Shown here: positions 1-63,039 of the stretch, piece by piece | Position numbering within the stretch: position 1 is the stretch's first letter | How the letters are laid out: every line of letters begins with the position of its first letter | Assembly: GCF_000381265.1 (NCBI RefSeq) | Contig: NZ_KB906283.1 | Coordinates: forward strand, 1 to 63,039 | Length of the DNA: 63,039 bases | Source: Curvibacter lanceolatus ATCC 14669 | Lineage (GTDB): Bacteria > Pseudomonadota > Gammaproteobacteria > Burkholderiales > Burkholderiaceae_C | Direction of reading: 5' to 3' | Translations under genes and position numbers: made by a program | The notes under the pieces: generated by a model | The model's input: only the letters and a program-made list of their open reading frames with translations | Told to the model about the DNA's origin: nothing | Databases searched by the model: none

Positions 1-693
1 GATCTGAGCAGTCGAACAGAAAGCCAGGCCAGTGCGCTGGAAGAAACCGCGGCCTCGATGGAGCAACTGAGCAGCTCGGTGCGTCAGAACGCGGACAGTG
101 CGCAAGTGGCCAACCAGTTGGCCCAAAATGCCAGCCAGGTTGCCGTGCGTGGCGGCGATGTGGTGACCCAGGTGGTGGAAACCATGAAGGGCATCCATGA
201 GTCGTCCAAGAAGATCGCCGACATCATTTCCGTGGTCGACGGGATTGCATTTCAAACCAATATCCTGGCCTTGAATGCCGCGGTGGAGGCGGCCCGGGCC
301 GGCGAGCAAGGGCGCGGGTTTGCCGTGGTGGCCTCGGAAGTGCGTAGCCTGGCCGGCCGCAGTGCGGCGGCCGCCAAAGAGATCAATACCTTGATTTCGG
401 CCAGTGTCGAGCGAGTCGAGCAAGGCAGTACCCTGGTTGACCAGGCGGGCAACACCATGAGCGAAGTGGTCGCCTCCATCCGCAGACTGTCAGACATCGT
501 GGCGGAGATCAGTGCCGCCAGCAGCGAGCAAAGCATGGGCGTGGCACAAGTCGGAGAAGCCGTTCAGCAAATGGACCTGGCCACGCAACAAAACGCGGCA
601 CTCGTAGAACAGATGGCAGCGGCAGCGGCCAGCCTGGAAGTACAGGCCCGCGATTTGGTGGGCACGGTCACCGTGTTCAAGTTGGACGCCTAG
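1..693 (+). CDS. Methyl-accepting chemotaxis protein, C-terminal part (5' truncated by window)
   Basis: The reading frame is open from base 1, before the first ATG at 58, so this is the 3' end of a longer gene cut by the window; 230 residues are visible. The translation is the cytoplasmic signalling hairpin of a methyl-accepting chemotaxis receptor. It contains the very conserved tip stretch around [20 protein letters not shown] (about residues 81-100) that contacts CheA and CheW. This is flanked by long heptad-rich helices with Glu/Gln/Ala methylation-type positions such as [13 protein letters not shown] near the start. The sensor and membrane segments are outside the window, so the ligand is unknown. 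The protein ends in a short FKLDA tail without a CheR-docking pentapeptide of the NWETF type. It is separated from the next genes by a hairpin at 814-842. Confidence 0.95.
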
Positions 694-813
694 GGAACGC
701 CAGGAGCTGCGGTCACGGGTAGGAGCTTCTGCCTCCGGCAAAGGCAGCGGTGATGCGGAGAACGAGGGCATCGACAGGCATGGACGCCCCGGGAAGCTGA
801 CGCGATGCCTTAA

Positions 814-842
814 AAAGGCCAGGCGCAAGCGCCCTGGCCTTT
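814..842. terminator. Rho-independent terminator, probably bidirectional
   Basis: A GC-rich hairpin with arms of the type GGCCAGG..GC and GC..CCTGGCC around a short AAGC loop, bounded by A residues on the left and T residues on the right. It lies between the convergent chemoreceptor gene (+) and the SnoaL-like gene (-) and could stop both. Confidence 0.7.
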
Positions 843-851
843 GCATCGTCT

Positions 852-1283
852 TCAGCCGGGGTGCTTGGGTGGCGCGATCTTGTTGATGCTGCTCCAATGT
901 TCGGCAAGCAGGCCGTCCTTGACCCGGAAGGTGTCGACGATGAAATAGTCATAGAACTCACCCGGGCGGTCTGGGTCGGGTTGCGGCAGCGCGCCGCCGA
1001 TCGCGACGATGTCGTCTTCGGCGACGATGAACGCCGGCTTGTTGAGCATGTCGGGTTGCACCGGCAGCGGTGGTCGACCACCTGCCACACGGGCCACGAA
1101 CTGCTCCAACCCCGCACGGCCTTGCGGCATGTGGCGGCAATGCTGGAGATAGTCCTCCCGCACAAAGTCTTTCACGGCGGCGGGATTGAGTGCGTCAAAG
1201 ACGTGCCGGTACAGGTCGATCACGAGCTGCTTGTTCTTCTGTGCGCGCTCAATGCGCGCTTGTGCGTCGGGTGTGTGGTTCAT
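852..1283 (-). CDS. SnoaL/NTF2-like fold protein
   Basis: 143 residues from the ATG at 1283, which is preceded by an AAAGAG-type ribosome site; a longer frame to 1355 exists but its first 24 residues look like non-coding sequence. The pattern of an N-terminal helix (NKQLVIDLYRHVFD), then YLQHCRHMPQGRAGLEQFV, then DDIVAIGGA and FYDYFIVDTFRVKDGLLAEHW is typical of the SnoaL/NTF2 cone fold. That fold is used by small hydrolases, isomerases and dehydratases, and also by non-catalytic proteins. It is the last gene of a leftward cluster with a porin and an MFS transporter, so a role on an aromatic pathway intermediate is plausible. The sequence does not fix a reaction. Confidence 0.8.
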   Translation of the reverse strand: MNHTPDAQARIERAQKNKQLVIDLYRHVFDALNPAAVKDFVREDYLQHCRHMPQGRAGLEQFVARVAGGRPPLPVQPDMLNKPAFIVAEDDIVAIGGALPQPDPDRPGEFYDYFIVDTFRVKDGLLAEHWSSINKIAPPKHPG

Positions 1284-1308
1284 GGGATGGGCTCTTTCAG
1301 TGGGTAGA

Positions 1309-2802
1309 TCAGAAAATCTTGTCGCCAGGCATGCGGGAGAGGCCGGACACCACACCGAAATCGACCACCAGCATCAGGCTGGTCATGAAGCCGTTGCGGA
1401 TGCGTTCGGTGGTGGCGGGGATCAGTGCATTGGGGTTCTTCAGGTACTGGACGCTGCCTTCCAGGAACACGCCCGGCATGAGGCCGACGCGGCCATGCAC
1501 GTCGAGCAGGAACATGTTGCGGGGAACCCGCTCGTCCACGACGGGCACCGCGCCGCCGGTCATCATGTTCATGGCGGTGGTGTAGCCCTTGCGGGTTTGT
1601 TGCTCGAACAGGGCGCGCCGCTCACTCAGGCGGATGAAGCGCAGGGTGGACCCAATCATGGCCAGCGGGTTGCTGGGGGCAAAGCCGCTCCACTCCGTGC
1701 CCACATAGGCCTCCAAGGGATATTTCTCTCCTGCACCCGGGCTCAAGACCACGCCACCGTAGGCGGCCAGGTTTTCCGGTACGCCGGGGCTGCCACCGCG
1801 CCAGTACACCTTGCGCCCTTGGACATAGCCGCCGGATCGACCGTTGTGCTGCAGTGGTGTGCCGGCGCTGTTCTCAGCTTGCGAGCTGCCGTCGGTGTTG
1901 TACAGCGCGTCGCTGTAGCTTGATGTGGAATGGAACAACCCCGTCTCGAGCTTATACGGGAGCGGCGTGTCCTCGAAGCCGCGCCGCTGCGTGTAGTTCA
2001 ACACGGCAATCGTGCCGATGGACGAGCCGTGACCCCAGTTCCAACCGGAGGTCTTCTGCCACTTGTCCGGGTTGTCTTCGAGGACCCCCAGCCCGATGGT
2101 GCGGTACGGGTCGAGCGCATAACGGGCGGTGGCACCCCACACCGACTTGGAGATACCAGGCTGGTTGAGCACGGTGGCCTGCGCGCTCAGGATGCAGCCG
2201 CTGCACATGTTGCCGACCATGAACTCCCTCGTCAGGTTCATGCGCCCGAATTCCAGCTTCAGCCGGTCATCCATTGACCGGTGGCTCACGGTGAAGTTGG
2301 CCAGGTCGGTGGCCTTGTTGAGCACCGGGAACGGCGTGAAGGCGGAGCCGGTCTGGAACAGGTACTGGTCGGTGTTGCTTGAAGGCCGGTGCACCACCTG
2401 GGTGATGTTCAGCTCGGTCGAAGAAAGCCCGGCGATTTTCTCGAGGTCGAGGCCGACGCTGAACATCAGCTCGCCATAGTTGGCCGACTTGCCCCGCGAG
2501 ATGCCTGTGGACGGGTTGCGGAAGTTGGCGTTGATCAAGGTGAGCCCGGGACTCACGCCGCTCTCACGCAGTTGCTTGCCCAGAGCCGTGAGCGGGCCTG
2601 GGGGCAATGGCGGCGTCGGTGCGACCGGCACGGCCATGCTACCCAATGCCTCGCTGCCCAGCGCAGCCCCGGACTCTTGGGGGCCGCGCACAAGGAGCTC
2701 AGGCGTCTGCGGATTCGCTGCGTCTGTGGACTGCGCCACGGCCGGAAGGGCCAGTGAGGCCAAGCCGCCGACCAGGAGGGTGAACAAGATGGGCTTTTTC
2801 AT
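1309..2802 (-). CDS. OprB-type outer-membrane porin
   Basis: 497 residues from the ATG at 2802, chosen because it opens a clear Sec signal peptide (MKKPILFTLLVGG...ALPAVAQ, cleavage near residue 24) and has a GGAG site just upstream. After a proline-rich spacer (residues about 40-75) the sequence shows alternating polar/aromatic strands. Features such as GVSPGLTLINANFRNP, the DLEKIAGLSS stretch and DDRLKLEFGRMNL are familiar from the carbohydrate-selective porin OprB family. The C-terminal residue is Phe, as expected for BAM-recognised outer-membrane barrels. OprB homologues in Burkholderiales are often found in aromatic-acid clusters. Here the gene is followed by a SnoaL-like gene and preceded by an MFS transporter in the same direction, suggesting outer- plus inner-membrane uptake of the cluster's substrate. 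Confidence 0.85.
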   Translation of the reverse strand: MKKPILFTLLVGGLASLALPAVAQSTDAANPQTPELLVRGPQESGAALGSEALGSMAVPVAPTPPLPPGPLTALGKQLRESGVSPGLTLINANFRNPSTGISRGKSANYGELMFSVGLDLEKIAGLSSTELNITQVVHRPSSNTDQYLFQTGSAFTPFPVLNKATDLANFTVSHRSMDDRLKLEFGRMNLTREFMVGNMCSGCILSAQATVLNQPGISKSVWGATARYALDPYRTIGLGVLEDNPDKWQKTSGWNWGHGSSIGTIAVLNYTQRRGFEDTPLPYKLETGLFHSTSSYSDALYNTDGSSQAENSAGTPLQHNGRSGGYVQGRKVYWRGGSPGVPENLAAYGGVVLSPGAGEKYPLEAYVGTEWSGFAPSNPLAMIGSTLRFIRLSERRALFEQQTRKGYTTAMNMMTGGAVPVVDERVPRNMFLLDVHGRVGLMPGVFLEGSVQYLKNPNALIPATTERIRNGFMTSLMLVVDFGVVSGLSRMPGDKIF

Positions 2803-2846
2803 GGTTTGTCTCCGAGTTTTCTTATTTGGAAGAACTACAACGAACG

Positions 2847-4124
2847 TCAAGCGGTGATGGGGTCGGCGCGCGGGGGAGACGCCATGGCGATGGCGAGGGT
2901 GGCGATGCCCGTGATCGCGGCACAGACGTAGAACACGGGTGTGTAGGTGCCGATCTGTTCAAACACCACGCCCGCAGTGGCCGCCAAAGCCGCCGCTGCG
3001 ATCGTTCCCATGGCCAGCAGGAGGCCGAAGACCGACGGGAACGCACGGTGGCCGAAGTAGTTGCCGAGCAAGGCCATCAGGCACACCTGCGAGGCGCCGT
3101 ACGCAAAGCCCGCCGGTAGGGCGAACGCGATCAGTCCCAACGATCCGTTGGGGTGGGCGGCCAGGAACATCCCGACCACCATCAACGCGATGGTGAAGGC
3201 GCCAATGCGGTGCGGTGGAACACGGTCGCCCAGCGAGCCCGCAATGATGTTGCCCGCCAACGATGCGCTGACCATGAGCGCCACCGTCTGAGCGGCCTGA
3301 CCTGAAGAAAAGCCCAGGTCGCGCAGATGAACCACACCGTGCGCCATGAGCAAAATCCAGGAAAGCCCCACCGCGAGGTTGAAGATGGCGATGAACCAGA
3401 ACGCCCGTGTTCTGATGATTTCGCGCAGTGTCCAGTCGCGAGTGGTCTTGTGGACGTGGGACAGGTGCTCCACCGGAGGGGCGTCGACGGCATAGCCACT
3501 CTCCGCACGCAGAAACAGCGCCACGGCGAGCATCCCGACGGCGGCCAGGGCCGCCATCACCAACCAACCGAGGCGCCAGTCGCGACCGGTGACCACCCAC
3601 TCCAGCAGGGGGGCGGCGGCAATGCCTCCGATGTCGATCGCAGACAGCACGATCGACAGGGCGAGCGCACGCTTGTCCTGGAACCAATGGGTGACGGCGG
3701 CCTGCGCTGGAAGCACGCCGGCCATCGCGACGCCGCCGCCGAGCAAGAGGCCGAACGCAAGCTGGAAATGCCAGCCCTCCCGAACCACGGTACCGATCAG
3801 CGTGGCCCCCATCATGACCATGGCGGTCCCGCACAGCATCACGGCCTTGACGCCGTAGCGGCGTATCCCCGCGGCCACCAACGGCCCGGGGACGCCCATC
3901 ATCATGACGAAGAGGCCGAATGCCATCCCGTAGAGCCCGTGATCGAATCCGAGCTCCGTGAGCATGCGCGCGTTGAGCACGCCCGAGCCCACGCTGGGCA
4001 GCGCGACCACGACGGCCACCACGAACCAGAGCACGGCGATCATGCGCCACCGGTAGCTGGAGGGCTCCGTGCGTGCCGCCGCTTTTCCGCGGTCGCCGAG
4101 GGCCAATGAAGAATCGAATGCCAT
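2847..4124 (-). CDS. MFS transporter (aromatic or carboxylate uptake type)
   Basis: 425 residues, start ATG at 4124 with an AGGAGA site. The protein has about 12 hydrophobic segments, beginning with a membrane helix at residues 27-50 (MIAVLWFVVAVVVALPSVG), and a central hydrophilic loop near residues 195-220. These are marks of the major facilitator superfamily. It sits between the porin gene downstream and the monooxygenase gene upstream on the same strand, with short gaps, so probably one transcription unit. Substrate cannot be read from sequence; context favours uptake of the hydroxylated aromatic compound attacked by the adjacent flavin monooxygenase. Confidence 0.88.
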   Translation of the reverse strand: MAFDSSLALGDRGKAAARTEPSSYRWRMIAVLWFVVAVVVALPSVGSGVLNARMLTELGFDHGLYGMAFGLFVMMMGVPGPLVAAGIRRYGVKAVMLCGTAMVMMGATLIGTVVREGWHFQLAFGLLLGGGVAMAGVLPAQAAVTHWFQDKRALALSIVLSAIDIGGIAAAPLLEWVVTGRDWRLGWLVMAALAAVGMLAVALFLRAESGYAVDAPPVEHLSHVHKTTRDWTLREIIRTRAFWFIAIFNLAVGLSWILLMAHGVVHLRDLGFSSGQAAQTVALMVSASLAGNIIAGSLGDRVPPHRIGAFTIALMVVGMFLAAHPNGSLGLIAFALPAGFAYGASQVCLMALLGNYFGHRAFPSVFGLLLAMGTIAAAALAATAGVVFEQIGTYTPVFYVCAAITGIATLAIAMASPPRADPITA

Positions 4125-4186
4125 GTTTGTCTCCTGTTTTATGTCGCGCGCCGGAAACGAGTCCGACGCGGTGCGGGGCTCGGTTG

Positions 4187-5464
4187 TCAGGCGGCCGGTG
4201 GTTTGCCAGCGACGTTGGGCAGCCCGCCCCCGAACATGTTGAACGGCGCGCGCCCGAGCAGGTGCCGCCCGTGCAACTCGGCGGTCGGGTCAACGCGCAC
4301 CGCGCCGTGGGTGTTGGCCACCCGGATGTCGCGCGCGAAGCGCTGGATTGGGTTGCTCTCATGCACGGTGGAGGAGCCCAGGCACAGCTGCAGCATGCTC
4401 ACCGCGTCGTCACACAACTGGCGCCCGTAGACCGAGTTCATCAGCATCGCCGACTCCAGGTCTTGTGAAATTTCGGTGTGGTCAATGGCGGCGCGGTCCA
4501 CGGTCTCGGCCATCTCGTGGATCACGCTGCGCGTGAGGTTGAGCATGGCGTGTGCCTTGGCGGCCACCATCTGGGTGGAGGCAGCGTCGGCAACCGTGGC
4601 ATAGGGCAAGTTGAAGGGTTTGAGTTTCTGCGCCTGCTCGATGAAACACTCCAGCGCACCCTGGGCCATGCCGTAGGTGACGGCCATGTTGGTGAGGTTG
4701 GTGATCATCATCAGACTGCGCGCACCCACTTGGTAGGCCAGGCCCTGGAAGCGACCGTTCAATGCGTCCATGCGCACCGGCAGCTCGGCCATGTCGATGA
4801 AGCGGTGCGCGGGAACGAACACTTCCTCTGCGGCGCGGAGGGAGTTGCTGCAGGTGCCTCGCATGCCCATGACCTTCCAGTCGTCGAGGATCTCGTATTG
4901 ATCTCGCTGCAGCAGCACCATGCCCCGGTGCGGCACGCCCTCGGGGCTGGTGTACATGATGCCCACGGCCGCCCACGCAGCGTGCTTGCAGCCGCTGCCG
5001 AAGTGCCAAGTGCCTTTGACCATGAAACCACCGTCGACACGGCGGCCATCGCCCACCTTGGTGGCAAAGATAGAAGCACCCACCGCCCACGGGCCAACCG
5101 CCTGCCGGCCGGTTTCGGCCAGCTCCTGCAGCGCTTGCTCCGGGAAGCCGAGCAGGTTGCGCACACCGCCGGCGACAAATCCAAGCCAGCCGGCGGCACC
5201 GTCGCCACGTGCCATCTCGGCGACGATGTCCACCACGTCGCGAATGCCGAGCGCGTATCCGCCGAGCTCGACGGGCGTGGTGATCATGAAGGCCCCCGTG
5301 CGGTGCAAGGCATCCAGCGATTCCTGCGGCATGGCACCGATGCGTTCTCCTTCCAGCGCGTTGCGGCGAAGCAGCGGGATCAGCGCGGTGACTTCGTCGC
5401 GAATGCGCCGGCCTGCTTCAGTGACCAAGGGGATGTCTCGGTAGGTGGGGGTATAGGTGCTCAT
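4187..5464 (-). CDS. Flavin-dependent monooxygenase, acyl-CoA-dehydrogenase fold (HsaA/HpaB C2-like oxygenase component)
   Basis: 425 residues from the ATG at 5464, preceded by a strong CCAGGAGG site; the longer frame to 5587 adds 41 residues without family character. The fold is that of acyl-CoA dehydrogenases (N-terminal helices with GAFMITTPVELGGY, middle beta domain with GTWHFGSGCKHAAWAAVG, C-terminal helical bundle). The catalytic base of true dehydrogenases is not evident. The closest family logic is group D flavin monooxygenases such as HsaA or the C2 component of p-hydroxyphenylacetate hydroxylase. These use reduced flavin from a separate reductase to ortho-hydroxylate phenols. The divergently transcribed flavin reductase at 5684 fits this exactly. 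Likely first step: a phenol to a catechol-type diol. Confidence 0.88.
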   Translation of the reverse strand: MSTYTPTYRDIPLVTEAGRRIRDEVTALIPLLRRNALEGERIGAMPQESLDALHRTGAFMITTPVELGGYALGIRDVVDIVAEMARGDGAAGWLGFVAGGVRNLLGFPEQALQELAETGRQAVGPWAVGASIFATKVGDGRRVDGGFMVKGTWHFGSGCKHAAWAAVGIMYTSPEGVPHRGMVLLQRDQYEILDDWKVMGMRGTCSNSLRAAEEVFVPAHRFIDMAELPVRMDALNGRFQGLAYQVGARSLMMITNLTNMAVTYGMAQGALECFIEQAQKLKPFNLPYATVADAASTQMVAAKAHAMLNLTRSVIHEMAETVDRAAIDHTEISQDLESAMLMNSVYGRQLCDDAVSMLQLCLGSSTVHESNPIQRFARDIRVANTHGAVRVDPTAELHGRHLLGRAPFNMFGGGLPNVAGKPPAA

Positions 5465-5550
5465 CTCAGATGCCTCCTGGATTCGGTTGAGATTCAAGTT
5501 GAATTCGGGCGTTTTGCCGGACACGCAGTCGCAATGCGGTGTGGATTCTC

Positions 5551-5603
5551 GTGACTGCCGCGCGGCATGAAAGTCACGTAACGTCACACCAGAGGCGTGT
5601 CAC
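5551..5603. promoter_or_regulatory. Divergent intergenic region with clustered GTCAC motifs
   Basis: The 219-base region between the divergent monooxygenase (5464) and flavin reductase (5684) genes must carry both promoters. Within it GTCAC occurs at 5573-5577, 5583-5587 and 5599-5603, and its complement GTGAC at 5551-5555. The 10-16 base spacing suggests an operator for a shared regulator, but no regulator is identified. Confidence 0.3.
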
Positions 5604-5683
5604 GAGGACGAGACCTGAAGAGTCTTTTTTTTGCCGGGCATGGGCCGTCCAATCAACGTCACCGTGTTCTCCGTGAGGTCGCC

Positions 5684-6190
5684 ATGACAGCCCTTTCTTC
5701 TTCCATTGATTCGAACCGACTGCGCCGCGTCCTCGGCAGCTTTGCCACCGGTGTGACCATCGTTACAACGCGCTCGGCTGGCGGGCGACCTGTTGGTCTG
5801 ACGGCCAACAGCTTCAGCTCGGTGTCCCTGTCGCCACCGCTGGTGCTGTGGAGTCTGCGCCGTGATTCCAGCGCCATGGAATCGTTCGTGACCGCGCGGC
5901 ATTGGGCTGTTCATGTGCTCTCGGCAGAGCAGCAATCGCTGTCAGACCGGTTCGCCCGCCGCAGTGAAGATCGGTTTGCCGAGTTGGAAATCGGGCACGG
6001 TGAGGGTGGCGTTCCGCTGCTGTCCGATTGCGCGGCCGTGCTCCAGTGCTGCACGGTCGCGCAGCACCTGGCCGGCGACCATGTGATTTTTATCGGGGAG
6101 GTGCTGGCCTGCGAGCACAGGGAGGCGCAGCCGCTGGTATTTCACGCAGGCCGCTACGCGCAACTGGCCCCGACCTTGTGCGAGGCATGA
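5684..6190 (+). CDS. Flavin reductase component (HpaC/HsaB-like)
   Basis: 168 residues from the ATG at 5684; the in-frame upstream ATG at 5597 would add 29 residues without family similarity. The flavin-reductase-like fold is shown by FATGVTIVTTR near residue 20, TANSFSSVSLSPPLVLWSL around residues 40-60 (flavin phosphate-binding region), and the C-terminal G-R-Y pattern near FHAGRYAQL. Such enzymes reduce free FMN or FAD with NAD(P)H and hand the reduced flavin to a partner oxygenase. The partner is the divergent monooxygenase at 4187-5464. The gene ends 30 bases from the convergent TPR regulator gene. Confidence 0.92.
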   Translation: MTALSSSIDSNRLRRVLGSFATGVTIVTTRSAGGRPVGLTANSFSSVSLSPPLVLWSLRRDSSAMESFVTARHWAVHVLSAEQQSLSDRFARRSEDRFAELEIGHGEGGVPLLSDCAAVLQCCTVAQHLAGDHVIFIGEVLACEHREAQPLVFHAGRYAQLAPTLCEA

Positions 6191-6220
6191 GCACCGGCAC
6201 ACACCCTGCACGACGCGGTA

Positions 6221-8029
6221 TCAGGCTGCGGCCGGCAGCATCATGTGTTCAATGATCTGGTGGAACCGGGCCTCGCGGCGCAACCCCTGATAGCGCGGCG
6301 CTGAGCGCAGGAGGAGCAGGTCGGGCAGGTCGTGGCGCTGCACGGCCTGGTCCAGCTGCGTCAGCGCTGCCTCGCGGTCGCCGAGGCCGATGTGGATGTC
6401 GGCCATCGCCGCGTGCGCTTGCATGCCATGAGCAACGCCTTGCTGCAGTTCGCCGAGCAGGGTGCGTGCGAGTTGCGGGCGCCCCATCACGGCGTGTGCA
6501 TGCCCGAGACGCCCCAGGATGACGGGCCAGCGTCCGCTCCAGTGTCGGGTTTGCTGCAGCACGGCGATGCCTTCGTCCATCTGACCGACGCACAACTCCG
6601 CATCGGCCAACAGCACCGCCGCGGGCTCGCAGCGGCTGTCGATCGCCAGCGCATGCCGGGCTGCGTTGGCTGCGCAGTCGAATTGGTGTTGCTGGAAGTG
6701 GTGCAGACCAAGCGTGGCAAAAGCCAGCGAGGATTGCGAGTCGATGGCACAGGCCTGTGCCAGGTCGTTCTGTGCCGCACCCGAATCGCCGACATGCATC
6801 GCACACAGCCCGCGCACCACCCGAGCATCGGAGCACTGCGGGTCGGCCAGGATGGCGGTGTCGAGCAGCGACATGGCGCTGTACCAGTCAAAATCGACCA
6901 TGGAAGCCAGCGCCAGGGCCTGCAGGGCGTCAATGGATTCCTCAGGCCTTGCCAGCAATGAATGCGCGCAGCGCCGCAAATGCCCGGACAGCTCACCGCG
7001 CGAAGCGGGCGCGGCGCAAGCCAGACAGGCCAGCAACATGGCAAGCTGCCGGTACGCTGCGGCGTCTTGCGGATGGTCGAGCAACCAGGCATCGATGCGC
7101 CGCACCTGACGCCGCAGAGACTCTGGGTCGGACGCCATGCGCGCAAACCCAGAGGAGAGCAGGCTGCGGACGAAACTGCCACCCGCCACGCCCAGGGGCG
7201 TGGGGCGGTTGATGCCCAGCGTTTGCACGGCGGGGCTGCTCAGGAGCTGGCGGGCGACGTTGAGGGCAAGCTCGCGTGGAAGATCCTGGGTGTCCTGAAC
7301 GACCTGCGCCGGACACTGAAAGCCGTGGCTCCACACCTGCTCCTGATCGTCTGTTCGCACCACGTGCACAACAGTCCGAAGTGCACCCTGCACGCGTCGC
7401 ACACTGCCGCTGAGTGTCCAGTCGGACTGTCGTGAGGTGGTCAGGCTGGTGATGGCATCGGATGTGATTGCAATTCGCAGGCCCGGGTGATCGCCGAGCT
7501 CCAGTGCCAGTTCGTCGATCAGACTGGCACCGAAACCGAAAGCTTCATCTCCCTCGGGCAAGGTCTCACGAAACTGCTGAAGCGCGAGTTGGAAGGGTTC
7601 GGTGCGGCGAAATCCGCAGGTGGGCGCCCGGCTCTCGGCATGCGTGACCGAGGGGGTGTCGGCCGCCGCGATCTGGCTGTGCAGCAGCGGTACAAAGGAC
7701 CGCCGTGGCAGTTCGATCCGACAAGGATTGATCGCGCCCTCGCTGGCGTAGTAGCGCTCCAGCCTCACGCGCAGCCGCCACGTCTCGGTGCGGACGTTGG
7801 TGTCCACGCGTGGGTCGAAGTCAGACGAACGACCCAAGGCTTCGACGCCGATCACGTACTCCTTCAGGCGCCGCCCACGCTTGGCCAGCACTTCCTCGAC
7901 CAGGAACGTCAGCAGGGCCCGGATGCGGGTCGCGCCGGCGAAGCTGTTGCTGGCCAGCACGCGTGCAAGCTCTTCTCGCCACAGCGCGGCGGCCGGGTCG
8001 ACTGTGGGGACTGCGGAATCATCTGCCAT
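6221..8029 (-). CDS. TPR-repeat protein with N-terminal winged-helix-like (CadC/adenylate-cyclase-associated) domain; candidate regulator
   Basis: 602 residues, start ATG at 8029. Residues about 15-115 show a conserved block found at the N-terminus of many cyclase-like and TPR proteins: RIRALLTFLVEEVLAKR, then KEYVIGVEALGR and FDPRVDTNVRTETWRLRVRL, ending in a LPRRSFVP motif. It is probably a winged-helix DNA-binding unit. A middle region (about 140-260) resembles the segment that follows it in such proteins. The second half (about 330-600) is helical with TPR-like repeats, e.g. SSLAFATLGLHHFQQHQFDCAANAARHALAI. No cyclase catalytic domain is present. It lies between the flavin reductase and the second MFS gene; a transcriptional role in this cluster is inferred, not shown. 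Confidence 0.75.
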   Translation of the reverse strand: MADDSAVPTVDPAAALWREELARVLASNSFAGATRIRALLTFLVEEVLAKRGRRLKEYVIGVEALGRSSDFDPRVDTNVRTETWRLRVRLERYYASEGAINPCRIELPRRSFVPLLHSQIAAADTPSVTHAESRAPTCGFRRTEPFQLALQQFRETLPEGDEAFGFGASLIDELALELGDHPGLRIAITSDAITSLTTSRQSDWTLSGSVRRVQGALRTVVHVVRTDDQEQVWSHGFQCPAQVVQDTQDLPRELALNVARQLLSSPAVQTLGINRPTPLGVAGGSFVRSLLSSGFARMASDPESLRRQVRRIDAWLLDHPQDAAAYRQLAMLLACLACAAPASRGELSGHLRRCAHSLLARPEESIDALQALALASMVDFDWYSAMSLLDTAILADPQCSDARVVRGLCAMHVGDSGAAQNDLAQACAIDSQSSLAFATLGLHHFQQHQFDCAANAARHALAIDSRCEPAAVLLADAELCVGQMDEGIAVLQQTRHWSGRWPVILGRLGHAHAVMGRPQLARTLLGELQQGVAHGMQAHAAMADIHIGLGDREAALTQLDQAVQRHDLPDLLLLRSAPRYQGLRREARFHQIIEHMMLPAAA

Positions 8030-8163
8030 GGCATCGCTCCTTCTTGGCCGACCGTGTGTGCAGCCGGGTATGGGTTCGGGGCTTGGGTGGCCGCTCGACC
8101 GCGCGCCCCCAGGAGAGGGTCATCGGGGAACGCCGGGGGCGCGAAGATCGACATGGATCGCAG

Positions 8164-8184
8164 GGGCTCCGGCCACCGGAGCCC
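8164..8184. terminator. Perfect GC hairpin between TPR regulator and MFS gene
   Basis: Nine-base perfect arms GGGCTCCGG / CCGGAGCCC around CCA. There is no real T-run on the minus side, where the upstream MFS gene would need to end, so function as a terminator is uncertain. It could also be a regulatory hairpin in the leader region of the TPR gene. Confidence 0.35.
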
Positions 8185-8225
8185 TCTTGCGTCTTTCGCT
8201 CAAGGGGGTCTGCCGACGAGCCCGT

Positions 8226-9404
8226 TCAAACAGCTTGAACCGTGGTTGTTGCGCCGCTGCCACCCCGTACCCGGGCGAACGCCACAATGGCCGCGACAGC
8301 GAGCAGCGCGATCGCATACCCCAGCCATTCATAGCCGAAGTTCTGCACCAACACCCCGCCCAGAATCGGACCGATGGCCGATCCCGTCATGATCATGGCC
8401 GGGGTCGCGGCCACGGCCCGTCCCGACGGATCTTGGGCGGCGAACATGCCGAACGCGAAGATGTGGGTGAAGATCATCACGAACACATAGACGCTGCAGG
8501 CCAGCGCAAAAGGCATGTAACCCATGGATTGCGTGATGATCAGCGCCAGAATGGCCTGTACCGCCGGCCCCGCCAGGAGCACGCGGTGCGCGGGCAATCG
8601 CTTCTGGAGCCAGGTCGCGGCGATGGCTGGAAGCAAATTGATGAAACCGACCGCGATGAGCACGGCTTGCACCTGCTCAGCGCTGAAACCGCGCGACACG
8701 CCCAGACTCTCCATGAAGCTGAACATCATGGCCTGAATGAGGGCCATCAGGCCGATGCCAACAATGCCACCCCAGACAACCGACGGGATGCGCGCAGAAG
8801 ACTGGCGCGCAGCCGACTCCGCAGCGCTGGCGGTCGGCGGGGAGGGGAAGGCCATCGCAGTGATCGCCGCTGCGAACAACATGAGCCCCCCGAACACACG
8901 GAACAACATGGCGCCGCCCATGGCCTCGATCAGCTTGGGTGCGAACCCGAGAAAGATCACGGCGAAGATGCCCAGCGCCAAGCCTGCCGCCGCAAACATG
9001 CGGTGAGGGTTCGACGTGCGCCCCATCGTGCCGTGCGTGAAACACAGCGCCCATCCCACACAGGTACCGGCCGCAGCGTGAAGGGCCGCCATCGTCATGA
9101 AGTCGGTGGTCGAGCCCAATGCGGCGAAGGCCAGCGCTGCCAGCGTGAATCCCACGGGAGTCATGGCCCGTGCCGGCAGTCGGCGGAACAGGGGGGCGCC
9201 GATCAGGCTGGCCAGCACCACCCCGGCCAGGAAAAGAGTCACCAGGCCACCGGCCTGCTGTGGGCTCAACTGGTACTTGGAGATCAGTGTGCCTACCCAA
9301 ACAGGCAGGGAGACCATGTCGACCATGCCGGCGACGTGCGCGACGGACAGCACGGCGCGGCCACGCAGCGTGTCGATGGGTTGGGGTTGGGGCGAGGTGC
9401 TCAT
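8226..9404 (-). CDS. MFS transporter
   Basis: 392 residues from the ATG at 9404, with a CGGAGACAACC leader almost identical to those of the porin and the first MFS gene. Roughly 12 hydrophobic segments are evident, starting at LSVAHVAGMVDMVSLPVWVG, with PLFRRLPARAMTP near the first cytoplasmic loop (a basic MFS loop 2-3 signature) and a hydrophilic central loop about residues 190-215. It resembles efflux or uptake MFS members rather than the aromatic-acid:H+ symporters. It sits directly downstream of the GntR regulator gene (gap 50 bases) and may be co-transcribed with it. Substrate unknown. Confidence 0.85.
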   Translation of the reverse strand: MSTSPQPQPIDTLRGRAVLSVAHVAGMVDMVSLPVWVGTLISKYQLSPQQAGGLVTLFLAGVVLASLIGAPLFRRLPARAMTPVGFTLAALAFAALGSTTDFMTMAALHAAAGTCVGWALCFTHGTMGRTSNPHRMFAAAGLALGIFAVIFLGFAPKLIEAMGGAMLFRVFGGLMLFAAAITAMAFPSPPTASAAESAARQSSARIPSVVWGGIVGIGLMALIQAMMFSFMESLGVSRGFSAEQVQAVLIAVGFINLLPAIAATWLQKRLPAHRVLLAGPAVQAILALIITQSMGYMPFALACSVYVFVMIFTHIFAFGMFAAQDPSGRAVAATPAMIMTGSAIGPILGGVLVQNFGYEWLGYAIALLAVAAIVAFARVRGGSGATTTVQAV

Positions 9405-9454
9405 GGTTGTCTCCGGGTCATGGTTGGAATGAATCTCCGCCCGCGCCGGCGGTC

Positions 9455-10174
9455 TTACATCTGTGACGATGCACGGGTGGCGTTGAGGCGCGCGCTGGCG
9501 CCCGTTTCACCAAAGTCGGCGTTCTGGATGATGTCGGTGGTGCGGGTGAAATGGCGGCCCAGCAGCAGGGTCAGGAGCTTGACGTCACGCGCGAGCGCGG
9601 CGTCCAGCAGTTCTTTGTGCTCGACGCCCACGTGGCGTCCAGCGGATTCGCGCTGGGAATTGGCGAAGTTGCGGTAGCGCTCAGACTGGTCGTACAGCAG
9701 CGCGCACAGGCGGATCAACGAGGGAGAGCCGCAACCCGCGATGAGGGCCACATGGAACTGCCGGTGAGCTTCGGCCCAGATGGGCTGCTGGGTGGGATCG
9801 GAGGGTGGAGGGGTGCGCGAAAGCCGGTGAAAAGCGCTGATGAGACCGGACTCCCACTGGATATCGCCCTCCTCCACGGCATAACGGATGGCCAGGCTTT
9901 CGACGTCGATCCGGGTGCGGTTCATTTCCAGCAGCTCGGCCCGCGACATGGGTGCCACACAGAACCCACGCTGGTCTTCGAACACCACAAGCCAATCCGA
10001 CACCAGACGAGACAGAGCCTCACGAATGGCAGTGGCCCCGACGCCATAGCGCTCGCTAAGGGCTTGAATGCGCAAGCGCTCATTGGGCCTGAGGCTGGCG
10101 CCAATGATGTCGGCGCGCAGCAGCTCTACGGCGCGTGAGGTCAGGCTGCGGTTGTCGATCTCTTGAATAACCAT
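9455..10174 (-). CDS. GntR-family transcriptional regulator, FCD subfamily
   Basis: 239 residues, start ATG at 10174. The N-terminal winged helix is plain (about residues 10-75), with SERYGVGATAIREALSRL as the recognition-helix region. The C-terminal part (about 85-220) is an all-helical FCD ligand/metal domain with conserved helices RIDVESLAIRYAV, HRQFHVALIAGC and EHKELLDAALARD. It is divergent from the ring-cleavage operon starting at 10573. The region between contains two exact TTATCGATAA palindromes, the most likely binding sites. FCD regulators usually repress aromatic or organic-acid operons and are released by a pathway metabolite. It is clearly a paralogue of the regulator at 39115-39873. 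Confidence 0.93.
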   Translation of the reverse strand: MVIQEIDNRSLTSRAVELLRADIIGASLRPNERLRIQALSERYGVGATAIREALSRLVSDWLVVFEDQRGFCVAPMSRAELLEMNRTRIDVESLAIRYAVEEGDIQWESGLISAFHRLSRTPPPSDPTQQPIWAEAHRQFHVALIAGCGSPSLIRLCALLYDQSERYRNFANSQRESAGRHVGVEHKELLDAALARDVKLLTLLLGRHFTRTTDIIQNADFGETGASARLNATRASSQM

Positions 10175-10261
10175 GGTGTGTCCTGAGAGGGATGAAGGGC
10201 CTCTTGCGAATGTCAGCCCTGGCTCATCGTCTTACGCCATCTCCATCTCTTTTTTTGAATA

Positions 10262-10316
10262 TTATCGATAAAAGCAAATTTCAAAGATAATGGTTTTCCC
10301 CATGAATTATCGATAA
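10262..10316. promoter_or_regulatory. Two identical palindromic operators TTATCGATAA in divergent promoter region
   Basis: The perfect 10-base palindrome TTATCGATAA occurs at 10262-10271 and 10307-10316, 45 bases apart, in an AT-rich stretch between the FCD GntR gene and the extradiol dioxygenase gene. Both copies are followed by AA and sit in the same context (ATTATCGATAAAA). This is the expected place and form of a GntR operator. The intergenic region 10175-10572 otherwise holds no gene. Confidence 0.65.
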
Positions 10317-10572
10317 AACATGACTTAGTATTCGTTCCGAATGCTGCGGGGCACCCAGTGCACAACGCCATCAGAACCCCCAACAAAGGCAGATGACCGA
10401 GGAGACGAACATGCCAATGAACAGGACGCCAGAGACCATGTCGTGGCGCGCCCACTGCTGCCGAAGCCGCACCCATGTTGCAGCCAGCGCAGGAGCACCG
10501 TCAGCCTCCCTTCACCATGTCGGCGCAGCCTGCCGATGCCAGAAACCCCACGCTCGTTAAAAGGAAACCCGC

Positions 10573-11505
10573 ATGATTTCCGTGAAAGACATTGCATTCG
10601 TTCGCTACCAGGCGACCGACCTGGACCTGATGGAGAAGTTCATGCTGGACTTCGGGCTCTATCGCATCGAACGCACCGACCAGGTGCTTTACCTGCGCTC
10701 CAGTGGAACGGCTCACCACTGCCACATCACCGAGCTGGGTGAGACCAACGCGACCCTGGGCTTCGGCTTGCACGCCCAGAGCGAAGCCGACCTTCACAAG
10801 CTCGCGTTGGAAGTGAATAGCAGCGTGGAGGACAACCCCGAGCCCGGGGGTGGCATGCGCGTGCGTTTCCGGGATCCGATGGGCTTCCTCGTGGACGTGA
10901 TCCATGGCCAGGCCACCCTGCCCGAACTTCCGCACCGCGAGCCTCTGTTGATGAACCCGGCCACAGGTCGCGCGCGCTTCGGCAAGGTGGTGCGCTTGAA
11001 GCCGCAGCCTTCAACGGTGATGCGCCTGGGTCATGCCGCGCTGCTGGTGGCGGACTTTCCGAAAGCGCTGGACTTCTACACTCGCGTGCTGGGCTTCCGC
11101 CCCTCCGACACTTACCACGCAGGCCACCCCGACAACAAGATCGCCGCCTTCATGCATTGCGGGCTCGGCTCGCAATGGACCGACCACCACACGCTGGCCG
11201 TGATCGCCTCGCCCGATGGCAGCAACCGCTTCGACCACACCGCATTCGAGGTGCTGGACCTGGACGACGTGGTGCAAGGCAACGAACACCTCAAGTCCAA
11301 GGAGTGGAAGCACTCCTGGGGCGTCGGCCGCCACATCCAGGGCAGCCAGCTCTTCGACTACTGGCGAGATCCGTTCGGCAACAAGGTTGAGCACTGGACC
11401 GATGGCGACCTCGTGAACGAGAACACGCCGGTCGGCAACGACCCCATCAGCAACGAGGAACTGCGCCAGTGGGCACCTCCTCTGAACCCCGAATTCTTTG
11501 CCTGA
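10573..11505 (+). CDS. Type I extradiol ring-cleavage dioxygenase (VOC fold)
   Basis: 310 residues, ATG at 10573 with an AAAGGAA site. Two vicinal-oxygen-chelate modules are visible (residues about 1-125 and 145-285). The 2-His-1-Glu iron triad of type I extradiol dioxygenases is present as His154 (RLGHAALLV), His222 (FDHTAFEV) and Glu273 (NKVEHWTDG). The length and layout match 2,3-dihydroxybiphenyl dioxygenase and HsaC-like enzymes, which cleave catechols next to the hydroxyls (meta-cleavage) with O2. It is the first gene of the long rightward operon and logically acts on the diol made by the monooxygenase at 4187-5464. The exact catechol is unknown. Confidence 0.9.
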   Translation: MISVKDIAFVRYQATDLDLMEKFMLDFGLYRIERTDQVLYLRSSGTAHHCHITELGETNATLGFGLHAQSEADLHKLALEVNSSVEDNPEPGGGMRVRFRDPMGFLVDVIHGQATLPELPHREPLLMNPATGRARFGKVVRLKPQPSTVMRLGHAALLVADFPKALDFYTRVLGFRPSDTYHAGHPDNKIAAFMHCGLGSQWTDHHTLAVIASPDGSNRFDHTAFEVLDLDDVVQGNEHLKSKEWKHSWGVGRHIQGSQLFDYWRDPFGNKVEHWTDGDLVNENTPVGNDPISNEELRQWAPPLNPEFFA

Positions 11506-11544
11506 AGCTGCATCCATCTTCCATTCAAAACTCAGAGAAAACTT

Positions 11545-12444
11545 ATGAAACTGGCTCGCTTTTCCCGGGATGACCGCACCACCATCGGACTCGTTCGCGA
11601 GGGCCGCGTGATCGAGTTGTCCCAACTCCTGCCCGACGCGCCATCCACCGTCACCGGAGTGCTCGCTGCCGGCGCGGCGCTGCGCCAGCAGATCAACGCC
11701 GCCCTGAGCCAGCAGCCGGCTGGCGCCGGCTATGCGCTCACCGAGGTGAAGCTCGAAGCCCCGATCCCCGACGCGCAGAAATACCTCGCCATCGGGATGA
11801 ACTACCAGGACCACGCCGACGAGGCGGCACGAGCGGGCGTGGCCGTCCCCAAGAACCAGCTTTGGTTCAACAAGCAGGTCAGCTGCATCACGGGGCCCTA
11901 TTCGCCGGTCTACAAGCCGCGCGTGTCTACCAAAATGGACTACGAGGCCGAGATGGGCGTGGTGATCGGCAAGCGCTGCCGCTACGTTTCTGAAGCCGAT
12001 GCGCGCAGTGTGGTCGCGGGCTACTTTGTCGCCAACGACCTCACGGCGCGCGACTGGCAGTTCGCCAGCCCGACCTTCACGCTGGGCAAGTCATTCGACA
12101 CGCACGGCCCGATCGGCCCCTGGATCACCACCCACGACGAAATCGACGACCCGCACGACCTCATGATGCGTTTGTGGGTCAACGGCGAACTGCGCCAGGA
12201 GCAGAACACGGGCCAGATGATCTACAACATCTGGCAGCAAATTCACCACCTGTCCCAGGTGATGACGCTGGAGCCCGGTGACCTGATAGCCACCGGCACC
12301 TGTGCCAATGTGGGCATCGCCCTGGGCAAGTTCTTGCAGCCGGGTGACGTCGTCAAGGTCGAGATCGACAAACTGGGCTACATCGAAAACCGTGTCATCG
12401 AAGAGCCCGTCGAAGACCACGTCCCCGACGCCGCCGCATTGTGA
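11545..12444 (+). CDS. Fumarylacetoacetate hydrolase (FAH) family protein
   Basis: 299 residues. The FAH fold is shown by YLAIGMNYQDHADEA (residues 80-94). Metal ligands are in the DYEAEMGVVIGKR block (Glu134, Glu136) and in the VANDLTARDWQ block (Asp165), followed by GKSFDTHGPIGPW. Members are Mg/Mn-dependent hydrolases, hydratases or decarboxylases that act on acylpyruvates, oxalocrotonate-type dienoates and similar products of aromatic breakdown. Following the extradiol dioxygenase by 39 bases, it most likely hydrolyses or decarboxylates the ring-fission product, taking the place of the alpha/beta hydrolases seen in Bph or Hsa pathways. Confidence 0.92.
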   Translation: MKLARFSRDDRTTIGLVREGRVIELSQLLPDAPSTVTGVLAAGAALRQQINAALSQQPAGAGYALTEVKLEAPIPDAQKYLAIGMNYQDHADEAARAGVAVPKNQLWFNKQVSCITGPYSPVYKPRVSTKMDYEAEMGVVIGKRCRYVSEADARSVVAGYFVANDLTARDWQFASPTFTLGKSFDTHGPIGPWITTHDEIDDPHDLMMRLWVNGELRQEQNTGQMIYNIWQQIHHLSQVMTLEPGDLIATGTCANVGIALGKFLQPGDVVKVEIDKLGYIENRVIEEPVEDHVPDAAAL

Positions 12445-12469
12445 TCGCCACGCCCGCATTCAGGCCTGT

Positions 12470-15445
12470 ATGAAACGCACGATCTTCCGGACCATTCTCT
12501 TTGCGTTGGGCCCCATGCTCAACCGGGTCGCGGGCACGCGGCCTGCCTTTCGGGTACGGCTCAAACAGCACGACATCGTTGCCCAGATCGGGCTCAAGGA
12601 CGGTAGCATCGTGCGCCACTTCATCATCGGCGCTGGCAAGGTGAAGTCGGTGGCCGGCGCTCACCTGCGCCCGCACGTGAACATGGTCTTCAAGGACGTG
12701 GACACGGCGCTGCTGATGATGAAGCCCGACCCGGACATGGGCGAAGTCGTGCACGCTGCCAAGAACTTCAAGGTCATGGTCATGGGGCCGGATCCCCTGG
12801 TGGTCTGGTTCATGCAGCTGCTCAATTTCTCGCAGACCTCCGGCCTGCAGATGGGCACCCCCATGCCCGACGGTTGCACGCGCTTCACGATGTTGACCAA
12901 CGGGGGGCCTCTGTTCGTGCATGTGAAGGACGACATGATCGTGCGCATGACGCCGATCGACCTCGACAAGACGGACGCGCCGAGCTGGACGATCCGCGCC
13001 AGAGGACGCAGCTTCACGCCGCGCCGCCAGGCGACCATCGCCCCGCATGCCATGGCCATGAAGTCGGCGGTGTACTCCGACAAGCGCATCCTCTACCCGA
13101 TGAAGCGCGTGGACTTCGACCCCCACGGCGAACGCAATCCGCAGAACCGGGGCAAGAGCGGCTACGAGCGCATCAGCTGGGACGAAGCACTGGACATCGT
13201 GGCCGGCGAGATCAAGCGCCAGAAGGCAACGTATGGCCAAGGATCGATGGTCATCCCGATGTCGTCACACCACCAGTGGGGCAATGTCGGTTACTACCTG
13301 AGCGCGCTGATGCGCTTTGGCAACCAGATCGGTTTCACCCGCATGGCCGCCAACCCCGACAGCTGGGAAGGCTGGTACTGGGGGGCCATGCACCACTGGG
13401 GACACAGCCAGCGAGTGGGCATCGCGGCAGCCTATGGCACGGTGGAAGACTGTCTCAAAGAGAGTGAGCTGATGGTGTTCTGGTCAAGCGACCCGGAGAG
13501 CACCAACGGCGCCTACATGGGTTTCGAGGGCACGCAGCGCCGGCTCTGGGCGAAAGCACTGGGCATCGAGTTCATCCACATCGACCCGCACTACAACCCC
13601 ACGGCGCAACTGCTTGGCGGGCGCTGGATACCGATCAGGCCGCAAACCGATGCTGCGCTGGCTCAGGCCATCATGCAGGTGTGGGTAGCCGAGGGCTTGT
13701 ACGACAAGGACTATGTCGCCACGCGCACCACGGGTTTCGACGACTGGCGCGACCACCTGCTGGGCAAGGACGACGGGGTACCGAAGACGCCGGAATGGCA
13801 GGAGCCTGAGACCGGTGTGCCGGCCCGGGTGGTGCGGGCGTTGGCCCGCCAATGGGCCAGGAAGAAGACCTACCTCGCGGCCGGTGCCAATGGCGGCGGC
13901 TTCGGGGGCGCCTGCCGGGGCGCAGGCGGCGCCCAGTGGGCCCGCTGCATGGTCATGATGATGGCCATGCAGGGCCTGGGCAAGCCCGGCGTCAACATGG
14001 GCAACCTGCAGGCAGGCGCGCCGGTGGACTACGAGTTCTATTTCCCAGGCTATGCCGATGGCGGGATCTCGGGCGAGCTGCAGTGGAACGGCAACTCGGT
14101 CAACAACTACCAGAAGATGCCGCATGTGATCTCGATGAACCCGGTGCGCCAGTTGGTGCCGCGCCAGCAGTTCCCCGAGGCCATCATCGAAGGCAAGGCG
14201 ACAGGCTATCTGTGGGATGGCATTGCCACCGAGATCCAGTTCCAGCCCTATAGCTACCCGATGCCTGGTTACCCCCGCATCCACATGATCTACAAGTACG
14301 GTGGATCGGCGTTCAGCACGCTGACCGAGTCGAACCGCATGGTGGCGGCCTACCGCCACGAGAGTATCGAGTGCGTGGTCAACCAGTCGATATGGATGGA
14401 GGGCGAAACTCAGTTCGCGGACATCATCTTGCCGGCCTGCACGAACTTCGAGCGCTACGACATCGGCGAATGGGGCGCAGGTGGCGGCTACCTGCAGCAC
14501 GGTTTCGATGGCGTCAACCACCGAGTCATCGCGCTGCAACACAAGTGCATCGAGCCGCTGGGCGAGTCGAAGTCCGACTACCAGATCTTCACCGACATCC
14601 TCACCCGCCTGGGTCTGGGTGCGATCTTCACCGAAGGCTGCAGCGAGCTTGACTGGGTCAAGCGGGTGTTCAAGTCATCGGACGTGGCCAAACGCATCTC
14701 CTGGCAGGCGTTCTGCAAGAAAGGTTACTACGTGGTGCCTCCGGAGCCCGAGGCCACCCGCGCACCGGTGGTCTTCCGCTGGTTTGCCGAGGGCAGGATG
14801 AAGGACGTCCCGGAAGCCCAGCCATTGCCGTCGCAATGGGCCGGCGATTTCGGCAAGGGCTTGCAGACGCCGAGCGGCAAGTTCGAGTTCATGCCCGAAA
14901 CCCTGAAGCGTTCCGACCCGGACAACGCCGAGCGCCCGGTGCTCAACCGCTACATCCCGTCGTGGGAAGGGCGGCAGACCGCCGCGCTGACCGGGCGATT
15001 CCCCTTGCAGATGATTGCCACACACTCACGCTACAGCTTCCACACCAACGTGGACGGCAAGAACAGCTTCACCAACGACATCGAAGACCACCGGGTCCTG
15101 ATCGCCGGCCACTACTACTGGCTGCTCAGGATGAGCGTGCAGGACGCGCGAGCCCGGGGCATTGAACACCACGACCTGGTCAAGGTGTTCAACGACAGGG
15201 GTGCCGTGATCTGCGCGGTCGACGTTTCACCGATGGTGGCGTCGGGCGTCGTCAAGTCCTTTGAATCGAGCGCTGAGTTCGAGCCGGTGGAAATCGACGG
15301 CGAATGGGTGGACCTGGGCGGGTGCATGAACACACTGACGCCGTCGCGCTCGCAGATGCGTGGCACCAGCAGCATGTCGCCGAACTCGTGTCTGGTGCAG
15401 GTGGAGAAATGGACGCATGAAGCCCGTGTGCGCAAGGTGGCCTGA
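12470..15445 (+). CDS. Molybdopterin oxidoreductase large subunit, pyrogallol-phloroglucinol transhydroxylase / resorcinol hydroxylase type, with extra N-terminal SCP2-like domain
   Basis: 991 residues from the ATG at 12470; the frame is open upstream but that part overlaps the FAH gene. From about residue 137 to the end it follows the transhydroxylase large subunit, as I recall it, almost without gaps: FVHVKDDMIVRMTP, SYERISWDEA-like text, SSHHQWGNVGYY, NPDSWEGWYWG, VFWSSDPES, DYEFYFPGYADGGISGE, FADIILPACTNFER. Equivalents of the Pelobacter active site are kept: His267 (His144), Asp297 (Asp174), Ser298 (Ser175, the Mo ligand) and the Tyr of FYFPGYA (Tyr404). There is no Cys motif for an Fe-S cluster in this subunit, as in the family. 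Residues 1-130 are extra and look like an SCP2 lipid/hydrophobe-binding domain. The protein has no Tat signal and should be cytoplasmic. Confidence 0.87.
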   Translation: MKRTIFRTILFALGPMLNRVAGTRPAFRVRLKQHDIVAQIGLKDGSIVRHFIIGAGKVKSVAGAHLRPHVNMVFKDVDTALLMMKPDPDMGEVVHAAKNFKVMVMGPDPLVVWFMQLLNFSQTSGLQMGTPMPDGCTRFTMLTNGGPLFVHVKDDMIVRMTPIDLDKTDAPSWTIRARGRSFTPRRQATIAPHAMAMKSAVYSDKRILYPMKRVDFDPHGERNPQNRGKSGYERISWDEALDIVAGEIKRQKATYGQGSMVIPMSSHHQWGNVGYYLSALMRFGNQIGFTRMAANPDSWEGWYWGAMHHWGHSQRVGIAAAYGTVEDCLKESELMVFWSSDPESTNGAYMGFEGTQRRLWAKALGIEFIHIDPHYNPTAQLLGGRWIPIRPQTDAALAQAIMQVWVAEGLYDKDYVATRTTGFDDWRDHLLGKDDGVPKTPEWQEPETGVPARVVRALARQWARKKTYLAAGANGGGFGGACRGAGGAQWARCMVMMMAMQGLGKPGVNMGNLQAGAPVDYEFYFPGYADGGISGELQWNGNSVNNYQKMPHVISMNPVRQLVPRQQFPEAIIEGKATGYLWDGIATEIQFQPYSYPMPGYPRIHMIYKYGGSAFSTLTESNRMVAAYRHESIECVVNQSIWMEGETQFADIILPACTNFERYDIGEWGAGGGYLQHGFDGVNHRVIALQHKCIEPLGESKSDYQIFTDILTRLGLGAIFTEGCSELDWVKRVFKSSDVAKRISWQAFCKKGYYVVPPEPEATRAPVVFRWFAEGRMKDVPEAQPLPSQWAGDFGKGLQTPSGKFEFMPETLKRSDPDNAERPVLNRYIPSWEGRQTAALTGRFPLQMIATHSRYSFHTNVDGKNSFTNDIEDHRVLIAGHYYWLLRMSVQDARARGIEHHDLVKVFNDRGAVICAVDVSPMVASGVVKSFESSAEFEPVEIDGEWVDLGGCMNTLTPSRSQMRGTSSMSPNSCLVQVEKWTHEARVRKVA

Positions 15446-15446
15446 C

Positions 15447-16307
15447 ATGGATAAATGGAATCTGATCATTGATGTCGCCGGCTGCGAGAACTGCAACAAC
15501 TGCGTACTTGCCTCGAAAGACGAGCTGGTGGGGAATGACTTCCCGGGCTATACAGCCCCGCACCCTGCCCAGGGCCGTGGCGTGATTCACATCGAACGCA
15601 CGGTGCGCGGCGCGGCCCCCTTGGTGGACGCGGCCTATGTGCCGAAGATGTGCAACCACTGTGACGATGCGCCCTGCGTGAAAGCGGGTGAAGACGGCGC
15701 GGTCCGGAAACGGGACGATGGCATTGTGATCATCGACCCGGTCAAGGCGAAAGGCCGTCGCGATCTGGTGGACGCCTGTCCCTATGGCGCCATCGTCTGG
15801 AACGATCCGCTGCAACTGCCGCAAAGCTGGTTCTTCGACGCGCACCTGCTGGACACCGGGGCTGGCGCCCCGCGTTGTGTCGGTGTGTGCCCCACGCAGG
15901 CCATTGAAGCCGTGAAGCTGGGCGACGCCCTCATGGCGCAGCGCGTGAAAACCGAAGGGCTGCGCGCGCTCCAACCCGAGCTCGGGACCAGGCCCCGCGT
16001 CTACTACAAGAACCTGCACCGCGCCGACCACGGCTTCATCGCAGGCAGCGTGGCGGCCACGGTGGGGGGGCGCCTGGAGTGCCTGGAGGGCGCCGACGTG
16101 GCGCTGTTGCGAGCGGGCGCTCAGCTCGCCACCACGGTCACCGATGTGTTCGGTGATTTCAAGTTCGATGCACTGCCGCTGCACAGCGGGGCCTACCTGG
16201 TGCGCGTCTCGCATCCCGACCATGGGGCCATCGAACGCCCGGCGAGCGTCGGTGCAGACAGTGTGGTGCTGCACGACGTCGAACTCGAAGCCATCACCCA
16301 ACCCTGA
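15447..16307 (+). CDS. Fe-S / transthyretin-like small subunit of the transhydroxylase-type Mo enzyme, with one cluster's ligands missing
   Basis: 286 residues, ATG one base after the large-subunit stop. N-terminal ferredoxin-like repeats: CENCNNC (motif I), CNHCDDAPC (motif II), DACPYGAIVW (motif III) and PRCVGVCPTQA. The LGTRPRVYYKNLHR stretch follows, then a C-terminal beta domain (about 195-280) with VFGDFKFDALP. These match the transhydroxylase small subunit, which carries three [4Fe-4S] clusters plus a transthyretin-like domain. Here the fourth Cys of motif I is Ser (CVLASKDE), and the usual C-x2-C before AHLLD is replaced by SWFFD. Nine cluster-type cysteines remain instead of twelve. 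Function: electron transfer or structural partner of the Mo subunit. Confidence 0.87.
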   Translation: MDKWNLIIDVAGCENCNNCVLASKDELVGNDFPGYTAPHPAQGRGVIHIERTVRGAAPLVDAAYVPKMCNHCDDAPCVKAGEDGAVRKRDDGIVIIDPVKAKGRRDLVDACPYGAIVWNDPLQLPQSWFFDAHLLDTGAGAPRCVGVCPTQAIEAVKLGDALMAQRVKTEGLRALQPELGTRPRVYYKNLHRADHGFIAGSVAATVGGRLECLEGADVALLRAGAQLATTVTDVFGDFKFDALPLHSGAYLVRVSHPDHGAIERPASVGADSVVLHDVELEAITQP

Positions 16308-16401
16308 ACCCCGCACAGCCTTGAGACCGCCCCGACAAGGGCGGTGTGGTTTCGTGCGCTTTGTCGAAGGAGCCCTTGTCTTGAATCTCTTGAAATTCTC
16401 C

Positions 16402-16536
16402 ATGCAGCGGCGGCCGGGTTTTACCCAGTTAGCCAAGCTAGCCGTCGTCACCCAGGCCGAAGCCGACCTACTCATCGCCGATCAGACCGAACGCGATCGC
16501 CGCCTGGCGCAGCCCGTGCAGCTCAAACCCCAGTGA
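16402..16536 (+). CDS. Possible small protein, 44 residues, unknown
   Basis: The 278-base gap between the Fe-S subunit and the aldehyde dehydrogenase contains one short frame, ATG at 16402, giving a charged peptide ending RRLAQPVQLKPQ. No clear ribosome site is present and nothing is recognised. It may be chance or a remnant; no other structure is evident in the gap. Confidence 0.2.
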   Translation: MQRRPGFTQLAKLAVVTQAEADLLIADQTERDRRLAQPVQLKPQ

Positions 16537-16585
16537 CCAATCACCTTCGGTCTGAAGAAACTTGTTCAACCCCCAGGAAACCACC

Positions 16586-18040
16586 ATGTTCAATGTCAAT
16601 CTGCTGATAGCCGGAAACAGCGTTCCGGCCTCGAATGGCTCCACCTTCGAGCGTCGCAATCCGATGTCCCAGGAGGTGGTCTCGCGTGCCGCCGCCGCGA
16701 CACCGGCCGATGCCGTTGCAGCTGTTGAGGCCGCTTCGGCAGCCTTCAAGAATTGGTCCCAGCAAGGTCCCAGCGCACGCCGGGCGCTGCTGCTCAAGGC
16801 CGCACAGCTGCTCGAATCCAAGACGCCTCAATTCATCGAGGCGGTGTGTGCCGAAACCGGCGCGACCGGCATGTGGGCCGGCTTCAACGTCCACCTCGCT
16901 GCGGGTGTGCTGCTGGAAGCGGCTTCGCTGACCACCCAGATCACCGGAGAGGTGATCCCCTCCGATGTGCCGGGCAGCCTGGCCATGGCCGTACGCCAGC
17001 CCGCTGGCGTGGTGCTGGGAATGGCCCCGTGGAACGCACCGGTGATCCTGGCGGTTCGGGCCATTGCCACACCGCTGGCCTGTGGCAACACCGTGGTGCT
17101 CAAGGCATCGGAACTGTGCCCGCGCACGCACCAGCTGATCATTGAAACGCTGCAGGAAGCGGGCTTCCCACCGGGCGTGGTGAACTTCGTGACCAACGCG
17201 CCAGCCGATGCGGCGGCAGTGGTCGAAGCCATGATCGCGCACCCCTCCGTGCGTCGCGTCAACTTCACCGGGTCCACCCGGGTCGGTCGCATCATCGCCA
17301 CCACCTGCGCCAAGCACCTCAAGCCCTCCGTGCTGGAACTCGGCGGCAAGGCGCCCCTGGTGGTGCTGGACGACGCCGATCTGGACGCCGCCGTGAACGC
17401 TGCTGCTTTCGGTGCATTCATGAACTCGGGCCAGATCTGCATGTCGACCGAGCGCATCATCGTCGCCGAGACGATCGCCGATGAGTTCGTGGCGCGCCTG
17501 GTTGCCAAGGCCAGCCGCCTGCCCCTCGGTGACCCGCGCGGCAAGGATCCGGTGGTGCTGGGTTCCGTGGTGGACAGCAGCACCGTGCAGCGCTGCAACG
17601 CGCTGATCGACGATGCGGTGGCCAAGGGCGCGAAGCTGCTGTGCGGCGGTCAGGCCGACAGCACCCTGATGCCCGCCACGCTGCTGGACCACGTGACGGC
17701 CGACATGGCCATCTACAGAGACGAGTCGTTCGGACCGGTCAAGCCGATCATCCGTGTGAACGGCGTCGAAGAAGCCATCGCCTGCGCCAATGACACCGAG
17801 TACGGGCTGTCGGCCGCCGTTTTCGGGCGCGACGTAGCGCGCGCGCTGCAAGTGGCCGGCCGCATCGAATCGGGCATCTGCCATGTCAACGCATCGACCG
17901 TGCACGACGAAGCGCAGATGCCTTTCGGCGGTGTGAAGTCCAGCGGCTTCGGTCGCTTCGGCGGCCGTGCAGGTGTGAACGAGTTCACAGAACTGCGCTG
18001 GGTCACGGTGCAGACCACGCCACGTCACTACCCCTTCTGA
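16586..18040 (+). CDS. NAD(P)-dependent aldehyde dehydrogenase
   Basis: 484 residues, start ATG at 16586 with an AGGAA site; the upstream ATG at 16562 lacks one. Family marks: PWNAP with Asn150, the nucleotide-binding FTGSTRVGR (about 227-235), the general base Glu251 in LELGGKAP, and the nucleophile Cys285 in SGQICMSTER. A C-terminal GGVKSSGFGRFGG tract is also present. The length fits the ALDH superfamily, and the wording is nearest to salicylaldehyde/vanillin or 2-hydroxymuconic-semialdehyde dehydrogenases. In this operon it probably oxidises an aldehyde released from ring-fission chemistry or an aromatic aldehyde substrate. Confidence 0.95.
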   Translation: MFNVNLLIAGNSVPASNGSTFERRNPMSQEVVSRAAAATPADAVAAVEAASAAFKNWSQQGPSARRALLLKAAQLLESKTPQFIEAVCAETGATGMWAGFNVHLAAGVLLEAASLTTQITGEVIPSDVPGSLAMAVRQPAGVVLGMAPWNAPVILAVRAIATPLACGNTVVLKASELCPRTHQLIIETLQEAGFPPGVVNFVTNAPADAAAVVEAMIAHPSVRRVNFTGSTRVGRIIATTCAKHLKPSVLELGGKAPLVVLDDADLDAAVNAAAFGAFMNSGQICMSTERIIVAETIADEFVARLVAKASRLPLGDPRGKDPVVLGSVVDSSTVQRCNALIDDAVAKGAKLLCGGQADSTLMPATLLDHVTADMAIYRDESFGPVKPIIRVNGVEEAIACANDTEYGLSAAVFGRDVARALQVAGRIESGICHVNASTVHDEAQMPFGGVKSSGFGRFGGRAGVNEFTELRWVTVQTTPRHYPF

Positions 18041-18074
18041 ACATTCGCCTCTTCCCCACCCAAGGAGTTATTCC

Positions 18075-18968
18075 ATGAGTTTCATTTTCAAACCCAATGT
18101 GCGCTATCGGATGCCGGTGGTCTTCGGGCCCGCGCCGGGCCCCCGTCAGAAACACGATGGCACGCCCTGGCAGGCCGAAGAGTCCGGCACCGCCAACGTG
18201 CAGTGGGCGACCATCGCGTACCGCACCCACAAGGACAAGCTGGAGGCCTTGCTGCCACCGGGCTTTCGCCTCAACGGCGATCCCCTGGTGTATGTCACGC
18301 TGGGGTTTTTCCGCGACCTGTACTGGCTGGCCGGACGGGGCTACGGGCTGGTCAACGTGGAAGTGCCTGTGATCTACACCGGCAAGTCCGAGACCGTCGA
18401 GGGCGGCCTCTGCCTGTCGATCTGGGAGGGGCGACCGGATGCCATCATGACCGGTCGCGAAGAGCTGGGGTTTCCCAAACTGTTTGCCGACATCCCGGAT
18501 GTGCGCCTGGCCCCAGACAGCGGCACCTTGAGCGGCCAGGCCTCCTGGCTCGACTTCAAGTTCTTCGAGATGGAGATGCACGGCATTGAAGAGACCACCG
18601 TGGACAACATGAATCTGCTCGGGGCACCCGGCGGGCCCATCTTTTACAAGTACATGCCACGCACCGGCCCCTTTGGTTCTGGCGGGGCCGACGTCACGTA
18701 TGTCACCACTTCGCAACCGATGCAAGGCGCGTCCCGCGGAACTTCGCCCATCAAATTTGAAGATGCTGCCTTCAGGAAGTGGAAGGCCAAGGGCGGGTCG
18801 GTGAAGTGGCACCGCGCCACCTTCGAGCAGTTGCCCACGACGTGCCATGTCGTCAACGGCATTGCCGACCTGGAGATCCTGGAGTATGTGAGCGCCGAGA
18901 TGATCGAGTTCTCGGCTCCGGGCAATGCCGTGGCGACCAACAGCCACCGGGTGGTCGAGCCCGCATAA
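18075..18968 (+). CDS. Acetoacetate decarboxylase family protein
   Basis: 297 residues, ATG at 18075 after an AAGGAG site. The acetoacetate-decarboxylase-like fold is indicated by LLPPGFRLNGDPLVYVTLGFF (about 60-79) and the catalytic-region motif GREELGFPKLFADI. Lys135 there is in the place of the Schiff-base lysine of acetoacetate decarboxylase. Known family members decarboxylate beta-keto acids, or act as aldolase-dehydratases or tautomerase-like enzymes. Placed between an aldehyde dehydrogenase and a RutE-like reductase, it plausibly decarboxylates a keto acid from the cleavage pathway, but substrate is not readable. Confidence 0.85.
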   Translation: MSFIFKPNVRYRMPVVFGPAPGPRQKHDGTPWQAEESGTANVQWATIAYRTHKDKLEALLPPGFRLNGDPLVYVTLGFFRDLYWLAGRGYGLVNVEVPVIYTGKSETVEGGLCLSIWEGRPDAIMTGREELGFPKLFADIPDVRLAPDSGTLSGQASWLDFKFFEMEMHGIEETTVDNMNLLGAPGGPIFYKYMPRTGPFGSGGADVTYVTTSQPMQGASRGTSPIKFEDAAFRKWKAKGGSVKWHRATFEQLPTTCHVVNGIADLEILEYVSAEMIEFSAPGNAVATNSHRVVEPA

Positions 18969-19012
18969 GCCGCCCTCAAGCCCAAACGTCCATCACCGAA
19001 AGACATCACAAC

Positions 19013-19606
19013 ATGACCCAAGCCCTTGACTCAACCGCCCTGGACCAGCTTTTCCTGGCCGCGCGCACCTACAACAAGTTCACGACCGAGCCCGTCAGCG
19101 ACGACCTGCTCAAGCAGCTGTACGACCTGTACAAGTGGGGCCCGACTTCCATGAACACGCAGCCTGGCCGAGTGGTTTTCGTGCGCAGTGTCGAGGGCAA
19201 GGAAAGACTGAAACCCGCCCTGATGCCCAACAACGTGGAGAAGACCATGGCAGCCCCCGTGGTGGCCATCGTCGCCTTTGACTCCACCTTCTACGAGCAC
19301 ATGCCGACGCAGTTTCCCGCCAATCCCGGCGCACGCGACATGTTTGCCAACAACGCGGGACTGAGCGCGGAAACCGCCTCCCGCAACAGCGCCCTTCAAG
19401 GCGCCTATCTGATCATGGCGGCCCGTGCCCTGGGTCTGGCCGCCGGGCCCATGAGCGGCTTCAATCCCGCGGCAGTGAATGAGGCCTTTTTTCCCGATGG
19501 TCGCTTGAAGGTCAACTTCCTGATCAATCTCGGCTGGGGTGATCCATCGGGCAACCGTCCGCGCGGGCCCCGTCTGGCATTCGAGGACAGCGTCGTGATG
19601 GCCTGA
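19013..19606 (+). CDS. RutE-like nitroreductase-fold enzyme (malonic semialdehyde reductase type)
   Basis: 197 residues; the ATG at 19013 opens the family sequence. It follows E. coli RutE closely along its length as I recall it: AARTYNKFTTEPVSDDLLK, KWGPTSMNTQPGRVVFVR, EGKERLKPAL, APVVAIVAFDSTFYE, AYLIMAARALGLAAGPMSGF and the FLINLGWGD end. These are FMN-dependent NAD(P)H reductases of the nitroreductase superfamily; RutE reduces malonic semialdehyde to 3-hydroxypropionate. No other rut genes are nearby, so here it may reduce a C3 semialdehyde or an enone made from the aromatic ring. Forty-four bases separate it from the ADC-family gene. Confidence 0.85.
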   Translation: MTQALDSTALDQLFLAARTYNKFTTEPVSDDLLKQLYDLYKWGPTSMNTQPGRVVFVRSVEGKERLKPALMPNNVEKTMAAPVVAIVAFDSTFYEHMPTQFPANPGARDMFANNAGLSAETASRNSALQGAYLIMAARALGLAAGPMSGFNPAAVNEAFFPDGRLKVNFLINLGWGDPSGNRPRGPRLAFEDSVVMA

Positions 19607-19669
19607 TGAGGGCGCCAGCGCGTCGTGAGTGAAATTCAACGTGATCGTGGCCGACAAGGAGACATTGAA

Positions 19670-20671
19670 ATGAACATCAGCCCACAAATAGCCCGTCGCC
19701 GTCTGTTGCAGGCCATGGCCACACTGCCCTTGGCGGCCACCCTGCCGGTGCGAGCGCAGCAAAACTGGCCCACACGGATCGTCACGCTCGTCGTTCCCTG
19801 GCCAGCCGGGAACCCGACAGATGCCATTGCGCGCACGCTGCAGCCCCTGCTGACCAAGTCCCTTGGCCAGACCGTGGTGATCGAGAACATCGCCGGTGCC
19901 GGTGGCACCCTGGGCGCGGGGCGGGTGTTCTCGCAACCCGCTGACGGGCACACGATACTGATGGGAACCCCCACCGAGCTGATCCTCAGCCCGCTGACGA
20001 TTCCATCCGTGCGCTACGCGCCCTCCGACTTCCGCATGGTTGGCCTGTTCGGACGCGTGCCGTACATCCTGGTCGCGCGTGCGAACCTGCCCCAGGTCAG
20101 CCTCGCCGACGTGGTGGCGTTGAAAAACAAGCCCGGAGGCAATCCCCTGACCGTGGGCAACATCGGGCCAGGTTCGCTCATTCACCTGATCGGTGCGCAG
20201 TTCGAGAAGGTGAGCGGGGTCCCCGTGCTGCATGTGCCGTTCAAGGGCGTGCCGCCGATGGTGCAGGACTTGCTGGGCGGCCAGCTCGACGTGGCGTTCA
20301 TTCCGGTCAACGGTAGCACCATGGGGCTCATCGAGCAGGGCAAGCTGCGCTCGCTGGGCATCACGGCCGCCGCACCGTACCCGCTGTATCCCTCGCTGAA
20401 GCCGATGGCGGCCGCCAGTCAGGTGTTTGCGGGGTTCAACTACGACGTGTGGGGCGGCATGCATGTGCCACGCGCCACCCCCGAGGCCGTGCAGCTGCGT
20501 CTGAACCAGGTGTTCTATGAAGCGTGCCGAGACCCTCAGGTCCGGGAGTGGGCGCGTTCGACAGGCACCGACCTGATGGGGCCCATGAGCCTGGCTGAGC
20601 TGGACACCCTGTACCAACATGACATCGCCCGCTATCAGGCGATCGCCAAGGCCACTCCGACGGGCTCTTGA
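19670..20671 (+). CDS. Bug/TTT-family periplasmic solute-binding protein
   Basis: 333 residues from the ATG at 19670 (AAGGAGA site). It begins with an Arg-rich signal peptide (ARRRLLQAMATLPLAATLPVRAQ), possibly Tat. The mature protein shows the Bug pattern: WPTRIVTLVVPWPAGNPTDAIART, then GQTVVIENIAGAGGTLGAGR, ADGHTILMGT, GGNPLTVGNIGPGSLIHL, and VPVLHVPFKGVPPMVQDLLGG. Such receptors bind carboxylates, including aromatic acids, in Burkholderiales, often without a linked TctAB permease, as here. It is the last gene of the ring-cleavage operon and probably captures the pathway substrate. Confidence 0.93.
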   Translation: MNISPQIARRRLLQAMATLPLAATLPVRAQQNWPTRIVTLVVPWPAGNPTDAIARTLQPLLTKSLGQTVVIENIAGAGGTLGAGRVFSQPADGHTILMGTPTELILSPLTIPSVRYAPSDFRMVGLFGRVPYILVARANLPQVSLADVVALKNKPGGNPLTVGNIGPGSLIHLIGAQFEKVSGVPVLHVPFKGVPPMVQDLLGGQLDVAFIPVNGSTMGLIEQGKLRSLGITAAAPYPLYPSLKPMAAASQVFAGFNYDVWGGMHVPRATPEAVQLRLNQVFYEACRDPQVREWARSTGTDLMGPMSLAELDTLYQHDIARYQAIAKATPTGS

Positions 20672-20851
20672 CGCCGCGAATCCAGCGAGTGGGCGCTCGA
20701 CGCTACCGGCTCCATGAGCGCGGCAACCGCGCTGCAAAGCTGGCTGGGCAAAGACAACGACGATTGTCGGCCCTCCTCCCTGGTCGCTCACGATCACATC
20801 GGTGTGTCGAGCTGCGCTTCGTGGGCATGCCTTCGGCCATGAGATCCACTT

Positions 20852-21691
20852 TCAGCCGGTCAGGCGGCCCCTTCGCAGGTCGGCATAGGCGTCTTCTATT
20901 TCAGCTCGGGTGTTCATGACAAAGGGGCCGTGTGCGACCACCGGCTCATCGATCACCGGGCTGGCATAGACCAGCAGCCGCGACGCCTGGATCGCATGCA
21001 GGGTGAACGACGGGTTGGCTGACGGGTGTTGGCCTGGCGAAGGGGCCGATCCGATGTCCATCCATGCTACCTTCGGTGCCTGTATCTCCGTGCCCGCCAA
21101 GGTGACGGCACCAGACAGCAGCACGGCAAAGGCGCGCTCGCCTGCAGGCACGGGCACCTCCGCGTGGGTACCGGCTGTGATTTCGATGTCAAACAAGCTC
21201 AGGGGCCAGGTGCTGCCATGCGCCTGCACGGCACCGCCCCACCGCCCCGCATAGACACGCGCCTGCAAGCCCGGCGCTGTATGCACCGGCACGTTATTGA
21301 CCCGCAGGTCCGTGTAGCGCGCGCTGACGTGTTTGAGGCGAGCGGGGAGGTTCAACCACAGCTGAAGCAGGTGAACCCCGCCGGGTCCAGGCATCTCGCT
21401 GTGCATCACGCCGTGGCCTGCGGTCATGAACTGAGCGTCCCCCGCCTTCAACGTGCCGTTCGCGCCCGTGTGATCGGTGTGTTGCACCTCGCCTTCCAGC
21501 ACCAGGGTCACGGTTTCCATGCCGCGGTGCGGATGTGTGGGGAACCCCGCTGGGGGCGCGAACCAATCCTCGGCCATCAGCAAGAAGGGCGAATGCGCTT
21601 CGAACTGCTCGGGCGCAATGAGCAAGCGTGCGCTCTGCGTGGGCGCGCGCTGCATGACGGGTGTGGGGGCGTGTACGTGGAGGACTTGCAT
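20852..21691 (-). CDS. Pirin-family bicupin protein
   Basis: 279 residues with the ATG at 21691; an upstream ATG at 21754 is in frame but adds a His/Pro-rich stretch without family character, so the start is uncertain. The N-terminal cupin contains the pirin metal set in FPTHPHRGMETVTLVLEGE and AGHGVMHSEMPG (three His and one Glu expected to bind iron). The C-terminal cupin follows with WPLSLFDIEI and ERAFAVLLSGAVTLAG. Bacterial pirins are Fe proteins; some have quercetinase-type dioxygenase activity and others act as protein-binding regulators. It is convergent with the ring-cleavage operon and has no obvious operon partner. Confidence 0.9.
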   Translation of the reverse strand: MQVLHVHAPTPVMQRAPTQSARLLIAPEQFEAHSPFLLMAEDWFAPPAGFPTHPHRGMETVTLVLEGEVQHTDHTGANGTLKAGDAQFMTAGHGVMHSEMPGPGGVHLLQLWLNLPARLKHVSARYTDLRVNNVPVHTAPGLQARVYAGRWGGAVQAHGSTWPLSLFDIEITAGTHAEVPVPAGERAFAVLLSGAVTLAGTEIQAPKVAWMDIGSAPSPGQHPSANPSFTLHAIQASRLLVYASPVIDEPVVAHGPFVMNTRAEIEDAYADLRRGRLTG

Positions 21692-21915
21692 GGGGACCGA
21701 CAAATGCGGCGGTGGATGTACGTGCAAGCGATGGTAGCGAGATCGTGCGACCATCGCCTTGGTCAGAAGGTCACATCCGAACCTGAGGCCTCTTGTGACT
21801 ACCGGGATTCACGGAGTGCGCCTTCCAGACTCGACTTTGCGCCTGTTCGGGCGAAGCTCGAATGGGTCGACCTTCCCCTCGGCCTGCAATGGGAGAGTGG
21901 ACGGCCCCACGGCCG

Positions 21916-21951
21916 CTCAGGTCGTTCAGGTCGTTCAGGTCGTTCAGGTCG
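21916..21951. repeat. Tandem 9-base repeat, four units
   Basis: Four consecutive copies of a 9-mer (first CTCAGGTCG, then three exact TTCAGGTCG). The last copy covers the stop codon of the linalool-dehydratase-like gene on the minus strand (21944-21946). Nine bases keep the frame, so copy changes upstream of the stop could alter the C-terminus by triplets. No function is evident. Confidence 0.85.
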
Positions 21952-23494
21952 CACGGAAGGCAAGCACGAACCGAGCAGAATCCGAAAAGTCGCGGCAATC
22001 CAGCCTCAGGCCATGCTCCCCCAGCTGCAACGACGGCAGTGACGTGTGGGCGATCGTGGCAGAGAAACCTTCCGCCACCTTCTGCCCCTCCAGCGAAAGC
22101 GACCACTGTCCGCGCTCTGCAAGGCGCCCAATCTGGACTTCGAAGCCGTTGCGGCTGCTCGCGCAGCGGCGCAGCGTGAAATGGAGTCGCTGCGTCGGCG
22201 CATCAAAACGGGCTCGAAGTACATCGACCCCATCGCCGACCTGCACAAGCGCTGGCTGGCAGCGCTCATCTGCGCCGATGGGCTCGTTATAGAGCTTCCA
22301 AAGCCCGTTCGGCACATTCAGGCTGGCATAGCCCAGAAGGGCATTGCCACACATCGGCTCCACCAGCGTGAGGTTGCCCTCCGCGTCGTACTGAGAGTCG
22401 TTGCGCGGGAAGTAGAAGCCACCGTCACGCCAGGCAGGCCCCATGTAGCGCTCGGCATGCCGCAGCAGGCCTGTCAGCGTCTCCTGGTCCCCCATTTCCG
22501 AGGCCCAGGTCGCAGCCCAACCAAAGTCGGAATCGTCGTTGACCACCTTCTGACCCATGATGAGCGGGCGCTCGACGGAGCGAACCGACAGGGCGCCGTC
22601 TTGGCCTTCGACCAACCAGTCACGCATCTGCGTTGGATAGTGAGCATGCACAAAATCACGGTTCCACATGTTCATGAGCGTGCCGCACCAAGCGTCAACC
22701 CATGGCGAAGGGCCCGCATTCGCGCGAACCGCACGCGTGTCCTGCGCCATCATCATGTTGTAGTGCCCGTTGGCATCCAACTGGCCGAACTGTGCCCAGG
22801 CCTTCTGGTAGCCATCGGTCACCTCGGCAGCAACCGATGTCCCATTGACCAGGTCGTACATGCGAAAGCCGAGGATGGCCGGCTGATTGCAGATCTGGAA
22901 AACGCAGTTGGGCTCGCAGGCAACGCCGAGGTAGCCACTCTCGACCATCTGCCAGTAAACGGTCTCGTGGAGGCTGTTCTGGTCGTACTCAAAGCGTCGC
23001 TCCTTTCCGCCCCAGAAGAAAGACCAGTACTTGAAGGTCAACGCACCAGGCGCGGCGTAGCGATCGTCGTCGAAAAGGTAGTTATAGAGCAGCGCCACGG
23101 ATTGGACGTAGGCGCTGTACATGATGTTGTCGCGCCCAACCGGGTTCCACTCTTCCTTCAGCGTCTCGGAAAGGTGCATATTGAAGACGCTGCCGCCCTG
23201 ACTGACGCGGGCCCAGTACATCCACACTTCAGGCAACAGGATTTTCTCCATGAAGCGTTCAAACACAGGTTTGAAAAGCCCAGGTGCCGCCGGCAGCCTG
23301 TGCCGATGCGCCAGCGCCATCGCATAGGCCATGTATGACAACTGAAAACGGTAGCCACCAAAGTCATCCTGCCCCGTTCCGCGGCCTTGCATCATGGACC
23401 AATCGTTCTGAGGTTGCCGCGAGAGGTTGGCGAAATGACGCAGGTGCCCAGCCTGGCGGTCAGTGAGGGTATCGAGAGCTTCTGGCGAGTTCAT
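21944..23494 (-). CDS. Linalool dehydratase/isomerase (LDI)-like protein
   Basis: 516 residues from the ATG at 23494 (GGAAG site); a TTG at 23506 is also in frame. The central part matches the Castellaniella LDI as I recall it: NPVGRDNIMYSAYVQSVALLYNYL for the [21 protein letters not shown] helix, and GVACEPNCVFQICNQPAILGFRMYDLV for the CEPD..QCN block. Cys193 and Cys202 thus stand at the two LDI active-site cysteines. The LDI His of the MYKGH motif is Tyr129 here. There is no signal peptide, unlike periplasmic LDI. LDI converts linalool to geraniol or myrcene; related proteins may act on other tertiary allylic alcohols. It is downstream of, and probably co-transcribed with, the SCO-like gene. 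Confidence 0.82.
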   Translation of the reverse strand: MNSPEALDTLTDRQAGHLRHFANLSRQPQNDWSMMQGRGTGQDDFGGYRFQLSYMAYAMALAHRHRLPAAPGLFKPVFERFMEKILLPEVWMYWARVSQGGSVFNMHLSETLKEEWNPVGRDNIMYSAYVQSVALLYNYLFDDDRYAAPGALTFKYWSFFWGGKERRFEYDQNSLHETVYWQMVESGYLGVACEPNCVFQICNQPAILGFRMYDLVNGTSVAAEVTDGYQKAWAQFGQLDANGHYNMMMAQDTRAVRANAGPSPWVDAWCGTLMNMWNRDFVHAHYPTQMRDWLVEGQDGALSVRSVERPLIMGQKVVNDDSDFGWAATWASEMGDQETLTGLLRHAERYMGPAWRDGGFYFPRNDSQYDAEGNLTLVEPMCGNALLGYASLNVPNGLWKLYNEPIGADERCQPALVQVGDGVDVLRARFDAPTQRLHFTLRRCASSRNGFEVQIGRLAERGQWSLSLEGQKVAEGFSATIAHTSLPSLQLGEHGLRLDCRDFSDSARFVLAFRAT

Positions 23495-23584
23495 GATGTC
23501 TTCCAATTGGATCGTTCTGGCGGCCGTGCCTGGCCGTCATTCCGGCGTCAACAAGTCCGCTGGTTTCCTGCGATGCAAAGCCAC

Positions 23585-24157
23585 TCACACCAGGTGCTCA
23601 CGCAATCGATCAGCCACGGAATCGACGGTGAGCGCATCAGGAAAGTGAGTTTTGTACCGGCCGCCCGGGGCCATCAGATACGCGAATGCCGTATGCGGTA
23701 CGACGTAACCATCCGGGGCGCTGGGGTCAGGCACAGGCTCTGCAAACACCCGGAAGGCTTTTTTGGCCCTTTCGACTTGCACAGGCGTTCCGGTGAGTCC
23801 CATGAAATTGCCTGGGTAGCGCGCCACGTAAGCGCGCATCGTGTTGGGATCATCACGCTGAGGATCGACAGTGATGTAGAGGGGCTGAACGCGCTGCGCC
23901 AAGGGCCCCAGGCGTTCAATGGCCGTGCCCAACTTCTCCAGCTCCCGAGGGCACACCACCTGGCAGTGGGAAAAGCCGAAAAAGATCAACATGTATCGGT
24001 CGCCAAAGCTCAGTTCGGTCACCGGCCGGCCGAAGTGGTCTGTCAATTCGAAGCGACCGTCGACCGGTGAAGGTAGGTTCGCCAAGACCGTCGCGCCAGC
24101 TTTGGCGCAGCAGCAAGAACTGACGCCTGTCATGGGTGTTTGAGTCATGACAGCCAT
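23585..24157 (-). CDS. SCO1/SenC-family thioredoxin-fold protein, no signal peptide
   Basis: 190 residues, ATG at 24157 (another ATG at 24148). SCO family marks: FGDRYMLIFFGFSHCQVVCP with the Cys65-x3-Cys69 pair, YITVDPQRDD, FMGLTGTP, and His155 in VVPHTAFAYLM. SCO proteins bind Cu through the two Cys and the His, or act as thiol-disulfide reductases, and are usually membrane-anchored in the periplasm. This one has no leader or anchor, and instead an N-terminal Cys15-Cys16-Cys17 triplet. It is 90 bases upstream of the LDI-like gene on the same strand. LDI is a cysteine enzyme sensitive to oxidation, so a maturation or thiol-repair role for this neighbour is a reasonable inference. Confidence 0.85.
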   Translation of the reverse strand: MAVMTQTPMTGVSSCCCAKAGATVLANLPSPVDGRFELTDHFGRPVTELSFGDRYMLIFFGFSHCQVVCPRELEKLGTAIERLGPLAQRVQPLYITVDPQRDDPNTMRAYVARYPGNFMGLTGTPVQVERAKKAFRVFAEPVPDPSAPDGYVVPHTAFAYLMAPGGRYKTHFPDALTVDSVADRLREHLV

Positions 24158-24163
24158 CTTAAT

Positions 24164-24175
24164 TGAACACGTTCA
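24164..24175. promoter_or_regulatory. Inverted repeat TGAAC-AC-GTTCA, likely TetR operator
   Basis: A perfect 5-base inverted repeat with a 2-base spacer at the start of the 102-base region between the divergent SCO-like and TetR genes. This is the usual form and position for autoregulation by a TetR-family repressor and control of the divergent operon. Confidence 0.55.
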
Positions 24176-24259
24176 TTTAGTGAAAGGGTATTCCCGCACC
24201 ATCGCCTATACTTTCCCACGCGTACCCCACCAGAGCCTCCGTTCAGTGCGCCTTGATCC

Positions 24260-24925
24260 ATGTCTTTTCGCCAATCCAAAGCCGAAGCCCTGAGCCGCGC
24301 ACGCACCCCCGCGGACAAGGCCAAGGTACGCGAGGCATTTATTGCGGCGGGGCGAAAGCTCTTCGCGGATGAAGATCCGGCCACCGTCTCCTTGCGCCGC
24401 ATTGCCGCGGCAGCGGGGTATGCGCCTAGCGCGATCTATCAGTATTTCGAGCACCAGCAAGACCTTTTCTTTCAGATCCGCGCGCACGACATGCAGGCAT
24501 GCACCGAGCAGTTGCGCCAGCTGATTTCACGAGAGAAAAGTCCGGCGCAGCGTGTCCTCAAACTCTTCGTCGGCACTGCCGACTATTGGCTCAAGCACAT
24601 GGAGGCGTTCCTGGTGCTCTTCCCCGCGCCCACCATGCGCCCGTCACCTGGAGTCCTCGGCGGCGAGCTGCCCTTCGGGCAGTCGGTTGCCGCGCAGGAA
24701 GGTCTCAACCTCTATTACGAGACGGTCGAACAGTATTTTCAGACGCTCGCACGGCCCCCGATGAATGTGCGATTGGCGAGCGACATACTCATAGCCGCGG
24801 TGCATGGAATGATCGTCTTTCCTTGCATGACACGAACCATGGACTGGTCTGACACCCGCACGATGGTGAAGCGACTGGTCACAAGCGTGGTGGCAGACTG
24901 GGGCCAGGGCGCCGCCTTGTCTTGA
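24260..24925 (+). CDS. TetR-family transcriptional regulator
   Basis: 221 residues, ATG at 24260. The N-terminal helix-turn-helix (about residues 22-70) reads REAFIAAGRKLFADEDPATV, then LRRIAAAAGYAPSAIYQYF, the standard TetR DNA-binding block. The C-terminal domain (about 90-215) is helical and ligand-binding, with DYWLKHMEAFLVLFPAPTM. It is divergent from the SCO/LDI-like operon, with an inverted repeat between them, so it likely represses that operon in response to a hydrophobic ligand such as a terpenoid. Confidence 0.9.
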   Translation: MSFRQSKAEALSRARTPADKAKVREAFIAAGRKLFADEDPATVSLRRIAAAAGYAPSAIYQYFEHQQDLFFQIRAHDMQACTEQLRQLISREKSPAQRVLKLFVGTADYWLKHMEAFLVLFPAPTMRPSPGVLGGELPFGQSVAAQEGLNLYYETVEQYFQTLARPPMNVRLASDILIAAVHGMIVFPCMTRTMDWSDTRTMVKRLVTSVVADWGQGAALS

Positions 24926-24987
24926 CTCGCCGTGCGGGCACTGTGGATGCGCGCCGCGACGTGTGGACCCAGAGGTTTCTGCGCAGG

Positions 24988-25150
24988 TCAGGCCGCTAAC
25001 GCATCAGCCCCAGCGGGAGTCTTCATTTTCAGTACCTGGTGAGATGCGCCGATGGCTGTATCGGCCAAGCATGGGTCTTTGAGCGTGTGGATCACGCGCT
25101 CATCCATCCCGTTCTGCGCAGAACGGCAGGGGTGGTCAAGTCCTGCTGAA
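24988..25150 (-). pseudogene. Degraded IS transposase C-terminal remnant (DDE integrase-core type)
   Basis: The minus-strand translation ends with a fragment reading SAQNGMDERVIHTLKDPCL, followed soon by SHQVLKMKTPAGADALAA and stop. This is the end of an IS3/IS481-like transposase, whose usual text is QQNGMVERVIRTLKEQC and later RPHQALGMKTPAEA. The stretch between the two motifs is too short, so an internal deletion has occurred, and the catalytic Asp motifs upstream are gone. The rest of 24926-25460 shows no gene; it becomes AT-rich near 25330-25380, a possible promoter for the next gene. Confidence 0.6.
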
Positions 25151-25460
25151 GGCAGAGCATTTGCTCTCGCCTCGCTGCCCTGCCCTGCAGAGAGCCCCCC
25201 CTTTTCAGCGGCATGGCACTCGCGTTTGCTTTCCAATGCGCAGCGCCCACATCCCGTACAAACTGCCCCTGACAGTAGTTGGCTGCGAGCCACTTCGCCG
25301 ACAAAACACCGCGACGCAATACGTACCAAGAAGATGTGTGTTTGTATTTCGATGCATGCTTTTTTTGTTGGAATTGAAGCGAATCCCGAGGACTCATCAA
25401 GCGCTGGTTTTCCAAGCCAAAACCTACGATTCAGACACGCCAACTCTCAAGAGAAAACGC

Positions 25461-25820
25461 GTGAGCACCATCCATACCCGCAGTGCGGCTTACCAGGTCA
25501 GCCCCAGTCACCATGAGACCAACACCAACGCCTACCGGCCGGTCGTCGCCAGTGCCGTCGACGCAGTCGACGGGGGCGCCGATACCGCCAGTGCAGTTCC
25601 CAATTTCAGCGCGGAGAGTTTGCAAAGACTCAGCAACGCCATCAGCGGGGATTGGCACGCAGTGGAAAGCCCGGGCTCCGCAGCGAGCGGGCCGGCCAGC
25701 GAGGTCAGCGTCGCCGCGCTCTCTGTGAGCGGCAGTATCAACGACACCGTGGTCAACATAAGCGCGTACGTGACCCTGAGCACGCAGGCGACCGTGCCCC
25801 TGCTCGACACCTCGGTCTGA
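25461..25820 (+). CDS. Hypothetical protein, 119 residues
   Basis: A GTG at 25461 follows an AAGAGAAAACGC leader; the frame is open further upstream but into the low-coding-quality stretch. The product is rich in Ala, Ser, Val and Thr, with no membrane segment or Cys. It ends in alternating hydrophobic/polar text (VNISAYVTLSTQATVPLLDTSV) suggestive of beta strands. I do not recognise it. It is followed by a 76-residue gene and an orphan flgH in the same direction, and the three may form one unit. Confidence 0.5.
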   Translation: MSTIHTRSAAYQVSPSHHETNTNAYRPVVASAVDAVDGGADTASAVPNFSAESLQRLSNAISGDWHAVESPGSAASGPASEVSVAALSVSGSINDTVVNISAYVTLSTQATVPLLDTSV

Positions 25821-25846
25821 GCCACGCCCCTGTCAGGAGATTCACC

Positions 25847-26077
25847 ATGACGTCAAGGCAGACCCATGATCGCGCGCAAGCCGGCCAACCCCGCGCCCAG
25901 AAGACACTAACCCAGGCCCGTCTGGGCACACCGGGCTCGGGCGCCGCCGTAGGCTGCGGCTCGTTCCTCATCCCCATTCCCTTGCCAGTTGTGGCCAACG
26001 TCACAGGCATGCCCTTGCAGTGCCGCTCGGGCGGGCTCGTTTTGCCCTGTGATAACGCCCCTGGACACCGGTTCTGA
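25847..26077 (+). CDS. Hypothetical protein, 76 residues
   Basis: The ATG at 25847 has a good TCAGGAGA site, the main support for this being a gene. The product is basic and polar for 35 residues, then has a short hydrophobic stretch (GCGSFLIPIPLPVVANVTGM) and three Cys. Its TGA is immediately followed by the ATG of flgH, so translation is probably coupled. Not recognised. Confidence 0.45.
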   Translation: MTSRQTHDRAQAGQPRAQKTLTQARLGTPGSGAAVGCGSFLIPIPLPVVANVTGMPLQCRSGGLVLPCDNAPGHRF

Positions 26078-26821
26078 ATGACGCACCCAAGCAGCCGAGA
26101 CACCGCCATGCCCCACTATCCCTCTGACCTCCCACACCTCAGGTGCCTGGCCCTGTGTAGCACCCTGGCCCTGCTGGCTGCCTGCAGCAATACCCCCGTC
26201 AGCACTGTGCCGGGGCCACTGACGGCAACGCCTATTGCAGCGCCAATGAATATCGAACGAGCCAACCCTGGCTCGTTGTTCCGCCCGGGCCAGACAACGG
26301 CCACCCTGTTCACCGGCCGCCGCAAGCCGAGCGCAGTCGGTGACATTCTCAAAGTAGACATCTCCGAAAGCATCAACGCCAGCAATGCGCTGACCACCGA
26401 CAACAGCCGCAGCAATGCGATGAGCACCAAGGGCCCCGGCGTCAAAGGCGTGGGCAGCGGGATCATCCGCTCGCTGCTGAACTTGGACGCCAGCGCCAAG
26501 GGCAGCGATTCGTACAAGGGCAAAGGCAAGACCACCGATGTGAGCAGCTTCACAGGGCAGCTGACGGCCACCGTGATCAACGTGCTGCCCAACGGCAATC
26601 TGGTGGTGGCCGGTGAGCGCAGCGTGGCCCTCAATGGCGGCACGCGCACCCTGCGCTTCTCGGGCGTGGTGAACCCCAAGGACCTGACCACAGGAAACGT
26701 GGTGGCCTCGTCCAACGTGGCCAATGCCCACCTTGAGGTGGCGGGCCAAGGCGAGGTGTCCAAAGCAGCCTCGCGCAACGCTGAGCAACGCACGCAGACC
26801 AACAGCCTGTCCATCTGGTAA
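26078..26821 (+). CDS. flgH: Flagellar L-ring-like lipoprotein FlgH, orphan
   Basis: 247 residues from the ATG at 26078, abutting the previous stop; an ATG at 26108 gives 237. A lipoprotein leader (LALCSTLALLAACS, lipobox LAAC) is followed by the FlgH core: GSLFRPGQTTATLFTGRRKPSAVGDILKV, then ESINASNALTTDNSRSN, the FTGQLTATVINVLPNGNLVVAGE strand, and NGGTRTLRFSGVVNPKDLT. The C-terminal NAEQRTQTNSLSIW is typical of FlgH too. FlgH builds the outer-membrane L-ring of the flagellum. No other flagellar rod or ring gene is in the neighbourhood, so this is either a stray copy or part of an unrelated outer-membrane ring using a FlgH-like lipoprotein. Confidence 0.88.
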   Translation: MTHPSSRDTAMPHYPSDLPHLRCLALCSTLALLAACSNTPVSTVPGPLTATPIAAPMNIERANPGSLFRPGQTTATLFTGRRKPSAVGDILKVDISESINASNALTTDNSRSNAMSTKGPGVKGVGSGIIRSLLNLDASAKGSDSYKGKGKTTDVSSFTGQLTATVINVLPNGNLVVAGERSVALNGGTRTLRFSGVVNPKDLTTGNVVASSNVANAHLEVAGQGEVSKAASRNAEQRTQTNSLSIW

Positions 26822-26870
26822 GGCCCACAAACCGAAGGCTGTCCCCTACCAACACAAGAAAGGAAAGGAC

Positions 26871-27091
26871 ATGACACAACGACTCATCCATCTATGCCTG
26901 TCCGCAGGACTGGGCCTTGCCGGCCTGGCATGAGCATGAGCTACAACCAGAACGTGACCCCTCTGCCTGGCCATGACAGGGGTTTCTACAACACCTTGCT
27001 GGCGATCTGGCTGGGCGACAAGGCCTCAGATTCGACGCTGCGCAGCAACCTGCTGGGCCGCCCTGCGGCATCACGCGCCGCGGCAGACTGA
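26871..27091 (+). pseudogene. Chalcone-isomerase-like gene, internally deleted and frameshifted
   Basis: An ATG at 26871 with an AAAGGAAAGG site opens a signal-peptide-like sequence (MTQRLIHLCLSAGLGLAGLA) that stops after 20 residues at 26933. In another frame the next bases encode GFYNTLLAIWLGDKASDSTL and LLGRPA up to 27091. This is the C-terminal signature of the bacterial chalcone-isomerase-like domain (usual text: F..ALL.IWLG..P.D..LK..LLG). The middle of about 120 residues is gone. So an exported chalcone-isomerase-fold protein has been destroyed by an internal deletion with frameshift. The following bases to 27273 show nothing. Confidence 0.65.
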
Positions 27092-27273
27092 GCCACCTGA
27101 ACCACCAGGGCCTCCGATGGCATCGGTACGGGGCTGGCGCATCCCAAGTTCAAATTCCATAACCCAGCATGAGGGGCCACTCGGGGTCGTCGAGCAGCGC
27201 TTGCGAGTCCTGTGTCTGCGGAATCCATCCGCAGACTGACCTCGTGTGGATACGGCCAGCACGCCGCACGCGC

Positions 27274-28478
<1,205 letters not shown>

Positions 28479-28479
<1 letters not shown>

Positions 28480-29228
28480 CACTGGCCTCCACTGTTCTGC
28501 GCCAAGGAACGGATGCCGTCTGTCGGGGTGTCACTGACCAGCCGACCATCCACGAAATGCAGGATCCGATCCGCGTAGGCGGCCATGTCCGTTTCGTGGG
28601 TCACCATCACCACCGTGATCCCTCGATCCTGGTTCAGCCGGACCAGCAATTGCATGATCTCGTCGCTTCGATGGGTGTCCAGGTTCCCGGTGGGTTCGTC
28701 AGCCAGCAACAAGGCTGGCTCGGTCACGATAGCCCGGGCAATCGCCACACGTTGCTGCTGCCCGCCAGAAAGCTCAGCCGAGGTATGGTGCTCCCAGCCT
28801 TTGAGGCCCACCTCGGCCAAAGCCGCCTGCGCCAACTGCGCCCGCTCGACGGGGCGTTGACCTCGGTAAACCAGCGGTAGTTCAACGTTCTCCTGCGCCG
28901 AAGTCCGACGCAACAGGTTGAACCCCTGGAACACAAAGCCAATGTAGTTGCGACGCAGCAGTGCGCATTGGTCCTGGCTCAGCGATTCAACGGGGGTGCC
29001 GAAAAAGCGGTAGCTTCCCGAGGTCAGCGTATCCAGGCACCCCATGATGTTCATGGCCGTGGATTTGCCCGATCCGCTGGGGCCCATGATGGCCACGAAT
29101 TCGCCGCGGCGGATCTCCAGATCCACATCGGTGAGCGCCTGGAAGCGAGTCGCCCCCTCGCCATAAGTCTTGCAGACCTTGGCGTAGGCGATGACTGGCG
29201 TGTCCTCTGGCAAAGGGGCCCGCGCCAT
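28479..29228 (-). CDS. MacB/LolD-type ABC transporter ATP-binding protein
   Basis: 249 residues; the ATG at 29228 shares its A with the stop of the upstream MacA-like gene (TGATG); the frame is open further upstream but inside that gene. Walker A GPSGSGKS at 49-56, Q-loop FQGFNLL near 100-106, signature LSGGQQQR at 153-160, Walker [13 protein letters not shown] at 173-184, and H-loop VTHETD. The TGNLD wording is characteristic of the MacB/LolD/FtsE class. It powers the permease encoded immediately downstream. Confidence 0.96.
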
Positions 29229-30547
29229 CACTTTGAAGGCTCCCTGCCGTCCACAATCAGACGGTCGCCGGCCTTCAACTCCGCCGACAGCGTTTTCAAG
29301 ACCTCCGTCATCCTGCCGTCGCTGGCGCCCACCAGCAGCCTGACCTCGGTGGGCCGGCCATCGATCAGCTTCCACACGGACTGCTCGCTGCCACTCGTGA
29401 CAGACGTGCTGGTCTGGGTGGATTTTTGCTGCCGAGGCACGGATATCAGCAGGCTGGTCACGCTGCTGGTGGTCTGTTGCGACACCGGAGGCGGGGCGTA
29501 TCGTAGCGCGGCATTGGGAACCAGCAACGTCCGCTCCTTGCGCAGGGTGACGATGCGGGCATTCGCCGTCATTCCAGGCCGCAGGCTCAGGTCTTTATTG
29601 CTGACCTCCAACACAGCCTGGTAGGTCACCACATTGTTGGTCGTGTCAGCGCCATAGCGCAGCCGGACGATCCGGGCCGGGAAACTGCGATCGGGATAGG
29701 CATCGACCGTGAAGTCAGCCAACTGCCCTTCCTTGACCTGGCCAACGTCAGCTTCGTCGACATTGACCTCCAGTTTCATCTGGGTAAGGTCCTGGGCCAG
29801 CGTGAAGAGTGTGGTCACTTGATAACTGGCCGCCACCGTCTGCCCGGGCTCCGCCGAACGTTTCAGCACCACGCCATTGATCGGCGATCGCAAGGTCGCC
29901 TTCTTGAGGTTGGTCCGGTTGGTGTTCAAAGTGGCCTGAGTCTCATCCACTGCGGCTACCGCGCTAGCTTCATTGGCCTGTGCCTTTTCCAAGGTGATCT
30001 GCGAGCCCTCCAGTTCACTTTTCGCAGGAACCATGCCGCCAGAGAGCTTCCATGCTTCCTCATTGCGTTTGAGCCCAGCCTGGGCATCCCGAGTGGCCGC
30101 CTTGTATTGCAGCAGCGAGGCCGAGGCCTTGCGCAACGCGCTCTCCGATGCCGTGACCTGATCCTGCAAGTTGCTGGTCTGTAGCTCCGCCAGGATCTGC
30201 CCCTGGGACACCGTGTCGTTGTCCTTCACCCGGACCTTGTCGATCGTGCCTGAGAGCTCGCTGCCGACATCCACCTTCGTCAGGGGCTGTAGATTGCCCG
30301 TTGCAGAGACCCGGACAACCAGAGCGCCAGTCGAAGCCTCTTCCGTTTCGTATTGCAGTCGCGAGGCGCCGGACTGCCACTTCCAGAACAACAGGCCACC
30401 CAAGGCGGCAGTGCCCAGCAGCACGGCCAGCATCCACTTGCGTTGTTTCAATGAAAACCGCGTCCCGCCCTGCCCGTCGCCCAACTGTTTGGCGACGGCA
30501 TCGGCCGTCAAGGGCCGCGTCCGTGGATGCGAGGTATCTTGAGTCAT
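29228..30547 (-). CDS. MacA-like periplasmic adaptor (HlyD family)
   Basis: 439 residues. A cytoplasmic N-terminus of about 38 residues, a single membrane anchor (MLAVLLGTAALGGLLFW), then the membrane-fusion-protein order: a lipoyl half with VSATGNLQPLTKVDVGSELSG, a long alpha-hairpin (about 120-215), the second lipoyl half with LRSPINGVVLKRSAEPGQTV, and beta-barrel and membrane-proximal parts. It bridges the inner-membrane MacB-type pump and the outer-membrane channel encoded just upstream. Its ATG overlaps the channel gene's stop (ATGA), so the four genes are translationally chained. Confidence 0.94.
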   Translation of the reverse strand: MTQDTSHPRTRPLTADAVAKQLGDGQGGTRFSLKQRKWMLAVLLGTAALGGLLFWKWQSGASRLQYETEEASTGALVVRVSATGNLQPLTKVDVGSELSGTIDKVRVKDNDTVSQGQILAELQTSNLQDQVTASESALRKASASLLQYKAATRDAQAGLKRNEEAWKLSGGMVPAKSELEGSQITLEKAQANEASAVAAVDETQATLNTNRTNLKKATLRSPINGVVLKRSAEPGQTVAASYQVTTLFTLAQDLTQMKLEVNVDEADVGQVKEGQLADFTVDAYPDRSFPARIVRLRYGADTTNNVVTYQAVLEVSNKDLSLRPGMTANARIVTLRKERTLLVPNAALRYAPPPVSQQTTSSVTSLLISVPRQQKSTQTSTSVTSGSEQSVWKLIDGRPTEVRLLVGASDGRMTEVLKTLSAELKAGDRLIVDGREPSK

Positions 30548-32040
30548 GGCAAAGCCTGATGTTGCAATTTGAATTCATCGGAGGCGATGGCGCCTACCGT
30601 GGGCCCGGACCCCGTGGGCGATCCTGCGGCTGGGGCCTGAGCCAGTTGCTGTGTCCAGCCTCCTCCAACCGCCTTGTAAAGCGCAATCCAGTACTGAACT
30701 CGGTCGCGCTGCAGCGAGATGCGCTGGACTTCAGCGGAAAGGGCCGAGCGGCGGGCTTCCTCCAGCGTCAGCAAGCTCACCTTTCCGGCTCGCCAGTTGC
30801 TGTCAGTCGCCAGGAAGTAATCCCGGTACCGTGTCTCAGCAATCAAGGCATATTGGGCACGACTTGTGGCACTGTTCAGGCGCACGAGAGATTGTTCAAC
30901 GTCCTTCACGACCTGGCGCACACCCTGCTGGTAGCTGGCATACGCGGAGCGATAGGCCGCTTGCGCATTCGCGATCGCGGCTTGTCGCGACCCTCCGTCG
31001 AATATCGGCAACGAGATCGAGGGTCCGAAGGACCAAGCCGAAGAGGGCGTGCCGGTCGTCGCCGAGAGGCCGACTGAGCCACTCAGCGACAGACTGGGGT
31101 AGAGCGCAGCCTGAGCCGCGCCAATTTCGGCGTGGGTGGCGGCCACTTCGCGCTCCAGAGCGCCCAAGTCAGGCCGCTGTCGCAGGACCTGAGCCGGCAC
31201 GGCGGTGACGACGAACCCCCGAGGCTCGGCAAGACGACGCGGCGCCTGCTCCAGAAGTGCTCGCAGCGCGCCCTCCTCGGCGCCGCTCAAGTACACCATG
31301 GCCTTGACCAAGAGGTCGCACTGGGCCTGCTGAGCCAGCAAGGTGTCAGATGCGCTGGCCACGCTGGCCTGCGCCAGCGCGCCATCGGCTACCGCATCGA
31401 GACCGGCGCGGACCAGGGCAGTCGTCACCGTTTCGGTCTGTTGGTTGGAGGCCAGCGCGCGGTCATACGCATCGGCCAGCAAGCCACAAGCCTGCCACTG
31501 CACATAGACATCGGCCACCTCGGCCGCCAATGAGACACGTGTGTCGTGCCAATCCCGGGTGCGCGCCTCCACCCGGGCTGTGGCCGCCTCTTCGTTGCGC
31601 CGCAACTTGCCGAACAGGTCCAGCTCCCACGAACTGTCAAAACCGGCACTGCGTGCCGTTTGGACCACCCCCAAGGAGCGTTCCCGACTGGCAGAGGCCG
31701 AGGCGTTCACGGACGGCAGCCGCCCCGAGCGCACCGACGCCAACGTGGCACGGGCCTTCTCGATGTTCGCCCAAGCGATCGTCAGGCTGGGACTGCCTGA
31801 TTCGCTCATCGCCACCAGAGTGGCCACGGTGGCGTCGTCGAACTGTCCCCACCAGTCATTGATTTGGTCGAGTTGGCCGCCATGGGGCAACGAGGCCTGC
31901 CAGGATGCCGGCGGGGTCATTCCTGGTGGGACATACACCTGCCCCACAGCACAGCCTGTGAGTAGAGTCCCGGCCAACACGATCAACCCCAAGGGGCCGC
32001 TCAGGGCAAAGGGTTGCATCCGAAACTTAACTAAACTCAT
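30544..32040 (-). CDS. NodT-family outer-membrane efflux lipoprotein (TolC-like)
   Basis: 498 residues from the ATG at 32040; an ATG at 32019 is an alternative and closer to the lipoprotein leader (LGLIVLAGTLLTGC, lipobox LTGC). Two TolC-like repeats are present, each with long helices and short strands: the first about 60-250 with ASASRERSLGVVQTARSAGFDSSWELDLFG, the second about 260-470 with LRQRPDLGALEREVAATHAEIGAAQAALYPSLSLSGSVGL. NodT-type channels pair with HlyD adaptors and RND or MacB pumps. First gene of the export operon. Confidence 0.95.
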   Translation of the reverse strand: MSLVKFRMQPFALSGPLGLIVLAGTLLTGCAVGQVYVPPGMTPPASWQASLPHGGQLDQINDWWGQFDDATVATLVAMSESGSPSLTIAWANIEKARATLASVRSGRLPSVNASASASRERSLGVVQTARSAGFDSSWELDLFGKLRRNEEAATARVEARTRDWHDTRVSLAAEVADVYVQWQACGLLADAYDRALASNQQTETVTTALVRAGLDAVADGALAQASVASASDTLLAQQAQCDLLVKAMVYLSGAEEGALRALLEQAPRRLAEPRGFVVTAVPAQVLRQRPDLGALEREVAATHAEIGAAQAALYPSLSLSGSVGLSATTGTPSSAWSFGPSISLPIFDGGSRQAAIANAQAAYRSAYASYQQGVRQVVKDVEQSLVRLNSATSRAQYALIAETRYRDYFLATDSNWRAGKVSLLTLEEARRSALSAEVQRISLQRDRVQYWIALYKAVGGGWTQQLAQAPAAGSPTGSGPTVGAIASDEFKLQHQALP

Positions 32041-32052
32041 GGGTATAGTTTA
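32032..32052. promoter_or_regulatory. Inverted repeat TAAACT-N9-AGTTTA over the efflux operon start
   Basis: Six-base perfect arms around nine bases, covering the proposed ATG at 32040 of the outer-membrane channel gene. The position suggests an operator that blocks transcription or initiation of the export operon; if so, the ATG at 32019 could be the true start. No regulator gene is adjacent. Confidence 0.4.
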
Positions 32053-32218
32053 TGCAGTCGGACTGTGGCGTCAAGGCCTTGCGCACTTCCGAGACGTAAA
32101 GCCTGATGAAGTGGTCGTATCAGAACTGTGTCAACAGCCTCTGACTCAGAGAGTCACGACGCCATGCGATCCAGGTCGATCACTGGGTGGCGCACGAAGG
32201 CGATGTCGGCAACGGAAG

Positions 32219-34612
32219 TCAAGCTGCATCCCGGACCTTGAAGACCATCGGGTTCGGAGAAATCCGCCCCACATGAGGGGTCGGCTTGAGAAGGAAATAC
32301 GCCAGTGCCGGCAGCAAGACCATCGCACCCAGCATGTTCCAAAGAAACATGAAGGCAAGCAGAAGGCCCATATCGGCCTGGAACTTGATCGGGCTGGCCA
32401 CCCATGTGATGACACCGATGGCCAAGGTCACACCGGTCAACATCACCACCTTGCCGGTGAACAGCAAAGCACGGTAGTAGGCCTCGGACAAAGTGCAGCC
32501 TTCACGCAGCCGGGCCAGTACAACAGACAGGATGTACAGGGCATAGTCAACACCAATGCCCACGCCGAGCGCGATCACGGGCAGGGTCGCGACCTTGACC
32601 CCCATCCCCAGAGCCACCATCAGAGACTCAGCGAGAACGGAGGTAACCAGCAAAGGAATGATCGCGACCAGGACGGCACGCCAGGAACGGAAGGTGATGA
32701 AGGCCAGCAAGGCCACCGCGGCGTAGACCAGCCACAGCATCAGGTTCCATGCGTCTTTCACAACGATGTTGGTGGCAGCCTCGATGCCTGCCGTTCCGGC
32801 AGCGAGGAGGAAGTGCGTATCGGCGGTGTCGTTGGCCGCAGCAAACTGCTGCACGAGCTGGGTCACTCGGCGCAGCGTCTGGGCCTTGTGATCGCGCAAG
32901 TACACATAGACGGTAAGAAGATTGCAACTGTCGTTGTACAAACCACGCGGCGCATTGGCGGTGACCGTGTTGACCATCTCCTGATTGGGAAGCAGTTCAT
33001 ACCAACGGGGGTTGCCTTCGTTCAGCCCCGTCAGCACACGTCGATTCAGCAACGCCAGGGTGTTGGTGGATTCAACTCCATCGATCTGGCGCAATTGCCA
33101 TTCCAGATCGTCAACCTTCTGAACCGTCTGCAGGTGTGTGCATTCTCCATCGGGCGTCTTCACCATCACGGCCAGCACATCGCTCGAAGCGCCATAGGCC
33201 GCATTGAGGAACGCCACGTCCCGGTTGTAGCGGCTCGACTCTCGCAACTCAGGTGCGCCCGGATCCAGATCACCAATCGAAAGCCGGCTGCCGACCACCC
33301 CTCCCAGAACAAGCAAAGCCATGCCACCAAGAACCGCCAGACGCGCCCAGAAGGGCTGCGTGAAACGGTCAAGAAAGGCCCACAACGGGTGCTTTGCAGC
33401 ACCAGCCTCATCAGCCAGCTCGGCCTGCAGACTGCGTCGCGCGGCGGCGGGTTCTACGCCCGTGTAGGACAGCAGAATGGGGAGCAGGATCAGATTGGTG
33501 AAGATCAACGCCGCCACGCCAATCGAAGCAGCGATAGCAAGCTCACGAATGACCTGAATGTCGATCACCAGCAACACGGCAAAGCCCACAGCATCGGCCA
33601 CGAGCGCCGTCAGACCAGCCAGAAACAGGCGGCGGAAGGTGAAGCGTGCGGCCACCAGTTTGTCCGTTCCACGACCGATGTCCTGCATGATGCCGTTCAT
33701 TTTTTGGGCACCGTGACTCATGCCGATGGCAAATACCAGGAAGGGCACCAACATCGAGTACGGGTCGAGTGCAAAACCCAAGGTCGGCAGCAGTCCCAAT
33801 TGCCAAACCACCGCGATCAATGAGCTGCACACCACCAGCAAGGTGGAACGCGCGCACCGGGTGTACCAATAGACCATGGCAGCGGCGATGGCAACGGCCG
33901 CGGCAAAGAACAGCAACACAGCTTGCACACCCTCGATCAGATCACCCACCAGTTTGGCAAACCCGGTGATGTGGACCGTCACGCCTTGGGCCTCGTACTT
34001 GCCGCGCAGTCCTTCCAGGGACTGCGCAAGCTGGCCATAGTCAACCGGACGTCCGTCAGCTTGCTTCGTCATCAGCGGGACGTAAATCACACTGGATCGT
34101 GTGTCAAAAGCGACCAATTGACCTATTTCGCCAGAGCGTGCAATGTTCGCTGCCAATTGGCGCAAGCTGTTCGGCCCACCATCGAAGCCATCGGGAATGA
34201 CCGGGCCACCTTCCAGGCCGTCCTCAGTGACGCCCGTCCAGCGCGTCGTGGACGTCCACAGGCTCTTCATTGCGTTGCGGTCGACACCCGGCAAAAGGAA
34301 AACTTCGTCGCTGAGCTGTCGCAGTGTTTCCAGATACTGAGCGTCGTAGATAGTCGCTTTCGGATTGGCGACGGCGATTCGCAGTGCATTCCCCAGGCCC
34401 CTGAGCTCAGACTGGTTTTGCAGGTAGTTCGCGACAAAAGGATGTCGGGTCGGGATGGTCTTTTCGAAACTGGCAGAGAGTCGCAAGTGTGTGGCCTGCC
34501 ACCCAAGCACCAGCGTCACCATCAGGCACAGGAATACAACCCACCGCCGATGATTGAACAACAGGCGTTCCAGGACCGACCCGGAATGGCGATCAAATTC
34601 ATCGAGATTCAT
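32219..34612 (-). CDS. RND/MMPL-family transporter
   Basis: 797 residues, ATG at 34612 overlapping the stop of the YCF48-like gene (ATGA). One N-terminal helix (WVVFLCLMVTLVLGWQATHL), a periplasmic domain (about 45-225), five helices (about 225-390), a second single helix (about 430-450), another periplasmic domain, and a final five-helix block (about 630-780). This is the pseudo-twofold layout of MMPL/HpnN-type RND transporters, shorter than AcrB. The GIGVDYALYILSVVLARLREG segment near residue 690 is typical. In many proteobacteria this gene travels with DUF1302, DUF1329 and YCF48-like genes, as here. The set is thought to move hydrophobic compounds across the envelope. Confidence 0.92.
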   Translation of the reverse strand: MNLDEFDRHSGSVLERLLFNHRRWVVFLCLMVTLVLGWQATHLRLSASFEKTIPTRHPFVANYLQNQSELRGLGNALRIAVANPKATIYDAQYLETLRQLSDEVFLLPGVDRNAMKSLWTSTTRWTGVTEDGLEGGPVIPDGFDGGPNSLRQLAANIARSGEIGQLVAFDTRSSVIYVPLMTKQADGRPVDYGQLAQSLEGLRGKYEAQGVTVHITGFAKLVGDLIEGVQAVLLFFAAAVAIAAAMVYWYTRCARSTLLVVCSSLIAVVWQLGLLPTLGFALDPYSMLVPFLVFAIGMSHGAQKMNGIMQDIGRGTDKLVAARFTFRRLFLAGLTALVADAVGFAVLLVIDIQVIRELAIAASIGVAALIFTNLILLPILLSYTGVEPAAARRSLQAELADEAGAAKHPLWAFLDRFTQPFWARLAVLGGMALLVLGGVVGSRLSIGDLDPGAPELRESSRYNRDVAFLNAAYGASSDVLAVMVKTPDGECTHLQTVQKVDDLEWQLRQIDGVESTNTLALLNRRVLTGLNEGNPRWYELLPNQEMVNTVTANAPRGLYNDSCNLLTVYVYLRDHKAQTLRRVTQLVQQFAAANDTADTHFLLAAGTAGIEAATNIVVKDAWNLMLWLVYAAVALLAFITFRSWRAVLVAIIPLLVTSVLAESLMVALGMGVKVATLPVIALGVGIGVDYALYILSVVLARLREGCTLSEAYYRALLFTGKVVMLTGVTLAIGVITWVASPIKFQADMGLLLAFMFLWNMLGAMVLLPALAYFLLKPTPHVGRISPNPMVFKVRDAA

Positions 34613-35721
34613 GGCTTTTTTGCTTCCAGGCGAGAGGTCCCGCCCATTCCAACAGTGACGACATCGCCGCCCGCCATCACGGCAACCTGCGACAAGGGAC
34701 TCAGGGTGGGGAGGTCCATGGCCTGCAGGGAGGAGCCATTCCGTGCCGTGAACAACTCTCCAGCCTGGTTGGCCAGAACCACCGAGCCATCCGGCAACGC
34801 CAAAGCGCTGACAAAGGACACCGGAGGTGCTCCAGCGAGCTTGTGCCAGGAACTGCCTGCGTCTTGCGAGAAGTACGCATTGCCACGCAAACCAGCGACC
34901 ACCCAGCCGCCCTCGGGAGTGACAGCCAGCGTGAACCAGCTGCCTTCATAGGGCGACGTCAAGACCTGAAAACTTCGACCTGCATCCGTAGAACGCAGCA
35001 GCAGGCCTTGCTCGCCAGCAATCATCCAAACGGGGCCGTGGGCCCGGATCGCATAGAGATGCTGGGACTTTGGGTTGTCAAGGCGGTCGAGGGCACTGGT
35101 CCATGTCACACCGCCGTCGGTGGTTTCAAAAAACAGGTTGTAGGCACCTACCACCGCCGCGCGTTGAGGGCCGAGGATGACGAGGTCCAACAAGGGCTTA
35201 TCGGGTCCGTCCTGCATGAGCAGGGCGGACTCCTTCAGCAACGCAGCAGCAGCACGATCGCCGGCCATCTGACGAGACTGGGCCGCGGACTGGGCCAGCG
35301 AGGCCAGCTTGCGGCCATCTGCGGCCAGTTGCCACGATTCGCCGCGGTTGCGGGTGACCAGGATGACCCCGCCATGCCCCACGGCAATGCCGTTCTGGGA
35401 GTCCGAGAACCCGACGGCCGTCAAGGTGGTGCTCACGGGTACGCTTTTGGCTTGGCGCCAGGAGCGCCCTGCGTCATCCGACAGAATGGCCACGCCGCGC
35501 TCGCCGACCGCCACCAGGCGCTTGCCTGCTTGCGTGACCGCCAACATGACACACTTTTCCGGATACCGCACGGCCTGAGCAGGGCGATCCAACGCGCCGA
35601 ATTTGCCACTGTCAGATCGCTCACCAGGTTCCGTGGCCTTGCCAGCGCCGCTGAAAAAAACAGCCAGGCAGGCCGCGCTTGCGCTGAAGCGGCGCCGGTT
35701 CACCAATTCAAAGGGCTTCAT
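34609..35721 (-). CDS. YCF48/BNR-repeat beta-propeller protein with Tat-like signal
   Basis: 370 residues from the ATG at 35721; the longer frame begins at a TTG and adds no family sequence. A twin-Arg-like leader (VNRRRFSASAACLAVFFSGAG) predicts export. Repeats with the Asp-box-like pattern S-x-D-x-G-x-[ST]-W are visible: SDDAGRSWRQ, ETTDGGVTWTSAL, STDAGRSFQVL and SQDAGSSWHKL. These are the blades of a YCF48/photosynthesis-stability-factor type propeller. In the conserved cluster this periplasmic protein accompanies the RND transporter; it likely acts as an assembly or docking factor. Confidence 0.9.
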   Translation of the reverse strand: MKPFELVNRRRFSASAACLAVFFSGAGKATEPGERSDSGKFGALDRPAQAVRYPEKCVMLAVTQAGKRLVAVGERGVAILSDDAGRSWRQAKSVPVSTTLTAVGFSDSQNGIAVGHGGVILVTRNRGESWQLAADGRKLASLAQSAAQSRQMAGDRAAAALLKESALLMQDGPDKPLLDLVILGPQRAAVVGAYNLFFETTDGGVTWTSALDRLDNPKSQHLYAIRAHGPVWMIAGEQGLLLRSTDAGRSFQVLTSPYEGSWFTLAVTPEGGWVVAGLRGNAYFSQDAGSSWHKLAGAPPVSFVSALALPDGSVVLANQAGELFTARNGSSLQAMDLPTLSPLSQVAVMAGGDVVTVGMGGTSRLEAKKP

Positions 35722-35846
35722 AAACTTCGATTGAGACGGCCCAAGGCTGGGCGGGCAGCAAGAGGTCTCCAATGAAGACCGCTTCGTCGAGCCATGGGCG
35801 CTGTGGCACAGCGGCTTCGAACTGGGGTGTGGTGGGTGTGTTCATC

Positions 35847-37220
35847 TCAACGCACGCCCTCACCGGCCATGGCGTCAGGTGTAAAGACCGAGTCGCTGTA
35901 GCGTTTCTGGATCTTGTATTGGCTCTTCTGCTGGTTCATCACCAAGGTGACAAACATGCTGCCAGCCATATGGTCGTAGGCGCCCCAGGTCGTGGCGGCT
36001 TGTGCGGGCACATCGGGCATGGCAACCGGCAAAGTGAACTGAGAGCGGGCCAGTTGGCCTTTGGAGTCCCAGCGATCACCCCACACCAGCAGCCAGGAAT
36101 CCTCATCAATGTAGTAGCGCGACCTGGGTGAGGTATGGCGCTGTCCGGCCTTCAGGTTGGCCTCGACGACCCATACCCGGTGCAACTCCCAGCGCACGTT
36201 GTCAGGGTTGAGGTGATGCTCTCCGACCAGTTCGTTGTCCTTGAAGGGAACCAGCGAGCGGTTGCTGTTGTACGGAATCAGCATCTCCTGCTTACCCACC
36301 AGCTTCCAGTCGAAGCGATCCAAACGACCGGAGAAGCCCTCCACCTCATCAAACGAGGCCACGCCTGCAGAAAAAGGAGTCGGTGTGTCGCAGCAAGCAT
36401 TGGGCAGCTTGCGAACTCGGCGTTGCCCGGTCAAATAAACCCACACCTGGGTCTTGTCGCCATTGAGTTGTTCACGGCCGGTGAGCGCTTCCCCTGCACG
36501 AATGGCGGGCCCCGTGTTGATCGAGCGGACCATCCAATGCTCACCGCTGAACTTTTCGGGCGAGCCATCGGGTGCGTAATACGGCATCTGGTAATCGTTG
36601 CGGGTCTGTTGAACCAGTACCTGCTTGCCGTCGGGCGTCAAGGTATACCCATTGAACTCGCTGTACCAGGACTCTCCACGCCAACGCAGCAGCACATTCC
36701 ACATCACTTCTGCCCCGGTCTTGGGAATCGGGAAGGGGACGCCGGCAAACGCACCTTCAGGCACCGGGCCTGCAGAGGTTTCAACCATCTTCGCCCGCGT
36801 GGCGTTGCGGAAGGTGTTGTCGTAAACGTACTGCGGCGCCGCTGCGGTTCGCCGAGTCGGATAGACATCCACACGGAAGCTGTTTGGGTAGCGTTGCATC
36901 AACTGCTTGACTCCGTCCGGGAGGCGCGCGGCGTGCTCCTGGACATTTTTTGCGTCCACGCTGTAAACGGCCTTGTCTGAGGCGAACGGATCGGGCCGAC
37001 GACCGCCATTGATGAATCCCGGCGTGACGGTCGTCAGACCTCCGTTCCAGGCCGGGATGGTGCCGTCCTTGTTGGCGGCCTTTTCTGCGCCCATCGGGGT
37101 CAGGGCGGCCTTGAGGGCTGCGGCTTCTTCGGCCGAAACGGCCGCGTGAGCCGCAGCATATGCAAGAGTCAGCGCAATCGATAAGGCGGCGAGGCCGCTC
37201 AGTTTGTGGTTACGGTTCAT
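35847..37220 (-). CDS. DUF1329 family outer-membrane-associated lipoprotein-like protein
   Basis: 457 residues; the ATG at 37220 opens a Sec signal peptide (LAALSIALTLAYAAAHA). The family is recognised from the start AAVSAEEAAALKAALTPMGAEKAANKDGTIPAWNGGL, the block TRRTAAAPQYVYDNTFRNAT, and the late segments YIDEDSWLLVWGDRWDSKGQLAR and the pattern near GAYDHMAGSMFVTLVMNQQ. DUF1329 proteins are exported, LolA/B-like in fold by reputation, and co-occur with DUF1302 proteins. Spaced 13 bases from the DUF1302 gene, so clearly one operon. Confidence 0.93.
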   Translation of the reverse strand: MNRNHKLSGLAALSIALTLAYAAAHAAVSAEEAAALKAALTPMGAEKAANKDGTIPAWNGGLTTVTPGFINGGRRPDPFASDKAVYSVDAKNVQEHAARLPDGVKQLMQRYPNSFRVDVYPTRRTAAAPQYVYDNTFRNATRAKMVETSAGPVPEGAFAGVPFPIPKTGAEVMWNVLLRWRGESWYSEFNGYTLTPDGKQVLVQQTRNDYQMPYYAPDGSPEKFSGEHWMVRSINTGPAIRAGEALTGREQLNGDKTQVWVYLTGQRRVRKLPNACCDTPTPFSAGVASFDEVEGFSGRLDRFDWKLVGKQEMLIPYNSNRSLVPFKDNELVGEHHLNPDNVRWELHRVWVVEANLKAGQRHTSPRSRYYIDEDSWLLVWGDRWDSKGQLARSQFTLPVAMPDVPAQAATTWGAYDHMAGSMFVTLVMNQQKSQYKIQKRYSDSVFTPDAMAGEGVR

Positions 37221-37233
37221 GGTGATCACAGGG

Positions 37234-38907
37234 TCAAAAGGTGTACGTGAGGGAAGCCGACACAAAGTCGCGATCCTTGAGGGTTTGGGCCCAGGTATAG
37301 GCGCCGTTCTGATTCGCGTTGTTGAACGTATTCGCTGGCCCGAAATAGTGGGTGTAGGCCATCGAGAAACGCCACGCGTCGCGGTAGATGGCATTGACCC
37401 CAATGGATAGATCACCGCCACCTGCGGGAACCCAAGCATTCGGGTTGCTCACAGCCAACGGCCGCGATCCCTTGGGGGCAAATCCCAGGCCGATCGGCAA
37501 GCCCAGGTCAACACCATCGATCACGCCGCGATACATCGGCTCCAAAACCACCCGGAGAGCCACGCCATCCCGGGTGCCGTTGGTGTCGAGTGCCGCCGCA
37601 TTTCTGGACACCGACAGGAGCCGGTTCCATGCGATTTCGCCAATCAGGTTCGCTTCACGCCACAGCGGCCCCGGCCCGAGGCTGCCAATCGTGTTGACAT
37701 TGAAATGCGCGGTCCTTCCGACCGCATATCCCGGATTGTTGGTGTTGTTGGTGGCCCCACCCGCGGCAAAGGCGCTCACATCAGCCGCTTGACTGCTCGC
37801 CAGGTCGGCGTTGTGCCGGATCGACCCCTCAATGGCCACATTGAAATTCCCGAATGTCTTGCTTGCGCTGGCACCCAATGCGGTCGTACCTTGGTGATAG
37901 ACCAGTGAGTAGGAATCAGGCGTCGGCCCCCCAGCGGTCATGACCAGATGGGGTACCAGTTGGGGTGTCTTGGCGTGATAGCGGATCAAGTAAAAGCCAT
38001 AGTCAGCCTCTTCGCCCCGCAATTTCAACTGCACCCCTCCTTGCCCGCGATCGCTGGGCCGGACATCGGCCGATCTCTGCGCAGGCGATGTCCCGGGGGA
38101 TAGCAAAATGCTTTCGCCACCCGCTGGTGCTGGGTCGGTGTTGTTGAAGTAACTGCCGACCCCGGGCATGCGGCTGGGCGCCCAGCCAGTTTGCACATAG
38201 GCCCCGACTGAGGCTGTCGAGCTCAGCTGATACTGACCGGAAATTTGGGGAACCGGGCGGATGGCCTCCTTGAACTGGGTGTTGGGCACCGAGACCAGCT
38301 TGACCACATCAAAGGGTTGCTGCGCACCCGCAATCGCATTGCCGCCAAAAAACAGGCTTTCGCCCCAGAGCAGTGAGTGCCGGCCAGCACGAACGCTGGC
38401 CGAACGGCCATCCAGATCGAACTTGCCAAAAACGAAGGCATCCAGCATTTCCGCCTTGCGGCCATGAATATCGCGAGTGGCCTGCGTGAACCGGTTGCCT
38501 GCCACGGAGGTCTGATTGGGGTAGGCACCACCAGAAAAGCCAGGGTTGCCGTTGGGCCGGAGATAGACACTGTCATTCCAGGCCGCCGCACTCAGGCGCA
38601 TGCCAAAGTTGCGCTGATAGCTCAGGTCCATCTCGCTGAACAGATCAAGGCGGCTGGAGATCAGCCCCTTGCTGAAGTTGCGGTCTCCATCATCGTTGTT
38701 GGGATTCGACAACAGCGTCGAGCTGGGTGACCTCACTCGAAAGGCAGAGCTGTATTTGACGGTGTTGTCCCACCGCACCGACAAGTCACTGTTGTCAGTC
38801 TGAAGCTCGAACGAATGAGCTGCGCCGCATCCCAACAGCGCAACCGCAGCAGCCAATGGGGCCATGCGCCGAGAGCCGGCGCCCCCCGTCCTCATATCTG
38901 TCCTCAT
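37234..38907 (-). CDS. DUF1302 family outer-membrane protein
   Basis: 557 residues from the ATG at 38907, chosen for its AGGAG site; an ATG at 38895 is four codons in. A signal peptide (MAPLAAAVALLGCGAAHSFELQ) is followed by long beta-strand-rich text ending in SASLTYTF, a C-terminal Phe as in outer-membrane barrels. Typical DUF1302 markers are DLSVRWDNTVKYSSAFRV near the mature N-terminus and FGKFDLDGRSASVRAGRHSLLWGESLFFGGNAIAGAQ in the first third. The family is associated with uptake or handling of hydrophobic substrates such as sterols and alkanes. First gene of the RND module; divergent from the second FCD regulator. Confidence 0.93.
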   Translation of the reverse strand: MRTDMRTGGAGSRRMAPLAAAVALLGCGAAHSFELQTDNSDLSVRWDNTVKYSSAFRVRSPSSTLLSNPNNDDGDRNFSKGLISSRLDLFSEMDLSYQRNFGMRLSAAAWNDSVYLRPNGNPGFSGGAYPNQTSVAGNRFTQATRDIHGRKAEMLDAFVFGKFDLDGRSASVRAGRHSLLWGESLFFGGNAIAGAQQPFDVVKLVSVPNTQFKEAIRPVPQISGQYQLSSTASVGAYVQTGWAPSRMPGVGSYFNNTDPAPAGGESILLSPGTSPAQRSADVRPSDRGQGGVQLKLRGEEADYGFYLIRYHAKTPQLVPHLVMTAGGPTPDSYSLVYHQGTTALGASASKTFGNFNVAIEGSIRHNADLASSQAADVSAFAAGGATNNTNNPGYAVGRTAHFNVNTIGSLGPGPLWREANLIGEIAWNRLLSVSRNAAALDTNGTRDGVALRVVLEPMYRGVIDGVDLGLPIGLGFAPKGSRPLAVSNPNAWVPAGGGDLSIGVNAIYRDAWRFSMAYTHYFGPANTFNNANQNGAYTWAQTLKDRDFVSASLTYTF

Positions 38908-39114
38908 TAAGTCTCCTCTTTTCCCCTTCTGGGGTGATGTGAACCTCTCACCTGGCGACCGGTACATTGCTACCGGGCTGATACATATATTAAGTTGTGT
39001 TTTATATATTTTTCTTAGGGATATCCATAGAAACAATGATCTGGACACAAAACGCAGGCTCATCCATCATTGCGAGCCTGTAAGCTTTCAGTTCGATTCC
39101 CACCCACTTGCTTC
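38908..39114. promoter_or_regulatory. Divergent promoter region, AT-rich
   Basis: The 207 bases between the DUF1302 gene (-) and the GntR gene (+) include an AT-rich core around 38980-39010 with TATATATT- and TTATATAT-like boxes, suitable as -10 elements in both directions. The TTATCGATAA palindrome found before the paralogous regulator at 10 kb is absent here, so the two regulators probably read different operators. Confidence 0.4.
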
Positions 39115-39873
39115 ATGGCCACACCCACTGCAACTGCCCCAGTCGCCCCCAATGCCCGCAGCCTCACCACCATGGCGTTTGAAGCGCTGCGTGCCGACAT
39201 CCTTCTTGGCGAGCTGCGCCCGGACGAGCGCCTGCGCATCCAGACCTTGAGCGAGCGATACAACATCGGGTCCACCGCCATCCGGGAGGCCTTGTCACGC
39301 CTGGTGACGGATGGACTGGTCGAATCGGAAGAGCAGCGCGGCTTTTGCGTCGCGCCGGTTTCACAGGAAGAGCTGGTCGACCTCACGCAAACCCGCATCC
39401 AGATCGAACAATTGGCCTTGCGCCAAGCTGTAGAGCGCGGTGATGTGGAATGGGAGACGCGGATCCTGTCGAGCTTCCACCGACTCTCACGGACCGACCT
39501 GCCTACTTCAGTTGAGAAACACGCCGCCTGGGCGCTGGCTCATCGGCAGTTCCACGAGTCGCTGGTCTCGGGTTGCCGCTCGGAATGGTTGATGCGCCTG
39601 TGCGGACTGCTCTACGACAAGTCCGAGCGCTACAGAAATCTGGCCGAGAAGTACCGAAACAGTTCAACTGACGTACCGGCAAGCCAGGGACGGAACACTG
39701 CAGATGAACATCAACAGTTGATGGAAGCGGTCATGGGCAAGGATGCAGACCTGGCCTGCAAGATCCTTGAAGACCATTTTTGGCAAACAGCCAACATCAT
39801 TCTTGAAGCTGGTTTTGGCCAACGCGAAAGTCACTTTTCCAGCGCCACCGGCACTCGTAAAACGACTGGATGA
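39115..39873 (+). CDS. GntR-family regulator, FCD subfamily (paralogue of the 9.5-kb regulator)
   Basis: 252 residues, ATG at 39115; the ribosome site is poor. The winged helix (about 17-85) reads MAFEALRADILLGELRPDERLRIQTLSERYNIGSTAIREALSRL, and the FCD domain follows with TQTRIQIEQLALRQAVERGD and HRQFHESLVSGCRSEWLMRL. It matches the regulator at 9455-10174 through most of its length, including RLRIQ-LSERY, EDQRGFCVAP-like and FHRLSRT segments. It is placed to control the divergent DUF1302-DUF1329-YCF48-RND module. Confidence 0.93.
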   Translation: MATPTATAPVAPNARSLTTMAFEALRADILLGELRPDERLRIQTLSERYNIGSTAIREALSRLVTDGLVESEEQRGFCVAPVSQEELVDLTQTRIQIEQLALRQAVERGDVEWETRILSSFHRLSRTDLPTSVEKHAAWALAHRQFHESLVSGCRSEWLMRLCGLLYDKSERYRNLAEKYRNSSTDVPASQGRNTADEHQQLMEAVMGKDADLACKILEDHFWQTANIILEAGFGQRESHFSSATGTRKTTG

Positions 39874-40044
39874 CGTCTTCAAGCGTCTGAGCAAGCCCAG
39901 CCTTGCAACGGACGCCAAGTCCTGCATGGGAGTTCTTGAGGATCTATTCAGGCCGGGTGAATCCAGAGCCTGCCCTTGGAATCGCTGGGCATGCCTCCTC
40001 GCCGGGCGGGCTTCTGGATGCGGCTGAATCTGAAGGCAAAGCCT

Positions 40045-40121
40045 GCACGTTAGCGGGGCTTCCTCACATCGCCTTGCACGGTCTTCGCCGATCTTTCGAG
40101 TCCCTTGTATTGGCTCAGTGA
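40045..40121 (+). pseudogene. Integrase C-terminal remnant outside the element edge
   Basis: The translation GLPHIALHGLRRSFESLVLA repeats, with few changes, the catalytic H-x-x-R segment of the complete integrase (GLPHITLHGLRRSFKSLTEW, at about 41623-41690). Only this box is left; the rest is noise and the frame ends soon after. It marks a former integration event at the same tRNA. The remaining part of 39874-40290 shows no other gene. Confidence 0.7.
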
Positions 40122-40286
40122 TTTCCTGCGCAGCGTGGGGGCAAATCCAGCGCACAACAGCTCGACGGTGTCGAGGCAAGGGCTTGGGTGCTGGCTCGTG
40201 GACAAACACGTTGTAGCGCGTTTTTGCAGCCAACTTTGCTGGCGCTGATGACTGTGCCAGCTTGAAAAGCCAGTTTCAGACAGACA

Positions 40287-40329
40287 AAGAAAAACGGCCT
40301 GTGCTACTTTTCAGTAGCAACAGACCGTT
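40287..40329 (-). terminator. Rho-independent terminator of the tRNA-Ser gene
   Basis: On the minus strand a hairpin (arms about 40314-40328 and 40294-40307, loop near TGAAAA) is followed by CGTTTTTCTTTG. It sits directly 3' of the tRNA-Ser fragment, as expected for the chromosomal end of that gene. Confidence 0.7.
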
Positions 40330-40333
40330 GTCT

Positions 40334-40398
40334 TGGAGGAGAGAGAGGGATTCGAACCCTCGATACAGCATAACTGTATATCGGATTTCGAGTCCGAC
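40334..40398 (-). tRNA. tRNA-Ser(CGA) 3' fragment, att site of the integrated element
   Basis: Read on the minus strand it has an anticodon arm with loop CTCGAAA (anticodon CGA, stem CGGA/TCCG), the long variable arm of serine tRNAs (ATACAG/CTGTAT), a T-arm with GGTTCGAATCC, the acceptor 3' strand and CCA. The D-arm and 5' acceptor strand are absent: upstream sequence is AT-rich and unrelated. The discriminator base before CCA appears as T instead of the G usual for serine tRNAs. So this is not a working gene but the att copy left by integration into tRNA-Ser. The integrase gene starts 160 bases away. Confidence 0.85.
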
Positions 40399-40557
40399 AA
40401 AATACATATTCCCCCCCGTTGATTTATGTTGATAAAATCATTACAAATCAACAACTTACAATAATTTTTGAATGTAAACTGAAACCTTCAAAGTTGATTA
40501 GAATGACTTGAAATAGACCAAATTTGCCTACAGATTGCCTACAGATTTCAAGTCACC

Positions 40558-41856
40558 ATGAGCGAACAAAAAACAAGAGCCCGCCTGACCACAGGTCGAG
40601 TCAACGACTTCGTGTGTCCCCAGTCGAAATCCCAAGCCTTCCTTTGGGACACCGAAACACCCACGTTAGCCTTGCGCGTGACGCCCACAGGCAGAAGAAC
40701 CTACGTGTTCGAATCGCGGCTGAACGGAGGCACCATCCGGATCAGTATCGGCACGGCTCCTGATTGGTCTATCGACCAAGCTCGCAAAGAGGCGATGCGG
40801 CTCAAGGTCATGATTGACTCGGGTCAAGATCCCAGAGCCATTGCTCGCGAAGAGAAGGCAAAGCTTGAAGCCCTTACCGCCCAAGAATTGCTCAGGACAA
40901 CAACAGTTCGAGAAGCTTGGGATGAGTACCTTGTCGCCAGGCGGCCGCACTGGGGTGAACGACACTATGTCGACCACACAAACTTGGCTCGCCAAGGGGG
41001 CGTCCTGATCAAGCGAGGAACCAGAGGGAAAGGCATCACTTCGTCTGGCCCCCTTCACGCCCTCATGAATCTAGAGTTGAGAAATCTTGATGCAAAAACG
41101 ATTGAGGCATGGGCTGCCACCGAATCGCAAACACGCCCCACGGCGGCTCGCCTAGCGTGGCGATGTCTCAAGGCTTTTCTCAATTGGTGCGCTGAGCACC
41201 CTGACTTTTCAAACGTCACACCTGAGCGAAATCCGGCAAAAACAAAGAAGGCACGAGAAGCGCTTGGAAAGCCAAGTGTGAAGAGCGACGCATTGCTTCG
41301 TGAACAACTACCCGCGTGGTTTGAGGCGGTCGGCCAGTTGAGCGCTGCCCCATCAGCGTATCTTCAAATCCTGCTACTTACCGGGGCTAGACCAGGTGAA
41401 ATCCTGGAGTTGCGATGGGAGGACGTCGACCTTCGCTGGCGAACGCTAACCATCAGAGACAAAGTAGAGGGTGACAGGGTCATCCCCCTGACCCCGCATA
41501 CACAGCGACTCATTACAGGGCTTCCAAACAAAGGCCTTTATGTTTTCGCCGGCTCTGGAACTCAACGTGATGAACCAAAGCCCATGGTGAAGCCGAATGT
41601 TGCCCATAGCAGAGCTTGCGCCCGAGTTGGGCTCCCGCACATCACATTGCACGGTCTTCGTCGCTCTTTCAAGTCCCTTACCGAGTGGCTGGATATCCCT
41701 GCTGGCGTTGTTGCCCAGATCATGGGCCACAAACCCAGCGCCACGGCGGAGAAGCACTACACGGTACGCCCACTCGATCTGTTGCGGGTTCATCACGAAC
41801 GCATCGAGTCGTGGATTCTTGAGCAAGGCAAGGTGACGGGCACCAATCCTTCCTAA
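40558..41856 (+). CDS. Tyrosine recombinase (integrase), tRNA-targeting ICE/prophage type
   Basis: 432 residues, ATG at 40558. An N-terminal arm-binding domain of the DUF4102 kind (LWDTETPTLALRVTPTGRRTYVF, residues about 29-51), a core-binding helical domain (about 115-225), and the catalytic domain. Catalytic residues: Arg278 (LTGARPGEILELRWEDVD), His365 and Arg368 (LHGLRRS), His391 (MGHKP) and the nucleophile Tyr401 (KHYTVRP). All are present, so the enzyme may be active. It is transcribed away from the tRNA-Ser fragment. Confidence 0.96.
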   Translation: MSEQKTRARLTTGRVNDFVCPQSKSQAFLWDTETPTLALRVTPTGRRTYVFESRLNGGTIRISIGTAPDWSIDQARKEAMRLKVMIDSGQDPRAIAREEKAKLEALTAQELLRTTTVREAWDEYLVARRPHWGERHYVDHTNLARQGGVLIKRGTRGKGITSSGPLHALMNLELRNLDAKTIEAWAATESQTRPTAARLAWRCLKAFLNWCAEHPDFSNVTPERNPAKTKKAREALGKPSVKSDALLREQLPAWFEAVGQLSAAPSAYLQILLLTGARPGEILELRWEDVDLRWRTLTIRDKVEGDRVIPLTPHTQRLITGLPNKGLYVFAGSGTQRDEPKPMVKPNVAHSRACARVGLPHITLHGLRRSFKSLTEWLDIPAGVVAQIMGHKPSATAEKHYTVRPLDLLRVHHERIESWILEQGKVTGTNPS

Positions 41857-42129
41857 CTCGGGTCAACGGGCCGTAGCGGCCCAATGTACCGAGCCAGGAC
41901 ACCAACGCGACGGGAAGGGTGTGAGCAGGCGGATTGCCGGGTAAGTCGTCCCCATCAAATGCGACCGTTCACAGCGGCATGCCTCATTGATCGCGAAGCA
42001 ACGCGCCAAGGGATTGGGCACCACATCACGTAGACCACCATCAGTTCATTTCGCCATGAAACTTAAGATTTCATCCATTTTTGAAGTTTTTCTGCAAAAA
42101 TAAGGACATTGATTGATTGGAGATAGGAA

Positions 42130-43398
42130 ATGCTGCTTGAGTTTCGGGTTCGGAACTACCGATCCATCCGTGACGAGCAAGCCTTGACCCTGACCGCGTC
42201 AAGCGACAAGGAGTTGGCTCAGACACACTTGGCACCCACAGGACTGAAGGCCGCCCCTCATGCCCTGCGCACCGCCGTGGTCTATGGCCCCAATGCCAGC
42301 GGCAAGTCCAGCTTGTTGCGAGCCTTGGACTACATGCGCGCGGTGGTGGCCGAATCCGCAACGGTGATTCAGCCCGGCCAAACCTACAACGTGCAACCTT
42401 TCAGGCTTGATGCGACAAGCGCTCAGCAGCCCACCGAATTCGAGATCACGTTCCTGCTGTCGGGCGTACGACACCAGTATGCGTTTTCAATGACCGCTCA
42501 GCGCATCGTCAGTGAATCGCTGCTGGTCTATCGAAGCAGCAAGCCCACCCAGCTCTTCAATCGACAGCTTGTCGACGGCGACAGTTACGACTACGAATTC
42601 AGCACCTACCTGACAGGCCCGCGCAAGCTCTGGCAGGACAGCACCCGTCCCAATTCGTTGTTCCTGTCCATGGCGGCTCAACTCAACAGCGAACAACTCG
42701 GTCCTGTGTTCAATTGGATCGTGCGCAACATCACGTTTCTGCCGGCCGGCGCAACTGTGCTGCCTGACCTCACAACAGCACTGCTGACCACTGAGCAGGG
42801 ACGCGCCTCAATCCGCGAATTCCTGTCAGCTGCAGACATCTCGATCGCTGACGTTCAAGCTGTTCCTCGCAAGGGCATGCGTGCCCAAATGGTCATGAAC
42901 GCCAGTGGCGTACAGGCAAGCCAGGAGGAGCACGAGTTCTTGATGCCCGTTTTTGAGCACAGCACGCCCAATGGCTCAGCGAAGTTTGAGTTACACGACG
43001 AATCCGAAGGAACGCAGCGGCTATATGGCCTGATCGCTCCGGTACTGGACTGCCTTCGCGATGGGCGCCTGCTGGTGGTGGATGAGTTGGACAGCAGCCT
43101 GCACACATTGTTAGTGCGACGGCTGGTCAACATGTTCCAGACACCTGAGCTCAACCCCAATGGGGCGCAGCTCATTTTCAGCACCCATGACACTTCTTTG
43201 CTTGATCACACCTTGTTCCGGCGTGACCAGATCTGGTTCACAGAAAAGGACGCCGACCAGGCCACCCGCCTGTACCCGCTGACGGATTTCAGCGCTCGGA
43301 AGCAAGAAGCCTGGGAGCGAGGTTACCTGGCTGGGCGCTACGGTGCTGTCCCTTTTTTCAGCGACTGGCCCATTCCGATCAAAGCGGAGATGCATTGA
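42130..43398 (+). CDS. rloA: RloA/AbiLi-like AAA (OLD/SMC-type) ATPase
   Basis: 422 residues, ATG at 42130 with GGAAAT upstream. Walker A GPNASGKS at 53-60 follows the MLLEFRVRNYRSIRDEQALT start typical of AAA_21/RloA ATPases. An ABC-like signature region DESEGTQRLYGLIAPVLDCL lies near residues 292-312, and Walker B LLVVDELDSSLH at about 314-325, followed by a switch-like FSTHDTSLLD. RloA with RloB forms the AbiL-type abortive-infection pair known from lactococci and from restriction-linked loci. Its partner is encoded four bases downstream but is broken by an IS, so the system is probably inactive. The 270 bases before this gene contain nothing recognised. Confidence 0.87.
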   Translation: MLLEFRVRNYRSIRDEQALTLTASSDKELAQTHLAPTGLKAAPHALRTAVVYGPNASGKSSLLRALDYMRAVVAESATVIQPGQTYNVQPFRLDATSAQQPTEFEITFLLSGVRHQYAFSMTAQRIVSESLLVYRSSKPTQLFNRQLVDGDSYDYEFSTYLTGPRKLWQDSTRPNSLFLSMAAQLNSEQLGPVFNWIVRNITFLPAGATVLPDLTTALLTTEQGRASIREFLSAADISIADVQAVPRKGMRAQMVMNASGVQASQEEHEFLMPVFEHSTPNGSAKFELHDESEGTQRLYGLIAPVLDCLRDGRLLVVDELDSSLHTLLVRRLVNMFQTPELNPNGAQLIFSTHDTSLLDHTLFRRDQIWFTEKDADQATRLYPLTDFSARKQEAWERGYLAGRYGAVPFFSDWPIPIKAEMH

Positions 43399-43573
43399 CG
43401 TCATGGGCAAGGACAACCAACCCAAGCATCGGCAGGTCGCTCGCGTCCTCCAGCGTAGAGCTGCCGTACGTCAGCCCTATGAGCGCCTGCTGATCGTCTG
43501 TGAGGGCGAAAAGACTGAGCCTCAATACTTGCGGGAGATCCAGTGGAATTGCCCCCGTATGACCGGACACGGT

Positions 43574-44497
43574 CTATTCGCAATTGAGCGCCTGGCCGTT
43601 TGACTGGCTCATGCGCTGGCGATGTTGCCTGAATTCACGCGGTGAGCGCATTTTCAGGCCCGAATGGGGATGCACCTCATTGAAGTGCTCGAACGCCGCT
43701 GGCAATTGGGCCAGAACCCGTGTGGCATCGCTGAGGTCCATTCTGCTCACGTAATCGCGCCGGAAGGTCTTCACGAAACTCTCAGCCATGCCGTTGCTTT
43801 GTGGGCTGCATACCGGCGTGTTGACAGGCTTCAAACCCAGGGAGCGAGCAATTCGACGGGTATCGTGGGAGATGTAGGCACCACCGTTGTCCGTTAAAAA
43901 CTCCAACGGGTGATCCTCGGGAATGGCCTCCACCGCGCCAAAGCGCTTCTCCACGGCTTCGATGAGCATTTCTCGAACTGGCTCCCCCAGCAGCCCCCTG
44001 CCTGACCAGGCGCGCCAGGCCATGATCTCTCGATCACAGCAATCCTTGGCAAAGGTCGCTGTCACGATCTCACCGGAGTCACACTTGATCTCAAAGCCAT
44101 CAGAGCACCAACGCTGATCGCTTTTCGGGACCGTCACCTTGCCCTTGTGCGGCCGATTCGACTGCTTCAGGCGGGGTGCTTTGGGCAGCAGCAAGTGAGC
44201 CTGCGCCATGACGCGGTAGGCACGCTTGGCGTTGACCACTGGACGCCCTTGAGCACGGCGATCCCTGTTGACGAGGGCACAAGCCCGGCGGTAGCCGTAG
44301 CTGCTCAGGTCGGCAATGTGCTGGCGAATCTCTCGGATCAAATCATCGTCAGCGGCGCACTTTCTCTGCGTGCGTCCATCAACCCAATGCTCAGGCCTAC
44401 GCCGGCGCTGGTTCACATGCGAGCGCGCCACCCGCAAGCTGTCACAGACCACCTTCACAGGTCGTCCTTGGGCAACAAGGGTGAGCGCGCAATCCAC
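43574..44497 (-). CDS. IS3-family OrfB (DDE integrase domain)
   Basis: Read in the -1 frame relative to OrfA. HTH_21 region ([21 protein letters not shown]) is followed by the DDE core: first Asp in [11 protein letters not shown], second in [10 protein letters not shown], and Glu in [16 protein letters not shown]. Complete to the stop near the left end, so the element could still be mobile if OrfAB is produced. Confidence 0.93.
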
Positions 44498-44847
44498 TTT
44501 TTTGCGACCGAATACTCCACGGCTTCCTTGAGGATTTCATTCTCCAAGGTCTTCTTGCCCAGGATGCGTTGGAGCTTGGCGATCTCGGCGCGGGCCGCAG
44601 CCAGTTCAGATGCTGGAACCACTGACTCACCCGCAGACACAGCGACCAGAGCCCCTTCACGCTCGAGCTTGCGCCATTGAAACAACAAACTGGCGGCGAC
44701 ACCTTCTTGTCGAGCCACAAGCGACACCGACATCCCTGGTTCATAAGTGCGCTTGACCAGGGCGGCTTTCTCCGCAGGGGACCAGCGCCTGCGGCGCTGG
44801 TCTTTGAGGATGACCTCCACTGACTCCGTATGCCTATTCGTATTCAC
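44455..44847 (-). CDS. IS3-family OrfA (HTH, leucine-zipper)
   Basis: 130 residues from a GTG at 44847 with an AGGAG site. It contains the HTH_Tnp_1 block [20 protein letters not shown] and [21 protein letters not shown], and a leucine-zipper-like region [20 protein letters not shown]. It binds the IS ends, and alone it usually represses transposition. It is joined to OrfB by programmed frameshifting. Confidence 0.92.
44497..44503 (-). promoter_or_regulatory. Programmed -1 frameshift heptamer A_AAA_AAG
   Basis: On the minus strand the heptamer AAAAAAG lies exactly in the OrfA zero frame (A AAA AAG). OrfB continues in the -1 frame from this point. This is the classic IS3-family slippery site for making the OrfAB transposase. 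Confidence 0.85.
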
Positions 44848-45454
44848 AGTCCTACTCCTATCTTCAAAGATAAGCGATGGACCGTGTCCTGTCATTCAAG
44901 GGGCCGTTTCATATCGATTGGCGAGCACACATCTACTGGTACTCCACAGCCAGTTCGGGACTGAGCCACAGCAAGTTCTGAAGTACGCCCTATCCATCTT
45001 CATCAAGGGAGCACCTGAGCGTGGCCTGCATCAGAGGGCATCTGACCGAATCGTTGTGGTTTTCGACCGCGATGAGCATCAGACCTACCATGCGGCGCTG
45101 GCCCAGGCTGCCGCGCAGAACGGAAAGCTCAAAAACGACGAAGGCGCTGCTGTACAACTGGATGTGGTTGTCTCGGTGCCCTGTTTTGAACTCTGGTTGC
45201 TATTGCACTTCGAAGACGTGCATGCGCCGCTACATCGACATGAAGCGCTGGAACGGTTGAAGGCCTACCTACCTGACTATGAAAAAGGCGGCGGCGGTCA
45301 CTGGGGGAAAACGCAGGCTCACTTGAGCCACGCCATAGAACGAGCCCATCATCTTGCTGCGCAGAACAATCCCAACGATGGCATCCAACCTTACACAGCG
45401 ATGCACGAGCTTGTCTCGCGTCTCATTCATTTAAAAGACTGACCGACCTCCCGA

Positions 45455-46108
45455 ATGAGATCTCTGAATCGCCCCGGGGCGCTTCAACGTCGTATCTCAG
45501 ACGAACTCATCTCTCAACTCGCACCACTCATCTCGATGATCGGAGTCAGTCTCGACTCAGACCACAATGCAACGAACCTCGCAATTGGTCGAGTCGACGC
45601 TCGTGGAGCATTGTTGAACAATAAGGAACTGGCTGGATTAATGGCTAAGGCAAAGACACTCAACCCAGGACTGGTCATAAAGTTGAACACTGTCGTCAGC
45701 GCCCTGAATGCTGATGCCGACATGGGCAATGCAATCGCCACATTCAGGCCAGATCGGTGGAAAGTTTTCCACATGTTGCCAGTGACCACTGATGATCTCG
45801 CCGTTTCTTATGAAAGGTTTGAGGCGTTCGTCGCCCGGCATATGCGCTACGGAGGTGTCATGTGCGTCGAGGACAACGATGCAATGAACGAGTCTTATCT
45901 CATGCTCGACCCACTGGGACGTTTCTTTCAGAACACCAGAGATTGCCGAGGCTACGAGTACAGTCGCTCGGTGGACGTTGTTGGTGCGCGGCAGGCGTTC
46001 ACCGATTGGCGTTTTGCAGCAGCCTCTTTCGCCTCACGATACCGTCAACCGCCCCTTGAAGTTGTGCCAGGAACGATACAACCCGTACAAGCGGGGAGCA
46101 TTCCATAG
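45455..46108 (+). pseudogene. Prokaryotic viperin (pVip)-like radical SAM gene, N-terminus missing
   Basis: 217 residues align, as I recall viperins, with the C-terminal two thirds: SMIGVSLDSDHNATNLAIGR, LVIKLNTVVSALNADADM, FRPDRWKVFHML, FEAFVARH and MNESYLMLDPLGRFF, against human text such as NPVRWKVFQCL and MKDSYLILDEYMRF. The N-terminal part with the CxxxCxxC motif that binds the [4Fe-4S]/SAM centre is absent. The frame begins only 13 bases after the rloB stop. Viperins make chain-terminating ddh-nucleotides against viruses; without the cluster motif this one cannot. It is therefore called a broken gene, although the remaining frame is open and starts with ATG. Confidence 0.82.
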
Positions 46109-46310
46109 TTGCCACGCCCTGCCTGCAGTCAGACGGCTCCGAGTTACTCGCGCCCGAATTCTTGGACATTCTGATGCTGTGGGGTGAGGCAGTTCGCGGG
46201 AAATCTATGCGGCCAACTTTGCTTGGGCCGCGGTACGCCAAAAATATCATCAAATCTCGGCGCTGCCGACATGAGTGTGCTCGATACTAAGACAGCCCTA
46301 AGGAAAACCG

Positions 46311-47858
46311 GTGAAGATTGCTCTATTTGTCGATTTCGACAACGTTTATTCAGGGCTGCGACGCATAAGCGCCGAAGCCGCCGAACGTTTCTCTCGTCAG
46401 CCCTTGCTTTGGCTGCACTGGCTAACGCAAGGAGTCGAAGGTAGTGATGCGGATGAAAGCACCGTCCTAAGCCGGCGCGCGTTGGTGCGGCGTTGTTACC
46501 TCAACCCTGTGATGTATCAGAAGTATCGTCGGCCATTTCATGAGGCGGGATTTGAAATTGTGGATTGCCCCCCCATGACCGCCACCGGGAAAACGTCCAC
46601 AGACATTCACTTAGTGCTGGACGTGATGGATGCTCTGGCGGATCGCACACACTTTGATGAGTTCGTCGTCTTCTCAGCAGATGCCGATTTCTCCCCAGTT
46701 TTGCGCCGCCTCAGACGACATGACAGACGCACAGTCGTATTTGCGGCGGGAGCAATGTCTGAGTCCTATAAGGCCTCTGCAGATCGAGTAATTGATATTC
46801 CAACGTTTCTTCAGGAGGCGCTCCAGCTCTCCTCCATGGAGGATTCGGAGCCTCCCTTGAAAGAAGAAATTTCGCAAGTTTCGAGGCACTTCGATGCTTT
46901 TCGCAATAGGGTGGCGGACCGTATCCGCGACTTGGTTACACAGGCTGAGGCACCGGTCCCGCTGAAAACTCTGGTGCAACAGCTACGTCAAGAGTTCGCG
47001 CAACTAAGTGACGGGCGTTGGGATGGTGCGGCCACCTTTGACAATCTCATGCGGGAGCTGAATATCAATGGCGTCGTCTTTGACTTTGAAAATGAGGTTG
47101 CCCGTGATTTTCGGCGAATGAGCCGAACAGGTTTGGTACCTGACGGTAGGACTCCAAGGCAACAAGTCTCAATTGAGCACGAGGAGGCCTGGAAACACGA
47201 CCGCCCCTTAGAGCAAATTCCCCAGGAGTCTCTCGAGCAAGCGGCGACAACGGTTATCCGAAACGCCGTTGCGAGCTCTAGGGACCCTCTGCAACTATCT
47301 GCGCTCGGCATCATTCTTCGACAGAGGCTGCCACAACTTAAAGGTGGTTGGGGCAGTGCGCCGAATCTAGCTGCGTTCTTACGCCAGTTGAATATAGAAC
47401 CTATTCGGCGTGCTGTATTGGAGGATGGAACGACTAACGTCCTTTATGATCCTGGACGACACGACGAGCCCACAGGTGCTGTTGGTGATCGCCTAGTTGC
47501 AAGCATGCTAAGTGCCGCTGAGTTGCCCACCATAAAAGGTGCGGACCTAAACCGTATCTTGAGTACCGCTCGACCATACATGGGCGGTACCGATCATTTT
47601 GAAATTGCCGAGGTTAGTCGCAACATTGCGGCAAAGATGTCTACGGAAGGTCGTTCAATCTCGCCCCGTCGCATAACGACCGTGTTGCAGCCGCTCATTT
47701 TTGGAGGACTAGACACGACAAAGCCTTATCTGGATATCAACGAACTCCTCGTAGACGCCATGGGCGTCATCATCTCCGCTTGGGCTCGAGAAATGCAAAC
47801 CCAACCTGACGATGAGGCACGAAATCGTCTCATTGCGTGGTTGAGAGGTTCCTCTTAA
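46311..47858 (+). CDS. NYN-domain (PIN-like) protein with OST-HTH/LOTUS-type repeats
   Basis: 515 residues; GTG start at 46311 after an AAGGAAAA site. Residues 1-165 form a NYN/PIN-like nuclease domain with acidic residues Asp8 and Asp10 (LFVDFDNV), Asp98 and Asp104 (STDIHLVLDVMD), and Asp124 and Asp126 (FSADADFSPVLRRL). Behind it are two or three similar helical units with the OST-HTH/LOTUS look: about 200-250 (PLKTLVQQLRQEFAQL...FDNLMRELNI), about 318-375 (QLSALGIILRQRLPQLKGGWG...LAAFLRQLNI), and possibly 395-470. LOTUS domains bind RNA. So this is a likely RNA-directed nuclease. Its place between a broken viperin and an unknown large gene suggests a defence function, which is inference. 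Confidence 0.8.
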   Translation: MKIALFVDFDNVYSGLRRISAEAAERFSRQPLLWLHWLTQGVEGSDADESTVLSRRALVRRCYLNPVMYQKYRRPFHEAGFEIVDCPPMTATGKTSTDIHLVLDVMDALADRTHFDEFVVFSADADFSPVLRRLRRHDRRTVVFAAGAMSESYKASADRVIDIPTFLQEALQLSSMEDSEPPLKEEISQVSRHFDAFRNRVADRIRDLVTQAEAPVPLKTLVQQLRQEFAQLSDGRWDGAATFDNLMRELNINGVVFDFENEVARDFRRMSRTGLVPDGRTPRQQVSIEHEEAWKHDRPLEQIPQESLEQAATTVIRNAVASSRDPLQLSALGIILRQRLPQLKGGWGSAPNLAAFLRQLNIEPIRRAVLEDGTTNVLYDPGRHDEPTGAVGDRLVASMLSAAELPTIKGADLNRILSTARPYMGGTDHFEIAEVSRNIAAKMSTEGRSISPRRITTVLQPLIFGGLDTTKPYLDINELLVDAMGVIISAWAREMQTQPDDEARNRLIAWLRGSS

Positions 47859-47889
47859 CTGTCCTCGACTATGGCCGTGACGTCGGGCA

Positions 47890-48651
47890 TCAGGAACCAG
47901 CAGGCCCATTAATTGCGGGCCACACAGTCGTACCAAGCTGCCAAAGGTCGGCTCCGAACTTCACGACCTTAGAACCTGCATCAGCAACCCTACCAGCATT
48001 TGTGACCAACTCAAGTGCCTTCTTGAATACCTCTTGGGCGTTACCGGGCTTATCCACCTCGCACTCAGCAACGAGTTCTTCAGAGGCATTCCTGACTTCG
48101 CCGACGCTTTTATTCACTGCCTCAACGATCGGCTGCATACCTTTGACACGATATAGAAGAAGAGCAGCTTTAAGGTCAGCAACTTGTCGCTCTAGCATCT
48201 CACGCAATGCATAGGGAAGTGCGGCATCTGCCAATCGCTGTTCCTGTGCTTCAACATCGGCCCGCAAGCGACTCATGACGTCCGGATCGACGTCTGGCTC
48301 ATCAAATTGCGTGAGAGACCAAGCAGCCCACTTCAGCACAATTTCGACCGATTTAGATCGAACTTGTTCTCGATACGTACTCCAGTGCTGGTTCAGGTTG
48401 GCTGGTGATAGCCACTCTCGAAGGACAGAAACGCAGTCATAGTAAAGAGCTTCAGGGACACCAAGATGTCGAAGACGAAACTCCATTGAACGTACTTCAC
48501 TGACCGCGGCCATAGCTGCAATTGATGGCACTTCATTGGAGCCGGTAGGCTCCAGATTCAGATAGCTCCACCAAGATCCGCTCATCGCCTGCTGCTGATG
48601 CTGTGGCGGCGTATGTTGAACGATCGCCAAGAGTCTAGACGCTGGATTCAT
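47890..48651 (-). CDS. Unknown helical protein, 253 residues, partner of the 1229-residue protein
   Basis: ATG at 48651 with a GGAAG site, 12 bases after the stop of the 1229-residue gene, so one operon. The product is soluble and mostly helical, with a Gln/His-rich start (HTPPQHQQQAM). A central region is EVRSMEFRLRHLGVPEALYYD and YREQVRSKSVEIVLKWAAWSL. An acidic coiled-coil-like section (about 115-200) follows with DVEAQEQRLADAALPYALREMLERQVADLKAALLLYR. No motif is recognised. It is convergent with the NYN-LOTUS gene, only 31 bases apart. Confidence 0.75.
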   Translation of the reverse strand: MNPASRLLAIVQHTPPQHQQQAMSGSWWSYLNLEPTGSNEVPSIAAMAAVSEVRSMEFRLRHLGVPEALYYDCVSVLREWLSPANLNQHWSTYREQVRSKSVEIVLKWAAWSLTQFDEPDVDPDVMSRLRADVEAQEQRLADAALPYALREMLERQVADLKAALLLYRVKGMQPIVEAVNKSVGEVRNASEELVAECEVDKPGNAQEVFKKALELVTNAGRVADAGSKVVKFGADLWQLGTTVWPAINGPAGS

Positions 48652-48662
48652 TCATCAACTTC

Positions 48663-51600
48663 CTAGTTCGATTTTGCAACAGTATTGAGATCAATTGTCG
48701 GACCATTTGGTATGGCATTTGGCAGAAGGCCATTCCTCTTCCTTGGTGCCTTACGCACCTTTGTAGCAGCAGCGGCCTTCGCCGCGCGTCGCTGCCGCTG
48801 CTGTCCGAGATTGAGCACAAGAAAGACGACCTTAACCTCACCAAAGTCTGCGGCGTACCGTGCGACGAAGCCTGGTGGCCGGGAGTCCTCATGAGGGATC
48901 GGTTCGTGCCCACGATAGGTAAACCCTGGAGGGCTGACTGTCTTAGCAGATACCTCAAGGAACTGCATTAGCGACTGCTTGTCTTCGAGGTAAGCGTAGG
49001 TGAGATGAAAAAAGATCCTCGGACTGCCATACCCAAGCAGCTTCTGGAAATGACTCTCTAGTTCAGCCTTCATCGCATCTTGCGTGAGCGGTCTGCTGCA
49101 GATTACTGCTTCAATTAGGGCAAGCACAGAGCTTCCCCATGAAACGAGCAAATCTCGTTCGCCGGCATTGCCTTTGCCGCTGAATCCACCTTTCGACTGA
49201 TCGCTAACTGACCAGCCTAAAAAATGAACACGGGCCGCCAACAATTGCTGCACAAAGGCAGTCAGATCGTCTTCGACAGAGTCAATCTGGACACCCTTCA
49301 TCATCGGAACGAGGGAGACGACAGCATCAGCGGCAGCGCGGACATAGTCGATCAGCAAGGCTTCGAACGGGTCAGTCCCTTGTTGAATTACTCTAGCTTG
49401 CTCCGTAGGATTCATTAGTCGAAAACGAGAAATCGCAGCGGTGACATTTTTGACCAAATCCTCATGCAGAGAGATGCCGGGCACCGAGAGGAATTGAGCC
49501 CCGCTTGCAATGTGACTCCGCGCAGCCGTAAGCAAGTCAGTTCTTCCGATAGTGTGTTCTGCGACGTCCAGCGCCGCAGTGGCCTCCGACTGCCGCCCCA
49601 ATCTGGCAAGAGCTATTGCGCGATAAGCAGCCGCAGTGTCCTGCAAGCGAACAAACGTCACGGCTGATAGGATGGCAAGGGCCTGGCTCGGCTCCGCCAA
49701 GGCAAGCATCAGTAGCGCGCGATTACATTCCAAAGCTTCATCGAAGGAAGCTGCGGGAAGTAGCGAAGTCATCCGCTCAACTTCTGCAATCGCCTTCTGC
49801 CCCCTACGGATGTTCTCTCCATTCAACATTCCAAAACTATCTGCGTGAAGCAGGTCGCCAATTTCGGCAGCCAACCAGTTTGTGGCAAAGCCGAGAGATG
49901 GTCGCTCATCGAAGAGATTCGCAAACAGTGCTTTGGCCGACGCAGGATTTGGCTTCGGCCCCTTAATCAGCGCGAGTGCACGAAACTGCCGCAAAGTCTC
50001 GTTTGCGACGTCCCGGTCATGCGATGAAGAAAAGTTCGGTATCACCATAGCCATAATCGCTGCCCAATCCTCTCGAAGGAAAAGGAGGCGAACTTGGTTC
50101 CGGAACCGGACGACTTCGCGCCCGGGGATTGGGCCCATAGTCTTGAGATCGATTTCAGCCGCCATGTAGCGTGCTGCAGCATCTCCGGCGCCAGCAGTGA
50201 GCAGCTCATCAATTCGAGCCTGCATTTCCGGAAGGGAATGAATTGCTCCCGCGTCAATCGGCGCAATTGCCGCGATGCGACCTTCGATGTCAGGACGAAG
50301 ACGGGGTGGGCTTCTGGACAGCAACTGCGCCAGGATGAGCGGCTCATCTGTCTCGAGGATCACTGCCAACAAAGCTTCTTGTCGATCACGGCTAAGTAAC
50401 GCCAGGGTAGCCGCAAGATCAGCAGCCAGTGGCCGATCGGAGTTTGGCGTTACGACATGATTCTCGAAGTGTGGAGCAAACGCGGCGACTCGCCCCTTCT
50501 CCTGGTGGTGTAGCGCGCCCGTACGAACAGCAGTGGTCAGGGCTTCAAACAGATCTGCAGGCACATCGCCAGCTCCACCGATGATGGCGCGACAGAGAAT
50601 CCGGATATGCGCTCTTAACGAACGCCCAATCGAATGTTGAATTATGAGCTCATTGTCTTGATTGGTCTCCGCAGTCAGTCGAGCGCGAACATCCTGGGGG
50701 TAAAGGAACTTCGTGCGCAGTTCTGGTGTTCGCTCAGAGATTCGGGCCAGCGTGACTGCACCAGACGCCCCTATCCGGTGAGTCGACAGCGTGTAATCGC
50801 CCGTGGCGATTGAATTCGCGTAGGCAATCACTATAGCGTGCGCATCTACTTCATCCTCAATGCCACCAAGATAGGAAAGATCGAGCACAGCGGCAAACTC
50901 AGACGCCCCCACCCCTGAATGTAAGCCTGGCCCGTCGAGCGATTGCACCATAGCCAACACAATGGGATTGGCGCACCTTGCAATCTCACTGCGAAGCGTC
51001 GCAATTAGCAAGTCGGAACTACCAACGTCATCAATAAAGCCTGGCCCGGCTCGACCATGTAGCCAACTAAGCAATGCCGCCGCCTCACCAGCATGCGCTT
51101 GTCCCTTGCGCATATGTTCTCCGAGTATCGAGACCGCATCAGCAAAGGCTTCCGCCTGGCCATCTATGTGGTCACGCTCCACGAGCAGACGATCCCAAGC
51201 GCCGGTTGGCGACCTCCACTGAGCGATCAAGAGGCAAGCAAGACCTGAACTTGGAGGATAAAGGACAAGGTCTGCGAGTAGCCTTGGGCAAGCTTGGACC
51301 CGAAACAACAAATAAATGAAGAGCTCGGCACGATCAATTGCCAGATCGACTATCTGAGCCGCGGCGGCATGAGGTGCAGGCGAATATTCTTCAGCTTCAA
51401 CATCGGCAAGGAGTAGCCTAGCCAATCCGAATAGATCCCGGCAGATGGCCATTGAATCGTATGCATGAGCTTCAATTACTCTAGACTGCAACCAAAGAGC
51501 TCTGTCTACCAGGGTATCGGGAGGTTGTGGAAATCGAGACTCGGCGTTGGCTGGAGTCACGCTCTGCGCTAGCGCCGTCTTCCTAACGTAGAGATCGCGC

Positions 51601-52352
51601 GTTTCGGCCCATCCGCCCAAACTTTGCTCAGTCGTGAGCACTCGAAATGCAGCCTCTCGAAATGTCTTGGCGTCCGGCCCGCCCCAAGCCGCCCTTGGAA
51701 CGATTGACGGGGAATCCAAGAAGCGCCACAAGTCCATCCATCGACGAAGAGCGCTATCCGCAGTTGTCTCTTGTGCCAAGGTCCTTTCCCAAAGCCTTGC
51801 GGCAACCCATTCAGGCGTTCGCGCCAAGATCTCGTGTGAATTGTTGGCTGCAACCTCAATCGCCTCGACCAACTTGCGCAACTCAGGGACCTCGCGAACG
51901 CCACCGCCTGTATCGTAGCGCCACTCGTCAAGAGCCGACAGGAGTAGCTTGAGGGCATCCATTACACCTGCCGGAGCCTGCCGTATAGCCACGCGGAGAT
52001 CAAGTTCAATTTCAACACGACCCCAAATACGACGTAACCAGCCAAGATCGGCTACCGCTTGGAGGTCTGCCGGTTCATTTGCGCTCGGTTGTGCATCGAC
52101 ATAAGCGGCCTCTGCCAGAGACCAATCTGCATTTGAAGAAATCCTCAAATCAGCCAGTAACCGGAGCACCAAATCGTCCGATGTCACTTCTCGGTCTGGA
52201 TCGATAAACCGAGACCACGGGACAACACGCAGCTTACTCGCAAAGCGATCTCGCAAAATCCGCCGGGTCTCGGTTGGGACGTGCTCAAAACTAGAGAATC
52301 GATTCATTGATGATGAGTTCGCGAGTAATTTTTTCCAGGCTGTCAAATTCAC
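48663..52352 (-). CDS. Large unknown protein (1229 residues) with a conserved C-terminal nuclease-like domain
   Basis: The frame begins at a GTG at 52352; an ATG at 52307 is 15 codons inside, so the start is unsure. Most of the protein (about 50-1000) is helical, with TPR/HEAT-like stretches, e.g. SFDEALECNRALLMLALAEPSQALAIL and AAYRAIALARLGRQSEATAALDV near 890-950. The C-terminal part (about 1020-1180) contains FLGWSVSDQSKGGFSGKGNAGERDLLV and LALIEAV. I know this D-Q-S...G-E-x-D-L...I-E-A pattern from unannotated proteins of defence islands; it has the spacing of a PD-(D/E)XK-like core with Ala in place of Lys. The last 50 residues are basic. No Walker motif is visible. Function unknown; a sensor-plus-effector architecture is possible. 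Confidence 0.7.
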   Translation of the reverse strand: MNLTAWKKLLANSSSMNRFSSFEHVPTETRRILRDRFASKLRVVPWSRFIDPDREVTSDDLVLRLLADLRISSNADWSLAEAAYVDAQPSANEPADLQAVADLGWLRRIWGRVEIELDLRVAIRQAPAGVMDALKLLLSALDEWRYDTGGGVREVPELRKLVEAIEVAANNSHEILARTPEWVAARLWERTLAQETTADSALRRWMDLWRFLDSPSIVPRAAWGGPDAKTFREAAFRVLTTEQSLGGWAETRDLYVRKTALAQSVTPANAESRFPQPPDTLVDRALWLQSRVIEAHAYDSMAICRDLFGLARLLLADVEAEEYSPAPHAAAAQIVDLAIDRAELFIYLLFRVQACPRLLADLVLYPPSSGLACLLIAQWRSPTGAWDRLLVERDHIDGQAEAFADAVSILGEHMRKGQAHAGEAAALLSWLHGRAGPGFIDDVGSSDLLIATLRSEIARCANPIVLAMVQSLDGPGLHSGVGASEFAAVLDLSYLGGIEDEVDAHAIVIAYANSIATGDYTLSTHRIGASGAVTLARISERTPELRTKFLYPQDVRARLTAETNQDNELIIQHSIGRSLRAHIRILCRAIIGGAGDVPADLFEALTTAVRTGALHHQEKGRVAAFAPHFENHVVTPNSDRPLAADLAATLALLSRDRQEALLAVILETDEPLILAQLLSRSPPRLRPDIEGRIAAIAPIDAGAIHSLPEMQARIDELLTAGAGDAAARYMAAEIDLKTMGPIPGREVVRFRNQVRLLFLREDWAAIMAMVIPNFSSSHDRDVANETLRQFRALALIKGPKPNPASAKALFANLFDERPSLGFATNWLAAEIGDLLHADSFGMLNGENIRRGQKAIAEVERMTSLLPAASFDEALECNRALLMLALAEPSQALAILSAVTFVRLQDTAAAYRAIALARLGRQSEATAALDVAEHTIGRTDLLTAARSHIASGAQFLSVPGISLHEDLVKNVTAAISRFRLMNPTEQARVIQQGTDPFEALLIDYVRAAADAVVSLVPMMKGVQIDSVEDDLTAFVQQLLAARVHFLGWSVSDQSKGGFSGKGNAGERDLLVSWGSSVLALIEAVICSRPLTQDAMKAELESHFQKLLGYGSPRIFFHLTYAYLEDKQSLMQFLEVSAKTVSPPGFTYRGHEPIPHEDSRPPGFVARYAADFGEVKVVFLVLNLGQQRQRRAAKAAAATKVRKAPRKRNGLLPNAIPNGPTIDLNTVAKSN

Positions 52353-52630
52353 CAGCTACCATCATATTGTTCTTGATGAGCGATACCCTGAGCTACTTCT
52401 TGCCAGGCACAAGATCGCCGACGCAACTTGGTGCCCACTGCATTCGATGCCCGCTTTTGATGGATTCGTGCAACTTATGCATCCGTACGTGGATGGTTCA
52501 TATCAGTCAGAAGCAGCCATCAAAGCCGGACGGAGACTTGACTCCAAACATTTTCAGTCACATATGACGACTGTGAACCAAGACAAAAGGTCTTGATTCC
52601 GACGGCCTCCTGACCACCCACGTCCCTATG

Positions 52631-52661
52631 AAGCCCGGCTCACCCACAGGTGACCGGGCTT
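52631..52661 (+). terminator. Hairpin terminator upstream of the plasmid-like module
   Basis: Arms AAGCCCGG and CCGGGCTT extended by TCACC/GGTGA around a short loop, with TTAT after. It is in the 413-base non-coding stretch 52353-52765, which otherwise shows no gene. Confidence 0.6.
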
Positions 52662-52713
52662 TATGCCGTCTAGGCATTGCTGCAACCCACCCAATTCATT
52701 CCTTCATTCAACC

Positions 52714-52750
52714 CGGGCCCCGCGTGCTTCCCGCACCGGGGCCTTTTCCT
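52714..52750 (+). terminator. Hairpin with T-run just before radC
   Basis: Arms GGCCCCG / CGGGGCC followed by TTTTCCTTTT, about 15-20 bases before the radC start. A terminator or attenuator. Confidence 0.6.
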
Positions 52751-52765
52751 TTTGGAGATCCCACC

Positions 52766-53254
52766 TTGAACACTCTGTCAATTTCACCCAACCCCATCAA
52801 CGCCCCGATCAACGCCTACGCCCGCCCTCCCCTGGTCTCCCAGGCATTGGCACTTCTCGCCGGAGAAATCCGCCAGTCCTGTTACCTCAGCAGCCCAGTC
52901 GCGGTCCGCGACTACCTGCAACTCCTCCTCGCCGACAAACCCCACGAGGTTTTCGTGGTGGTCTTTCTGGATTCCCAGCACCAGGTTCTCGACGTCCTGG
53001 AAATGTTCCGGGGCTCCCTGACACAGACCTCGGTTTACCCACGAGAAATCGTTATCGAGAGCCTGGCCAGAAATGCCGCCGCCGTCATCCTGGCTCACAA
53101 CCACCCCAGTGGTTCGGCAGATGCATCGACTGCCGATCGGGCACTGACCTCCACCTTGCAAACGGCCCTGGCACTGGTTGATGTCCGCGTTCTCGATCAC
53201 TTCATCGTGACCCGAACCCGGGCACTGAGCTTCGCAGAACAGGGGCTGCTTTGA
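52766..53254 (+). CDS. radC: RadC-family JAB/MPN-domain protein of mobile elements
   Basis: 162 residues from the TTG at 52766 with a TTTGGAGATC site; an upstream frame from 52628 runs through the terminator hairpins and is not credible. The JAMM motif is [14 protein letters not shown] with His111, His113 and Asp124, preceded by [24 protein letters not shown] and RNAAAVILA, all typical of RadC (DUF2466). It lacks the N-terminal HhH part of chromosomal RadC, as in plasmid and ICE copies. Biochemical role unknown despite the name. Confidence 0.93.
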
Positions 53255-53341
53255 AAGCCTGTGGCTTCGCGGCCTCCACGTCCATTTCCTTCCCCTCATT
53301 CCTCGACTCCTTCCTCAACCCATTTTTTGGAGATCTTCCCC

Positions 53342-53662
53342 ATGACTACCTGTCCTCATTGCAATTCCACCCATATCGAAACTCGCGACATCGGCAAGAC
53401 CACCGGTGGTGTCCTGGGTACTGCTGCCGGCGCCGCCAGTGGCGCAGCCGGTGCCTGGCGTGGCGCCAAGGCTGGTGCTGTCGTTGGCGCATTTGCCGGT
53501 CCTGCCGGATCTGCTGTTGGAACCATGGCCGGCGCTCTGCTGGGAGCGCTATTCGGTGGTGCCCTCGGCTGCGAAGTTGGCACCGCCGTCGGTTCCCACG
53601 TCGACCAGAACCTGCTCGACAACCTCAAGTGCCGCGACTGCGGTCACACCTTCTCGGCTTGA
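53342..53662 (+). CDS. Small zinc-ribbon / glycine-zipper protein
   Basis: 106 residues from the ATG at 53342 after a TTGGAGATC site. It begins with MTTCPHCNSTHIETRD and ends with NLKCRDCGHTFSA, so two CxxC pairs form a split zinc ribbon. Between them is a long Gly/Ala-rich glycine-zipper segment (about residues 22-85) that can insert in membrane or oligomerise. Part of the ICE/plasmid module; role unknown. Confidence 0.8.
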   Translation: MTTCPHCNSTHIETRDIGKTTGGVLGTAAGAASGAAGAWRGAKAGAVVGAFAGPAGSAVGTMAGALLGALFGGALGCEVGTAVGSHVDQNLLDNLKCRDCGHTFSA

Positions 53663-53766
53663 AGCACTGCTTCTGCTGAGACCGAGTCCGCTCCCTTTCC
53701 CTTTTCCCATTTCGCTTCTGCCTCCTCTTTCACGTCCTCTTTTCATTCATTCGAAAGGATTTCCCC

Positions 53767-54735
53767 ATGGCTCATCTGCTTCAATCCATGGCCTATGTGG
53801 GTGCCGCTCCCTGGCACGATCTGGGCAACGCACTGCCTCCCAAGCAATCCATCGAGGTCTGGGCCCAACAAGCCGGTATGGACTGGTCAATCTGCTCAAC
53901 CCCGGTTCGCTACCTGGCGGACCAGGTCGGAGCTCTCGGCTCCATCATGTCGTTTGAGGACCAGAAGGTTCTCTACCGATCCGACACCAAGGCTGCCCTG
54001 GCAGTGGTCGGCAACCGCTACCAGGTCGTCCAACCCAAGGAGGTCCTGGAGTTCTACCGGGACCTGACCGAGGTCTCTGGCTTTGAGCTCGAGACGGCGG
54101 GTGTCCTAAAGGAAGGTCGCAAGTTCTGGGCTTTGGCCAAGACAGGCAAGTCTGCTGTCCTGAAGGGATCCGACGTGGTCAACGGCTATTTGCTGCTGGC
54201 CACGTCCTGTGACGGCACCTTGGCCACGACGGCTACCCCGACCACAGTCCGGGTAGTCTGCAACAACACTCTCACCATTGCACTGAACGGCGCCACCAGC
54301 GCCATCAAAGTGCCCCACAGCACAAGCTTTGACGCCCAAGCCGTCAAGAAGCAACTCGGCATTGCCGTGTCGCAGTGGGACAGCTTCATGTACCGCATGA
54401 AGACGCTCTCCGAGCGCAAGGTGAAGACCCACGAGTCTATGAACTACTTCCTGAAGGTGCTTTGCAACACGGATGGACACACCGATCCAAGCGGTGGCTT
54501 GATCAACGAACGCGCATTGAAGAAGGTTCAGGCCCTGTACGACGGTCAAGGCCGTGGTGCTGAGTTGGCTGCAGCCCAGGGCACGGCCTGGGGATTGCTC
54601 AACGCAGTGACTGAGTTTGTGGACCACGAGCGTCGAGCTCGGTCTCAGGAGTACCGCCTGGACAGCGCCTGGTTCGGCCAGGGGGCCAACCTCAAGCAAC
54701 GGGCGCTGGATCAGGCACTGCAGCTGGTCTCATGA
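53767..54735 (+). CDS. DUF932 / TIGR03299-type phage- and plasmid-related protein
   Basis: 322 residues. Recognised from APWHDLGNALPPKQSIEVWAQQAGMDW at the start, VLYRSDTKAALAVVGNRYQVVQP, and RVVCNNTLTIAL. The late part TAWGLLNAVTEFVDHERRAR also fits. Very common in plasmids, ICEs and phages next to YqaJ and RadC genes, as here; molecular function not established, but linked with recombination or replication modules. Confidence 0.93.
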   Translation: MAHLLQSMAYVGAAPWHDLGNALPPKQSIEVWAQQAGMDWSICSTPVRYLADQVGALGSIMSFEDQKVLYRSDTKAALAVVGNRYQVVQPKEVLEFYRDLTEVSGFELETAGVLKEGRKFWALAKTGKSAVLKGSDVVNGYLLLATSCDGTLATTATPTTVRVVCNNTLTIALNGATSAIKVPHSTSFDAQAVKKQLGIAVSQWDSFMYRMKTLSERKVKTHESMNYFLKVLCNTDGHTDPSGGLINERALKKVQALYDGQGRGAELAAAQGTAWGLLNAVTEFVDHERRARSQEYRLDSAWFGQGANLKQRALDQALQLVS

Positions 54736-54798
54736 ACTGGCGACAGCGTTTTCTTTCCCTCTCCGCTTCCGATTCCTCAACCCTGCCTTCGACGGCAT

Positions 54799-54834
54799 AG
54801 CCCCGGCCCCTTTGATGGGACCGGGGCTTTTTGC
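54799..54834 (+). terminator. Rho-independent terminator between DUF932 and yqaJ-like genes
   Basis: Hairpin AGCCCCGGCCCC / GGGACCGGGGCT around TTTGAT, followed by TTTTTGC. A strong terminator about 60 bases before the yqaJ start. Confidence 0.85.
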
Positions 54835-54894
54835 TTTCTGGGGTGGGTTTGTTGGGGTCTTTGTTCTTTCTCTCAACCTACTTTGGAGATTTCC

Positions 54895-55899
54895 ATGGCG
54901 ACATTGCATGCATTGGTGAACAAGCCTGTTCGCCCTCGTCCCGCCTTGAAGCTCGTCAAGACGGCCGACCTCAACCGGGATCAATGGCTGGCCGTTCGCC
55001 AGCGTGGCATCGGCAGCTCCGACGCTGGGGCAGCTGTCGGGCTCAACCCCTATCAATCCCAGCTCGAACTCTGGATGGTCAAGACCGGGCGTGGAGGCGC
55101 CCTGCCCTTTGACGATTCCAACGATGAGAGCAGCCCCATGTACTGGGGCACCCTTCTGGAGCCCATCGTGGCGGCCCACTACACCAAGCGCACCGGCAAC
55201 CGGGTTCGCAAGGTGAATGCCGTTCTGCAGCATCCGGAACACCCCTGGATGTTGGCCAACCTCGATCGCGAGGTCGTAGGCTCGCCTGGAGTTCAAATCC
55301 TGGAATGCAAGACAGCCGGCATCAATGGCGCCCGTTTGTGGAAACACGGGGTGCCCGAGTACATCCAGCTTCAAGTCATGCACCAGCTCGCAGTGACCGG
55401 CAAGCAGGCCGCTGACGTGGCGGTTCTGATCTGCGGCCAGGAGCTTCAAGTCCATCGTATCGAGCGCGATGAAACCATGATCACCCAACTCATTGAGTTG
55501 GAGCGGCAGTTTTGGACTTTGGTCGAGGAGGACAAACAACCTTCGGCTGATGGATCGGACTCCGCTGATCTGGCGCTTCGCTGCCTGTATCCCCGGGATT
55601 CGGGAGCCACCTTGGACCTCTCTGAAGACTTGGAGATGTCAGGGGTGTTCTCGGACCTGGTGGCGGTGCGTGAAGTACTGACCACCAACACCGCTTTGGA
55701 GGCTCAGTTGAAACAACGTATTCAACAGCGCATGGGAGATGCCTCCCGTGTGGTGTTTAAAGGCGGCGATATCAGCTGGAAGCGCAGCAAGGACGGCAAG
55801 GGCCTGGACACGGAGAGGTTGCTCAAAGACCAGCCCGACCTGGCAGAGCGCTACGCCCTGACCAAGCCTGGATCTCGACGGTTCTTGGTCAACACCTGA
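54895..55899 (+). CDS. YqaJ-family viral recombinase (PD-(D/E)XK nuclease)
   Basis: 334 residues, ATG at 54895 behind TTTGGAGATTTCC. The family is clear: WLAVRQRGIGSSDAGAAVGLNPY, WGTLLEPIVAAHYTKRTGNRVRK, and the nuclease core Glu89, Asp124 (ANLDREV), Glu137-Cys-Lys139 (ILECKTAG), then VPEYIQLQVMHQLAVTG. The enzyme is a lambda-exonuclease-like 5'-3' nuclease working in phage/ICE homologous recombination. A beta-type annealase partner is not recognised nearby; the next gene may play an accessory role. Confidence 0.94.
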   Translation: MATLHALVNKPVRPRPALKLVKTADLNRDQWLAVRQRGIGSSDAGAAVGLNPYQSQLELWMVKTGRGGALPFDDSNDESSPMYWGTLLEPIVAAHYTKRTGNRVRKVNAVLQHPEHPWMLANLDREVVGSPGVQILECKTAGINGARLWKHGVPEYIQLQVMHQLAVTGKQAADVAVLICGQELQVHRIERDETMITQLIELERQFWTLVEEDKQPSADGSDSADLALRCLYPRDSGATLDLSEDLEMSGVFSDLVAVREVLTTNTALEAQLKQRIQQRMGDASRVVFKGGDISWKRSKDGKGLDTERLLKDQPDLAERYALTKPGSRRFLVNT

Positions 55900-55916
55900 A
55901 TGGTGCCACCAGCACA

Positions 55917-55945
55917 AAGGCCTGCCCAGCGGCAGGCCTTGTTTG
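55917..55945 (+). terminator. Rho-independent terminator between yqaJ-like and Gp3-like genes
   Basis: Perfect ten-base arms AAGGCCTGCC / GGCAGGCCTT around CAGC, followed by GTTTGTTT. Confidence 0.85.
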
Positions 55946-55995
55946 TTTCAACCACTGGACTGGGCAAAGAACTCAACTTTTGAAAGGAGCACACC

Positions 55996-57060
55996 ATGCT
56001 CAAAGGACTGGCATTGACGCCGCCCATCATTGGCCGCATCTCCATCGGACGTGTGGTGGAGAAGGACGGCAAGCGTCTTCCTGCCAAGGATGACGAATTC
56101 ACCATCACCAGCCAGGTGCAAATGCGCGGGAGCTGGGTCAACCATCCCTTGGACGAAGCGCTGCGCAAAAACAAGGGCCGAGCTGAACGTGAAGACGGTA
56201 CCGAGGAGCACATAGAGGGCTCACCCACCGGAAGCAGCAAGCTCCGGAGCATTCCCGTGCGCTTGCTGTTTGACGACCCGGACTTGAACCTCCGGGCTCA
56301 GTACACCTTGTTTGACCGAGTCTCAGGTCGGCCCGTGTGCGTTGGCAACGGAGAAACCTGTCGGCGCGCCACAGGCAGCGGCGTCCAAACTCTCCCCTGC
56401 TCGTCGCCTGAATCGTCCGAGTGGAGTGGCGACCGGGGGTGCAAGCCCTTTGGGCGCCTGAATGTTCGCATTGACGTGGAAGATCAAGAAGGAGATGTCC
56501 ACCATGACGAACTGGGTAGCTTCGTGTTCCGGACCACTGGGTTCAACAGCATTCGGACGCTGGCTGCGCGATTGAAGTACTTCCAGGCAATCTCAGGTGG
56601 GGTGTTGTCGACGATGCCTCTGGAGCTTCGGCTCCGGGGCAAGTCGACCACGCTGTCCCGGCGAGCTGCAATTTACTACGTCGATCTGACCGTGAGGTCG
56701 GGGATGACGGCCAGTGAGGCGGTACTGCAGGCCAAGAGCGCTTGGGAGCGCCGGCAGGCCACGGGGTTTGACCAGGTGGCGCTTGATGCTGCTGCGCGTG
56801 AAGGACTGAGTCTGGGGGCGTTCGAAGAGTCGGAAGAGGACGGGCCGGCCGTCGTGGAGGAGTTCTTCGCTCCGCCACAGGATGAGCCTCCGGATCAACC
56901 TCGGAATGAACCTCAGGTTGACCAGGCCGAACACCTGACACCCGGACAGGATCAACGCCCCGGTCGCCCTGCCCGCTCAGCCCTGGCGGCCAAGCTGGGA
57001 CGACGGTTGGAGCGCAGCCAGTCCACGCAAACCGATCTGGGTCAACAGGCCTCGGTCTGA
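55996..57060 (+). CDS. Gp3-like (recombination directionality factor-like) plasmid protein
   Basis: 354 residues, ATG at 55996 after GAAAGGAG. The sequence shows VEKDGKRLPAKDDEFTITSQVQ, LRSIPVRLLFDDPDLNLRAQYTLFD, and a Cys cluster C-x6-C...C...C in the text GETCRRATGSGVQTLPC then GCKPFGRLNVRI, likely a zinc site. LGSFVFRTTGFNSIRTLAARL follows. This is the family often annotated as hydrolase or metal-binding protein next to YqaJ and DUF932 on Burkholderiales plasmids, and resembles phage Gp3-like directionality factors. The last 70 residues are Pro/Gln/Glu-rich and disordered. Confidence 0.75.
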   Translation: MLKGLALTPPIIGRISIGRVVEKDGKRLPAKDDEFTITSQVQMRGSWVNHPLDEALRKNKGRAEREDGTEEHIEGSPTGSSKLRSIPVRLLFDDPDLNLRAQYTLFDRVSGRPVCVGNGETCRRATGSGVQTLPCSSPESSEWSGDRGCKPFGRLNVRIDVEDQEGDVHHDELGSFVFRTTGFNSIRTLAARLKYFQAISGGVLSTMPLELRLRGKSTTLSRRAAIYYVDLTVRSGMTASEAVLQAKSAWERRQATGFDQVALDAAAREGLSLGAFEESEEDGPAVVEEFFAPPQDEPPDQPRNEPQVDQAEHLTPGQDQRPGRPARSALAAKLGRRLERSQSTQTDLGQQASV

Positions 57061-57323
57061 TCACAACTGGGTCAGCGACGAATCGGCTCGCTGATCTGGA
57101 ATTTTCTTAACGCCTGCGAACGCGTCGGTTTCGACACGAGCAGCGCTTCTGGGTTTCTTTCCCCCCTTTCCTTCAACTGGATTCTCTGAGGTCACTGGCC
57201 TTGACTGTGCTTCGCTCACGCGAGGAACAGCCATGGGCGTTTGACGGATGAAGGGATCGTTTACGGGTGGAATCTGGAAGGTGCGAAGCGCGGCAGCAGG
57301 CATTCACATGGAGTCATCACATC

Positions 57324-57677
57324 ATGGATATGTCGATCAACAACAACCAGGACTACACCGCCACCGAACCGCGGGCGTCCTCTTTGCCTCTTTTCAACTT
57401 GGGGCGGATCTTTGCAACACCTGGTGCGCTGCAGGTGCTGACCGCCATGCGGCTGTCACCGCTTCGCCTTCTGGCACGTCATGTTCGTGGCGATTGGGGG
57501 GATCTGGATGAACATGACCGCGAGCAGAACAAGATGGCGGTGCTCACGGGTCAGAGGGTGTTTGCAGCTTACGAGGTGGAACGAACCATCGACGGCCAGG
57601 TCATGAAGCAGAAGTTCTGGGTCATCACGGAGGCAGATCGTGCCAGCACAACGGTCTTGTTGCCCGATGAGTACTGA
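57324..57677 (+). CDS. Conserved small plasmid/ICE protein
   Basis: 117 residues, ATG at 57324 with a GGAG ten bases upstream. Text PLFNLGRIFATPGALQVLTA, LLARHVRGDWGDLDEHDREQN and KFWVITEADRASTTVLLPDEY is that of a very common but uncharacterised plasmid/ICE protein in Burkholderiales and pseudomonads. It overlaps the next gene by 11 bases. The 263 bases before it (57061-57323) show no credible gene. Confidence 0.8.
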   Translation: MDMSINNNQDYTATEPRASSLPLFNLGRIFATPGALQVLTAMRLSPLRLLARHVRGDWGDLDEHDREQNKMAVLTGQRVFAAYEVERTIDGQVMKQKFWVITEADRASTTVLLPDEY

Positions 57678-58233
57678 GTCCACACCACGCCAGGTCGAGC
57701 ACATCTACTGTGCGGGACTGAGGTTTGATGGGGCTCCATGCTTTGAGGTCCGGGGACTAGGGCCAACCAAGGATTCGAAAGGGTTCTGCCTTGTGACGCA
57801 TCCGAAGGACAGCCGGGATGGCGGTTTGGGGTGGTGTGAAAGGTTGGCCACCTCACTGCAGGCTAGGCGGCCTGCTTCTCGCAGGGACTGGCAAGCCTTG
57901 GGTATGGAGATCCAACGTGGCCGAACCGGGTTGGATGCCGAGGCCATTGCCACCGTCATCCAGCACAGCGGTGTCGGAATCATTCAGCTTCGGACCGAGG
58001 CCAAGAACTGGTGGTCCGTCATCTCGGGCATTGAGCTCCATAGGGCCACTGGACTGGTGACCCACTTGCTGTTGCTCGACTCGAGCCAGCCCCTGGCTTG
58101 GGGATCTGGATTCAATGCACGGCTGCCGGTGACGGTAGATGAGAACTCCAAATATCGGTGGCTCAGCATGGACGCGGGGACGAGATCAGTGTTGTTCGTG
58201 GCTTGGTATTCAATGGCAAAGCGTAAGAATTGA
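57667..58233 (+). CDS. Hypothetical protein, 188 residues
   Basis: ATG at 57667 inside the end of the previous gene, so translation is coupled. No motif is recognised; three Cys are spread over the first third and Trp is frequent (GWCERLATS, KNWWSVISG). The C-terminal half (about 105-180) has beta-like strands such as GLVTHLLLLDSSQPL. It is the last rightward gene of the plasmid-like module. Confidence 0.6.
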   Translation: MSTESTPRQVEHIYCAGLRFDGAPCFEVRGLGPTKDSKGFCLVTHPKDSRDGGLGWCERLATSLQARRPASRRDWQALGMEIQRGRTGLDAEAIATVIQHSGVGIIQLRTEAKNWWSVISGIELHRATGLVTHLLLLDSSQPLAWGSGFNARLPVTVDENSKYRWLSMDAGTRSVLFVAWYSMAKRKN

Positions 58234-58247
58234 ATTGCTTTTTTTCA

Positions 58248-58273
58248 CCCGACTCAGCTCTAGCTGGGTCGGG
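58248..58273. other. Inverted repeat between the plasmid-like module and the catabolic operon
   Basis: Eleven-base arms with one G/A mismatch, CCCGACTCAGC / GCTGGGTCGGG around TCTA. A T-run precedes it on the plus strand but none follows on either strand, so it is not a standard terminator. It lies in the 114-base gap where module and catabolic genes meet and might be related to the junction. Confidence 0.35.
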
Positions 58274-58347
58274 TAGTTGCGATTCACTTCTTTTTGACCA
58301 GACAAGACGTCCGTGAGACATAGGGAAGCCCAAACCAGTAAAGAAAT

Positions 58348-59091
58348 TCACAAACCGAAGATCTTTGACACCTCACGGGACTCAGCCAAAACGAGAGCCA
58401 CGATCTCAGCGATTCTGACTTCATCAACACGAGCGCTTGGACCATAGACAGCCAATGACCCGAGCACCTTGGTGCTGCCAGCAAAGAAAGGCGCTGCAAC
58501 AGCAACGGCGCCTTGAATCAATTCATCCTTGCTCACGGCATAACCCGCGTCGTGTATTCGCGCAAGTTCACCTCGGTACGCAATTCTCTCTTCTTCGGGT
58601 AGCAACGCCGCAAGGAGCGTTTCCGCCTCCGGTGAAAACGCCAGGATCACTTTGCCACTGGCGCCCAGAGTGATTTTTTCCCGATGCCCCACGCCACGCT
58701 TGAAGCTCAGGGCCTGCGCACTTGGAATCTCCGCCACACAAATCCGATCCTGGCCTTGCTGCACCAGCAATGCCACGGTCTCACCAGTCTGCTCCCAGAG
58801 TCGACGCATCATCGGCTGAGCCGCTTGGGTCAGATCCTGGCCGGAGGCCCAAACATGAGACAGATGGGCGATTGCAGGTCCTAACTGAAACTGCTGAGGT
58901 TCTCCAAATGTGCGCACGAACCCACGCAGCTCAAGCGTCTTCAACAAGCGATACAACGTTGGCCGACTCAAATCGACCCGCTTGAGCAAATCACTGGCCG
59001 TCAGTTGCCGATCCTCAGGCTGGAACGCCAAAAGTATGTCCAGCGCGCGATCCACGGCACGAACAGCATCTCCACCTTTTTCTGCAGTCAC
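58348..59091 (-). CDS. IclR-family transcriptional regulator
   Basis: 247 residues from a GTG at 59091 with an AGGAG site. N-terminal winged helix (about 8-70): RAVDRALDILLAFQ, LTASDLLKRVDLSRPTLYRLLKTLELRGFV. C-terminal GAF-like effector domain (about 85-245) with GETVALLVQQGQDRICVAE, KITLGASGKVILAF and GYAVSKDELIQGAVAVAAPFF, all family landmarks. It is divergent from the Rieske operon and probably controls it through the inverted repeat at 59130-59152. Confidence 0.95.
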   Translation of the reverse strand: MTAEKGGDAVRAVDRALDILLAFQPEDRQLTASDLLKRVDLSRPTLYRLLKTLELRGFVRTFGEPQQFQLGPAIAHLSHVWASGQDLTQAAQPMMRRLWEQTGETVALLVQQGQDRICVAEIPSAQALSFKRGVGHREKITLGASGKVILAFSPEAETLLAALLPEEERIAYRGELARIHDAGYAVSKDELIQGAVAVAAPFFAGSTKVLGSLAVYGPSARVDEVRIAEIVALVLAESREVSKIFGL

Positions 59092-59129
59092 AGCAACTCC
59101 TCAAGTAAACGATTGGAGGGATTGTACGA

Positions 59130-59152
59130 GTCTGTCCATCAGGTGGACAGAC
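59130..59152. promoter_or_regulatory. Perfect inverted repeat, probable IclR operator
   Basis: GTCTGTCCA and TGGACAGAC (nine-base perfect arms) around TCAGG, in the 149-base divergent region between the IclR gene and the Rieske oxygenase gene. Further half-site-like text (ATGGACATG) occurs near 59192. A probable -10 (TATAAT) is seen at 59189-59194, giving the operator a position upstream of the oxygenase promoter. Confidence 0.7.
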
Positions 59153-59240
59153 GTATTTTTTATTTGAGCTCCCTCAAGTCTCGACCATATAATGGACATG
59201 CGTCTCATCTGGCGTACAACTCAACGAATGGAGATTGACG

Positions 59241-60515
59241 ATGAACAAGGAAATGTCGGAAACATTGACACGTGTGGGCGCGGGCACGCGCATGGGTCAG
59301 CTGATGCGGCGCTATTGGGTGCCAGCATTGATGTCCTCTGAAATTGCAGAGCCCGATGGCCCCCAGGTGCGGGTTCAGTTGCTGGGCGAGAAGCTGCTTG
59401 CCTTCCGCAACTCGGACGGCAAAGCCTGCCTGATTGATGAGTTCTGCTCACACCGAGGGGTGTCGCTGTATTTCGGTCGCAATGAAGAAAACGGCATTCG
59501 CTGCGCTTACCACGGCGTGAAGTTCGATGGTGACGGCAAGTGCGTGGATGTTCCGTCGTCGCCGCAGGCATGCGCACGCATGCATATCAAGTCGTATCCC
59601 TGCATCGAACGAGGTGGCATCGTCTGGACGTACATGGGTCCAGCCGAAAAGCAACCCGCGCCGCCGGAGCTGGAGTGGTGCACTCTGCCGGCCAGCCATG
59701 TGTTCGTCTCCAAACGACTGCAGTATTCGAATTACCTCCAAGCCATGGAGGGCGGCATCGACACCGCCCACGTGTCTTATGTGCACAGTTTTGAGGTGGA
59801 TGGCGATCCAATGCACCAAGGTTGCAAGGCCCTGGACTACATCAAGGCGGATGGCAACGTCCAGTTCGAAATCGAGAAGACGCCCTTCGGTCTGAGCCTC
59901 TTTGGCCGGCGCAACGGCGAACCCGACTCTTACTACTGGCGGGTAACTCAGTATCTCTTTCCTTGGTTCACCTTGATCGCCCCGTTCGGCACCCATGCGT
60001 TGGGTGGACATGTCTGGGTCCCCATCGACGACCACAGTTGCTGGGCATGGAGCATCAATTGGCAGCCAAGCCGTCCGCTGTCAACCGAAGAGCGTGCAGC
60101 CATGGCGGCTGGCAAGGGCATCCACGTCGAATACGAAGCACCAGGTAGTTTTATTCCAAAACAGAACCGCGACAACGACTACGGCATGGATCGCGCTGCG
60201 CAAAAGGACAAGCGCTCTTACAGCGGCATCTTTGGGTTTGCAGCACAGGACTTCTCGCTTCAGGAAAGCATGGGCACCATCCAGAACCATGAAGCTGAGC
60301 AGTTGCTGCCGACCGACAAGGCCATCGTGATGGCCCGACGGATGCTGCATGAAGCAGCACAGGGTTTGCAAGAGGGAATTGAACCTCCAGCACTTGATGC
60401 CAGTGCGCAGCGTGTACGTCCTGCTGGCGTGTTACTCCCCAAAGACCAAGATCCTGTCGAATGGGCAAAGGAGCACTTGGCCGACAGCATCCACAAACCC
60501 GTCTACAGCCTTTGA
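59241..60515 (+). CDS. Rieske non-heme iron oxygenase, alpha subunit (phthalate dioxygenase / O-demethylase group)
   Basis: 424 residues from the ATG at 59241 (TGGAG site); a TTG at 59235 is not needed. Rieske cluster ligands Cys69-x-His71 (FCSHRG) and Cys88-x2-His91 (CAYHG) are 16 residues apart in the normal way. The catalytic domain has the mononuclear iron motif GGIDTAHVSYVH with His177 and His182. The long C-terminal part (QNRDNDYGMDRAAQK, QESMGTIQNHEAEQLLPTDKAIVMARRML) is typical of phthalate 4,5-dioxygenase-like class IA oxygenases. No beta subunit is encoded, fitting an alpha-only hexamer or trimer. Electrons should come from the reductase encoded at 62361. Confidence 0.95.
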   Translation: MNKEMSETLTRVGAGTRMGQLMRRYWVPALMSSEIAEPDGPQVRVQLLGEKLLAFRNSDGKACLIDEFCSHRGVSLYFGRNEENGIRCAYHGVKFDGDGKCVDVPSSPQACARMHIKSYPCIERGGIVWTYMGPAEKQPAPPELEWCTLPASHVFVSKRLQYSNYLQAMEGGIDTAHVSYVHSFEVDGDPMHQGCKALDYIKADGNVQFEIEKTPFGLSLFGRRNGEPDSYYWRVTQYLFPWFTLIAPFGTHALGGHVWVPIDDHSCWAWSINWQPSRPLSTEERAAMAAGKGIHVEYEAPGSFIPKQNRDNDYGMDRAAQKDKRSYSGIFGFAAQDFSLQESMGTIQNHEAEQLLPTDKAIVMARRMLHEAAQGLQEGIEPPALDASAQRVRPAGVLLPKDQDPVEWAKEHLADSIHKPVYSL

Positions 60516-60546
60516 GGCTGTGACTACAAATCAAAAGGAGACAACT

Positions 60547-61524
60547 ATGAGATCTCTAAGGCGAAGGCCCTGGATCACGCTGGCCCTCACTGTTTTGATG
60601 CAACCACTGGTGGTCTTGGCTCAGGATTGGACACCTACCAAGCCCGTCCGTATTGTCGTGCCCATCAATGGCAGCACCAACGATTCACTGGCTCGCATCA
60701 TCGCCCCGAAACTGCAGGAAGCACTGGGTCAACCCTTTGTGGTCGATAACAAGCCAGGTGCTGGCGGCAATATTGGTGCGGCAGAAGTGGCGCGATCTGT
60801 ACCTGACGGGCACACATTACTCGTGGGCTACAACGGCCCACTAGCGATCAATGTCACGTTGTTCGACAAGATGCCCTTTGATCCGCAGAAGGATTTGGCC
60901 CCGATCACTCTGGCAGTCAAGTCGCCACAGTACCTCGTCGTCAACACCGACGCCGGCTTTGTGGACGTGAGGGACTTCATCGCCAAAGCCAAGGCCAACC
61001 CCACCAGGTACTCGTACGGATCTGTGGCGCTGGGTAGCGCCTCACACCTGACGATGGAAATGATGAAGTCTGCGGCCGGATTCCACATGACCCACATCCC
61101 CTACCGGGGTGCAGGCAATGCCATCACGGACCTGATCGCTGGAAACATCCAGGCGGGCTTCTTCGTTCCCGGTAATGTTCAGGGCTTTGTGAAAGAGGGC
61201 CGTCTCAAACTGATTGCAACCACCGGAAAGAAGCGCTTTCCCAGCAGTCCGGATGTACCCACCTTGAATGAGGTGGGACTGAAGGATTTCGAGGCAACCT
61301 CTTGGATCGGCTTTCTAGCACCAGGAGGAACACCTCCACAGATCATTGATCGCTACAACCGCGAGATCGTCAAGATCTTGAAGCAACCGGATGTCGTCAA
61401 GAAGCTGCAGGAGATGGAGTTTGAGATCGTGGCCGGCAGTCCGCGCCAGTTCAGCGATTGGATTGGAACCGAGATCCGGCGTTGGGGCAAGGTCATCAAG
61501 GACACAGGCGCCAAGCCGGAGTGA
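60547..61524 (+). CDS. Bug/TTT-family periplasmic solute-binding protein
   Basis: 325 residues, ATG at 60547 with AAGGAGA. Signal peptide (RPWITLALTVLMQPLVVLAQ) with cleavage before DWTPTKPVRIVVPINGSTNDSLAR. Typical Bug blocks: ALGQPFVVDNKPGAGGNIGAAEVARS, PDGHTLLVGYNGPLAIN, PTRYSYGSVALGSASHLTMEM, HIPYRGAGNAITDLIAGNIQ, FLAPGGTPPQIIDRYN. It is inside the Rieske operon and probably binds the oxygenase substrate, an aromatic acid by family habit. Confidence 0.95.
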   Translation: MRSLRRRPWITLALTVLMQPLVVLAQDWTPTKPVRIVVPINGSTNDSLARIIAPKLQEALGQPFVVDNKPGAGGNIGAAEVARSVPDGHTLLVGYNGPLAINVTLFDKMPFDPQKDLAPITLAVKSPQYLVVNTDAGFVDVRDFIAKAKANPTRYSYGSVALGSASHLTMEMMKSAAGFHMTHIPYRGAGNAITDLIAGNIQAGFFVPGNVQGFVKEGRLKLIATTGKKRFPSSPDVPTLNEVGLKDFEATSWIGFLAPGGTPPQIIDRYNREIVKILKQPDVVKKLQEMEFEIVAGSPRQFSDWIGTEIRRWGKVIKDTGAKPE

Positions 61525-61531
61525 GCAGACC

Positions 61532-62311
61532 ATGACTACACCCAGACTATTAAATAAGACCGCCCTGATCACAGGCAGCGCTGCGGGCATTGGGGCAGCT
61601 TCCGCCCGCCTGTTTTGTCAGGAAGGCGCAGCCTTGATGTTGGTTGATGCCAATGCCCAGGCTCTGGCAAGTACACGACAACGGCTGCTGGGCGAGTTCC
61701 CAAACGCCAGCGTCTTCACGCTGGCAGCCAATGTCACGGATGAGGCACAGGCCCAATCTGCCGTCGCCCGGTGCATCGCCGAGCGGGGGGGGCTGGACAT
61801 CCTTGTCAACAACGCGGCCATGCGCAACTATTCGGCCGCAGCCAATGCCACGCCCGAAGAATGGCAAGCCATGGTGTCTGTGAACCTGGTTGGCATGTCC
61901 AATTACTGCCGAGCGGCATTGCCGGCGTTACGAAGCTCTGGTTCTGGCAGCATCGTCAATGTCTCCTCGTGCTACGCAGTAGCTGGCCGCCGCGGGATGG
62001 CACTGTACGACGCGACTAAGGCTGCGCAACTGGCATACACACGTACGCTCGCTTTTGAAGAGGCTGAACACGGTGTACGGGCCAATGCAATTTGTCCAGG
62101 CTCCACCCTCACTGATTTTCATGTCGAGAGAGCGCAGGTCGTCGGTAAAAGCCTGGAGCAACTCAAAGTGGAGCGCAAGGACACCTCACTGATCGGTCGT
62201 TGGGCACATCCCGAAGAAGTGGCCTGGCCCATTCTGTGGTTTGCGTCATCCGAAGCGTCCTTCATCACTGGCACTACGCTGATGGTGGATGGCGGTCTTC
62301 ACATCATGTAA
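61532..62311 (+). CDS. Short-chain dehydrogenase/reductase (SDR)
   Basis: 259 residues, ATG at 61532, seven bases after the Bug gene stop. Rossmann motif TGSAAGIGAA (14-23), an Asp39 at the end of beta-2 that predicts NAD(H), NNAA at 93-96, and catalytic Ser145/146, Tyr159 and Lys163 (YDATK). C-terminal FITGTTLMVDGG is standard. With the Rieske oxygenase it may dehydrogenate a cis-dihydrodiol or another alcohol product. Confidence 0.95.
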   Translation: MTTPRLLNKTALITGSAAGIGAASARLFCQEGAALMLVDANAQALASTRQRLLGEFPNASVFTLAANVTDEAQAQSAVARCIAERGGLDILVNNAAMRNYSAAANATPEEWQAMVSVNLVGMSNYCRAALPALRSSGSGSIVNVSSCYAVAGRRGMALYDATKAAQLAYTRTLAFEEAEHGVRANAICPGSTLTDFHVERAQVVGKSLEQLKVERKDTSLIGRWAHPEEVAWPILWFASSEASFITGTTLMVDGGLHIM

Positions 62312-62360
62312 AAGACTCGGGGACATGCAGGGCGTGTCCCCGCCCAGCACGGTTTCAGCT

Positions 62361-63039
62361 ATGACATCCAAGCACATGAAAGCCCTCGTTTTCAACCTGA
62401 GGTACGAGGCTCAGGGCGTTATCAGTGTCGAATTGCGACCTGCAGAAGATGGCGTCGAATTTCCACGAGTAGAGGCAGGCGCCCATATCGACCTGCACCT
62501 TTCAAATGGCCTCATTCGAAGCTATTCCCTGACCAACCCAGGTGAGTCACGACGCTACGTCATCGCTGTACTCAAGGACAAGAACAGCCGCGGTGGCTCA
62601 AGCCATATCCATGAGCAACTGAGAATTGGCCAGACACTTCAAATCTCGACGCCACGCAATCACTTTGCCCTGGACGAAACGGCCAGTCATAGCGTGTTAG
62701 TAGCAGGAGGCATTGGAATTACTCCAATTTATTCCATGTTGCAGCGCCTGCGCGACCTCGGTCGGTCTGCCGAACTCATTTATTGCGCGCGCAGCAGAGC
62801 AGAGGCAGCCTATCTAGAGTCCATCGAGGCGCTAATGACCTCGGCGCAGGGCCATCCCCCCCCCTGGCGTTGACCTTACATCTCGATCAGGAACAAGGGC
62901 GACCACCGAACATGATGGAGTTGCTTGCAGGCCGTTCTCAAGATGCGCATTTTTACTGCTGCGGTCCTGCTCCTATGCTGGACGCCTTTGAACAAGCATG
63001 TGAGGCGCTGGGTCAAACCCACATCCATCTAGAGCGCTT
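62361..63039 (+). CDS. Oxygenase reductase (VanB / phthalate dioxygenase reductase type), frameshifted at a C9 run and cut by the window
   Basis: ATG at 62361 (another at 62376). The flavin domain has RSYSLTN at 53-59 and the nicotinamide domain VAGGIGITPIYSMLQRL at about 114-130, as in class IA reductases that join FMN, NADH and a C-terminal plant-type 2Fe-2S. The frame stops at 62873 shortly after nine consecutive C (62856-62864). In another frame the protein continues at once with LALTLHLDQEQGRPPNMMEL and HFYCCGPAPMLDAFEQ up to the window end; the latter is the expected NADH-domain end. So one base is missing, or two are extra, at the C run. The 2Fe-2S domain lies beyond the window. It should reduce the Rieske oxygenase at 59241. 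Confidence 0.85.

Follow-up and report, generated by a model that had tools for sequence, protein, structure and literature searches.

The large subunit of a predicted molybdenum hydroxylase from Curvibacter lanceolatus ATCC 14669 carries an N-terminal extension whose modelled fold is SCP2-like, and as judged from its relatives this fusion is the marker of a clade and not a peculiarity of the C. lanceolatus genome. The gene is found in the 63,039 nucleotides of contig NZ_KB906283.1 that were analysed, here called the window, and the features are collected in Table 1. By sequence, the protein belongs to the RhL/PgtL family of Mo/Fe-S enzymes, as a large subunit in the long form, and it probably catalyses O2-independent hydroxylation of phenols. 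Neither the enzyme family nor the SCP2 fold is new, but their combination appears undescribed, as do its origin in a single event and its association with the division into long and short forms. The earlier note on this DNA, which knew of no report of such a fusion, agrees with the open-access literature searched, where no description of an SCP2 domain in this enzyme family was found, and the term SCP2 is absent from a review treating both RhL and PgtL (PMC10100899); a mention in the primary papers on the two enzymes is possible.

Table 1. The large-subunit gene, its parts and neighbouring genes in the window.
Feature	Position	Strand	Basis or remark
Extradiol-dioxygenase-type (VOC) ring-cleavage enzyme	10573..11505	+	In 10/10 loci nearest the window gene
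Fumarylacetoacetate-hydrolase (FAH) family protein	11545..12444	+	In 10/10 loci nearest the window gene
Large (Mo) subunit, long form with N-terminal domain	12470..15445	+	991 aa; transhydroxylase/resorcinol-hydroxylase type
SCP2-fold domain (predicted), residues 1-123	12470..12838	+	AlphaFold models, Foldseek, hhalign
First helix, residues 2-23, cationic amphipathic	12473..12538	+	Lipid-binding score D
Linker, residues 124-136	12839..12877	+	Alignment of 37 rows
Catalytic core, residues 137-991	12878..15442	+	Pfam, phmmer, Foldseek
Small subunit: 4Fe-4S dicluster domain and C-terminal CarboxypepD_reg-like domain	15447..16307	+	Fer4_11 1.6e-18 (above cut-off); CarboxypepD_reg 3.9e-6 (below)
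Aldehyde dehydrogenase	16568..18040	+	Best NCBIfam match HpaE, below cut-off; relatives in 4/10 nearest loci
Acetoacetate-decarboxylase (ADC) family protein	18075..18968	+	Relatives in 4/10 nearest loci

Gene layout and fold of the N-terminal extension

The ATG at 12470 begins 991 codons, and the stop ends at 15445. Chain A of PDB 4v4c, the large subunit of the Pelobacter transhydroxylase, aligns from its residue 5 with residues 137-983 (phmmer, E 2.3e-276), leaving residues 1-136 (12470-12877) as extra, as the earlier note had pointed out. PF21423 (AhtL-like domain 1) is found at residues 146-199 with 98.7 bits (cut-off 27), followed downstream by the molybdopterin and the dinucleotide-binding domains, and all three are above the Pfam cut-off. 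Residues 1-136 evolve as protein under purifying selection: dN/dS is 0.12 in comparison with the related locus L001 and 0.07 with L065, the value for the remaining codons being 0.07 in both comparisons.

The elements predicted for the extension are two helices (2-23 and 25-31), four strands within 36-74, helices 77-84 and 90-98, a strand at 102-105 and a helix at 108-123. An AlphaFold model of residues 1-136, made with 45 aligned sequences, has a mean pLDDT of 87.7 (74.0-87.7 over five models), and nearly the same N-terminal elements appear in the full-length model, with block means of 81-96 over residues 1-130. When the shorter model was compared with the PDB using Foldseek, UbiJ-SCP2 came out on top (E 2.2e-6, TM 0.59 on the query and 0.68 on the target). 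Ranks 1-40 among the best 50 of 594 matches at E ≤10 are SCP2, UbiJ-SCP2 or alkylsulfatase (SdsA1/YjcS) structures, and the first match of another kind is a methyltransferase at rank 41 (E 0.013). All 27 PDB chains at E ≤0.001 belong to SCP2, UbiJ-SCP2, AF1534/TT1886 or alkylsulfatase/YjcS structures, with TM values of 0.42-0.61 on the query and 0.50-0.69 on SCP2-sized targets. The alkylsulfatase/YjcS structures among these matches carry an SCP2-like C-terminal domain. On the model, the match to the SCP2 fold is clear, though not close.

Profile comparison points the same way. An enlarged profile of 37 fused and 26 stand-alone sequences was compared with 28 SCP2 domains using hhalign and gave a probability of 87.7 (P 3.4e-6); the fused forms alone gave 20.2 (P 1.1e-3). 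Against single SCP2 groups the probability ranged from 2.7 to 71.8, the fused forms alone reaching a weak 2.7 against three classical SCP2 sequences. The signal comes mainly from the UbiT-like group (58.8; grouped by motif), and it is stronger with the stand-alone relatives added. The 30 controls (12 core segments and 18 reversed or shuffled sequences) gave a probability of at most 0.5 and P of at least 0.11.

The search against Pfam SCP2 (PF02036) that the earlier note had proposed was successful only in part: the window sequence has no match, but 8/37 relatives match weakly (best E 0.0021), which is more members than for any other family. Four of seven stand-alone relatives score 13-17.9 bits, the latter corresponding to E 0.004, and the other three have no match. 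Since the gathering cut-off of 21.3 bits is not reached by the extension, it is named SCP2-like and not a member of PF02036. Direct searches with residues 1-136 gave nothing better than a GNAT family in Pfam (E 0.14) and DNA helicase II in NCBIfam and the PDB (E 0.29 and 0.73), and the fused-form profile found only V-ATPase subunit D among PDB sequences (E 0.4 and 0.78). Taken with the modelled fold, in which the extension is SCP2-like as the earlier note had suggested, the profile matches indicate that it is probably homologous to SCP2 domains.

Long and short forms of the large subunit

Among the best 80 of 247 relatives taken from genome contigs, 79 align from residue 1-9 and so carry the same fusion; the one exception, L070, lies at a contig edge and matches from residue 78 on. 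The relatives bearing the extension include L049 from the resorcinol degrader Aromatoleum anaerobium LuFRes1. Of plasmid records (best 40 of 269), eight match with 59-71% identity, all from residue 1; the remaining 32 show 25-28% identity, their matches beginning no earlier than residue 116. Stand-alone relatives of the domain (about 125 residues, in open frames of about 120-250 aa) are found in 24 genomes besides its own of 398 sampled, and one of them is annotated in a public record as SCP-2 sterol transfer family.

Forms without the domain also exist. Ten genomes reached through the loci gave 17 matches, comprising 11 long forms (from residue 1-9), one distant form (29%) and five short forms that start at residue 123-191 and are 46-54% identical. 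Sampling of 345 genomes of the phylum to which G430 belongs gave at least 15 matches in at least nine genomes (five long, seven short with 46-54% identity, and three distant with 37-38%), the counts being lower bounds since two candidates were scored per genome; G430 and G431 are in both searches. G430 is a metagenome-assembled genome of Deltaproteobacteria. Both G430 and G431 hold long as well as short forms, in G431 on one contig. The short reading frames extend past the match by no more than a few tens of residues and have a methionine near residue 137, and one short form, L156, is cut by the contig start. A scan of 21 loci with the domain profile found no separate copy of the domain beside the short forms; only the six long forms among these loci match. 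PF21423 was of no help in finding short forms, since across 398 genomes of the phylum the window gene was its sole match above cut-off, together with one sub-threshold match.

A tree of the core (residues 137 onward) was made by a quick method, with SH-aLRT support only, from 53 rows and then from 54 with the PDB sequence added. A branch with support 100 separates all 40 long rows from the others, and a single change of the long/short label is enough. The transhydroxylase PDB sequence, which sits on a long end branch, groups with the short rows L154-L156 (support 98). The long clade and this group are sisters, with support that falls from 100 to 80 on addition of the PDB sequence. The LuFRes1 gene is in the long clade, and PgtL is among the short forms. 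Rooted on three distant rows, whose branch is long, the tree is most simply read as a single gain of the domain by a PgtL-like ancestor, with no loss among the sampled rows.

Gene neighbourhood and possible roles of the domain

The cluster in the window consists of genes for an MFS transporter and a GntR regulator (divergent), the extradiol-type dioxygenase, the FAH protein, the large and the small subunit, the aldehyde dehydrogenase, the ADC family protein, a nitroreductase and TctC. The Fe-S partner gene adjoins the large-subunit gene, as expected for the RhL/PgtL branch; its start was chosen by likeness to the L049 reading frame beginning MKKWNLIID. The dioxygenase and FAH genes lie upstream of the large subunit in all ten nearest loci (L001-L008, L011 and L065; 75-95% identity to the window gene), and no relative of acyl-CoA synthetase, OmpW or FadL was found in these ten (flanks ≤6 kb). 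Over all 80 loci, an acyl-CoA synthetase is found near the enzyme in 40, an OmpW/FadL-type outer-membrane channel in 28, both in 27 and FAH in 55, as counted by blast at E 1e-8 in flanks of ≤6 kb, some of which are ended by contig ends so that absences are uncertain. Loci with the synthetase or the channel are mostly from Burkholderia-group and rhizobial genomes, for the synthetase also from Pseudomonas. With the same settings no acyl-CoA synthetase, OmpW/FadL or FAH was found near L049. A mimosine pathway, suggested by the rhizobial hosts, was dropped, as the literature found tied nothing of it to this enzyme.

Our tentative preference, which we put somewhat below an even chance, is that the SCP2-like domain docks the enzyme to the membrane or to quinone for electron exit. 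The domain would bind lipid or quinone and, together with the cationic first helix, hold an otherwise soluble enzyme at the inner membrane. The net reaction would be an oxidative hydroxylation in which phenol and water give polyphenol and two electrons, and these would leave through the Fe-S clusters of the small subunit to a membrane acceptor, helped by the position of the domain at the membrane. Where the substrate carries a long side chain, one and the same putative pocket may accommodate hydrophobic phenols as well. The extradiol dioxygenase encoded just upstream would most likely be the next enzyme to act on the product in the window.

This reading is favoured by three observations. First, the domain is kept in the branches of the window gene and of LuFRes1, where no acyl-CoA synthetase is seen nearby. 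Second, a cationic amphipathic first helix is commoner than among core segments: the lipid-binding score D is ≥1.34 (best of 8 scoring windows) for the first helix of 28/37 relatives, as against 280/3769 core segments scored alike. From its sequence, lipid or membrane contact by this helix is possible. Third, RhL, which is probably a long form, is tabulated as hydroxylating resorcinol as electron donor in respiration, and the short form PgtL as serving fermentative growth (PMC10100899). Docking must on the other hand accommodate that the same tabulation places RhL in the cytoplasm (PMC10100899). The divergence of the domain relative to the core adds to the first point, but not cleanly: the ratio is 1.64 in the window branch and 1.50 in the LuFRes1 branch, and 2.42 in the group including the acyl-CoA-synthetase loci, yet also 2.42 in a single deltaproteobacterial pair without such a gene nearby, and 1.68 in a fourth group.

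It is nearly as likely, and likewise below an even chance, that the domain serves substrate capture, as the earlier note had proposed. The pocket would accommodate the hydrophobic portion of a phenol, for instance the side chain of an alkylresorcinol or alkylcatechol, and present the ring to the Mo site, in the way that UbiJ and UbiT have been suggested to offer ubiquinone intermediates to their hydroxylases. The acyl-CoA synthetase found in half of the 80 loci speaks for a hydrophobic substrate instead of docking, as do the OmpW/FadL-type channels that accompany it in 27, with FAH and VOC/extradiol genes. The top structural match is UbiJ-SCP2, and for UbiJ and UbiT the binding of ubiquinone intermediates that undergo hydroxylation of the ring is known or proposed (PMC6747719, PMC10470549). 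Capture is accordingly plausible in subclades with acyl-CoA synthetase and OmpW/FadL genes, but it has no obvious fit in the window operon and the resorcinol branch. The ten loci nearest the window gene have neither gene type, the aldehyde dehydrogenase downstream in the window suggests an unsubstituted ring position, and the LuFRes1 branch keeps the domain although resorcinol, the named substrate of RhL, is without a tail. Docking and capture may both be true, in different subclades; in the window operon and the resorcinol branch, where capture fits less well, the two are still about as likely as each other.

An improbable alternative is that ligand binding has been lost from the SCP2 fold, which would remain as a structural module with a part only in assembly, in stability or in contacts to the small subunit or another partner. 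In each of the five groups compared, divergence is faster for the domain than for the core (ratio 1.50-2.42), Pfam SCP2 is matched weakly, and K98, G106, G129 and G135, which are invariant in the 37 aligned long rows (the last two in the linker), could be interface residues. However, 27 positions within residues 1-123 are hydrophobic in ≥95% of the rows, and the stand-alone relatives in 24 of the sampled genomes suggest that the fold is useful outside the enzyme. That the extension is an artefact, a misread start or an unrelated upstream reading frame, is hardly credible: the mechanical frame does extend upstream to a GTG at 12302, inside the preceding gene, so the frame alone leaves the start unfixed, but relatives align from the methionine at 12470, for which reason the start was placed there, and the extension is kept as protein in 79/80 relatives (best 80 of 247), has dN/dS of 0.07-0.12 and is confidently predicted to fold.

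A broader proposal, which takes in both docking and capture, is one that we consider doubtful but worth stating. Long forms would make up a separate branch of O2-independent Mo phenol hydroxylases that work at the membrane or on lipid-like phenols, do the jobs of UbiT and UbiU-UbiV in one polypeptide, and feed the ring cleavage of compounds of the resorcinolic-lipid type in many soil- and plant-associated proteobacteria. Apart from this proposal, the fusion gives a domain-level difference between the related enzymes pyrogallol transhydroxylase and resorcinol hydroxylase, the suggested cause being either that an external electron acceptor is required by only one of them, or that one handles greasier substrates. 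It also draws attention to gene clusters of Burkholderia-group, rhizobial and Pseudomonas genomes, so far unstudied, as likely pathways for hydrophobic phenols.

Comparison with known systems

The core of the window protein resembles PgtL of Pelobacter acidigallici (PDB 4v4c) over residues 137-983, with 48% identity and a TM of 0.90 on the target in Foldseek; PgtL differs in being without the SCP2-like domain. The PgtL residues compared are catalytic or lie in the active site. His144, Tyr152, Ser175, Trp176 and Tyr404 of PgtL are aligned with identical residues in the window protein, Ser175 with Ser298. His267, Tyr275, Ser298, Trp299 and Tyr528 are invariant in the 37 long rows, and Asp297 is found in 33/37. 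Arg153 of PgtL is replaced by Tyr in 32 and by Trp in five of the 37. RhL and PgtL are both tabulated as using a Ser ligand (PMC10100899).

RhL is known from Azoarcus (Aromatoleum) anaerobius, and L049 has the same long architecture as the window protein, is 64% identical to it and belongs to the same clade. We take LuFRes1 to be the same strain as Azoarcus anaerobius, and we infer that L049 is the RhL gene itself. Its neighbourhood differs from that of the window gene in having 2-oxoacid-dehydrogenase-like reading frames (identified by eye), a VOC protein and a Phenol_MetA_deg protein, and no relative of the window dioxygenase or FAH was found there at E 1e-10. The resorcinol-hydroxylating activity of A. 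anaerobius is reportedly membrane-associated. Two characterised enzymes, RhL and PgtL, are the basis for linking the division into long and short forms with redox need.

The fused domain is also like that of the alkylsulfatases SdsA1 and Pisa1, which Foldseek matched over about 90 columns (2cfu and 2yhe). In these enzymes the SCP2-like domain sits at the C-terminal end, and catalysis is by a part that has a different fold and no Mo. In the ubiquinone pathway, UbiJ binds ubiquinone intermediates and the SCP2-containing UbiT works with the O2-independent hydroxylases UbiU-UbiV (PMC6747719, PMC10470549). UbiJ and UbiT are like the fused domain in that UbiJ-SCP2 is its best structural match and that all would serve ring hydroxylation. 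In the ubiquinone system, however, the SCP2 protein is a separate accessory factor, while in the window enzyme it is part of the Mo-enzyme polypeptide, which, if the proposal above is true, would be the in-cis counterpart of the UbiT/UbiU-UbiV arrangement.

Relatives of the SCP2-like domain

Homologs of the domain fused to the Mo enzyme are also found as small separate proteins (L085-L110), with 26 matches in 24 genomes, not counting that of C. lanceolatus, of the 398 sampled. The Pfam SCP2 cut-off was reached by none of the seven stand-alone relatives scanned, and an NCBIfam family match was found in none of the three scanned. The C. lanceolatus genome itself has only one Pfam SCP2 match above the cut-off, and this is located near the C-terminus of the protein encoded at L083, which by eye looks like an alkyl sulfatase.

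Long and short forms on one contig

In genome G431, titled Deltaproteobacteria, two forms of the enzyme share one contig: a short one that is PgtL-like and a long one bearing the SCP2-like domain. They are spaced by about 11 kb, and IclR, ABC transporter, BKACE, and SDR genes sit between them.

Gene clusters with the Mo enzyme

The cluster encoding the Mo enzyme in the window also contains a gene whose product belongs to PRK05365, a malonic semialdehyde reductase family. In Burkholderia-group genomes, some clusters (L016, L020, L022, L026-L031, L033-L042, and others) combine the Mo enzyme with an extradiol-type enzyme, an FAH-family protein, an acyl-CoA synthetase, and OmpW, and resemble a pathway that breaks down hydrophobic phenols.

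Coordinates of the features discussed
Feature	Location	Remark
PRK05365-family protein	window 19010-19603	exceeds NCBIfam cut-off
SCP2-matching protein	L083 1-1779	
Short form	L155 5164-7728	PgtL-like
Long form	G431:C85:19223-22159	SCP2-bearing
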